Below, in pieces: positions 1-36,284 of a DNA stretch of 36,284 bases (positions are counted from its first letter, which is position 1; every line of letters starts with the position of its first letter). The DNA lies in the IMG/VR virus record IMGVR_UViG_3300042691_020347, positions 1 through 36,284 of that record. One strand, 5' to 3'. The stretch comes from a virus. The position numbers were made by a program, and so were the translations under genes. The notes beneath the pieces were generated by a model. That model saw only the letters and a program-made list of their open reading frames with translations, was not told where the DNA came from and did no database searches.

Positions 1-812
1 ATGGAAATGACACTTCTAGATACATTAACCTAGGATTAAACAATAGTGGTTATAGTGATGCAGGATGGACTATATCTGGCCCGCGTGACGGTTACTTGTT
101 TGTAGCAAATAACAGTCTTACAATAGGAACAGATTCTACGGGAACTACAGTTAAGGTTCATGTTGGGGGAACATTAGAAGAAAATATCGTTGCTACATTT
201 AATGAAGCAGATACACAAGCCACATCTACTAATACTGGAGCATTAGTTATTACCGGCGGTGTCGGTATTAGTAGTAACTTGTATGTCGGCGGTGAAATTA
301 TTGCCGAAAGATTAACAATCCAGTACACAACTGTTACAACCACATTAGTTGAAACTGACGATATTATTAAAACATCAAATACAACTCAATCTACTAACAC
401 TACTTCCGGTGCTTTACAGGTTGCAGGTGGAATAGGAATTGGCGGAAATGCACATATAGGCGGCAATATTGTAGTTAAAAATACTGCAATTGTTGGAGAT
501 GCTACAACAACCAGTGTATTGACTTCAGCAGTGGCCTTAGATTCATTTGCTGCTAATACATATAGAAGTGCTCAATATATAGTTAGTATAAGCAATGCAG
601 GGTTAGGTGAATATCAAACTTCAGATGTGTTAGTAGTTCACAATGGAACAAATAGTTTTGTACAAGCAACTTCTGTATTTTCTGGAAATAAAATTATAAT
701 GAATTTTAGTACAACAATTAGTGGAGGTAATGTATTGTTGCAAGGAACAGGGTCCGGTACCGGTGCTAACGCTAACATAGTAAAAATTCAAAAAACTTAT
801 ATAACAATATAA
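1..812 (+). CDS. Tail fibre-like structural protein, 5'-truncated
   Basis: The frame is open from base 3 with no stop, so the true start lies left of the window; a TTG at 96 is internal. About 269 residues are visible. Two copies of a short module of the form TGALxVxGGxGI...GGN/GGE (about bases 219-299 and 388-472) recur in the next two fibre genes. The N-terminal part (about residues 1-32) includes a GPRDGYLFV stretch close to GPGDGYLYV in the gene at 4825. Composition is rich in Thr, Ser, Gly, Asn and Val with no enzyme motif, as expected for beta-structured phage fibres. Role in host adhesion is inferred from composition and context. Confidence 0.75.
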   Translation, partial: GNDTSRYINLGLNNSGYSDAGWTISGPRDGYLFVANNSLTIGTDSTGTTVKVHVGGTLEENIVATFNEADTQATSTNTGALVITGGVGISSNLYVGGEIIAERLTIQYTTVTTTLVETDDIIKTSNTTQSTNTTSGALQVAGGIGIGGNAHIGGNIVVKNTAIVGDATTTSVLTSAVALDSFAANTYRSAQYIVSISNAGLGEYQTSDVLVVHNGTNSFVQATSVFSGNKIIMNFSTTISGGNVLLQGTGSGTGANANIVKIQKTYITI

Positions 813-814
813 AT

Positions 815-822
815 TATAAATA
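815..822 (+). promoter_or_regulatory. T4-type late promoter, TATAAATA
   Basis: Perfect match to the T4 late consensus, a few bases after the stop of the upstream fibre gene and 31 bases before the GTG start at 854. It implies the 975-aa fibre can be transcribed on its own. Confidence 0.7.
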
Positions 823-853
823 TAACTGATCGCTAATAGGGAGATATGGAACT

Positions 854-3781
854 GTGGCATCAAAATACTTTTACGTACATAACGGCCTCACGGTCGGTGA
901 TTTAACAATTGATGCTGAAACAGGCAATGTAATAACAACCGGAACTATTACCGCGACTAATTTAAATGTTGTAGGTACCCTCGATGTTAGTACATCAAGT
1001 TTCATAAATGGTTCACAGATATTATCTACTGCTGATTTAATTCCGGTTATCACAACTGCAACATATATCACTAATGATCCTACTAGTCAAGCAGGATTGT
1101 CTACCCTTGCTGGAACAACTGCTACTTATGGTACATATAATTTTGGCGATGTTAATAGTGTTAGCACATTCGGCGACTACAATACAGCAACCAATGTAGG
1201 ATTTTATAGCATTAACGATGCTTCCGGAGCACCGGGATATATTGTTTATGTAGGATTTACAGGTGTTACTGATTTTAGTAGACTAGTTGCCAACATAAAT
1301 TATACACAAAATTCTGGGCATACTGTCTATGTTGACCTTTACAACTATACATTGGCACAATGGGATACATTTACAACATATTCTGGATTAGCAGGGTGGT
1401 TCCAATTTGCATTAGCAACTATTAACTCCGCTGAATATATATCCAGCGGTAATGTTACTGCTCGATTATATCATATCTCAAATGGTACAACAAGTCATAG
1501 AACTTGGATTGACTATATAGCATTAGAAAAAAGTATAACAGGCGGTCAAGGCCCTAGAGGTGCAACAGGAGCAACTGGTAGTAGTGGATTTAGTGGATAC
1601 TCAGGAGTAAGTGGTTACTCTGGAATTAGTGGTTATAGTGGATTACCGGGCACATCGGCGCAGGGTAGAATCTATTATATGAACTCAGATATGAGTGACG
1701 TATTAGATTACGAAGAGTGGACATTATCTCCTTCACTTAACCCTGAAACTACAATGAGTACTACTGCTACTTTTAGCACTAGTACAGAATTTCCTATAGT
1801 GACATTCGTTACTGTTTCAGGACAGCCAAATGTTACTGAAATTCCTGTAGGACAAATTAAATGGAATTTGTGGTTACATGTAAGTGATGCTGCAAATACT
1901 AGTACATTTGTTCTTGAAATTTATAAATTTCCTGGAACAGTAGACGGATCTTTTTGGACTACTCCTGCTGAATGGCAATCAAGTGCCACATCGTTGTTTA
2001 GTTTTGAAACCGATGATATAGATGCATTAACTCCTACATTATTTGAATATACACAGTTTATAACATCAGCGATACCATTAGATGTAACTGATAGAATTGC
2101 TACAAGAGTTTATTTTAAAACATTATCAACAGGAACAGTAACTGGTTATTTGACTCACGATGGAACTATTCGACAGAGTTATGTAACTACACCGATTACA
2201 GTTGGCTCACAAGGGGCTAGCGGTTACTCTGGTATAAGTGGTTATAGTGGCTATAGCGGATACTCAGGAATAAGTGGTTATAGTGGTATTAGTGGCTATA
2301 GTGGTATATCTGGTTACTCGGGAATAAGTGGTTATAGTGGTATTAGTGGCTATAGCGGATACTCAGGAATAAGTGGTTATAGTGGTATTAGTGGCTATAG
2401 TGGTATATCTGGTTACTCTGGTATTAGTGGCTATTCGGGAATTAGTGGCTATAGTGGTATATCTGGCTATAGCGGATATTCGGGAATAAGTGGCTATAGT
2501 GGTATATCTGGCTATAGCGGATATTCGGGAATAAGTGGCTATAGTGGTATTTCTGGCTATAGCGGATATTCGGGAATTAGCGGCTATAGTGGATATTCGG
2601 GAATAAGTGGCTATAGTGGTATATCTGGCTATAGTGGATATTCGGGAATTAGTGGCTATAGTGGTATATCTGGCTATAGTGGTATATCTGGTTATAGTGG
2701 TATATCTGGTTATAGTGGATATTCAGGAATTAGTGGCTATAGTGGTATTAGTGGATATTCAGGTATTAGTGGATATTCAGGTATTAGTGGCTATAGTGGT
2801 ATTTCTGGTTATTCAGGTATTAGTGGCTATTCGGGAATAAGTGGCTATAGCGGATACTCCGGAATAAGTGGCTATAGTGGTATATCTGGTTATAGCGGTT
2901 TGATATCTAATCCATTTTCAAATATACTTACAATTACAAATACAACTCCAGTTAGTTCAACTGTAACTGGTGCATTGCAAATTGTCGGTGGGTTAGGTGT
3001 AGGCGGGGGCGGCTTTTTTGGCGGCGCTGTTACTGCTACTAATATGTTTATTGGTCCTTGGGCAGTTAGTACAGGTTCTGGCGGCCCCGGCGGAACATTT
3101 GACGGTGGTACAATTAATACAGCACTAGTTATTAATAGTTCAACTCAAGCCACATCTACTATAACAGGTGCTTTACAAGTAATAAACGGTGGTGCAGGCA
3201 TTGGCGGTAATTTATATGTCGGCGGTGTAGTAGTTGGCGGCGGCGTAAGAACAACCTCAAGTACCACTGCACCTACCAATCCCACAGTAGGTGACATTTG
3301 GTATGAAACTGCTAATGATGTTGTTTATCGTTATACCAATGATGGTACGACTAGTTATTGGATTGATATTACGGGTCCAACATTAGCCGCAGCAGTATCT
3401 CAATATGCCACATTAACCGGTGTTGAAACATTAACTAACAAGCGTGTTACACTGAGAGTTAGCAATAATGGTGCCACAACATCTGGCACAATTACTCCCA
3501 CAGGTGATTCTAGTGATCAGTATGAAATATTAGGCCTAACTGGTGGTATTACTTTAGCAGCACCTAGTGGAACACCTACTGCTGGACAAAAGTTATTGTT
3601 AAGAATTAAAGACAATGGTACAACTAGGACCATTGCTTGGACTACAAGTTCTGGAGCATATAGAGCAATTGGAGTAATTTTACCTACTGCTACTACTGCT
3701 AATAAAAATATCTATGTGGGTTGTGTTTATAATTCAACTGATGTGTTTTGGGATGTTGTTGCTTACAGTGCCGAGGCATAA
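854..3781 (+). CDS. Large tail fibre with Gly-X-Y repeat shaft
   Basis: 975 residues from a GTG start; an AGGGAG Shine-Dalgarno sits about 10 bases upstream, and an ATG at 846 is out of frame and soon stops. In order: an N-terminal segment starting SKYFYVHNGLTVGD; a globular region; a first short Gly-X-Y stretch (about residues 230-270, including GPRGATGATG); a second globular region (about 271-453); a long shaft of GYS and GIS triplets (454-682); two TGALQ...GG modules; and a C-terminal domain (about 820-975) with VGDIWYET and a LTNKRV...ITLAAP segment that I recognise from many phage fibre tips. It is probably a trimeric receptor-binding fibre. Confidence 0.85.
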   Translation: MASKYFYVHNGLTVGDLTIDAETGNVITTGTITATNLNVVGTLDVSTSSFINGSQILSTADLIPVITTATYITNDPTSQAGLSTLAGTTATYGTYNFGDVNSVSTFGDYNTATNVGFYSINDASGAPGYIVYVGFTGVTDFSRLVANINYTQNSGHTVYVDLYNYTLAQWDTFTTYSGLAGWFQFALATINSAEYISSGNVTARLYHISNGTTSHRTWIDYIALEKSITGGQGPRGATGATGSSGFSGYSGVSGYSGISGYSGLPGTSAQGRIYYMNSDMSDVLDYEEWTLSPSLNPETTMSTTATFSTSTEFPIVTFVTVSGQPNVTEIPVGQIKWNLWLHVSDAANTSTFVLEIYKFPGTVDGSFWTTPAEWQSSATSLFSFETDDIDALTPTLFEYTQFITSAIPLDVTDRIATRVYFKTLSTGTVTGYLTHDGTIRQSYVTTPITVGSQGASGYSGISGYSGYSGYSGISGYSGISGYSGISGYSGISGYSGISGYSGYSGISGYSGISGYSGISGYSGISGYSGISGYSGISGYSGYSGISGYSGISGYSGYSGISGYSGISGYSGYSGISGYSGYSGISGYSGISGYSGYSGISGYSGISGYSGISGYSGISGYSGYSGISGYSGISGYSGISGYSGISGYSGISGYSGISGYSGISGYSGYSGISGYSGISGYSGLISNPFSNILTITNTTPVSSTVTGALQIVGGLGVGGGGFFGGAVTATNMFIGPWAVSTGSGGPGGTFDGGTINTALVINSSTQATSTITGALQVINGGAGIGGNLYVGGVVVGGGVRTTSSTTAPTNPTVGDIWYETANDVVYRYTNDGTTSYWIDITGPTLAAAVSQYATLTGVETLTNKRVTLRVSNNGATTSGTITPTGDSSDQYEILGLTGGITLAAPSGTPTAGQKLLLRIKDNGTTRTIAWTTSSGAYRAIGVILPTATTANKNIYVGCVYNSTDVFWDVVAYSAEA
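2213..2899 (+). repeat. In-frame GYS/GIS triplet-repeat tract
   Basis: About 76 consecutive Gly-X-Ser triplets in which X is almost always Tyr or Ile and Pro is absent. At the DNA level it is an 18-bp unit (GYSGIS) with occasional 27-bp units (GYSGYSGIS). Synonymous codons vary (agt/tct/agc/tcg, ggt/gga/ggc), so the array is old or under selection at the protein level. Confidence 0.95.
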
Positions 3782-3783
3782 TT

Positions 3784-4782
3784 ATGGCTACAGTTATTAT
3801 TGCTATTACTGATACTGCACTTACAACTTGGACTGTTCCGCTTGATTGGAATAATACAAACAATTCGATTGGATTAGTTGGTGGTGGTGGTGGTGGACAA
3901 TCAGGCGGAAATGGCAACGGAGCAGCAGGTGGCGGTGGCGGTGCGTACACTAGCGCAATCAATGTTACATTAACACCTGGTGCAACTTATTCTATTAGAG
4001 TCGGCACTGACGGTTCTCCTGGTACAGCAGGTGGATCTACTTGGATACGAACTGATAGTCCGTCGAATACAACTATTCCCTTAAACGGTACCCAGGGAAT
4101 ACTAGCAGGAGGCGGGCAACCTGGTGCTGCTTTAACTGGTGGAGCAGGTGGCACTGGATTCGGAGGTAGTGTTAATAACTCTGGCGGAGCAGGCGGAAAT
4201 GGAACCAGCGGAGCAGCAGATACAGGTGGTGGCGGTGGAGGTGCCGGCGGCATCGGAGGTGCTGGCCTTAACGGAGGTGCAGGTGACTCTGTTAACGCGG
4301 GCAACGAAGGCGGTGGTGGCGGTGGTGGTGCTGGCGGCACATTAAGTTCTGCAGGTACAGCAGGTACAACGGTGGGTGGTAACGGAGGAAACGGCCCAGG
4401 AGGTACAGGAGGTGCCGCAGGAGCAACTGCTGTCGATAATTCAGGCGACAACGCTACGGACGGAACTGGAGCTGGCGGAGGCGGCGGTCTTGGCCAAGTA
4501 ACTGCTGCCCTAGGAGCCGCTAATGGCGGCTCGGGCGGTGCTGGATCGGAATTAGGAACTCCTACACAAGTAATTGGGACTTCTTTTACATTTTACGGAC
4601 CAGGCGGCGGTGGCGGCGGAAGTGGCGGGGTAGGTGTGTCTACAGTATCTAGCGGCGGTAGCGGCGGCCTGTTTGGTGGCGGAGGAGGCGGCGGAGTTTT
4701 TGGAGGTCTTGGTTCCTCTGGTATTATTTTTATCACCTACGAATCTCTCGCAGCGACCGGAAACATGTTTATGTTATTTTAA
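3784..4782 (+). CDS. Glycine-rich adhesin-like tail protein
   Basis: 332 residues from the ATG at 3784, two bases after the preceding stop; a longer reading from 3748 would overlap the fibre gene and lacks support. After an N-terminal beta-type segment (to about residue 32) the protein is dominated by runs of 3-7 glycines mixed with Asn, Ala and Thr, ending in a hydrophobic strand (GIIFITYES). This resembles distal adhesins of T-even-like phages (gp38 type), where glycine-rich runs form polyglycine-II bundles tipped by variable loops. It directly follows the long fibre gene, as an adhesin would. The function is inferred from composition and position. Confidence 0.7.
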   Translation: MATVIIAITDTALTTWTVPLDWNNTNNSIGLVGGGGGGQSGGNGNGAAGGGGGAYTSAINVTLTPGATYSIRVGTDGSPGTAGGSTWIRTDSPSNTTIPLNGTQGILAGGGQPGAALTGGAGGTGFGGSVNNSGGAGGNGTSGAADTGGGGGGAGGIGGAGLNGGAGDSVNAGNEGGGGGGGAGGTLSSAGTAGTTVGGNGGNGPGGTGGAAGATAVDNSGDNATDGTGAGGGGGLGQVTAALGAANGGSGGAGSELGTPTQVIGTSFTFYGPGGGGGGSGGVGVSTVSSGGSGGLFGGGGGGGVFGGLGSSGIIFITYESLAATGNMFMLF

Positions 4783-4798
4783 CTATAAAAATATGCTC

Positions 4799-4806
4799 AA
4801 TAAATA
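4799..4806 (+). promoter_or_regulatory. Late promoter, AATAAATA
   Basis: Lies between the adhesin stop and the ATG at 4825. AAGGAC at about 4813 would be the ribosome-binding site. Confidence 0.6.
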
Positions 4807-4824
4807 TATAACAAGGACAAATAG

Positions 4825-5949
4825 ATGACTTTTCCAGTTTCACCAACAAACGGACAACTAGCAACAGTTAATAACATAACCTATCAATATACTTCCACTT
4901 CTAACTCTTGGAGAAGAATAGTTGGTGGTTTTTCGTCTTTGGTTATTACAACAACTACACAGGCAACTTCTACTACAACAGGCGCCCTACAGGTAGTTGG
5001 CGGTACTGGTATCGGTGGTAACTTATATGTGGGCGGAAACGTTGTAGCAGGATCTACCCTAACTTTTACACCAGCAAACGCAAACTTTCAATACGGCGGA
5101 AATAGAGCAGGTTTTTTACAAGCCGCAATACAGAATGCCAGTAACAATTCTACAGCAACAACAGATTTTGTAGCATTTACAGATAACGGTAATGATCTAG
5201 GTGGCTATATAGATTTTGGTATTACATCTAGTGCTTATGCTGATCCTTTATATGATCTAAGTGGTCCAGGTGACGGATACTTATATGTAGTAGGAACTGG
5301 AACAAACGTTGGCAAACTTACAATCAGCACATATCAACCTCAAGATATTGTTTTCTCAACTGGTGGTGGAGATACTATACATGAAGTAGGTCGTTGGAAA
5401 CATGCTCAAGGTCTAATTATAGCAACAACAACTGCTTCTGTTTCTACATCAACCGGTGCTCTACAGGTTAGAGGTGGTGTTGGAATAGCAGGTAGCCTGG
5501 CATTAGGCGGAGGTGTATGGCTGGCAGGTACTACAGGAACTAACGGACAAGTAATAACATCAAACGGTACAGGCGGAGCAACTTGGCAAACACCATCAGG
5601 TGGTCCAGGTGGCGGGAGTGCTCCTGTGTTTACATTTGGTGGAACTGGCACACCTATTGCTGCTACAGATGTTACACCGTATATACTGGTTAGATCTGCT
5701 GTGACTAGTTCTGTGTTGAGTCTAACAGCAAAAACTCCTCCTACAACAGCATTTAGCGTGTCTATTTTACGATCATCGGATGATGGTGCTACATTTCCGA
5801 CTACCATAGGAACAGTGACACTGACAGCAGGTGATAAAGTCACAACAACCGTAGTGACCACAGTTTTAGCAGTAGGTGATATTCTGCGTTGCGATATCTT
5901 AGCAGTAAACGGAGCAGCAGATTGGAATTGTCAATTAGAAACAGTATAA
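4825..5949 (+). CDS. Tail fibre/structural protein with GALQV modules
   Basis: 374 residues. The N-terminus (FPVSPTNGQLATVNNITYQY) is typical of phage virion proteins that attach through a short beta domain. Two copies of the TGALQV.GG.GIGGNLYVGG-type module follow (about bases 4963-5040 and 5440-5520). They flank a domain shared with the truncated gene at the left edge (DGYLYV). The C-terminal about 110 residues form a different Val/Thr-rich beta domain. No catalytic motif is visible. It is probably a fibre or fibre-proximal structural protein. Confidence 0.75.
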   Translation: MTFPVSPTNGQLATVNNITYQYTSTSNSWRRIVGGFSSLVITTTTQATSTTTGALQVVGGTGIGGNLYVGGNVVAGSTLTFTPANANFQYGGNRAGFLQAAIQNASNNSTATTDFVAFTDNGNDLGGYIDFGITSSAYADPLYDLSGPGDGYLYVVGTGTNVGKLTISTYQPQDIVFSTGGGDTIHEVGRWKHAQGLIIATTTASVSTSTGALQVRGGVGIAGSLALGGGVWLAGTTGTNGQVITSNGTGGATWQTPSGGPGGGSAPVFTFGGTGTPIAATDVTPYILVRSAVTSSVLSLTAKTPPTTAFSVSILRSSDDGATFPTTIGTVTLTAGDKVTTTVVTTVLAVGDILRCDILAVNGAADWNCQLETV

Positions 5950-5968
5950 TAAAATTTTAGGATAAAAA

Positions 5969-6166
5969 ATGCCACAAGTAATAAAATCAGAAATTAAACA
6001 CTATACATGTAACGCAGTTAGTGTAACAGTTGAAGTAGCCGAAGAGGTTCGTGTTAATCCAAACGGTGAAACAACCTGCCCAGTATGTAGTCAAACTGAC
6101 TCAAACTTGAGATTCACATCAACAATCGAATTTGATGACGGATATATTTTAGAAAGGTCACTATGA
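5969..6166 (+). CDS. Small protein with CPVC motif
   Basis: 65 residues; AGGAT Shine-Dalgarno ten bases upstream. It has a Cys at residue 12 and a CPVC pair at about 37-40, with a preceding His (HYTC), which could bind a metal as a small treble-clef-like knuckle, but only three Cys are present. Its stop overlaps the next start (ATGA), so the two genes are translationally coupled. I do not recognise the family; it sits inside the structural block and may be a chaperone or minor component. Confidence 0.65.
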   Translation: MPQVIKSEIKHYTCNAVSVTVEVAEEVRVNPNGETTCPVCSQTDSNLRFTSTIEFDDGYILERSL

Positions 6167-6465
6167 CAAAAGAAATGATGATTGCGTTTAACCAAGAACG
6201 TGGGCAATGGGAATTAACACATCATTGTTGGATCAATCAAACTATGGTTGAGGCAGCAAGAGTCAAGGCATATAAGATGATGTCTGCTAGAGAAATCCCA
6301 TCTAACGCTGACATTGAACGAAAGACAATGTTTAAAGAACGAATTCAAAAATTAGCCCAACCTGGCGGATTACAGTTAATTATTGCTGATTCGGCAAGAG
6401 GTGTGGATATATTCAAATCTACACAAGGAACAGGTAAAATAATTAGTTTACCACAACATATTTAA
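6163..6465 (+). CDS. Unrecognised 100-aa protein
   Basis: Coupled by ATGA overlap to the CPVC protein. Mixed alpha-type sequence rich in charged residues, no membrane segment or signal peptide. No motif I can name. An AAAGGAG for the next gene starts right after its stop, so it belongs to the same structural transcription unit. Confidence 0.6.
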   Translation: MTKEMMIAFNQERGQWELTHHCWINQTMVEAARVKAYKMMSAREIPSNADIERKTMFKERIQKLAQPGGLQLIIADSARGVDIFKSTQGTGKIISLPQHI

Positions 6466-6476
6466 AGGAGAATTAT

Positions 6477-6995
6477 ATGGCAGCAACATGGCATGCTTTT
6501 ACACAGGCCGCAGCATACGCAGCAAACAAACACATGTTAGATGTGTTTAACGGAGCGGCAAGTACCGCAACAGTGAGAATTTATCGTGCTTGGTTGTTTA
6601 ACAATCAAACTACAGCAATTACCGGTGTTCTAAACTTTGTGTCGATCTTTAGAACATCGGCATCATCAGCAGGTACCGCAGTAACACCAGTGGCACACAA
6701 TACATCAAACGCGGCATTAAATGCTAACACCACCGCAGGTACTAACAGAACAATTACTAACGGTGCTCAGTTTAGACGATTGTTAATGAGCCCAGACGAA
6801 CCTACTGTAACCACAGCAGACTGGGACGCATTGATGTGTCTAGTACCCTTTGCTGAAATTTGGAACTCAGGCTATGGTGACTCTGTAGTTGACCCTGTGA
6901 CTTGTCTAGCAGCCAACGCTCAAGGCTTTACTATACAAAGCATTACGCAAACGGTTGGTACAGCAGATTTGGAAATTGAATTTACCAATACATAA
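6477..6995 (+). CDS. Putative virion structural protein
   Basis: 172 residues with a strong AAAGGAG ribosome site. Ala/Thr/Asn-rich, beta-type sequence with no enzyme motif. It contains AVTPVAHNT, echoed by AVTPVSHNG in the following 397-aa gene, which hints at a shared strand or common ancestry. Well translated (good SD) and inside the tail block, so a moderately abundant virion protein is likely. Confidence 0.6.
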   Translation: MAATWHAFTQAAAYAANKHMLDVFNGAASTATVRIYRAWLFNNQTTAITGVLNFVSIFRTSASSAGTAVTPVAHNTSNAALNANTTAGTNRTITNGAQFRRLLMSPDEPTVTTADWDALMCLVPFAEIWNSGYGDSVVDPVTCLAANAQGFTIQSITQTVGTADLEIEFTNT

Positions 6996-7010
6996 TAGTT
7001 AGGAATTTAA

Positions 7011-8204
7011 ATGGCAGAACAAACTTGGACAGTTAGAGCACGATGTTCGGCAGAACAAGAAGGTGGTCTTTTAACCTTCTTCAATGACGACCCAAACAGT
7101 GACTATGAATTTGAAGTTCGCAGTATAGATGTTAGAACTGTGCCGAGTTATGATCTAGTTGCTTTACCACAAGGATTAACGTTTACGAGAATAACTGCTC
7201 TCACAGGCGGTGACGATATTGATATGGCGGCTTATATTAGTTCCGCCGCCGCCATACCGTCGCAGGTTAAAATAGTTAAACTTCCTGATAATGTTACTGC
7301 CAGTAGTTCAATTTTTCGTCGTGTAACTCCTTTTGTTCAAAACTTAAGTTCAGTAGTTAATAATATCAATCAGTACGGTGCGTTAGGGAGACACATGAGG
7401 GCAAGTGCTTCTACATTATGGGATGCTGGAAGATTTGATGGAAATGAAGGTATTGTACTAGCAGAAGGACAAGGACTAGCAATTAGCCCAGTACTCGATA
7501 CTGCTAATGCTTCTTTCATTGGACAAATTACTCTTGAAATAGGTACTAACACTTACACTGGTTTGTTTGAATTTCAACCTCCTACTGGTCAAAATGCTCA
7601 GATTGCAGTGTTTAACGGAGCAGGGTCAGGTGTGACTGTTTCTCTACTCAAGTTTGAACTTTGGCAACCGGGAGTTTCTACACAGGCTACGCAATTTTTA
7701 GATCAACCTAGCATTCGTGTTACTAGAGTTAATGACTTGAAGGCAGAAGGTGAAGCAGTAACTCCTGTTAGTCATAATGGCATAGCAGAATCTGTTCCAT
7801 ACTTAACTATTCGACAAGGAACATTAACAAGTCCAATTTCACTAAGTATTATTGGTGGTATTAATCCAGTTGATGATCTAGGTTATCCATTAACTAACGC
7901 AGTAGGTGCTGCTGCTTATCGACGAGCAAGAACTTTTGGACAAAGGTTGATTCAACAGGGAAATGCCAGTAAATCAAATAACGTATCACAGTTTGCAGGT
8001 GAATTTCAAAGTGCTATGCAATGGACAGATTATTTTACTACATATGGATACAAATATCAAGATGAAAGAGTTCAAGGATTTGTCATTCGTGGGGGAGAAG
8101 GTCTAGCAATTATTTCAAACAACAGTTCACCATTTAATGCTGGCCTTATTGTTAGAGCTACTATTATAGTAAGGAAAGTTCCTAGTTACTATTCGTATTA
8201 TTGA
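7011..8204 (+). CDS. Putative virion structural protein
   Basis: 397 residues, ATG preceded by TTAGGA. Mixed beta-type sequence ending in a basic/aromatic tail (RKVPSYYSYY). It shares the TPVxHN segment with the upstream gene. No catalytic motif or signal sequence. It is last in a run of structural genes before the glycosyltransferase pair. Its family is unknown to me. Confidence 0.6.
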   Translation: MAEQTWTVRARCSAEQEGGLLTFFNDDPNSDYEFEVRSIDVRTVPSYDLVALPQGLTFTRITALTGGDDIDMAAYISSAAAIPSQVKIVKLPDNVTASSSIFRRVTPFVQNLSSVVNNINQYGALGRHMRASASTLWDAGRFDGNEGIVLAEGQGLAISPVLDTANASFIGQITLEIGTNTYTGLFEFQPPTGQNAQIAVFNGAGSGVTVSLLKFELWQPGVSTQATQFLDQPSIRVTRVNDLKAEGEAVTPVSHNGIAESVPYLTIRQGTLTSPISLSIIGGINPVDDLGYPLTNAVGAAAYRRARTFGQRLIQQGNASKSNNVSQFAGEFQSAMQWTDYFTTYGYKYQDERVQGFVIRGGEGLAIISNNSSPFNAGLIVRATIIVRKVPSYYSYY

Positions 8205-8222
8205 TTTCAAAAAAATCTTTCA

Positions 8223-8239
8223 ATGCAATTTAATTGCAT
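8223..8239 (+). terminator. Weak hairpin after structural block
   Basis: ATGCAA and TTGCAT arms around a 5-base loop, followed by an A/T-rich but not U-run tail. It could be a weak terminator or mRNA 3' end for the structural genes. The rest of the 108-base gap to 8313 shows no clear promoter and no Shine-Dalgarno for the next gene. Confidence 0.35.
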
Positions 8240-8312
8240 AATTAAATTTATGATTTCTAAAATATTAAATTTCGTTCGGGTAGGCGATTCCTGTTGATAC
8301 ACATTTAAAAAA

Positions 8313-9365
8313 ATGAAAATAGCAATATATACAATTGCAAAAAATGAACAACAACATGTTGATCGTTGGGCAAAAAGTAATCAAGAAGCAGATTTTAGAT
8401 TAGTGTGTGACACAGGTAGTACTGATCAAACTGTAGAAAAACTAAAAGAATATCAAGTCAATGTTATTCCTATTTCAGTTAATCCGTGGAGATTTGACGT
8501 TGCAAGGAATACAGTATTAAATTTATTACCAGCAGATATTGATATTTGCATATGGCAAGATCTAGATGAAGAGCTATTGCCTGGGTGGCGTCAAGAATTA
8601 GAAAAACATTGGGAACAAGATACAGCCATAGCTAATCACAAATATAGATATAATAATGGTGCATGGCAATGGCATAGCAAAATACATGCCAGACATAATT
8701 GTCATTGGGTAGGTCCCGTTCATGAAACTTTAAAATGGTCTATACCTGAAAAATCTATATGGCTACCTGAATTATTTTTAGATGAACATCAAGATGTTCA
8801 TAAAAGTAGATCAATGTATCTCAATTTATTGCTTCAAAAAATTAAAGAAGGTGATCATAATTGGAGAACATATTATTTTCTTGCAAATGACTATCAAAAT
8901 GTCAATGCAAATGAATCAATTAAGTATAGAATAGAAAGTTATAATGCATGTGACAAAAACGATCATCTCGTTAGATCTTATGTATCTCGAAATATAGCCA
9001 GACAATTTTTAGATCACAATCAAAATGAAGAAGCCGAAAAATGGTTTCTCATTAGTATTAATCATAGTAAAGAACGTGAATCGTTATTCTATTATGCTGA
9101 TTTTTTATATAAGCAAGAAAAATGGGATGAATGTTATATTGCCATTAAGAAATGTATTTCAGTTAATATCAAGAGAGATGGATTTACATTTGATTCAAAT
9201 GCATGGAGTTTTATAGGCTATGATTATGCTGCCATATCTGCATATAATATCGGACTTTATAAACAAGCAGTAGACTACGGTGAAGAAGCATCAAAATTAC
9301 AACCAAATGATATTCGTTTAGAAAATAATTTAAAGTTTTATAGAGCAAAGTATGAACAAAGTTAA
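8313..9365 (+). CDS. Family 2-like glycosyltransferase with TPR C-terminus
   Basis: 350 residues. The N-terminal about 200 residues read as a GT-A glycosyltransferase: an AIYTIAKNE start, VCDTGSTDQT (nucleotide-binding region) and QDLDEEL (DxD-type metal/sugar-nucleotide site). The C-terminal half is helical with TPR-like pairs, ending in YKQAVDYGEEASKLQPND. It would transfer a sugar from a nucleotide-sugar, with the target unknown (virion protein, DNA or host surface). The start lacks a clear Shine-Dalgarno. It is paralogous to the next gene, which overlaps it by 14 bases. Confidence 0.8.
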   Translation: MKIAIYTIAKNEQQHVDRWAKSNQEADFRLVCDTGSTDQTVEKLKEYQVNVIPISVNPWRFDVARNTVLNLLPADIDICIWQDLDEELLPGWRQELEKHWEQDTAIANHKYRYNNGAWQWHSKIHARHNCHWVGPVHETLKWSIPEKSIWLPELFLDEHQDVHKSRSMYLNLLLQKIKEGDHNWRTYYFLANDYQNVNANESIKYRIESYNACDKNDHLVRSYVSRNIARQFLDHNQNEEAEKWFLISINHSKERESLFYYADFLYKQEKWDECYIAIKKCISVNIKRDGFTFDSNAWSFIGYDYAAISAYNIGLYKQAVDYGEEASKLQPNDIRLENNLKFYRAKYEQS

Positions 9366-10443
9366 AACTTGTGTATATGCAATTTCATTAAACGAAATAA
9401 AACATGTTGAAAAATTTATGGAAGCCAATAAAGGTGCTGATCTTGTTTTAGTATGTGATACAGGATCCACTGATGGTACGCCTGAATTATTAGAAAAATT
9501 AGGAGCCAAAGTTTATAGGATAGTTCAACGTCCTTGGAGATTTGATATTCCTAGAAATACAGCTTTAAGTTTAATTCCAAATGATATCGATCTTTGTCTA
9601 AGTATAGATTTAGATGAATATCTACAACCAGGATGGGCTGATGCTATTGATAGAGAATGGCAAAAACATAATGGTAAAATAAAAAGAATAAGTTACGATT
9701 ATATTTGGAATTGGAAAGAAGACGGCATAACTCCTGATTTAAGATTCTTTGCTGATAAAATACATCACCGACAAAATTTTAGATGGCGACATCCCTGTCA
9801 CGAAACATTATATTGGGAAGGTGGAAGTGATTGCTTGCACATCACCTTGCCTGATGTAATATTACATCATAGAGCAGATAATGGAAAAAGTAGAGGGCAA
9901 TATCTACATCTCCTAAAAATAGCAGTAGAAGAAGATCCTACTAATGACCGTATGAGTCATTATTATGGTCGAGAGTTAATGTTCAAGGGAATGAATGAAG
10001 AAGCCATTATTGAACTTACAAGACATCTAAGCCTGCCTAATGCTCAATGGAAAGAAGAAAGAGCAACAAGTCTAAGGTTTATTAGTCGTTGCCAACGATT
10101 TATTGGAAAATTAGTAGAAAGCCAAGAAACTGCAATAAAAGCAGTCATGGAATGCGATAATGTTAGAGAAACATGGCTAGAATTAGCTAGAATAGCACAT
10201 ATAAGAGATGACTGGCATACTTGTTTTTGGGCAGCTACAAAATGCTTATCAATACCTAATCCTACACAAAGTTATATGAATGATACTTCATGTTGGGGAT
10301 TTGAACCATATGATTTAGCTGCAATTTCTGCATATTATTTAGGTATATATGAAAAAGCTAAAGAATACGGAAGTGAAGCTGCAAGATTAAATCCTACAGA
10401 TGAAAGATTAATAAAGAATCTTGAATTTTATAACGGAAAATAA
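9352..10443 (+). CDS. Second glycosyltransferase/TPR paralogue
   Basis: 363 residues, same architecture as its upstream neighbour: CVYAISLNE, VCDTGSTDGT, PWRFD.PRNT, IDLDEYLQPGW, then TPR-like helices ending in YEKAKEYGSEAARLNPTDERL. The two align along their whole length, so this is a tandem duplication that has diverged strongly. The 14-base overlap implies coupled translation. Retaining both suggests different acceptors or donors. Confidence 0.8.
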   Translation: MNKVKTCVYAISLNEIKHVEKFMEANKGADLVLVCDTGSTDGTPELLEKLGAKVYRIVQRPWRFDIPRNTALSLIPNDIDLCLSIDLDEYLQPGWADAIDREWQKHNGKIKRISYDYIWNWKEDGITPDLRFFADKIHHRQNFRWRHPCHETLYWEGGSDCLHITLPDVILHHRADNGKSRGQYLHLLKIAVEEDPTNDRMSHYYGRELMFKGMNEEAIIELTRHLSLPNAQWKEERATSLRFISRCQRFIGKLVESQETAIKAVMECDNVRETWLELARIAHIRDDWHTCFWAATKCLSIPNPTQSYMNDTSCWGFEPYDLAAISAYYLGIYEKAKEYGSEAARLNPTDERLIKNLEFYNGK

Positions 10444-10455
10444 ATCAAAAGTTTC

Positions 10456-10463
10456 TATAAATA
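10456..10463 (+). promoter_or_regulatory. Late promoter, TATAAATA
   Basis: Exact consensus in the 39-base gap before the ATG at 10483; TTAGGA at about 10471 is the ribosome site. Confidence 0.7.
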
Positions 10464-10482
10464 TATAAAATTAGGAATTAAC

Positions 10483-10794
10483 ATGCGAGCTCACGATATT
10501 ATACGTAGTGTTTTAGATTTAATAGATGATATAGAAGGTACTAATCAACCTGCTATTATCAGTGTTGTTGAACCGCAACCTGAACCAACTGACGATGAAT
10601 CTCGTAGATTACAACAAATAATAGACCTATTAGCTCAGTCATATCAAACTTATGACAATAGTCCTGCAGAAGTTGTAGCAGGTATTGATTCAGTTACAAA
10701 AAATGCCGGAGGAGGTTGGAATGGGCCTAAACATCCTGCTGATATTAGAGCAGATAGTGTTTCTATGTATCCTAATTTTCTTGCCAAGGAATAA
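10483..10794 (+). CDS. Conserved T4-like phage small protein (MRAHDII start)
   Basis: 103 residues. It begins MRAHDIIRSVLDLIDD, and its second half has GGGWNGPKHPADIR, a pattern I remember from small proteins of T4-like marine phages that sit next to the following gene. Acidic, no membrane segment. It carries the M-[KR]-x-x-[DE] N-terminus shared by several genes here. The function is unknown; a virion or capsid-interior role is possible. Confidence 0.7.
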   Translation: MRAHDIIRSVLDLIDDIEGTNQPAIISVVEPQPEPTDDESRRLQQIIDLLAQSYQTYDNSPAEVVAGIDSVTKNAGGGWNGPKHPADIRADSVSMYPNFLAKE

Positions 10795-10797
10795 ATT

Positions 10798-11073
10798 ATG
10801 GCATTAAATGGAATTTCTACATCTACATATAAAGCAGATAGACAAACTGCAAAATTAGATCTTGCTAAAGCTAAACGAGAAGGTAGATTAGTTGCTGATG
10901 ATGGCACTGTTAGCGGAAGCATTGATCCTACAAAGCCATACTACAGAGATAGAAATACGTTAGATATTACTCAATTACCTACGGTCTATACAGCTGGTGA
11001 TAATGACACAAATGATGTAACTGATAATCCTAACGTAGGAGGTCTTGTTTACGGGAGACCGTGGACAACATAA
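10798..11073 (+). CDS. Conserved phage small protein, partner of neighbour
   Basis: 91 residues, three bases after the preceding stop. It begins MALNGISTSTYKADRQTAKLDLA and ends VTDNPNVGGLVYGRPW, both patterns that I recall alongside the preceding and following genes in T4-like phages. Probably a virion-associated protein. It overlaps only the out-of-frame leader of the next gene. Confidence 0.65.
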   Translation: MALNGISTSTYKADRQTAKLDLAKAKREGRLVADDGTVSGSIDPTKPYYRDRNTLDITQLPTVYTAGDNDTNDVTDNPNVGGLVYGRPWTT

Positions 11074-11075
11074 TA

Positions 11076-12941
11076 ATGGCACAAGATCGATACGCTAATA
11101 ACTCTACTGCTTATGAACATCCTCAGGAGAGTAATCTTCTAAATATTCATAAGACCATGCAATACAATGCATCGGGGCAACCTGTTGCTCGTGTTCACGT
11201 TGATGGCATAACTTTAGAGGGCGATGTTATTGTCGATACTGTTAGTCTAAGTAGTAGTACGTTAGCGGCATTAGAAACCATAAATGTGATTCAAAGTAGT
11301 ACACCATGGGTAGTGAGTGGTTCTGTTATAGTAAGCAATTTTACCTCAACTGTTAGAGTATCGAATAATGTTACTATTACTAATACTAGCTTTGCTATCA
11401 CTAATTTTCCAACTACAAGTACAGTTTATCAAGGAACTAATCCGTGGACAATAACCGGTACAGTAACCGTTAATAATTTTCCCACAAGTGTTACAGTAAC
11501 TAACTTTACATCGACTGTTAATGTAACTTCTTTACCGGCAATCAGCGGTACTGTGGTAGTAAGTAATTTTACATCAACAGTTAATGTAGCAAATACAGTA
11601 ACTGTAAATCAAGGTACTACGCCTTGGCAAATAAGTGGCAATGTTGTGGCATCTGTAACAGGTACAGTAACACAAGCATTAGTTCCAGAAGCAACTGATG
11701 CTTTTGGTAGATTAAGAGTAAGTGATCCTACTACATTAGGTGACTACCATCACGTAGGAGGTGAAAATCCTGAAATGATATTAAAAACATCAGGTTCAGG
11801 AACAGGATCTGTGAATACATTAACAAGTGCTTACGTACTAAGTGTTGGAACTGGTACAAATGACTATGCTATACATCAAAGTTCAATGTATCATCATTAT
11901 TTGCCAGGTAAAAGTCAACTGATAAATTCAAGTTTTGTGTTAGGCTCGCCAAGGACTAATACAGTTAAACGTGTGGGATATTTTGATGATTATAATGGAA
12001 TATTTTTTGAACAAGCAGGCGATGGCACATTAGCTTGGGTTGAACGTAGATTTATAAATGGAACAATTACCGAGAATAGAATTACACAAAGTAATTGGAA
12101 TAAAGATACTTGTAATACTTCTATATCAGGTGCCGATTCCGGTGCTGTAAATTTTGGAAAATTTGGATCTTGGACGTTAGATCCTACAAAAACACAATTA
12201 ACATATGTTGATTTTCAATGGTTAGGAGTTGGTAGATTAAGAGTAGGCTTTGTTCATAATGGATTATGGGTAATTGCACACGAATTCTATCACAGCAATA
12301 CACTACCTACAGTATACTGGACACAACCAAGTTTACCTATTCGATGTGAAATTAGAAATACAGGAGCCGCAACTGGTACAGCAGAGATGAATCAAATATG
12401 TGCCACAGTTATGAGCGAGGGCGGTTACTTTGAAACCGGGTTAGTTAATAGTTTAAATTCATCATTATTAGGCAGAGAATTAACTAATGGTGGAAGTACA
12501 TTGCCTGTTATTGCTATACGATTGAAAAATTCTTTTAATGGACTTCCTGTAAGAGGAATAGTTAGAATACAACAAATAGGAATGTTATGTACCAACGGTC
12601 CTGTATATTATGAATTAAGACGATTTAATAGTCATACTGCAATTACAGGTGGTACTTGGCAAAGTTATGGCAATGATAGCATTATTGAATATAATACTAC
12701 GGCTACTGGGTATTCGGGAGGTGTTGCAGTTGCAGGAGACTTTTTATCAGCTGCTGCGTCAAAGGGAACAACAAGTCAAGGAAGTATAGATAATCCTGTT
12801 GCTAATAAACGAGGATTTATTACACAAAACTATGATAGTACTGATAGTAATTGCTATGCATTAGTTGCTACAGCATTAGGTAATCAAAATAATATACAAA
12901 TTCAAGTATATGGATCAATTCAATGGAGTGAAACACGATGA
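11076..12941 (+). CDS. Large structural/tail protein with DAFGRLRVS motif
   Basis: 621 residues from the ATG at 11076 (MAQDRYANNS); an in-frame GTG at 11061 lies inside the preceding gene and is less likely. Residues about 60-205 are a run of short beta repeats built on VSNFTSTV/VTVNNFP, suggesting a repetitive shaft. Then DAFGRLRVSDP introduces a large C-terminal domain (about 210-621), a combination I associate with phage neck/tail decoration or fibre proteins. It overlaps the thermonuclease start by four bases (ATGA). Confidence 0.7.
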   Translation: MAQDRYANNSTAYEHPQESNLLNIHKTMQYNASGQPVARVHVDGITLEGDVIVDTVSLSSSTLAALETINVIQSSTPWVVSGSVIVSNFTSTVRVSNNVTITNTSFAITNFPTTSTVYQGTNPWTITGTVTVNNFPTSVTVTNFTSTVNVTSLPAISGTVVVSNFTSTVNVANTVTVNQGTTPWQISGNVVASVTGTVTQALVPEATDAFGRLRVSDPTTLGDYHHVGGENPEMILKTSGSGTGSVNTLTSAYVLSVGTGTNDYAIHQSSMYHHYLPGKSQLINSSFVLGSPRTNTVKRVGYFDDYNGIFFEQAGDGTLAWVERRFINGTITENRITQSNWNKDTCNTSISGADSGAVNFGKFGSWTLDPTKTQLTYVDFQWLGVGRLRVGFVHNGLWVIAHEFYHSNTLPTVYWTQPSLPIRCEIRNTGAATGTAEMNQICATVMSEGGYFETGLVNSLNSSLLGRELTNGGSTLPVIAIRLKNSFNGLPVRGIVRIQQIGMLCTNGPVYYELRRFNSHTAITGGTWQSYGNDSIIEYNTTATGYSGGVAVAGDFLSAAASKGTTSQGSIDNPVANKRGFITQNYDSTDSNCYALVATALGNQNNIQIQVYGSIQWSETR

Positions 12942-13369
12942 AAAAATTATTAGTCTTACTGGCTATGCTACCGGCATTAGCATTTGCACAAAAACAAATG
13001 CCTAGTGCAGTTTATGATTTTCCAATTACAAGAGTAATCGATGGAGATACTGTTGCGTTTCAGGCACCATTTTTACCACCTCCTTTAAAACAAGAATTAA
13101 GCATTCGTGTGTTTGGTGTCGATACTCCTGAAAAAGGCCATAGAGCAAAATGCCCACAAGAAGATCAACGTGGACAAATGGCTACTGCATTTACAAAACA
13201 ACAAATCGCAAGTTCTCAACGTAGGCAAATTGTTCTTATGGATTGGGACAAATATGGCGGTCGTGTACTAGGTGACATTATATTAGATGGACGTAGCCTA
13301 CGTCAAATGTTAATTCAAAATGGTTTTGCGAGAGAATATTATGGCGAAGCAAAACAAAGCTGGTGCTGA
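12938..13369 (+). CDS. Exported thermonuclease (SNase-like)
   Basis: 143 residues. The signal peptide is about 1-17 (KK, hydrophobic LLVLLAMLPAL, cleavage after AFA), so the enzyme would act in the periplasm. Active-site residues match staphylococcal nuclease in order: Asp35 (VIDGDTV), Arg57, Asp62 and Glu65 (RVFGVDTPE) and Arg109 (YGGR). The Arg-Asp-Glu spacing is identical to SNase; a proline-rich loop is inserted between Asp35 and Arg57. It is a calcium-dependent nuclease degrading DNA or RNA. Its 3' end overlaps the following small membrane gene. Possible roles are nucleotide scavenging or destroying competitor DNA at entry. Confidence 0.88.
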   Translation: MKKLLVLLAMLPALAFAQKQMPSAVYDFPITRVIDGDTVAFQAPFLPPPLKQELSIRVFGVDTPEKGHRAKCPQEDQRGQMATAFTKQQIASSQRRQIVLMDWDKYGGRVLGDIILDGRSLRQMLIQNGFAREYYGEAKQSWC

Positions 13370-13502
13370 TCGAGAAATTTGGTTTCATCTATACCATATC
13401 CTTTGGGTAATTGGTGTAATAGCTTTATTTGCTTTTTTAGATTGGTGGATAGCATTAATGATTATTGGAATAATTGGTGGATTTTTTGTTTGGTTTAGTT
13501 AA
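13341..13502 (+). CDS. Small two-helix membrane protein overlapping nuclease gene
   Basis: 53 residues from the ATG at 13341, with a GAGAG Shine-Dalgarno seven bases upstream (an earlier ATG at 13320 is less well placed). It starts inside the thermonuclease frame and overlaps it by 29 bases. Residues about 17-52 are almost all hydrophobic with Trp/Phe/Ile, forming one long or two short membrane helices with DWW between them. Size and topology would fit a holin-like or superinfection-exclusion protein; neither can be decided from sequence. Confidence 0.6.
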   Translation: MAKQNKAGADREIWFHLYHILWVIGVIALFAFLDWWIALMIIGIIGGFFVWFS

Positions 13503-13606
13503 ACCCACGCCTTAGGACCGTTAATCTTTACGGTGTGGAAATAGCGGCTGCTGCTAGTTAGACATTAACGCCATTCTGTCTACGAAGTGAGCACTAAATA
13601 CATATT
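13503..13606 (+). other. Structured intergenic region with three hairpins
   Basis: 104 bases without a gene. Hairpins: ACCGT/ACGGT (13517-13534) or, exclusively, CCACGCC/GGTGTGG (13505-13538); TAGC/GCTA (13542-13556); TAGACA/TGTCTA (13559-13582). No U-run follows, so it is not a plain terminator. A late promoter lies at its right end. It could be an mRNA element or a small RNA. Confidence 0.45.
13593..13600 (+). promoter_or_regulatory. Late promoter, ACTAAATA, unusually close to start
   Basis: Only six bases separate it from the ATG at 13607, so transcription from it would start at or near the start codon (leaderless). The gene could also be read from upstream transcripts, where GAAGTGAG at about 13585 might serve as ribosome site. 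Confidence 0.5.
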
Positions 13607-14191
13607 ATGAGAATTACTGAACTCTTTGGACAACAAGACACTGCCAAAACATGGAAGTGGGAATACTTTGACAACGAAAATGTCTCTGCTAATTTTACAG
13701 TGGGGAATAAACCTTATCACTTTAGTGCAATTCAGTCTGAAGATGAAGCTCCTGGAGATTGGGATGTAGAATTTGCAGATCCTTCTGCATTTTCTCCATA
13801 TGGTATAACAGGTTCAGGTCGTTCAGCTGAAGTATTTTCTACGGTTGTAGGCATTTTAAAAGAATTTATAAGCAAAAAAGGAAAGTCAATAAGACGTCTG
13901 TTATTTGCTGCTAAAGAAGGATCGAGACAAGATTTATATGCTAAGATGGCGAAAAGATTGTTGCCAGAATGGCATCTTACTCAAGACAACGAATATTTTA
14001 TTCTAACTCGTCCGGGGTTAACATGGTGGGTTTACAGTGTTGAATTTTTTAAAATACCTGCTGTAAAAATTAAAGCTCAATCGGCAGATGAGGCAATACA
14101 AATTGCTCGAAATACTGTACCGGCATTTAAAGATGCTGATCCTAAAGGCATGGTAGCAAGTGCTAAAAATCGTGCAGGGGATATGGTATAA
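13607..14191 (+). CDS. Phage protein with MRITELF N-terminus, unknown function
   Basis: 194 residues. The N-terminus MRITELFGQQ resembles the short head-targeting leaders of T4 internal proteins (for example Alt). The body is a mixed alpha/beta soluble protein with a long helix around residues 85-115 and a C-terminal segment VKIKAQSADEAIQIAR that looks like a small beta-alpha domain. I recognise it only as a conserved type in large T4-like phages. Its stop shares a base with the next start (TAATG). Confidence 0.65.
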   Translation: MRITELFGQQDTAKTWKWEYFDNENVSANFTVGNKPYHFSAIQSEDEAPGDWDVEFADPSAFSPYGITGSGRSAEVFSTVVGILKEFISKKGKSIRRLLFAAKEGSRQDLYAKMAKRLLPEWHLTQDNEYFILTRPGLTWWVYSVEFFKIPAVKIKAQSADEAIQIARNTVPAFKDADPKGMVASAKNRAGDMV

Positions 14192-15126
14192 TGCGAGCAA
14201 AGGAATTTTTATCAGAAGGATCAGGCTATCATCATAGAGCTGAAATTGAAAAACGTCAGAGTCCAGAACGTACCGCTCAAATTGAAAGAAATAACTCTCA
14301 AATACAAGCTCTTCTGTCTAAGTTGAAGTTAGTTCCATTACTACAACATCCTGTTACAAAAAAACCTATATATGTTTATGACAATGATGGTCGATATACT
14401 GTATTGGTAGATATAGGAAGTATTAGATTTCCTTTTTATAGGAGCACAGGATTGGGCGGAAAAGCAACAGTTGAACCCGACAAATGGTATCCTTTTTTTG
14501 GTATAGGACCGGGATCAGCCGGATGGATGAATAAAGGTAGTGAAAAAGAAATTAACAATTACTACGGTAGTTCACAATTAAAATCAATTGCAGACATTTT
14601 AAATTCTACATATACAAATCCTACTAGAAATTTTGACACTGTAGCAGGATGGAACGGATTACTTAATTCTCCAGAAGACGAAGCGCAATTTGTTAATACA
14701 ATAAATCAAGGAATATCACCTGCCACTCGTGATGATGATAAAGGGTATCTTAAAAATAAAGCTAATATGTTGGCAAAATTAAATGTTAAACCTGTTGAAC
14801 CTATTAAAAAAGACGAACCTAAAGCACCTACGCAGCCAACATCGGCATACGGCGATAAAAGTCTTCCTGACGGAAAATTTATGTTAGGTGGTATAGCAGG
14901 GCAAGTGATGAATAACAGCCCTGTTGGACCAATAACTAAATATATGTTTGACTTGATACGTAGAGAAGTTGACGAAAAGCAAAGTAGTATTGCTATTGGT
15001 AGAGAATTAACAAAGTATTTAGATTCTGCAAAATTACCGACAAATATCAAAGTAAATGATCTCGTTAGAAAATTTGGAAGTTATTCTTCGGATTATAAAA
15101 GGTTAAAAGATAAAAATGCGAGCTGA
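14191..15126 (+). CDS. Unrecognised 311-aa protein, MRAKEFLSE start
   Basis: Begins MRAKEFLSEGS, again a possible capsid-targeting leader with a cleavable SE/G point. The middle holds a tidy beta domain (KPIYVYDNDGRYTVLVDIG); a proline/lysine linker (about residues 201-220) leads to a C-terminal helical domain. No catalytic signature seen. It overlaps the next gene by 11 bases and the previous by one, so the three are translated as a unit. Confidence 0.6.
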   Translation: MRAKEFLSEGSGYHHRAEIEKRQSPERTAQIERNNSQIQALLSKLKLVPLLQHPVTKKPIYVYDNDGRYTVLVDIGSIRFPFYRSTGLGGKATVEPDKWYPFFGIGPGSAGWMNKGSEKEINNYYGSSQLKSIADILNSTYTNPTRNFDTVAGWNGLLNSPEDEAQFVNTINQGISPATRDDDKGYLKNKANMLAKLNVKPVEPIKKDEPKAPTQPTSAYGDKSLPDGKFMLGGIAGQVMNNSPVGPITKYMFDLIRREVDEKQSSIAIGRELTKYLDSAKLPTNIKVNDLVRKFGSYSSDYKRLKDKNAS

Positions 15127-17239
15127 AGAATTTGATAATCCTAAAGAAAAATTTGTGGATATGTTCCGCAAATTCTTACCTGTTGCTATGAAGGTAATAG
15201 GATTAGAATCATTACCTAAAATGATATTTGAAAAAGAAGTTGAAAGTCCCGAACAACCAACTTTTGGTCAGTACGTTAATAACGAACATATATTAGCTGT
15301 AGGTCTAGCTAATAGACATCCTAATGATATTTTAAGAACTGTAGCACACGAACTAGTTCACTATAAACAAGATCTAGATCATAAACTTAATCACATGAGT
15401 GGTGCTACAGGAAGCCCGGAAGAAAACGAAGCACATCAAATTGCTGGTGTTGTAATGAGGCATTTTAATAAACGCTATCCAGAATTTCTAAAAGGTAAAC
15501 CTATAGTAAGTGAAAGTCGACTTGGCTCTTTTGAGACTGAAAATGCAAACAAAGTAACTTTTGCCGGTAAAGATCCTAATGAATTTCAATCTCCTAAAGG
15601 TGGAAAACCAGTTATGGTTGTTGTAACTGATCAGGGAAGTAGGTATTTGATTACAAGTGATGGTATGGTATTACGTCATAAATCAGCACATGCAAATACT
15701 GGTGGAGAAGATGCAGGATTGCAAGCGTGGAGCGATAAAATAGAATTTTATGATCGTTCAAAACCTTTAGTGCCTGGTAGTATGCAGGCCATGGCATTTC
15801 CTGATGCAGTAACTTATCTTTTTGATAAAGGCAGAATTGCGTTAAGTAAAGGGCAAAACGGAGAACGAGTAGCATTAATTGCGGCTAACGGTGCATGGCG
15901 CCCTGCTACTATCGCTGATGCAATGCCAAAAGCAGTACAAGCAAAACCTGAATGGGGTAAAATTGTAATTAAAGCAGATGCAGGTACATGGGGCACACAA
16001 CCTAAATTAGGGTGGCAACCTTTAGATTATAATCAACGTGCGGACGGTACACTAAACAGAGTTCATAACGGAAGCCCTGTTAGTCACGGCGCGAAAGTTC
16101 AGCAAAGTGCAGAAGAAGGTAAACATGTAGGGGAACGTTTAAACAGAACTAGTTCTAATGAACTAGTTATATTTGATATAGACGATACACTATTACACAC
16201 TACTGCTCAAATTAAAGTAATCAAAGATGGTGTTCCTATACGTTCGTTAACTAATCAAGAATTTAACAATTACAAGCTAGGTCCCGGAGAAGAGTTTGAT
16301 TTTGGTGAATTTCGTAACGCACAAAAATTTGAAGAAGAATCTGTACCTATTGGCCCTATGTTAGATAAATTAAAACAAGATTTATCTTCTGGAAAGAATG
16401 TAGTTATGCTTACTGCTCGTGCAGACTTTGATAATCAAAAAGCTGTGTGGAGAACTTTTAAACGTCACGGAATTGATATTAATCGAGATGTGCATTTATT
16501 TAGAGCAGGTAATTTGCCCGGTAGCGAAAGCCCTGCTGTTAAAAAAGCAATTCATGTAAGTAAATGGCTTAACACAGGAAATTATAGTAAGATTGTTATG
16601 TATGACGATAGTGAAAAAAATCTTACTGTATTCAAATCACTTGAGAAAAAATTTCCTGATGTTGAATTTGAAGCTCATCATGTTAGTGAAGAAGGTACTA
16701 CTCGTCAGGTAGAAGAACGTAAAAAGAAAAAAATTAGACATGCGGCCTACGGTCCCGGTCCTTATGGGTGGTATGGTTACGATGCAGGATATAGTGGTGA
16801 TAGCGGCGGAATTGAAGAAGGCCAATATGAGCAAGAAGCAGAAAAATATCGTGCCCAGTTAATCAAAACATTACCACATATGATGAAGTTTCTTGATCAG
16901 GCTGTTAAAGGATGGAGTCCATCTGAAGAACAGATGATGGCTGCTATTGACACTGCTTATAATGTAATGAAACTTACCGGTAACATTAAACAAGCAGGCA
17001 AAGCTATGATGGACGAATTAAACACATTACATAGAATGAGTCAAAATCAGCAAGGTATGTCAGAAAATTTTGCTGATGGTCGTAATCCTCAAGATAAAGG
17101 CGACAGTGCTAGACATGGTATTCGTAAAGGTATGAGTATAGCACAATTAAAAAAAGTACGTTCTAGTAAAACAGCAAGTCCACGTAAAAAACAATTAGCA
17201 CATTGGCAAATTAATATGCGTCAAGGACGTAAAAAGTAA
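15116..17239 (+). CDS. Zinc metallopeptidase-HAD phosphatase fusion
   Basis: 707 residues. The N-terminal domain has the zincin motif HELVH (78-82), with an acidic ENEAHQIA helix after it that may give the third ligand. A linker/beta domain covers about 140-340. A HAD-fold phosphatase follows: FDIDDT (Asp354 and Asp356, nucleophile and acid/base), MLTARAD (431-437, motif II Thr) and MYDDS (495-499, motif IV Asp pair). This arrangement resembles polynucleotide 3'-phosphatase-like HADs of T4-like phages. A Gly/Tyr-rich linker (about 545-565) leads to a basic C-terminus with a Lys/Arg-rich end. It starts MRAEEF. It could be a virion-packaged multi-enzyme or a polyprotein. Confidence 0.8.
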   Translation: MRAEEFDNPKEKFVDMFRKFLPVAMKVIGLESLPKMIFEKEVESPEQPTFGQYVNNEHILAVGLANRHPNDILRTVAHELVHYKQDLDHKLNHMSGATGSPEENEAHQIAGVVMRHFNKRYPEFLKGKPIVSESRLGSFETENANKVTFAGKDPNEFQSPKGGKPVMVVVTDQGSRYLITSDGMVLRHKSAHANTGGEDAGLQAWSDKIEFYDRSKPLVPGSMQAMAFPDAVTYLFDKGRIALSKGQNGERVALIAANGAWRPATIADAMPKAVQAKPEWGKIVIKADAGTWGTQPKLGWQPLDYNQRADGTLNRVHNGSPVSHGAKVQQSAEEGKHVGERLNRTSSNELVIFDIDDTLLHTTAQIKVIKDGVPIRSLTNQEFNNYKLGPGEEFDFGEFRNAQKFEEESVPIGPMLDKLKQDLSSGKNVVMLTARADFDNQKAVWRTFKRHGIDINRDVHLFRAGNLPGSESPAVKKAIHVSKWLNTGNYSKIVMYDDSEKNLTVFKSLEKKFPDVEFEAHHVSEEGTTRQVEERKKKKIRHAAYGPGPYGWYGYDAGYSGDSGGIEEGQYEQEAEKYRAQLIKTLPHMMKFLDQAVKGWSPSEEQMMAAIDTAYNVMKLTGNIKQAGKAMMDELNTLHRMSQNQQGMSENFADGRNPQDKGDSARHGIRKGMSIAQLKKVRSSKTASPRKKQLAHWQINMRQGRKK

Positions 17240-17264
17240 AAAACCCTAGTTTCCTAGGGTTTTT
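17239..17264. terminator. Bidirectional intrinsic terminator
   Basis: AAAAACCCTAG and CTAGGGTTTTT arms around a TTTC loop, with a U-run on either strand. It sits between the convergent fusion gene (plus) and the 89-aa gene (minus) and can stop both. Confidence 0.9.
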
Positions 17265-17317
17265 ATTTTAGTAATTTAATATTTGGCTATGCCGTATTAT
17301 AATAATTATTTTATATA

Positions 17318-17587
17318 TTAACGTTTTGCGCCAGCATTAACAAAACTGTACATCTTTTCAGCAGTTTCAAGAACCTTATCTAGTCCAGGAAACTCAGGCA
17401 TCCCTACGGTGCTAACAATTTGACCTGTCTTGTCATCGCGTTTGCTAGACATTTCCCATCCTTGAAATTTGAATTGGAATTCGTTGGTTACCATATCTTT
17501 TGCCATTGCTAGAATGTCTGTACGAATTTCGTATCCGTTCTTATTGAACTTAACTTCTGGCATCTTAGGTGTTTCAAAATTTGACAT
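17318..17587 (-). CDS. Conserved small phage protein (KFNKNGYEIRT)
   Basis: 89 residues on the minus strand from the ATG at 17587, with a perfect AAGGAG eight bases upstream; an upstream in-frame extension to 17641 would run through the leader hairpin. The body VKFNKNGYEIRTDILAMAK...FQGWEMS..R and the C-terminal helix GLDKVLETAEKMYSFVN are a pattern I have seen in T4-like marine phages. No enzyme motif. Strong ribosome site, its own late promoter and a leader hairpin suggest high late expression. Function unknown. Confidence 0.75.
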   Translation of the reverse strand: MSNFETPKMPEVKFNKNGYEIRTDILAMAKDMVTNEFQFKFQGWEMSSKRDDKTGQIVSTVGMPEFPGLDKVLETAEKMYSFVNAGAKR

Positions 17588-17616
17588 AATTTTTCTCCTT
17601 GTGTATGTATGTCTGT

Positions 17617-17638
17617 TGTACTGCGTTATTGCAGCACA
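17617..17638 (-). promoter_or_regulatory. 5' leader hairpin of the 89-aa gene
   Basis: On the minus strand, TGTGCTGC pairs with GCAGTACA (one G-U) around AATAAC. The late promoter directly upstream would start transcription inside the first arm, giving an mRNA beginning with at least five base pairs of stem. It may protect the 5' end. Confidence 0.5.
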
Positions 17639-17640
17639 CA

Positions 17641-17648
17641 TATTTATT
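17641..17648 (-). promoter_or_regulatory. Late promoter, AATAAATA (minus strand)
   Basis: Faces the 89-aa gene; about 54 bases upstream of its ATG. Confidence 0.6.
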
Positions 17649-17687
17649 ATATAGGTTATATGTTAACTATACAATTAGATTGACAAA

Positions 17688-17918
17688 TTAAAACCTACGA
17701 TCTTGTTCAATAAGTTCTATAAATTTTTCACAATCTTCCCAGTTACTAAATTGTTTTAATAATTTAGTGTTATACGGAGTTATAGCTTTAACAATAATAT
17801 CGTCATCTCCGAAGTCAGCAATGGTAGTTGTATAACCCCATTGATTGCGCCAAGCCCATTCTTGATAATCTATTACTTCAAAGTCATGCATGATGTAGTT
17901 AATACATTCCTCTAACAT
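17688..17918 (-). CDS. Unrecognised 76-aa acidic protein
   Basis: Minus strand. The start at 17918 overlaps the end of the 31-aa gene, consistent with translational coupling since no Shine-Dalgarno is visible. Acidic (DFGDDD) with several Trp residues near the middle (EWAWRNQWGY). No motif recognised. Third gene of a minus-strand trio. Confidence 0.6.
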   Translation of the reverse strand: MLEECINYIMHDFEVIDYQEWAWRNQWGYTTTIADFGDDDIIVKAITPYNTKLLKQFSNWEDCEKFIELIEQDRRF

Positions 17919-17994
17919 TATTTCTACGACGATATTCGTTTACTTCTTCTGCCCACTCTAATAAGTAGTCCCACATTTTTTTAATTAGCGCCAT
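17899..17994 (-). CDS. Very small 31-aa protein in overlapping trio
   Basis: Reads MALIKKMWDYLLEWAEEVN then an Arg-rich tail. A GGGGGTG sequence lies just upstream, inside the end of the 57-aa gene. One amphipathic helix with clustered Trp/Leu. It overlaps both neighbours (10 and 20 bases). Without conservation data this could still be chance, but tight coupling on both sides argues for a real gene. Confidence 0.45.
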   Translation of the reverse strand: MALIKKMWDYLLEWAEEVNEYRRRNNVRGMY

Positions 17995-18158
17995 AGTACA
18001 CCCCCGGAGTTATGTTGTTGATATTGTTGTGTTAATCTTTCTACATCGGCTTCATTTTGTGGATAGCGTGATGTAATGTATGCTTCTAGATGTTGACCAT
18101 ATGTACGGTCTGAAAACAGTTTTTTGAAAACTGTGAGTAGTTGTGTCATTTCTAACAT
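17985..18158 (-). CDS. DUF3563-like small protein
   Basis: 57 residues, minus strand, AAAGG 10 bases upstream of the ATG. The segment QHLEAYITSRYPQNEADVER, followed by a Gln-rich stretch and SGGVLW, resembles DUF3563-type small proteins of proteobacteria and phages (from memory). Helical, no membrane segment. It heads the minus-strand trio. Confidence 0.65.
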   Translation of the reverse strand: MLEMTQLLTVFKKLFSDRTYGQHLEAYITSRYPQNEADVERLTQQYQQHNSGGVLWR

Positions 18159-18210
18159 TGTGTGTTACCTTTCTGTGTTTAGTATAGACTCATGGTTTCT
18201 ACTAATATAA

Positions 18211-18218
18211 TATTTATG
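18211..18218 (-). promoter_or_regulatory. Late promoter, CATAAATA (minus strand)
   Basis: 53 bases upstream of the DUF3563-like start. A TATACT at 18186-18181 may be a host -10 but lacks a clear -35. Confidence 0.45.
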
Positions 18219-18272
18219 CTGCAACCGCACAATCTTTATTTTTATCAATAATGAGATTATAATTAACAATAC

Positions 18273-18280
18273 GCTAAATA
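18273..18280 (+). promoter_or_regulatory. Late promoter, GCTAAATA
   Basis: Divergent from the minus-strand trio; it reads toward the TTG-started gene at 18300. Confidence 0.55.
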
Positions 18281-18299
18281 TCAAAAAGGAATTTGTATT

Positions 18300-18599
18300 T
18301 TGAAAAAAGCTACAAAAAGTTTATTAGAAGAATTAAATTCTATGTCCTTAAAAAAGGACAATGAAGCAGTCATCGAAAGTCGTGCTGCACATGTTATCAA
18401 TAGTGCTATTAATTTAATTAATGCAATTAAAGAATCTTATGCACCTGATCAATCATATGAATTAGAACGTAGATTTATTAATAGTATAAGATCGGGTGAT
18501 CCTAGCAAATTTGTTAGAGGTATTCGTAAATTAAGAGATAGTAAAGAGACAGCCAAAGGATTAAAAATAATCGAAGGAAATCTTAAGGAAGACGATTAA
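18300..18599 (+). CDS. Small helical phage protein, TTG start
   Basis: 99 residues. The start is TTG, chosen because AAAAAGGA sits nine bases upstream and the sequence then reads MKKATKSLLEELNSM. Helical and charged, with LERRFINSIRSGDPSKFVRGIRKL, a pattern I recall from T4-like marine phages. No enzyme motif. Function unknown. Confidence 0.65.
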   Translation: MKKATKSLLEELNSMSLKKDNEAVIESRAAHVINSAINLINAIKESYAPDQSYELERRFINSIRSGDPSKFVRGIRKLRDSKETAKGLKIIEGNLKEDD

Positions 18600-18613
18600 T
18601 TTTTTTCAATTTG

Positions 18614-18621
18614 ACTAAATA
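18614..18621 (+). promoter_or_regulatory. Late promoter, ACTAAATA
   Basis: 53 bases upstream of the ATG at 18674. Expected transcription start near 18627, six bases before the hairpin listed next. Confidence 0.6.
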
Positions 18622-18631
18622 ATTATACCAT

Positions 18632-18649
18632 AGTTTCAAGGGTGAAACT
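18632..18649 (+). promoter_or_regulatory. 5' leader hairpin
   Basis: AGTTTCA/TGAAACT, seven perfect pairs with an AGGG loop, at the very start of the predicted late transcript. The ribosome site AAGGAG (18660-18665) is outside it, so it more likely stabilises the mRNA than blocks translation. Confidence 0.6.
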
Positions 18650-18673
18650 TAAAAAGATCAAGGAGATTATAAA

Positions 18674-19069
18674 ATGGCAACTTTAACAAAAAAGAACGAA
18701 GCTGTACAATTACCATTATTCAAGAACGGTGTAAGCCTACAGTTTTTCAAAGTAACATTCCCAAGTGATGTTAGCGCAAAATTAGCTGCTACAACAGCTG
18801 GTGCTCGTAGCCCAGTTGCTGCTGCACTAGAAGCAATTCAGGCTCGTGTAAGCGTCGAAGTTATGGCTCCACTACAATCAACAGGAACAGTACTTCCAAT
18901 CGCTGTTGCTGCTATTGGTGGTGATTATCCTACAGATAATTATGACGGCGCATCTGGAACTGAAACAATGGCTGCTTATCTAGAAGATCTAGTACAAGGT
19001 GCCGGAACACATCAAAGTGTTAACTTAGGTAGCGCAACAGTTGTTGCTGGCTGGCCAGCACTAGCTTAA
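18674..19069 (+). CDS. Abundant virion protein candidate, 131 aa
   Basis: 131 residues, Ala-rich (AKLAATTAGARSPVAAALEAI), ending in hydrophobic GSATVVAGWPALA. No signal peptide or catalytic motif. A late promoter, a 5' hairpin, a perfect SD and a private terminator make this the best isolated high-expression unit in the window, which suits a capsid decoration or other major structural protein. I do not recognise the family. Confidence 0.7.
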   Translation: MATLTKKNEAVQLPLFKNGVSLQFFKVTFPSDVSAKLAATTAGARSPVAAALEAIQARVSVEVMAPLQSTGTVLPIAVAAIGGDYPTDNYDGASGTETMAAYLEDLVQGAGTHQSVNLGSATVVAGWPALA

Positions 19070-19090
19070 TTTTTTAAATTAAGTATCCAA

Positions 19091-19114
19091 AAAGCGGCTT
19101 AGGCCGCTTTTTTT
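19091..19114 (+). terminator. Intrinsic terminator
   Basis: AAAGCGGC/GCCGCTTT with TTAG loop and a run of seven Ts, just after the 131-aa gene. Confidence 0.9.
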
Positions 19115-19117
19115 ATC

Positions 19118-19125
19118 TATAAATA
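19118..19125 (+). promoter_or_regulatory. Late promoter, TATAAATA
   Basis: Exact consensus immediately after the terminator, 23 bases before the next ATG; a near copy (TATAAATT) lies 10 bases on. Confidence 0.7.
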
Positions 19126-19148
19126 TCTATAAATTATATAGGTATATT

Positions 19149-19574
19149 ATGCAAGTTATAGAAATTCAAACATTAGTAGATATTACAGATAGTAAAGTAG
19201 TTAGACCAAACCAAGGGACAACACTAGAACAAGGTCAATATAAAAATTTTATAACATTAAAACAATGTTTAGAATTAAGATCTAATATTCAATATGAAAC
19301 TAGTCCTTCGTTCGAAACTAAAGATATAAAAGATTCAGAGTTTGGTTCAAAGTATAAAGGTAAACATGTTGTGTGGACATTTAGATTTAGCCCTGAAAGA
19401 TCAGGAGCATATGAAGATAATGGTAACTGGATAGGTGGACTATTCAATGATCTACATCAAGTACCAATTATCAAAAAATTGAATGAAACGATAAATATTG
19501 ATAAAGCAGTGTTTGATATTACTGATCCTGCTTATAAAAACATTACTGTTAAAACAATACAAGACCCAATTTAA
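19149..19574 (+). CDS. Conserved phage protein, 141 aa, unknown
   Basis: Starts MQVIEIQTLVDITDSKVVRPNQG; the centre KGKHVVWTFRFSPERSGAY and the C-terminal ITDPAYKNI make it look like a small beta-rich protein found in T4-like phages. No catalytic motif. Preceded by TAGGT. Its position between the abundant protein and the membrane/coiled-coil gene gives no clear role. Confidence 0.65.
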   Translation: MQVIEIQTLVDITDSKVVRPNQGTTLEQGQYKNFITLKQCLELRSNIQYETSPSFETKDIKDSEFGSKYKGKHVVWTFRFSPERSGAYEDNGNWIGGLFNDLHQVPIIKKLNETINIDKAVFDITDPAYKNITVKTIQDPI

Positions 19575-19625
19575 GGCATCATTAAGGCAACAAAAAAATG
19601 TATAAAAAATTAATTTTGGAGATTA

Positions 19626-19868
19626 ATGATGTCGGGACCAACAGAAATTGAAAAAGAAAATTTAGAAGCACATGTTGAATTATGTGCCGAAAGATATAAA
19701 CAATTAGAAACACGTTTAGGAACTATTGAGAATAAAGTTAATGATCTTCATATTACTATACAAAAAAGCCATTTAAACACCATTAAAATTTTAATCGGTA
19801 CGGCTGGTACAGTCATTGTAGGTGTATTGTCTTTACTAGGTGTTATTATAACGAAATTACCACAATAA
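19626..19868 (+). CDS. Coiled-coil plus membrane-anchor protein (holin/spanin-like?)
   Basis: 80 residues; GGAG six bases upstream of a double ATG (19626/19629). Residues about 6-50 form a charged coiled coil (ENLEAHVELCAERYKQLETRLG...), then a single hydrophobic segment (about 53-76: ILIGTAGTVIVGVLSLLGVII). This resembles small membrane proteins near lysis or tail genes in phages, but a holin call is not secure with one helix. Its stop overlaps the next start. Confidence 0.6.
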   Translation: MMSGPTEIEKENLEAHVELCAERYKQLETRLGTIENKVNDLHITIQKSHLNTIKILIGTAGTVIVGVLSLLGVIITKLPQ

Positions 19869-20158
19869 TGAAAATACAAGAACTTATCCAAGAACAACAA
19901 ACTATCGGTGGAGTAGGTACTACTTCAGGTATTACACAAACTATCGGCCAACCACCGGCTGCTGGTCAAGGTCAAAATCCATCAATGTCTGGAAATGTTC
20001 AAGCATTATCAGATCCTAAATTACAAGCTGCTACACTTGCTCAACAAAAACAAGATCGAGAGCAGAAGAAAAAAGAAGTTGCTGATCAAATAAAATCTAT
20101 GCAACAGCAATTACAAAATCTTCAAAAGCAGCAACAAGATCTAAATAAATTACAATGA
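19868..20158 (+). CDS. Gln-rich coiled-coil protein, MKIQELIQE start
   Basis: 96 residues. The leader MKIQELIQE is followed by a flexible Gly/Pro/Gln region (to about 55) and a Gln/Lys-rich coiled coil (60-96). The leader fits the T4 internal-protein targeting pattern with a cleavage-like Glu. ATGA overlap with the next gene. Possibly a head-interior or scaffold component. Confidence 0.6.
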   Translation: MKIQELIQEQQTIGGVGTTSGITQTIGQPPAAGQGQNPSMSGNVQALSDPKLQAATLAQQKQDREQKKKEVADQIKSMQQQLQNLQKQQQDLNKLQ

Positions 20159-20358
20159 AAATCGTACATTTATTATCTGGCCCAGATGTTGCTTTGTCTA
20201 ATCAAGAGCAACAATTCGCTAAAAAATATAATCATGTTAAAATCAATAGTTTAAGTGAGCACGAACAATGGTTGGCTCAAAACCTTGTTCGTAAAGGTAT
20301 CTATACAATAAGTAAAGATAACGAAACTTTAATTAAACGATTAGATGAAAACAAATAA
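20155..20358 (+). CDS. Small unrecognised protein, 67 aa
   Basis: MKIVHLLSGPD, then helical charged sequence ending in ISKDNETLIKRLDENK. Overlaps both neighbours (4 and 14 bases). No motif that I can name. Coupled translation in the small-gene run leading to the 483-aa protein. Confidence 0.6.
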   Translation: MKIVHLLSGPDVALSNQEQQFAKKYNHVKINSLSEHEQWLAQNLVRKGIYTISKDNETLIKRLDENK

Positions 20359-20812
20359 CGACATTTATATTAGACTTACACAACTTAACAAAGATGTTAA
20401 AGATGATCTTAAACGTCGAGGTCTTGTGGTTCCTATAAAAAAGGACGAAGACACTATCCAATTAGATAAATTTTTGATTAAAAAAATTGATAACGGTTTC
20501 TATAATATTTTGAACATTAGAGGTAATGAAATCGTCCACGGTATAAACTTACCTCAAACTGCTGTTATCCTGGCTAATAAACTTGCATTAGGAAAATGGC
20601 TAGACTTAGAATTATTACAGTATGATAAAAAGTACGGGTTCGCTATGTTCGACGAATTAGTGCATAAGAGATCTATACAAAATAGTTTAAAGAAAAAAGA
20701 ATACGATCGTGCTGAACTTATGCAAAACAAATATTCGATCGCTAAACATAAAAGAAATTATTATAAGAAACTCATAATCAATGACTATCAAAAACTATTG
20801 AAGTTTAGATAA
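20345..20812 (+). CDS. Conserved phage protein, 155 aa
   Basis: Basic, helical C-terminus (KKKEYDRAELMQNKYSIAKHKRNYYKK) and a middle segment GFYNILNIRGNEIVHGINLPQTAVILAN resembling proteins of T4-like marine phages. The basic tail suggests nucleic-acid or scaffold binding. Its stop codon forms part of the late promoter for the next gene. Confidence 0.65.
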   Translation: MKTNNDIYIRLTQLNKDVKDDLKRRGLVVPIKKDEDTIQLDKFLIKKIDNGFYNILNIRGNEIVHGINLPQTAVILANKLALGKWLDLELLQYDKKYGFAMFDELVHKRSIQNSLKKKEYDRAELMQNKYSIAKHKRNYYKKLIINDYQKLLKFR

Positions 20813-20815
20813 ATA
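20808..20815 (+). promoter_or_regulatory. Late promoter, GATAAATA, embedding a stop codon
   Basis: The TAA at 20810-20812 ends the 155-aa gene and is also the TAA of the promoter. The next ATG is 24 bases on. Confidence 0.6.
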
Positions 20816-20839
20816 AAATATCGTTCATATGGAAATGCT

Positions 20840-22291
20840 ATGAAAACTTCTGATTTTAGAAAACAATTAACAAGTTCTCAATTACGTGAGAACATGAGCA
20901 AAATGTTTGGTATGCAAGTTACTCTAGAAAAATATTCTAGAGAACAATTAGAAGACATGCGTAACAAACTACGTACACGCATGTTTCAACATGAGGGTCA
21001 GTCTGGTATTAATGACCTACTTACTAATGAAACATATCAAAAAGACAAAGCTATGTTAGCTTTGCTTAACACAAGGATTAAAGAAATGCTAGGTGAAGAC
21101 ATCAAAAAACTTAAAGACAAAATGGTCGAACTAAGTGAAGCAAAAAAAGGTGTCCGTGCACCTAAATTTACTAAAAAGGCCCAAGGTACCAAAGCCGCTC
21201 AAGATTATGACGGTGATGGAACAATAGAAGAACCAAAAGACGAAGTATGGGGTTCACGTGCCAGAGCTGCTGCTCAAGCTGGTAAACCTTTCCAAGAAGG
21301 TATGAAAGATAAAGTTTGCTCTAAATGCGGTGAAAAGCATACAGGTAAATGTCCAGTAGAAGAAGGCTTTGATGATATGGAAAAAGCTGTTGCCGATCGT
21401 GCAGCAGCTGATAAAAAGAAAAAAGGTACAGGTAAGTTTGATGTAAAGAAAACAACAACCGGTACTAAGTATACCCGTAAACCAGAAACTTTCGATGACG
21501 GCGGCAAAGACAAAGATATGAAGAAGGCCGAAAAGAAGACTAGTGAATCAGTTGTTTCAGAAAAGGCCGAAAGCAAATCTCAACAACAAGCCGCTGGTAT
21601 TGCATTAGCTGCAAAGCGCTCTGGCAAAGCTCCTAAGAAAGGAACAGCTAGCGCCGAAATGGCAAAAATGCCTAAAAAAGAATTAGAGAAGTTTGCAAAA
21701 ACAAAGCATAAGGGATTGCCTGAAAAGAAAAAGAAAACAGATGAATCTATTTTAGCATTCCGTGCTAATGTAAAACTTGTTAACGAAGGTCTACGTCGTT
21801 TAATAAATGAAGACGAAGAAGAAAAAGCAAAGGCAATTACTGCTGCAAGTGATATGGCTAATGACTTTACTAGCTGGATGCAACGTGTTGGTCAATATCA
21901 AACAAAAGTTATGATTGAACTAAGCGATGAAATTCGTCATAATTTTGGTCAAGCTGAAGCAGAAGCATTTAAACAAGCAGTTGGTCCTGCTTTGAGCGCT
22001 ACACTAGAAGTATTAACACAACAACGTGAAGCAATTAGTAATGCTATCGCAGCTCTTGCTGGAGAACAACCTCCTGCAACACCAATGGGAGCAGAACCTG
22101 GTATGGAACCGGCAGCTGAAATGCCAATGGAACCAGCAGGTCCTGATGAAATGAACACTCCTCCTGCAGATGAATTTGCTGCTAGCGATGCTGCCGCAGG
22201 TGCAGGTACACCAGGTCGTGAAATGCGCGAAAGTCGATTTGTTCGTAAATTGGCCGAGAGCCACTCTATTATTAGCAAGCTAGCAAAATAA
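20840..22291 (+). CDS. Scaffold/head-associated protein with DUF3008-like and zinc-knuckle segments
   Basis: 483 residues. N-terminal helical domain from MKTSDFRKQL to about residue 95; then DYDGDGTIEEPKDEVWGSR (about 116-134), an EF-hand-like acidic loop; CSKCGEKHTGKC (about 160-171), a possible zinc knuckle; a Lys-rich spacer; SQQQAAGIALAAKRSG to AKTKHKGLPEKK (about 247-293), a close match to DUF3008-type small proteins as I remember them; a helical domain; a Pro/Met/Glu-rich stretch (about 410-455); and a C-terminal ESRFVRKLAES helix. Repeated ESxx/LxE points look like prohead-protease sites. It is probably a prohead core or internal protein. Confidence 0.65.
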   Translation: MKTSDFRKQLTSSQLRENMSKMFGMQVTLEKYSREQLEDMRNKLRTRMFQHEGQSGINDLLTNETYQKDKAMLALLNTRIKEMLGEDIKKLKDKMVELSEAKKGVRAPKFTKKAQGTKAAQDYDGDGTIEEPKDEVWGSRARAAAQAGKPFQEGMKDKVCSKCGEKHTGKCPVEEGFDDMEKAVADRAAADKKKKGTGKFDVKKTTTGTKYTRKPETFDDGGKDKDMKKAEKKTSESVVSEKAESKSQQQAAGIALAAKRSGKAPKKGTASAEMAKMPKKELEKFAKTKHKGLPEKKKKTDESILAFRANVKLVNEGLRRLINEDEEEKAKAITAASDMANDFTSWMQRVGQYQTKVMIELSDEIRHNFGQAEAEAFKQAVGPALSATLEVLTQQREAISNAIAALAGEQPPATPMGAEPGMEPAAEMPMEPAGPDEMNTPPADEFAASDAAAGAGTPGREMRESRFVRKLAESHSIISKLAK

Positions 22292-22641
22292 TGAAATTAT
22301 TTGAAATAGCAAGCCCCCAGGACGCTAAAACAGTTTTAGATGTTATTAAGGGCTTGGCTAATAAAGATAGAATTCCTAGTGAAATTCCATTCGCTGCCTT
22401 TAAGAATTATATTAAAGGCGACGAAATTGGCGTAGGTACACCAGAGGCATTGGTTGCATTTAAAAATCAAGTTGACCCTACCGGTGATGTTATTCAAGAT
22501 GTTCTAGATAACGGAACTGTTGTGCTTAATACTAAAATAAAAGGTAATGCACAAGACCAAACTCCTGTTCCTGGATCTAGCCCTAGTGTAGATCAAATGG
22601 CATCAAGCGCAGCTAGTAAAGCAATTAGCTCAAACATTTGA
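22291..22641 (+). CDS. Conserved phage protein, MKLFEIASPQD start
   Basis: 116 residues; its ATG shares a base with the preceding stop. Helical N-terminal half (VLDVIKGLANKDRIPSEIPFAAFKNYI) and a flexible Ser/Ala C-terminus. The short leader MKLFEI again matches the group of head-targeting-like N-termini. It ends just upstream of the strong promoter for the exonuclease. Function unknown. Confidence 0.6.
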   Translation: MKLFEIASPQDAKTVLDVIKGLANKDRIPSEIPFAAFKNYIKGDEIGVGTPEALVAFKNQVDPTGDVIQDVLDNGTVVLNTKIKGNAQDQTPVPGSSPSVDQMASSAASKAISSNI

Positions 22642-22666
22642 CATTTGCAAATTAACTAGGTATAAT
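22638..22666 (+). promoter_or_regulatory. Consensus sigma70 promoter (TTGACA-17-TATAAT)
   Basis: Perfect -35 (22638-22643) and -10 (22661-22666) with a 17-base spacer, probably served by unmodified host RNA polymerase (early expression). The expected start is at 22672-22674, essentially on the ATG of the exonuclease. Confidence 0.85.
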
Positions 22667-22673
22667 TAAAGTT

Positions 22674-23399
22674 ATGCCTATTTTTAACCCTCCTATATTT
22701 GTAGAACGTTTTCAATATAAAAACTGCGTTCAAATTAACGATCCTGTAACACGTAAACGTGTATATCAAACACCCGACGGTGAATCACTCCCTAGTGTAA
22801 CTACTATCCTTAGTTCCACGAAAGATATGACCCATCTTAACGAATGGCGAAAACGTATCGGTGAGGATAAAGCTAATCAAATCACTAAAGAGGCTGCTGG
22901 GGTAGGAACCGCTATGCACGCCAACTTAGAAAGATTCATTGCTGGCCTACAACGACAACCGGGAAATAATCCTGTACATGTTCAAGCTAATAAAATGGCT
23001 GACATAATTATCGAAAACGGTTTGAACAAAGTTAACGAAGTTTGGGCAATGGAACAAAGTTTATACTTTCCTGGTCTTTACTCTGGTACTACTGATTTGG
23101 TAGGTGTTTATGACAACCAGCCTGCTGTTATGGACTATAAACAAACTAATAAACCAAAAAAAGAAGAATGGATTGAAGATTATAAAATCCAGTTAACTGC
23201 GTATATTATGGCTCATAATGAAGTCTATGGTACAGATATTCGCAGAGGAGTTGTGTTTATGTGTTCAAGAGATTTACAATATCAACAGTTTGATTTATAT
23301 CCCGATGAGTTTGAACATTGGAAAAATCGTTGGTTAGATAAAGTAGAAGAGTACTACACTACAGGAATGCAAGGACTTAAACAGCTTCTAACTGGATAA
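22674..23399 (+). CDS. PD-(D/E)XK (RecB/Cas4-like) exonuclease
   Basis: 241 residues. Motifs: LPSVTTILSSTKD and GVGTAMHANLE (His of the RecB-type N-terminal motif), Asp141 (GTTDLVG), Asp154-x-Lys156 (VMDYKQ) and Gln173-x3-Tyr177 (QLTAY). These are the hallmarks of RecB-family nucleases common in T4-like marine phages. It would degrade DNA with bound metal, in recombination or host DNA breakdown. No Shine-Dalgarno is visible, and the promoter puts the transcript start at the ATG. It ends in the next gene's promoter. Confidence 0.85.
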   Translation: MPIFNPPIFVERFQYKNCVQINDPVTRKRVYQTPDGESLPSVTTILSSTKDMTHLNEWRKRIGEDKANQITKEAAGVGTAMHANLERFIAGLQRQPGNNPVHVQANKMADIIIENGLNKVNEVWAMEQSLYFPGLYSGTTDLVGVYDNQPAVMDYKQTNKPKKEEWIEDYKIQLTAYIMAHNEVYGTDIRRGVVFMCSRDLQYQQFDLYPDEFEHWKNRWLDKVEEYYTTGMQGLKQLLTG

Positions 23400-23402
23400 A
23401 TA
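23395..23402 (+). promoter_or_regulatory. Late promoter, GATAAATA, embedding a stop codon
   Basis: Contains the exonuclease TAA (23397-23399). Predicted start near 23408 falls within the loop of the hairpin at 23399-23420. Confidence 0.6.
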
Positions 23403-23420
23403 TCCTATATAGGGGATATT
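23399..23420 (+). promoter_or_regulatory. Hairpin covering the tailspike ribosome site
   Basis: AATATCC (23399-23405) pairs with GGATATT (23414-23420); the AGGGG ribosome site (23411-23415) partly lies in the second arm. Read-through mRNA would contain both arms; mRNA from the late promoter would lack the first. Confidence 0.5.
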
Positions 23421-23423
23421 ACA

Positions 23424-25058
23424 ATGGCTGTAGTGGAAATTGCTCGAATACAAGTACGTAGAGGACAAGAAAATCAAACTGGTGTCCCTCAACTGGCCAG
23501 CGGCGAATTCGGTTGGGCAGTAGACACCGAACGTTTATATATTGGCTTATCAAGAGAAGATGGCGGAGCCCGAAATGATAACGTAGAAATTCTTACAGAA
23601 AATCACTTAAGAAATTTCTTTAGTACATTATCTCCACTTGCATCTACTGCAAGCTATGTTTACAGAGTAGGTACATTGATAACTGCTCAAGATAACATAA
23701 ATGAATACGAACGCTCAATTCAAGATAGATTAGACGAACTAGATGTTAATATCGAAAACTTTGGATCAGTAGCCCAAGGTGGTGACGATACTGCTGTATT
23801 ACAATATGCAATTGATAATCTTTTCTTAAATGCAGCTACACTACCGGGAAATCCTGCTAGAACATTAGTATTACCAACAGGTACTTTAAAAATATCCGAA
23901 TCAATTTATATTCCAAAAAATACTAGAATTGTTGGACAAGGTCCCGGAAAAACAAAATTGCTTATTACTTCAACAGGTAGTCATGCACTACAAACAGTCG
24001 ATTCTACTAGTGCAGGCGGAGTTAGCTTTATAACATTTCCTAGCATAAACAGTAATACTAAACCTGACTATGTTCATATAGAAGGTTTAACTATTGAAGT
24101 AGATTCATCTTTAGTTACAACTGAAGCTCTTAGCCTTATAAGTTTAGATTGTGCCAGTAATGCAATTGTACGTGATGTTAACTTTAAAGGATATTATACT
24201 GTAACATCACCAGCAAATAAAAATAATGCAGGCATTGATATTAGAGGTTCGGCTTCAGTAACTTCGGAAAATATTTTTGTTGATAATTGTACATTCGAAG
24301 GATTGTACTACGGTGTTAAATCAAATCATGATATACTAAATCCTCAAATACATAATTGTAAATTTAATGATCTAAATAGAGGTATTGTATTCAATGATCC
24401 TATTGATCCAATAGCTAGTATCGGCCCACGTTTTTGTAGAATTACTAATAATAGATTTAAAAATATTGCACAACAAGCAATATATGCCGGTGCTAGTATA
24501 TCTACTACATCAACTAATCACTTATCAATGTACAATCAATTTATTAATGTTGGAAATAACATTGTGTGGGGTGAACTATCAACTACAGGAACATCTGTAA
24601 TTAAATTTGAAAGCGAAGAAAATATTAGTATACATGATTATTTTAATAGACATGAAGTTCAATATTCTAATGCAGGAACAACATTAAAATATAATAGTCT
24701 AATTGAAGGTAATGCTGATATTATTTTATCTAATAACAGATCTGTTGTTATTCCTGCTGGTCTCACAAAATGTGTTTTACGTATAGCAATTACTGATTAC
24801 GAACAATACATGGTTATTAAATATAATGCATCAAGTGTATTACCAGTATCTCGCTCAGGATCTTTAGATATTAATATAGGTAGAGACACAGATCCAACAG
24901 TGAGTATTACTGATAATTATAATTATGTTTCCGCAGCCGAAGGTAGTATAACTTGGGAAACCATTGTTGACTCCACAAACAAATGGGTTGAATTAAGAGC
25001 CACTAATGATGATGGCGACCCATTAACTATAGAACACAAAACAACTTTAATGGTATAA
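23424..25058 (+). CDS. Beta-helix tailspike/receptor-binding protein
   Basis: 544 residues. N-terminal segment IQVRRGQ...LASGEFGWAVDTERLYIG (about 8-41) is the short attachment domain seen at the start of many phage fibres. From about 115 (GGDDTAVLQYAIDNL, then LVLPTGTLKIS and TRIVGQGPGKT) it reads as a pectate-lyase-like right-handed beta-helix with repeated short strands (IHNCKFNDLNRGIVFND; ITNNRFKNIAQQAIYAG). It probably binds or cleaves a host surface polysaccharide; catalytic residues cannot be assigned by eye. The following gene starts on the next base. Confidence 0.8.
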   Translation: MAVVEIARIQVRRGQENQTGVPQLASGEFGWAVDTERLYIGLSREDGGARNDNVEILTENHLRNFFSTLSPLASTASYVYRVGTLITAQDNINEYERSIQDRLDELDVNIENFGSVAQGGDDTAVLQYAIDNLFLNAATLPGNPARTLVLPTGTLKISESIYIPKNTRIVGQGPGKTKLLITSTGSHALQTVDSTSAGGVSFITFPSINSNTKPDYVHIEGLTIEVDSSLVTTEALSLISLDCASNAIVRDVNFKGYYTVTSPANKNNAGIDIRGSASVTSENIFVDNCTFEGLYYGVKSNHDILNPQIHNCKFNDLNRGIVFNDPIDPIASIGPRFCRITNNRFKNIAQQAIYAGASISTTSTNHLSMYNQFINVGNNIVWGELSTTGTSVIKFESEENISIHDYFNRHEVQYSNAGTTLKYNSLIEGNADIILSNNRSVVIPAGLTKCVLRIAITDYEQYMVIKYNASSVLPVSRSGSLDINIGRDTDPTVSITDNYNYVSAAEGSITWETIVDSTNKWVELRATNDDGDPLTIEHKTTLMV

Positions 25059-25493
25059 ATGTTTAATCAATCTGTAGATCAAAGATTAACAGAATGGATT
25101 AATTGTAGAAATACACTGGAAGTTATTGAAGATCCATTACAATACGTTTGGGACTTTTGGCATCCAGCTCCATTCATTCCCTATAATAAAAATATAGATC
25201 CCTACTTTAAAAGAAATTGGCCTAGCCCATGGGAAATAATTGCCGAAAACAAATACGACGATTTTACTAGAGCATTAATGATATCTTGGACTCTTAAATT
25301 AACTAAGAAATTCAACCAATCTAAGATAGAAATAAAAACTTTAGTAGACTCTGAACACGAAAGAGAGTATAATCTAGTGTTTGTAGACGATAATTATGTT
25401 ATTAACTATAGTGATAACGGGCCTGTTTCTGTATTAGACTTAATCGGTTCATTTAGACTACAAAATCTAATAGAAGTTGATACCCCAAGGTAA
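25059..25493 (+). CDS. Conserved T4-like phage protein, 144 aa
   Basis: Contains WDFWHPAPFIPYNKNIDPYF and WPSPWEIIAENKYDDFTRALM, strings that I recall from a conserved protein of T4-like marine phages. Mixed alpha/beta, no catalytic motif that I can defend. It begins directly after the tailspike stop (TAAATG) and ends in the nrd late-promoter element. Confidence 0.7.
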   Translation: MFNQSVDQRLTEWINCRNTLEVIEDPLQYVWDFWHPAPFIPYNKNIDPYFKRNWPSPWEIIAENKYDDFTRALMISWTLKLTKKFNQSKIEIKTLVDSEHEREYNLVFVDDNYVINYSDNGPVSVLDLIGSFRLQNLIEVDTPR

Positions 25494-25496
25494 ATA
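25489..25496 (+). promoter_or_regulatory. Late-type promoter element, GGTAAATA, at nrd operon
   Basis: Includes the TAA of the preceding gene. No sigma70 promoter is visible in the 36-base gap, so nrdA may depend on this or on read-through. Confidence 0.45.
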
Positions 25497-25529
25497 TCTT
25501 CCTGAAATAATAATAAGAGGTTTTTAAAT

Positions 25530-27881
25530 ATGATCACAGTGGTCAAAAGAAATGGGGAATCTGTTCCTTTAGATATTTCTAAAATTCAAAGGCAGGTTGC
25601 TTATGATTGCAAAGGAATAGACGGTGTTAGTCCAAGTATGATTGAAATCAAGGCTCAACTTGAATTCCATGATGGGATGACCACAAAAACTATCGATGAA
25701 TTGCTGTTAAAAGCAATGGTTGATTTAATCGACGAAACAGAGAACTCCGAGATTAATAATGTTAACTATCAATATGTGGCAGGACGTCAAAAGGTCAGTA
25801 TGCTACGAAAAGAAGTCTACGGAAGATATACTCCTCCTCCGCTTTATGAAATTGTAAAAAAGAATATCGAATTGGGAATGTATACTCCTGATTTACTTAA
25901 ATGGTATTCTAAAGAAGAATGGGATATTATCGACCTATTCATAGACCACGGTAAAGACGAAGATTATACCTATGCAGCTATTGCTCAACTTGCTGAAAAA
26001 TATCTTGTACAAAATCGAGCAACGGGAAAAATTTACGAAACACCACAGGTAAGATATGCAATTGCTGCTGCAACTGCTTTCCACGCAGAACCACAAGATA
26101 AAAGATTGAAATATGTTAAAGAATATTATGAGTGCGCTAGTGATGGTCACTTTACTTTAGCAACTCCTGTGCTTGCTGGGTTGGGTACTACTACTAAACA
26201 ATTTAGTAGCTGCGTTCTTATTTCTAGTGACGATACCTTGGATAGTATATTTGCTGCTGGCGAAATGATGGCCAAATATGCTTCAAAACGAGCCGGAATT
26301 GGCTTGGAAATTGGCCGAATTCGACCCTTAGGAGCACCAATTCGTAATGGAGAAATTAAACATACGGGTATGATACCATTCTTGAAAAAATGGTATGCGG
26401 ATCTACGTTCATGCTCACAAGGTGGTATTCGTAACGCAAGTTGCACAATTACTTTTCCTATTTGGCACTATCAATTTGAAGACCTAATTGTTCTAAAAAA
26501 TAATCAAGGAACAGAAGAAACTCGTGTACGTCAAATGGATTATTCTGTAGTCGTTAATGCTATGTTTTGGCGTAGGTTTAAACACGGTGAAGATATAACA
26601 CTTTTTGATCCGCACGAAGTTCCGGATCTTTACGAAGCATATTATAGAGATACTAAAGAATTTGAAAAACTATACTTACATTATGAGCAAGATAAAACAA
26701 AAAAGAAAAAAGTTATATCCGCCGAAGAACTTTTCAAGAACGGCATACTTAAAGAGCGTACGGATACTGGAAGAATCTACCTTGTCAACATCGACAACGT
26801 TATCAACCAAGGCCCATTTGATACAAAGACTGACCCGATATATCAATCAAATCTCTGTCAAGAAATACTCTTGCCCACCAAACCTTTTCAACGAATTGAA
26901 GACCCGGAGGGGAGAATTGCTCTTTGCACTCTTGGATCGATAAATTGGGGTGCTTTCCGCAACCCTCAAGATATGCGTAAAGCATGTCGTGTACTTGTTC
27001 GTAGCTTGAGTAACTTACTTAACTATCAAGACTTCTTGAGCATTCAAAGTAAATTGGCTAATGAAGACTTTGAACCACTTGGTGTTGGTATTACTAACTT
27101 AGCATATTGGCATGCACGTCGTAATTTAAAATATGGTGAGACTGATGCACTTGCCGAAGTTAAACGTTGGATGGAACATCAAGCATATTATCTAACTGAA
27201 ACTAGCGTTGAACTAGCACAAGAACGTGGTGCTTGCAAACGTAGCGAATTCACTTACTATGGCAAAGGTGTCTTTCCTTGGGAACGTAGAGCCGCTGGTG
27301 TGAATGAATTAACTGACTTTACTCCTAAATTAGATTGGGAATTGTTACGTACAAAAATGAAACAATATGGTATACGTAATGGAACCCTGATGGCAGTGGC
27401 TCCTGTTGAGTCTAGTAGTGTCGTCCTTAATTCTACCAACGGCATAGAAATGCCTATGGAAATGATCAGCGTTAAAGAAAGTAAAGCCGGCTCATTTGTA
27501 CAGGTTGTTCCGGATTACAAACGATTAAAGAATCGTTATCAACTAATGTGGGAACAAACTGATTGTATCGGTTATCTTAAAACGGCCGCTGTACTAGCAG
27601 CCTATATTGATCAATCACTTTCTACAAATACTTTTTATAATCCAGCACATTTTAAGGGCGCAAAAGTCCCTGGAACTTTAATTTCTAAAAACTTAATGCT
27701 GGCTTACAAATGGGGATTAAAAACTATATACTATAGTTTAATTAATAAAGTAGGTGCTAAGGCAAATATAACAGGAACAAATATGTATCCGTTATTAACT
27801 GGAACTACAATTCCTGCTGTTGGCATTACATCTCCTCTGAATACAACAGCAGATGAAGATTGCGAAGCTTGTAAACTCTAA
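25530..27881 (+). CDS. nrdA: Ribonucleotide reductase class Ia, large subunit
   Basis: 783 residues, close to the E. coli length. It reduces ribonucleoside diphosphates to deoxy forms with NrdB. N-terminal ATP-cone (VKRNGESVPLDISKIQRQV). Active-site residues: Cys228 (FSSCVLIS), Asn441-Cys443-Glu445 (NLCQE) and Cys466 (LCTLGS); the C-terminal shuttle cysteines are Cys778 and Cys781 (CEAC). All key residues are present, so it should be active. AAGAGG ribosome site. First gene of a nrdA-nrdB-small protein-glutaredoxin operon, supplying dNTPs for phage replication. Confidence 0.97.
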   Translation: MITVVKRNGESVPLDISKIQRQVAYDCKGIDGVSPSMIEIKAQLEFHDGMTTKTIDELLLKAMVDLIDETENSEINNVNYQYVAGRQKVSMLRKEVYGRYTPPPLYEIVKKNIELGMYTPDLLKWYSKEEWDIIDLFIDHGKDEDYTYAAIAQLAEKYLVQNRATGKIYETPQVRYAIAAATAFHAEPQDKRLKYVKEYYECASDGHFTLATPVLAGLGTTTKQFSSCVLISSDDTLDSIFAAGEMMAKYASKRAGIGLEIGRIRPLGAPIRNGEIKHTGMIPFLKKWYADLRSCSQGGIRNASCTITFPIWHYQFEDLIVLKNNQGTEETRVRQMDYSVVVNAMFWRRFKHGEDITLFDPHEVPDLYEAYYRDTKEFEKLYLHYEQDKTKKKKVISAEELFKNGILKERTDTGRIYLVNIDNVINQGPFDTKTDPIYQSNLCQEILLPTKPFQRIEDPEGRIALCTLGSINWGAFRNPQDMRKACRVLVRSLSNLLNYQDFLSIQSKLANEDFEPLGVGITNLAYWHARRNLKYGETDALAEVKRWMEHQAYYLTETSVELAQERGACKRSEFTYYGKGVFPWERRAAGVNELTDFTPKLDWELLRTKMKQYGIRNGTLMAVAPVESSSVVLNSTNGIEMPMEMISVKESKAGSFVQVVPDYKRLKNRYQLMWEQTDCIGYLKTAAVLAAYIDQSLSTNTFYNPAHFKGAKVPGTLISKNLMLAYKWGLKTIYYSLINKVGAKANITGTNMYPLLTGTTIPAVGITSPLNTTADEDCEACKL

Positions 27882-27896
27882 ATTAGGAATCACACT

Positions 27897-28997
27897 ATGT
27901 CACACGCACAATATAATCTATCCACTAAACCAAACTATCTAAAACGTAAAATGTTCTTGGATCCAGAAGGCCCTGTAACAGTACAACGTTTTGAAGAAGT
28001 AAAATATCAAAAGCTTCAAAACTTTGAAACACTAGCAAGAGGTTTCTTTTGGGTCCCAGAAGAAATTAGTCTCACTAAAGATAAGATTGATCACAAAGAA
28101 TCCAGTGAAGCTATTAAACATATATTCACTAGTAATCTATTAAGACAAACAGCATTGGATAGCATTCAAGGTCGCGCACCAAGTCAAATTTTTGGCCCTG
28201 TGTGTAGTATTCCAGAATTAGAAGCATTGACATTGACTTGGGGTTTCTTTGAAACTAGTATTCATTCTAAGAGCTATAGCCATATTATACGAAATGTCTA
28301 TGGAGTACCTAAGGATGAATTTAATAAAATTCACGACACAGCTGAAATTGTTGGTATGGCTGCAAACATAGGAAGGTATTATGAAAATTTACATCAGCTT
28401 AATTGCCGTAAAGAATTAGGCGAAGATATTCCAGTCTATGATCACAAACGAGCAATTTGGCTTGCATTACATGCTTCATATGCTCTCGAAGCATTACGAT
28501 TCATGGTATCATTCGCTACTAGTCTTGCTATGGTAGAAAATAAAATCTATATTGGTAATGGAAATATTATTAGTCTAATTTTACAAGACGAAATTTTACA
28601 TGCTGAATGGACAGCTTGGATAATTAACAATGTTGTAAAAGAAGATAATGATTTTGTAAAATTACAAGACGAATGTCGAGATGAAGTATATCAAATGTAT
28701 ATGGAAGTAATCGACGAAGAAAAATCATGGGCAGACTTTTTGTTTAAAAAGGGTGTGGTTATTGGTCTTAACGCTAATATTTTAAAAGACTTTGTTGATT
28801 TTACAGCATTTAATCGATTAAAAGATATCGGAATCAAATATCTTTCTGATCATCCAAAGTCAACACCCATTCCATGGTTTAACAAACATGTGAATATTAA
28901 TAAAAAACAAGTAGCGTTACAAGAAACTGAATCTACTAATTACGTAATTGGTGTAATGAGTGATCAAGTTGAATATGAAGCACTACCAGATTTATAA
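27897..28997 (+). CDS. nrdB: Ribonucleotide reductase class Ia, small subunit
   Basis: 366 residues. Builds the di-iron tyrosyl radical for NrdA. Ligands by match to E. coli R2: Asp88 (ALDSIQGR), Glu119 and His123 (FETSIHSKSY), the Glu in ALEALRF, and Glu/His in DEILHAEW; the radical tyrosine is Tyr127. Glu119 to His123 spans four positions where E. coli has three (ExxH), a one-residue insertion in a ligand helix. It lies 15 bases after nrdA. Confidence 0.96.
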   Translation: MSHAQYNLSTKPNYLKRKMFLDPEGPVTVQRFEEVKYQKLQNFETLARGFFWVPEEISLTKDKIDHKESSEAIKHIFTSNLLRQTALDSIQGRAPSQIFGPVCSIPELEALTLTWGFFETSIHSKSYSHIIRNVYGVPKDEFNKIHDTAEIVGMAANIGRYYENLHQLNCRKELGEDIPVYDHKRAIWLALHASYALEALRFMVSFATSLAMVENKIYIGNGNIISLILQDEILHAEWTAWIINNVVKEDNDFVKLQDECRDEVYQMYMEVIDEEKSWADFLFKKGVVIGLNANILKDFVDFTAFNRLKDIGIKYLSDHPKSTPIPWFNKHVNINKKQVALQETESTNYVIGVMSDQVEYEALPDL

Positions 28998-29006
28998 GGA
29001 TTAAAA

Positions 29007-29177
29007 ATGGCAAAAATACAAACAAAAACCATTGTAGTAAGATTTAATAAAATAGTTAAAGATAAAGATTCAACATCTTTTGTTATTTCAGAAGATGTTG
29101 CAAAGACATTAGAAGAAGTTGCACAAGAAATGTGCGATTCGTCAGTTATCGTAGAAGTGGAGGAAATCGATGAATAA
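29007..29177 (+). CDS. Small 56-aa protein between nrdB and glutaredoxin
   Basis: AAGGA seven bases upstream of the ATG. Sequence: a beta strand KIQTKTIVVRFNKIVK, then a helix (EDVAKTLEEVAQEM) and VIVEVEEIDE. Acidic. It overlaps the glutaredoxin start by eight bases. No known family; conservation inside the nrd operon would suggest a reductase accessory or simply a packed gene. Confidence 0.6.
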   Translation: MAKIQTKTIVVRFNKIVKDKDSTSFVISEDVAKTLEEVAQEMCDSSVIVEVEEIDE

Positions 29178-29409
29178 TGTAATTTTATGGAGCAAATATC
29201 ATTGCCCTTATTGTGATCAGGCTAAAGCGTTATTAAAACAAAAAGGTATTCCTTTTGAAGAACGTAAAATTGGCGATGGATGGTCAAAAGAAGAATTGCT
29301 AGAAAGTTTGCCAACTGCTCGCACTGTTCCACAAATTGTTATTAACGGTGAATGCATTGGTGGCTTTATTGAATTGAAAGAATATTTAGGTGTAGGAAAT
29401 GTCTATTAA
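29170..29409 (+). CDS. nrdC: Glutaredoxin
   Basis: 79 residues, a standard compact glutaredoxin: CPYC redox pair (12-15), TVPQIVINGE cis-Pro loop and the GGF glutathione-binding segment. Strong GGAGG ribosome site. As the last nrd-operon member it can reduce the C-terminal cysteines of NrdA. The symbol follows T4 usage. It overlaps the next gene by 11 bases. Confidence 0.93.
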   Translation: MNNVILWSKYHCPYCDQAKALLKQKGIPFEERKIGDGWSKEELLESLPTARTVPQIVINGECIGGFIELKEYLGVGNVY

Positions 29410-29827
29410 TTATTCCTCAGATGTTATAACTTCTGGATCAGATGAAGATACCATTACTATTAATAGTAGTACATTAGATGATATTATGCATTCTACTATG
29501 AGCACATCTTTGAATTATTCAATTAACAGCTCTGGTACAATAGGAACTGCTGGGCTTGGTAATTATACATTTACAACAGATGGAACAGGATATGCTCAAC
29601 CTTGGGTAACAACAACTGGTGTTCCACATACATTAGATGTTAAAGGTGATGCTAACTTCGAAGGTGATATTAAATTTAAAGGTCGTAGTCTAGAAGAACT
29701 ATTTTCTAAAATAGAAGATCGGTTAGCGATCCTACAACCAGATCCTGCAAAATTAGAAAAATACGAAGCTTTACGTAAAGCATATGAACATTATAAGCTA
29801 ATGGAAAAGCTTATAGGCGAAGAATAA
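29399..29827 (+). CDS. Conserved phage structural-type protein (VKGDANFEGDIK)
   Basis: 142 residues. A Ser/Thr/Asn-rich N-terminal half is followed by LDVKGDANFEGDIKFKGRSLEELFSKIEDRLAIL and a helical C-terminus. This C-terminal pattern is familiar from T4-like marine phage virion proteins (memory). Overlaps the glutaredoxin gene. Probably a minor structural or assembly protein. Confidence 0.65.
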   Translation: MSINYSSDVITSGSDEDTITINSSTLDDIMHSTMSTSLNYSINSSGTIGTAGLGNYTFTTDGTGYAQPWVTTTGVPHTLDVKGDANFEGDIKFKGRSLEELFSKIEDRLAILQPDPAKLEKYEALRKAYEHYKLMEKLIGEE

Positions 29828-29843
29828 ACTAAGAAAGAAAATT

Positions 29844-30131
29844 ATGTTAATCTCTAAGGGTATAGCTGTCGGCGAAATTGTCAGCATTAAATTAATTACA
29901 GGCGAAGAACTAATCGCAAAGCTAGAAGAAGAAACAACGGATTATATTAAGGTCAATCGACCATTAACAGTTAGCTTAGGTCCGCAAGGATTGGGTATGA
30001 TTCCTTTTGTATTTCTTGCACAAAATGAATCAATTAAATTAAAAATGGATCACGTATTAGTATTGGCAGCATCAAAAAAGGATGCTGCTGACCAGTACAT
30101 TCAAGGTACAACAGGTATCGCTCTCAAGTAA
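29844..30131 (+). CDS. Small Sm-like-fold phage protein
   Basis: 95 residues of alternating short strands (GEIVSIKLITGEELIAKLEEETTDYIKVNRPLTV), compatible with a small Sm-like barrel, a type found in T4-like phages. An RNA- or protein-binding role is plausible but unproven. Weak ribosome site (AAGAAAG). Its stop codon is part of the AGTAAATA element. Confidence 0.55.
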   Translation: MLISKGIAVGEIVSIKLITGEELIAKLEEETTDYIKVNRPLTVSLGPQGLGMIPFVFLAQNESIKLKMDHVLVLAASKKDAADQYIQGTTGIALK

Positions 30132-30134
30132 ATA
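30127..30134 (+). promoter_or_regulatory. Late promoter, AGTAAATA, embedding a stop codon
   Basis: TAA 30129-30131 ends the 95-aa gene; AAAGGAGAG and the ATG at 30156 follow. Confidence 0.55.
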
Positions 30135-30155
30135 ATATGTAAAGGAGAGATTTGT

Positions 30156-31142
30156 ATGCCCTACGTTCCAGGTGTTACAGTACAAGGCAATAGCGGCCTT
30201 CCGGAAGTAAGAGACGTTTATAACAGCCCTAATGTTTTTGCAAATAATGTTGAAATAGCATTATGGAAAGAAGCAGTTGATACTGCTGCTTTTGTGCTAT
30301 CATTAACTACACCTGAAAATACTTATGTATTCGAACAAGTTGACGTAGATCATGTCACTCCAGAAACTGCTGCATATGTTGCAAATTCAACAGAATCAGC
30401 AGTGTATGTAGGAACATCAACTGGAGTGATGTCCGGGTTAACAACATCTCCTACAACTTCTCTACCTATCGATGAATCAGGAAATACTGTTAATACTTCT
30501 ACAGCAGCGGTATTAACAGCGACATATCAAGTTACTAATTGGGATCAATTTAATGATAACAATATTCCTTATGATACGTTGATGTTAACTCCAAAAACTT
30601 CTTTAGCTACATTTACAACTAAAGCAGCTTTGTGGAAAAATCAACCTACCCCATTGGGTCCTAAGGCTCAATACTCTTCAGGTAGTGCAGGTGATAATAA
30701 ACATATTATAGCACAAGATTATTATGTAGGTGGAAAAGTAGCAGGTAGGCTTACAGTTCCTCAGATACTTCATAATTTAAGTAATTTGGCTAAAAATATC
30801 TACGAACCATTAAAAGAAAAATATCCTAACATAATAGTAACTAATACCTTTAGACAAAATCCGCCAGGTGGCCAAAGAACGCAGGCACAACATGGGCTAG
30901 GAATGGCAATGGATGTTGTATTTCCTGGAGCAAGTGCTACTGATTATTATAATATAAGTTGTTGGATTAGAGATAATTTACCAATCGATCAATTACTTCA
31001 AGAAAAAGCAGGAAGTACACGGTGGATACATATAAGTCATTACAGTGGATTCGGATATCAAGTACCAAAAGTGAATAAAGTTGCTAACTGTATTGTGAGT
31101 CCTAGTTATAGTTTTGTCCCCGGATTGAGCATTATGGCTTAA
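30156..31142 (+). CDS. Virion protein with M15 (D,D-peptidase-like) domain
   Basis: 328 residues. The N-terminal about 170 residues are beta-rich and structural in character (MPYVPGVTVQGNSGLPEVRDVYN). The C-terminal domain has the zinc ligands of M15/VanY peptidases: His246 and Asp253 (HGLGMAMDVVF) and His292 (WIHISH). It would cleave peptidoglycan peptides, probably as a tail/baseplate enzyme at entry or as a lysis factor. No signal peptide. Strong AAAGGAGAG site and own late promoter support virion production. Confidence 0.8.
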   Translation: MPYVPGVTVQGNSGLPEVRDVYNSPNVFANNVEIALWKEAVDTAAFVLSLTTPENTYVFEQVDVDHVTPETAAYVANSTESAVYVGTSTGVMSGLTTSPTTSLPIDESGNTVNTSTAAVLTATYQVTNWDQFNDNNIPYDTLMLTPKTSLATFTTKAALWKNQPTPLGPKAQYSSGSAGDNKHIIAQDYYVGGKVAGRLTVPQILHNLSNLAKNIYEPLKEKYPNIIVTNTFRQNPPGGQRTQAQHGLGMAMDVVFPGASATDYYNISCWIRDNLPIDQLLQEKAGSTRWIHISHYSGFGYQVPKVNKVANCIVSPSYSFVPGLSIMA

Positions 31143-31149
31143 TTTTTTC

Positions 31150-31178
31150 TTGACTTATTTTTATTTCTTTGCTATAAT
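31150..31178 (+). promoter_or_regulatory. Sigma70 promoter for cold-shock gene (TTGACT-17-TATAAT)
   Basis: -35 at 31150-31155, -10 at 31173-31178, spacer 17. The leader is only about 20 bases, without the long cold-box leader of E. coli cspA. Confidence 0.85.
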
Positions 31179-31204
31179 TATATTATATTGAAAAAGGTAG
31201 TAAT

Positions 31205-31414
31205 ATGATTCAAGGTAAAGTTAAATGGTTTAATAATGCTAAAGGTTTTGGATTTGTTGTTCCTAATGAATCCAACGATGATGTATTCATTCATTTTAGT
31301 CAAATTAAAATGGACGGATATCGTACACTTAAGACTGGACAACAAGTAGAATTTGATCTGGTTGAAAGTGACAAAGGTAAGCAAGCTCAAAACATTCAAC
31401 TAGTAAAGGAATAA
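31205..31414 (+). CDS. Cold-shock domain protein
   Basis: 69 residues, the standard single-domain CspA length. RNP1 KGFGFV and RNP2 DVFIHF are intact, after the typical GKVKWFNNAKGFG start. Binds single-stranded RNA/DNA and melts mRNA structure. The host-like promoter suggests early expression; phages occasionally carry such genes. AAAGG ribosome site. Followed at three bases by the 48-aa gene, likely co-transcribed. Confidence 0.95.
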   Translation: MIQGKVKWFNNAKGFGFVVPNESNDDVFIHFSQIKMDGYRTLKTGQQVEFDLVESDKGKQAQNIQLVKE

Positions 31415-31417
31415 ATT

Positions 31418-31564
31418 ATGTATCGTTATCAACTTTGGATTCGTTTGAATTCTACACAAACTGCTCATGTGATTATCAATGCCGACAACGATCTTCAAGC
31501 AAAAATGCTTGGTGAAGCACAATACGGAAACGGTAATGTATTAGGTTATACACAAGTTAGTTAA
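31418..31564 (+). CDS. Small 48-aa phage protein (DNDLQAKMLGEAQYG)
   Basis: AAAGGA eight bases upstream. Reads MYRYQLWIRLNSTQTAHVIINADNDLQAKMLGEAQYGNGNVLGY...: a beta strand pair, then a helix, close to small proteins common in T4-like phages (memory). Stop TAA overlaps GTTAAATA. It is probably the second gene of the cold-shock unit. Confidence 0.65.
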   Translation: MYRYQLWIRLNSTQTAHVIINADNDLQAKMLGEAQYGNGNVLGYTQVS

Positions 31565-31567
31565 ATA
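31560..31567 (+). promoter_or_regulatory. Late-type element, GTTAAATA, before the RNA locus
   Basis: Embeds the preceding TAA. If active it would start an RNA just upstream of the structured segment and the tmRNA; otherwise the cold-shock promoter would read through. Confidence 0.4.
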
Positions 31568-31587
31568 TATATGCTTTTGTAGGGGTA

Positions 31588-31668
31588 AAATTTACGTAGT
31601 AGATTGATGGAGTGAGAGGCTCCATGGCTCGGCAGAGGCTCTACACGCCCTAGGAAGTCTGCTAATTT
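31588..31668 (+). ncRNA. Uncharacterised structured RNA segment upstream of tmRNA
   Basis: Closing stem TAGTAGATT (31597-31605) with AGTCTGCTA (31656-31664), two G-U pairs, perhaps extended by AAAT/ATTT. Inside is a perfect ATGGAG/CTCCAT hairpin (31607-31625). GCAGA (31632-31636) can alternatively pair with TCTGC (31658-31662). No T-loop or CCA, so not a tRNA. It may be leader structure of the tmRNA precursor or a separate small RNA. Confidence 0.4.
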
Positions 31669-31672
31669 AATT

Positions 31673-31747
31673 ATGATTGAAGCTTGTTTATTATTAGTAG
31701 TTATTGCAGCCCTAGTTTGGCTAGATGACTACTATAATAGACGATGA
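31673..31747 (+). CDS. Possible 24-aa membrane microprotein
   Basis: MIEACLLLVVIAALVWLDDYY then NRR: a single membrane helix with a charged end. No Shine-Dalgarno, and it lies inside the RNA locus, so it may be chance. Confidence 0.25.
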   Translation: MIEACLLLVVIAALVWLDDYYNRR

Positions 31748-31813
31748 TTATTGCTGTATGAAGCAAAGAGAAACGTGTTCCGGACGGCGGTTCGATTCCG
31801 CCCAGGTCCACCA

Positions 31814-31883
31814 GAAGTATTTTAACAGAGACGGACAAGCTCGGGCGCAAGCCAGGAGAGGACGAAATTAGAATGCTTCTGAT
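31814..31883 (+). other. tmRNA intervening segment with end-pairing helix
   Basis: The 70 bases between CCA and the coding-piece 5' end. GAAGTATTTT (31814-31823) pairs with AGAATGCTTC (31870-31879) with G-U pairs allowed, stacking near the acceptor stem. In two-piece tmRNAs this segment is cut out during maturation, by tRNA-processing enzymes. Confidence 0.8.
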
Positions 31884-31969
31884 GGGCCTGACCAGGTTTC
31901 GACGGGGTAAAGAGTAACAGAGTGGACAGCACGGTAGATGACGACCGTAAATCGCATAAAACTATAAAT

Positions 31970-32011
31970 GCAAATGATGCATATTTTGGAGAAGAGCGCC
32001 TAGCAGCGTGA
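31970..32011 (+). other. tmRNA proteolysis-tag reading frame
   Basis: Reads ANDAYFGEERLAA then TGA. The AND start matches the E. coli resume region and the LAA end matches the ClpXP-recognised C-terminus of ssrA tags. Confidence 0.9.
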
Positions 32012-32051
32012 CCTCCAGGGGGCAGGAAAGGCCTTATTACCCAACAAACCT

Positions 32052-32076
32052 AAAAAGCACCTTCGGGTGCTTTTTT
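32052..32076 (+). terminator. tmRNA terminator
   Basis: AAAAAGCACC/GGTGCTTTTT with a UUCG tetraloop and U-run. Confidence 0.95.
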
Positions 32077-32099
32077 ATTTTATCTCTGCATATTTTAAA

Positions 32100-32107
32100 A
32101 GTAAATA
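32100..32107 (+). promoter_or_regulatory. Possible late promoter, AGTAAATA
   Basis: After the tmRNA terminator, 88 bases before the next gene; weaker match than the element at 32166. Confidence 0.35.
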
Positions 32108-32165
32108 TCTGATATGAAAGATGAATTTCAGTTAGTCGTTTTGATCTGCAAACAAAAACAAAAAC

Positions 32166-32173
32166 AATAAATA
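32166..32173 (+). promoter_or_regulatory. Late promoter, AATAAATA
   Basis: 22 bases before the ATG at 32196, followed by a GAGGA ribosome site. It likely drives the adhesin/PP-loop/protease genes to 35132. Confidence 0.6.
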
Positions 32174-32195
32174 TATTACAGTTGAGGAAAATTAT

Positions 32196-32513
32196 ATGTT
32201 TTTATACGAAACTCTTACGATAGATAGACTTCATTTTTATCCGAGTTTAGAAAATACAGTGTATGCTGTACAGTATACATATACATTTGATAACCTAGTC
32301 GACGCTGAAATAAAATTTACTAAATTAGTTGGCTTACCATTACCTCAAACAAATTTTGTTCTTTATGATAATCTAACAGAAGAAATGGTTAAACAATGGG
32401 TAAATCAATATGATAGCGAGACTATCGATTTATTTAGAAGAAAATGTATATCTGATCTAAATGATCGGAATAGCCCACAGGAAACTCCTCCAAGTTTACC
32501 TTGGGATAATTAA
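32196..32513 (+). CDS. DUF7936-like small tail-associated protein (1)
   Basis: 105 residues. A beta strand pair (VYAVQYTYTFDNLVDAEIKFTKLVGLP), then YDNLTEEMVKQWV and a Pro-Trp ending (PPSLPWDN). The pattern ...xNLTEExxxxWV...LPW is one I associate with small proteins beside fibre genes in T4-like marine phages. It resembles the next gene, so the pair is a tandem duplication. Possibly a fibre chaperone or small virion protein. Confidence 0.65.
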   Translation: MFLYETLTIDRLHFYPSLENTVYAVQYTYTFDNLVDAEIKFTKLVGLPLPQTNFVLYDNLTEEMVKQWVNQYDSETIDLFRRKCISDLNDRNSPQETPPSLPWDN

Positions 32514-32524
32514 AAGGAATTATA

Positions 32525-32863
32525 ATGATAAGTTGGAAATGGAAAATTAGAGCATTAACGTTGCGTCCTAGCTTGGATGCATTAACTAATGTTGTTGCAA
32601 CAGTACATTGGGATATTGTAATAATAGAAGAAGACAACACTGAGATAGTAGTTAATTCTGGTTATACATACTTGACACCTCCTGCTGATGGATCACAATT
32701 CGTTGCTTATGAAAATTTAACAGAACAAGAATGTATAAATTGGATAAAACAAGTGTTAGGACCAGTTAGAACAACAGAATACGAATCCGAAGCTGAACAC
32801 AGAGTTCTACTCAAACAAGGTGTAGTAGCTCAAAATACTACAACATTTCCGTGGTCAGCATAA
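32525..32863 (+). CDS. DUF7936-like small tail-associated protein (2)
   Basis: 112 residues, AAAAGGA ribosome site. WKWKIRALTLRP...TNVVATVHWDIVI, then YENLTEQECINWIKQVLG and a TTTFPWSA end: the same layout as the upstream gene but with the more typical strand for the family. Function unknown. Confidence 0.65.
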   Translation: MISWKWKIRALTLRPSLDALTNVVATVHWDIVIIEEDNTEIVVNSGYTYLTPPADGSQFVAYENLTEQECINWIKQVLGPVRTTEYESEAEHRVLLKQGVVAQNTTTFPWSA

Positions 32864-32884
32864 ACTAATTCTAGAGATACAAAT

Positions 32885-34552
32885 ATGAATAGATTTGATG
32901 AACTTTTTTCTTTAAAAGATATAACCACTTATTCTAACACTTTAGGAATTACTGAAGATGTTAGAAAATCCTATGTTGGTTTTACAAGAAAAATTCTAAA
33001 TGAACATAATGTTAAAAAAAGTCAAAATGTTAAATTAAATTGTTATCAAACAATTTTTCCAAAAATAGAAAAAAGAAAAAAGTTTACAGGGTTTGAAAAA
33101 TTTGTTGATTTAGAATTTAAAATTAGAATAAAATTATTATCAATGACATCTCCAAATCCTGATACATCAGTAGCTTATGATAATAACCATAAACATATTA
33201 GCACTCCTGAAGAATATGTAGATTTACTTGTTTCTGAAATAAAAAAAGAAAAAAAAGAAAAATTATTATACTTTAGTGGCGGATTAGATAGTGAACTATT
33301 GGCCTATATTTTATTAAACAATGATATTGAATTTACACCAGTAATTTTTCAATTATTAGATAATAATGACGAAGTTTCAAACGCAGAAGAAATATCATAT
33401 GCGATTAATTTTTGTAAAAAATTCTGTATAACTCCTATAATAGAAAATTTGTATATTGAAGACTTTTGGACAAGTGATGAATTTTTTACAATGGCTGAAG
33501 AATTTAACATAGTTAGTCCACATGTATTAACTCATGCCAAAATGATTCTTATCATGAATGAAAAATTTCCCGATCATGCTCATTATTTCGGCGGGGAAGT
33601 TAGATACATAATGGATATACCGAGAAATGAAGAAACAAAATTAGATTTAGTTTTTTCAGAAAAATTAGCAAAAGATACATTGTGGTATTTTCCTGCAGGA
33701 CCTCTTGTAATACCTGAAGGGTTTAGTAACAGTGTTACTACAAATAGTGTTACTTCTTTATTGTGGTATGGTTGGACAAATATGGCTTTGGCTATTGTCG
33801 GCGGCGGCGGTTCAGGTGGTCTAAAAATAGGTGCTGTTGCAGGTGGTGGCGGTGGTGGTGGTCAAGCTCGGACAGTTACTCTTACAAAACCGTCAGCAAC
33901 ATGGATTAGGGCTATTTTTGTAACTGCTGGAAAGGGAGGTATTCCGACAGCAGGTCAAGAAGGTTATTATTCCTCTGTTTCTTTATTTGAAGACACTGCA
34001 GGATTTACAGTATGGAAATCAATGCAGGCTACAGGTGGCGGCGCGGGATACGGAAGTTTTGATCCAGGAAGAGGCGGTTATGGAAAAATAGGAAACAATA
34101 ATGGATCTCCTACTGCGGACAACGGAAGCTCTTTAACAATAGACAACGGCCAAAGGATTGGCGGTAATGGTAATGCCGCGAGTGGACTTAATAATGGAGG
34201 TGGAGGTGGTAGCGGTGCTGCATTTGGCGGTGATCCTACAGTTTCTGCAGGTGGTAACGGGGCAGATGGTCAATTTGTAAATTTAGCTATCACTGGAAAT
34301 CCGACAGGCCAATTTGGTGCAGGTGGAGGTGGAGGCGCTAATCAATCAACATCAGCAACAGGGGGGATAGGAGGATTAGGATTCGAGTCTTCTTCAGTAC
34401 CAGCAGGTGGTGACGGTGGTGACGGGAGCGCCTTAGGAAATGGTCAAAACGGAGTTAACTACTTCGGTGCCGGGGGTGGAGGCCAAGGTGGCGGTTCATC
34501 AGCAGGCAGTGGCTCTCAAGGATTGATTAGAATGCAATATTGGAGAACTTAA
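32885..34552 (+). CDS. PP-loop ATPase fused to glycine-rich adhesin-like domain
   Basis: 555 residues in one uninterrupted frame. Residues about 1-125 are helical and basic. SGGLDS (131-136), after strand LLYF, is the ATP-pyrophosphatase P-loop (asparagine synthase/QueC-type superfamily), and the fold continues to about 260 (FGGEVRYI). From about 305 the protein becomes polyglycine-rich (AIVGGGGSGG, GGGGGGGQ) with short beta stretches and ends GLIRMQYWRT, like the adhesin at 3784. The ATPase would adenylate an acyl or similar substrate, unknown here. The fusion is unusual; N-terminal codons are more AT-rich than the Gly-rich half, consistent with domain joining. Confidence 0.75.
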   Translation: MNRFDELFSLKDITTYSNTLGITEDVRKSYVGFTRKILNEHNVKKSQNVKLNCYQTIFPKIEKRKKFTGFEKFVDLEFKIRIKLLSMTSPNPDTSVAYDNNHKHISTPEEYVDLLVSEIKKEKKEKLLYFSGGLDSELLAYILLNNDIEFTPVIFQLLDNNDEVSNAEEISYAINFCKKFCITPIIENLYIEDFWTSDEFFTMAEEFNIVSPHVLTHAKMILIMNEKFPDHAHYFGGEVRYIMDIPRNEETKLDLVFSEKLAKDTLWYFPAGPLVIPEGFSNSVTTNSVTSLLWYGWTNMALAIVGGGGSGGLKIGAVAGGGGGGGQARTVTLTKPSATWIRAIFVTAGKGGIPTAGQEGYYSSVSLFEDTAGFTVWKSMQATGGGAGYGSFDPGRGGYGKIGNNNGSPTADNGSSLTIDNGQRIGGNGNAASGLNNGGGGGSGAAFGGDPTVSAGGNGADGQFVNLAITGNPTGQFGAGGGGGANQSTSATGGIGGLGFESSSVPAGGDGGDGSALGNGQNGVNYFGAGGGGQGGGSSAGSGSQGLIRMQYWRT

Positions 34553-34562
34553 GTAACACATA

Positions 34563-35132
34563 ATGATTTACTTACTAGATGAAAAATTAACGGATCACTC
34601 TCACAGTAAATACATTTTAAATATTATTAAAAATCATACAGATATTGATGTAGAACTTATAGAAGTATCGCAACAACCTACTGTAGGAGAAATTGATAAT
34701 ATAGTTCAAGATCTACATAAAAAAGTTTTGCCAACAGACATTGTTTTATGCTGTTGGGTAGTTGAAGCAAATGAAATAATTGATGATATTTTTGATGACC
34801 TTTCAAATCAATGTTGGGTAGTTGTTGCAGCAGGTAACTTTAACAATGATATTACATTTTGGAGCCCTGCTAGAGCTAAACGTGTTATAACTGTTGCTTG
34901 TCTGAATAAATCTGGCATAAAGGCAAAGCTTTCGAATTACGGAGAAAGTAAAGAACTAGTTTGGGTACCTGGTACTAATTATAATGTAGGTTGGAAAAAT
35001 AGTAGTGGAACTAGTGTTAGTGCAGCAGTCTATGCAGCATTTTTGGCTGAAGCCATAAAAGAAAAAAACTTAGATGTTTTAACTGATTCATTAAAAAAAT
35101 ATTCGATAGCAGTTAAAAATGAACTGTCGTGA
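34563..35132 (+). CDS. Miniature subtilisin-like (S8) protease
   Basis: 189 residues. Clear S8 landmarks: VVVAAGN (oxyanion Asn92), LSNYGESKELVWVPGTNY (subtilase FSNYG...APG region) and GTSVSAA (Ser151 nucleophile). Near the N-terminus LLDEKLTDHSHS could supply Asp6 and His12, but they are only six residues apart where about 30 separate them in full-length subtilases, so activity is uncertain. No signal peptide or pro-domain. It lies 10 bases after the PP-loop/adhesin fusion, suggesting it processes that or another virion protein. No Shine-Dalgarno. Confidence 0.8.
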   Translation: MIYLLDEKLTDHSHSKYILNIIKNHTDIDVELIEVSQQPTVGEIDNIVQDLHKKVLPTDIVLCCWVVEANEIIDDIFDDLSNQCWVVVAAGNFNNDITFWSPARAKRVITVACLNKSGIKAKLSNYGESKELVWVPGTNYNVGWKNSSGTSVSAAVYAAFLAEAIKEKNLDVLTDSLKKYSIAVKNELS

Positions 35133-35149
35133 ATAAATGATTTGGTAAA

Positions 35150-35157
35150 AATAAATA
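35150..35157 (+). promoter_or_regulatory. Late promoter, AATAAATA
   Basis: In the 116-base gap before the exported protein at 35249. A TATAAT (35193-35198) with poor -35 follows and could be a second, host-type start. Confidence 0.5.
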
Positions 35158-35205
35158 TTATTCTATGTATAGATTATTCATGCCTAAGGCGTTATAATAT
35201 ATACA

Positions 35206-35221
35206 TACATAGAAATATGTA
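35206..35221 (+). promoter_or_regulatory. 5' leader hairpin with GAAA loop
   Basis: TACATA/TATGTA around GAAA, starting where the TATAAT at 35193 would begin transcription. Confidence 0.45.
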
Positions 35222-35248
35222 ATTTCATTAAACTTAAAGAGGTAAAAT

Positions 35249-35479
35249 ATGAAATCAATCGTTGCAACGATCGCTGCTCTTTTCGCAGCAACTGCTATGG
35301 CTCAAACTCCTGCTCCTAAGGCAGAAGAAAAGAAGCCCGAAGCTAAACCTGCCGCTGCTGCTCCAGCACCTGCTCCTGCTCCCAAGGCAGAAGAAAAGAA
35401 GTGCGACCCAGCTAAGGACAAGGATTGCAAGCCTGCTGCAAAGAAGGAAGAAAAGAAGGCTGAACCAGCTAAGAAGTAA
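35249..35479 (+). CDS. Small exported Pro/Ala/Lys-rich protein
   Basis: 76 residues; GAGG ribosome site. Signal peptide about 1-18 (MKSIVATIAALFAATAMA, cleaved before Q). The mature part is a low-complexity Ala/Pro/Lys/Glu chain with KAEEKK repeats and one Cys pair (CDPAKDKDC) that could form a disulphide. It resembles small periplasmic proteins of beta-proteobacteria in composition only. It ends in a strong terminator. A host-derived origin is possible. Confidence 0.75.
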   Translation: MKSIVATIAALFAATAMAQTPAPKAEEKKPEAKPAAAAPAPAPAPKAEEKKCDPAKDKDCKPAAKKEEKKAEPAKK

Positions 35480-35497
35480 TTCTTACTTGTTCAAGAT

Positions 35498-35522
35498 AAA
35501 GGCTACTTCGGTAGCCTTTTCT
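35498..35522 (+). terminator. Intrinsic terminator
   Basis: AAAGGCTAC/GTAGCCTTT with UUCG loop and T-run. Confidence 0.95.
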
Positions 35523-35523
35523 T

Positions 35524-35552
35524 TTGACAACATCAGTAGAAACACTTATACT
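35524..35552 (+). promoter_or_regulatory. Sigma70 promoter (TTGACA-17-TATACT) plus late element
   Basis: -35 at 35524-35529, -10 at 35547-35552. ACTAAATA (35550-35557) overlaps the -10, so the lipoprotein could be made both early and late. Confidence 0.8.
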
Positions 35553-35581
35553 AAATAATCATTTTACAGACGGAGAAAAAA

Positions 35582-35740
35582 ATGAAGACAACTATTATCG
35601 CAATTTTAGCCGCAACTTTATTTGTTGCTTGCAGTAAGAAAGAAGAAGCCAAGCCTGCTGAACCAGCACAAGTTATTGCTCCTACTCCTGCTGCACCTGC
35701 CGCAAGTGAGCCAGCTAAAACTGAAGAAGCTAAGAAGTAA
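35582..35740 (+). CDS. Small lipoprotein
   Basis: 52 residues, GGAG ribosome site. Signal peptide with lipobox FVAC (Cys18), so it should be lipid-anchored; Ser and Lys follow, consistent with outer-membrane sorting in Gram-negatives. The rest is Ala/Pro/Glu/Lys-rich (KKEEAKPAEPAQ...), like the preceding exported protein. It could act in superinfection exclusion or envelope modification, which is only inference. Confidence 0.75.
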   Translation: MKTTIIAILAATLFVACSKKEEAKPAEPAQVIAPTPAAPAASEPAKTEEAKK

Positions 35741-35758
35741 TTTTAGCTCGATCAAAAT

Positions 35759-35784
35759 AAACCCGCTTTATGCGGGTTTTTTAT
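35759..35784 (+). terminator. Intrinsic terminator
   Basis: AACCCGC with GCGGGTT around a short A/T loop and a run of Ts, between the lipoprotein and pstS. Confidence 0.9.
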
Positions 35785-35785
35785 T

Positions 35786-35807
35786 TTGTAACAATTTTGT
35801 AATCATT
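35786..35807 (+). promoter_or_regulatory. Pho box (PhoB site) of pstS
   Basis: Two direct repeats exactly 11 bases apart, TTGTAACAATT and TTGTAATCATT, each fitting the PhoB half-site pattern. They end nine bases before TATAAT (35817-35822), replacing a -35. Confidence 0.75.
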
Positions 35808-35816
35808 TTCTGCTAC

Positions 35817-35830
35817 TATAATAGTAAATA
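35817..35830 (+). promoter_or_regulatory. pstS -10 and overlapping late element
   Basis: TATAAT (35817-35822) is the PhoB-dependent -10; AGTAAATA (35823-35830) next to it could give late expression. Confidence 0.6.
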
Positions 35831-35856
35831 TTTTTACACACAATAAGGAGATTACA

Positions 35857-36284
35857 GTGAAAAAATTATTTGCAATTTTACTTGCTACTATTGGCATTAC
35901 TGCATCGGCTGCTGATATCACAGGAGCGGGTGCAACATTCCCATTCCCTGTTTATGCTAAATGGGCAGAACTTTACAAGAAAGAAACTGGCGTAGGCCTT
36001 AACTATCAAAGTATTGGTAGTAGTGGTGGGATACGTCAGATAAACAACAAAACTGTTACATTTGGCGCAACAGATGCACCCGTTAAAGGCGAAGATCTGG
36101 AAAAGAATGCTCAAGTTCAATTCCCTGCAATCATAGGTGGCACTGTTCCTATTATTAATTTGGATGGATTTAAACCAGGTGAACTACGTGTTACTGGTCC
36201 TGTAATGGCCGAAATGTTTTTGGGTACTATTTCAAAATGGAATGACTCTAAACTTGCTGCATTAAATCCTGGTAAGAAACTACC
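35857..36284 (+). CDS. pstS: Phosphate-binding protein PstS, 3'-truncated
   Basis: 142 codons visible; GTG start with AAGGAG seven bases upstream. Signal peptide about 1-18 ([18 protein letters not shown]). [16 protein letters not shown] and [12 protein letters not shown] are the phosphate-binding signature of Pst[10 protein letters not shown] is a further binding loop. It is a periplasmic receptor feeding phosphate to the host PstCAB transporter. Cyanophages carry pstS; here the sequence looks proteobacterial. Continues off the window. Confidence 0.95.

Follow-up and report, generated by a model that had tools for sequence, protein, structure and literature searches.

A circularly permuted tmRNA gene with a phage tag and a linked candidate leader RNA in a freshwater phage

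Introduction

Permuted tmRNAs of phages are known but unexplained. In 2022, a two-piece ssrA was reported for the T4-like methylophage Melnitz, and two-piece tmRNAs accounted for 53 of 133 unique phage tmRNAs, with 50 from marine or aquatic samples (PMC9004378). A tmRNA database of 2025 contains 79 phage sequences (PMC11915505). Furthermore, permuted tmRNA is present in cultured Stenotrophomonas Menderaviruses, and tmRNA/ssrA is annotated in four of their records. An earlier sequence-only reading of the locus described here regarded a permuted form in a T4-like phage as rare or undescribed; in view of Melnitz and the Menderaviruses, this claim is unsupported.

Here, we analysed a 36,284-nucleotide stretch of DNA from a freshwater phage (IMG/VR record IMGVR_UViG_3300042691_020347), referred to in its whole length as the window. 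Its tmRNA gene is compared with relatives in viral contigs and bacterial genomes, together with three features on which the sequence-only reading was silent, namely the G3-U70 alanine pair, the phage-only tag and a folded RNA upstream of the gene.

Results and Discussion

Anatomy of the Permuted tmRNA Gene

Reading of the sequence, ARAGORN and Rfam concordantly place a permuted tmRNA gene at 31752-32050 on the plus strand, with the acceptor half located 5′ of the coding half (Table 1). In a cmscan search, the full RF04321 model (tmRNA_permuted) matched 31752-32011 with 131.7 bits (gathering score 47, E 8.9e-26), and the full RF01850 model (beta_tmRNA) matched 31708-32077 with 126.3 bits (gathering score 84, E 2.5e-38), the latter being the best match within the Rfam tmRNA clan. 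The window tmRNA is a real member of this known kind, as the sequence-only reading had proposed for a circularly permuted two-piece gene in a virus record.

The structural details given in that reading were also recovered. The acceptor stem is formed by GGGCCTG (31884-31890) and CAGGTCC (31803-31809) and is paired in seven of seven positions, whereby the third pair is G-U (G3-U70). This G3-U70 pair specifies alanine identity, and together with A73 at 31810 and the encoded CCA at 31811-31813 the complete alanine identity set is present. The T arm, described as perfect, consists of the stem GGCGG (31786-31790)/CCGCC (31798-31802) and the loop TTCGATT. Starting with GCA and ending with TGA, the tag frame is read both directly and by ARAGORN as ANDAYFGEERLAA, which carries the hydrophobic degron end LAA and, as had been stated, is unlike the E. 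coli tag. The expected UUCG terminator follows as a hairpin with a T run.

Table 1. Features of the tmRNA locus in the window (coordinates in window numbering).
Feature	Position	Strand	Basis
TAAATA box, like the T4 late promoter core, 11 nt ahead of the leader RNA	31562..31567	+	Position recurrent in relatives
Candidate new structured leader RNA, ~92 nt: P1 enclosing P2, P3, P4, plus pseudoknot	31573..31663	+	Own covariance model, covariation
Small ORF MIEACLLLVVIAALVWLDDYYNRR with one hydrophobic segment, between leader and tmRNA	31673..31747	+	Translation
Acceptor piece: P2 3′ strand, T arm, acceptor 3′ strand, A73, CCA	31752..31813	+	RF04321 and RF01850 alignments, sequence
Spacer, 70 nt, predicted hairpin prolonging the acceptor stem	31814..31883	+	Fold of 31740-31890
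Coding piece: GGGCCTG, D-loop GGTTTCGACGGGG, P2 5′ strand, tag frame, 3′ structured part	31884..32050 (3′ end approximate)	+	RF04321/RF01850, ARAGORN
Tag reading frame ANDAYFGEERLAA with stop TGA, member of the ANDxYFGExRLAA group	31970..32011	+	Sequence, ARAGORN
UUCG intrinsic terminator hairpin with T run	32052..32079	+	Sequence and fold

The Phage and Its Relatives

When the NrdA of the window was used as a query, many viral contigs were matched, the 80 retained at 83-100% identity. T4-type gp23 is found in two of these nrdA relatives (G018 and G033) and in the cultured phages X1 and IME-SM1, which supports, through relatives only, the earlier assignment to a T4-like phage; the 36-kb window fragment itself contains no gp23, and the phage is probably T4-like. 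At the DNA level, megablast of 20001-31500 against 50,697 phage records revealed no near relative, and the tmRNA region gave three short matches in the same records. Close to the locus, a cold-shock-like ORF (31205-31414, its identity judged from sequence) lies shortly upstream of the late-type promoter, and a 48-residue ORF (31418-31564) directly precedes it. Further downstream, an ORF at 32885-34552 shows a weak TilS-like match near its N-terminus, while its C-terminal half is rich in glycine.

Conservation of the tmRNA Structure

Conservation was evaluated on those permuted phage tmRNAs from viral contigs that were unique and had a clear acceptor stem (81 sequences). Acceptor pairing reached 99.5% compared with 81% for shuffled 3′ strands; over the 16 distinct acceptor types it was 97% against 73%, with the top of 1000 shuffles at 86%. 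G3-U70 was retained in 80 of the 81 relatives, and for the 65 with spacers of at least 50 nt, the helix at the spacer ends had a mean length of 10.1 bp, compared with 6.7 bp with shuffled partners. Judged from these values, the acceptor and spacer helices are kept by compensatory change. Combined, the acceptor covariation, the retention of G3-U70 and the spacer helix form the pattern expected of working genes, and the spacer hairpin lends support to a precursor that would be cut into two mature RNAs.

Several sister permuted tmRNAs (L225, L235, L228, L240 and L244) and related viral loci possess non-canonical T-loops, such as GGCAGTG or TATCGTAT replacing TTCGATT, and some of them carry a GGATCGAT D-loop. 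These genes were missed by ARAGORN and found by RF04321. Since ARAGORN overlooks many sister genes, several of them with degenerate T-loops, phage tmRNAs are under-counted. In L253, the spacer is near zero and CCA is not encoded (TCCAAAACAGGGGGGATG); the RF04321 match of L229 is as short as that of L253, and no CCA was parsed.

The Phage Tag

The motif ANDxYFGExRLAA occurs in 40 viral contigs, and 39 of the 40 records exceed the permuted-tmRNA cut-off. Although the stop codon is outside the search pattern, a stop directly follows the motif in each of the 38 loci newly fetched by the viral tag scan and in each of the 23 unique tag sequences. The same exact degenerate pattern, which near variants could escape, had no match in 84,980 prokaryote genomes (one per species), while the bacterial tag ANDERFALAA, used as a control pattern, gave at least 120 matches in this collection, mostly betaproteobacterial loci among the matches listed. 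The ANDxYFGExRLAA tag is found only in viruses among the genomes and viral contigs searched. This distribution, viral and absent from the searched prokaryote genomes, suggests that the phage needs its own tag. The possibility that betaproteobacteria with ANDERFALAA are generally permuted was rejected, as ARAGORN called 96 one-piece and 15 permuted genes among the matches listed.

In comparison with the sampled permuted bacterial relatives, which mostly have 10-residue tags such as ANDERFALAA, the phage tag is distinct and longer. In E. coli, SspB reads the AND...Y side of the tag and ClpX the LAA end, and delivery by the adaptor can be favoured when the two sites are further apart. The phage tag, being longer, could work in this way.

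In the tree, the rows with the ANDxYFGExRLAA tag need 12 changes, at least four of which are forced by well-supported branches, suggesting partly separate histories of the tag and the tRNA-like domain. Because these histories appear discordant, conservation of the tag may partly be a product of recombination. A pair of loci, L032 and L223, has very similar tRNA-like domains and different tags (ANDEQFALAA and ANDAYFGEDRLAA, respectively), which suggests tag exchange through recombination. For eight other phage loci (L015, L020, L027, L186, L191, L216, L146 and L120), ARAGORN gave tags of 24-31 residues, several mutually related (e.g. AKTFEFKTFSVEEVASNDFAFELAA); these are either real long tags or the result of mis-set resume codons.

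The Upstream Leader RNA

The candidate leader RNA has a P1 of 10 bp and a 6-bp pseudoknot in which the P4 loop (31631-31636) pairs with the tail (31658-31663), and the window copy scores 93.3 bits against our own covariance model, R1. In an alignment of 30 sequences, 88.9% of the cells are paired (98.9% for the pseudoknot) and 23 of 32 pairs show two-sided changes; the covariation is 0.517, whereas shuffled partners give 0.256 and slid partners no more than 0.190. As the structure was drawn by eye on the same alignment, the comparison with slid partners is biased in its favour. For 39 distinct model matches, the covariation is 0.636 against 0.243, with the alignment itself fitted to the model. 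P3 is wholly missing from two copies, L051 and L026. An Rfam scan of the leader gave no match at E ≤ 10, and no copy was found among 100 Burkholderiales genomes in a search run without a positive control. The folded element appears undescribed so far. A glutamine riboswitch, to which the example of Melnitz and the short peptide ORF had pointed, was rejected, as 31300-32300 contains no glnA or Downstream-peptide match at E ≤ 10.

Of 51 unique leader copies, 45 have TAAATA at most 30 nt upstream, for the most part between −8 and −13, compared with 1.6% of random 36-nt stretches from the same loci. The T4 late promoter is TATAAATA, and by analogy the placement of the box makes it likely that transcription starts with the first nucleotide of P1 or close to it. 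Downstream of the leader, a small ORF similar to that of the window is present at the same place in the relative L095. Elsewhere, the leader also precedes protein genes, including genes for short, apparently secreted proteins. Short ORFs following the leader in L004, L009, L058 and L111 encode single hydrophobic peptides or basic peptides (MAYRAK...RRQLRKRK).

Among the contigs collected by nrdA or tag, a tmRNA was located within the fetched sequence for 28 of 43 leader matches, invariably downstream and on the same strand. Since this set was partly selected by tmRNA, contigs were then sought by the leader alone. This search yielded 22 new contigs, all confirmed by the covariance model, although several are near copies and the independent cases are fewer. 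In 16 of them, a permuted tmRNA is present, again in every case downstream of the leader and on its strand; the distance is at most 1.4 kb in 15 contigs and about 10 kb in the remaining one. Of the six contigs without a tmRNA, five end within 600 nt, and the sixth, L466, shows no match over about 7 kb; together with L056/G026 and L062/G029, it carries a leader and no tmRNA match in at least 4 kb downstream. The leader is single-copy in each of 15 long records with a match. A strongly covarying leader beside tmRNA genes offers a handle on the mode and timing of ribosome-rescue RNA expression in a phage. Its role may be regulatory or protective, or the leader may merely be located next to the tmRNA.

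Proposed Mechanism and Alternative Explanations

The gene anatomy, the identity elements, the spacer hairpin, the conservation of the phage tag, the leader structure and the leader-tmRNA linkage are directly supported. With high confidence, we read the locus as encoding a late-expressed phage trans-translation RNA that would borrow host SmpB; we infer this function from sequence, and with it the expression late in infection, the processing and charging of the RNA, the use of SmpB, the fate of the tag and the role of the leader. Late in infection, transcription would begin at the folded leader, cross the small ORF and the tmRNA and stop at the UUCG terminator. The precursor would then be cut at the acceptor/spacer junctions by tRNA-processing enzymes of the host, with loss of the spacer, so that an acceptor piece charged with alanine would be joined to the coding piece through the acceptor stem and P2. 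The phage tmRNA and host SmpB would then rescue stalled ribosomes, and the rescued products would gain (A)ANDAYFGEERLAA, still with a ClpXP-type LAA end.

A captured host ssrA of permuted type, carried as passing cargo without a phage-specific role, would be in line with the betaproteobacterial model as the best clan match and with the permuted tmRNAs of some Burkholderiales, where 13 of 300 genomes from the order of a Polynucleobacter genome match at 120 bits or more. However, a strong permuted match occurs in just 1 of 369 genomes of the class of this Polynucleobacter, whereas 25 of 37 long nrdA-relative records of the phage group are above the cut-off; the three weak above-cut-off cases in each bacterial sample are one-piece according to ARAGORN. 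The tag motif, searched as an exact pattern, is missing from all 84,980 prokaryote genomes, compensatory change maintains the acceptor and spacer helices, and phage and bacterial sequences are mostly apart in the tree, where support is weak and the bootstrap not settled. We regard simple capture as quite improbable.

It is also unlikely, though less so, that the phage tmRNA is a competitor which titrates SmpB or AlaRS or redirects tagged host proteins instead of performing ordinary rescue. No SmpB gene was found in the window or in 39 related records (40 phage records in total, several of them fragments), and the distinct, longer tag is compatible with such a role. Selective tagging of host proteins was proposed by the Melnitz authors (PMC9004378), and a phage RNA barely exceeding the tRNA-like domain was reported to resemble a form which acts as an inhibitor of the host tmRNA (PMC11915505; PMC4131195). 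A pure competitor, however, has no need of the full tag frame with LAA and stop, which is conserved here. For the leader, a role as a general 5′ stabiliser of the late transcript, with no functional tie to the tmRNA, falls just short of an even chance. The linkage may exist only through conserved gene order, the distance to the tmRNA varies from about 100 nt to 10 kb, and the occurrence of the leader ahead of genes for short, apparently secreted proteins fits such a role; the single leader per record, always upstream of the tmRNA on the same strand where both are found, speaks against it. At the other end, a dedicated late module of freshwater phages, in which a new pseudoknotted leader would control the output of a permuted tmRNA with a phage-only tag, so that the phage runs its own trans-translation and sends tagged proteins to a non-host fate, is a tentative reading that we consider rather doubtful.

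Comparison with Known Systems

The window gene shares its gene order, acceptor stem, T arm, D-loop motif, spacer and tag frame with the permuted tmRNAs of RF04321 and RF01850, and differs in the tag ANDAYFGEERLAA from the mostly 10-residue tags of the sampled bacterial relatives. As in the marine myophage Melnitz, a complete permuted tmRNA, here in a probable myophage, is found near a structured RNA, which in the window may be regulatory; in Melnitz, however, the tmRNA is alphaproteobacterial/SAR11-like and accompanied by a glutamine riboswitch, whereas the window has a beta-type tmRNA and a different structured RNA. That riboswitch (glnA/Downstream-peptide RNA) likewise is a structured leader followed by a short hydrophobic peptide ORF, whereas the window element lacks an Rfam match at E ≤ 10. 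The Stenotrophomonas Menderaviruses (IME-SM1, Marzo, Yut2 and Bhz51) and Xanthomonas phage X1 are cultured phages which also carry a permuted tmRNA near nrdA, together with T4-type gp23 in IME-SM1 and X1, but their tags are VAANDDSYTVRIAA and VAANDADYSVARYA, and no copy of the leader RNA was found in IME-SM1 or X1. What goes beyond these known cases is the phage-only tag group and the linked leader RNA.
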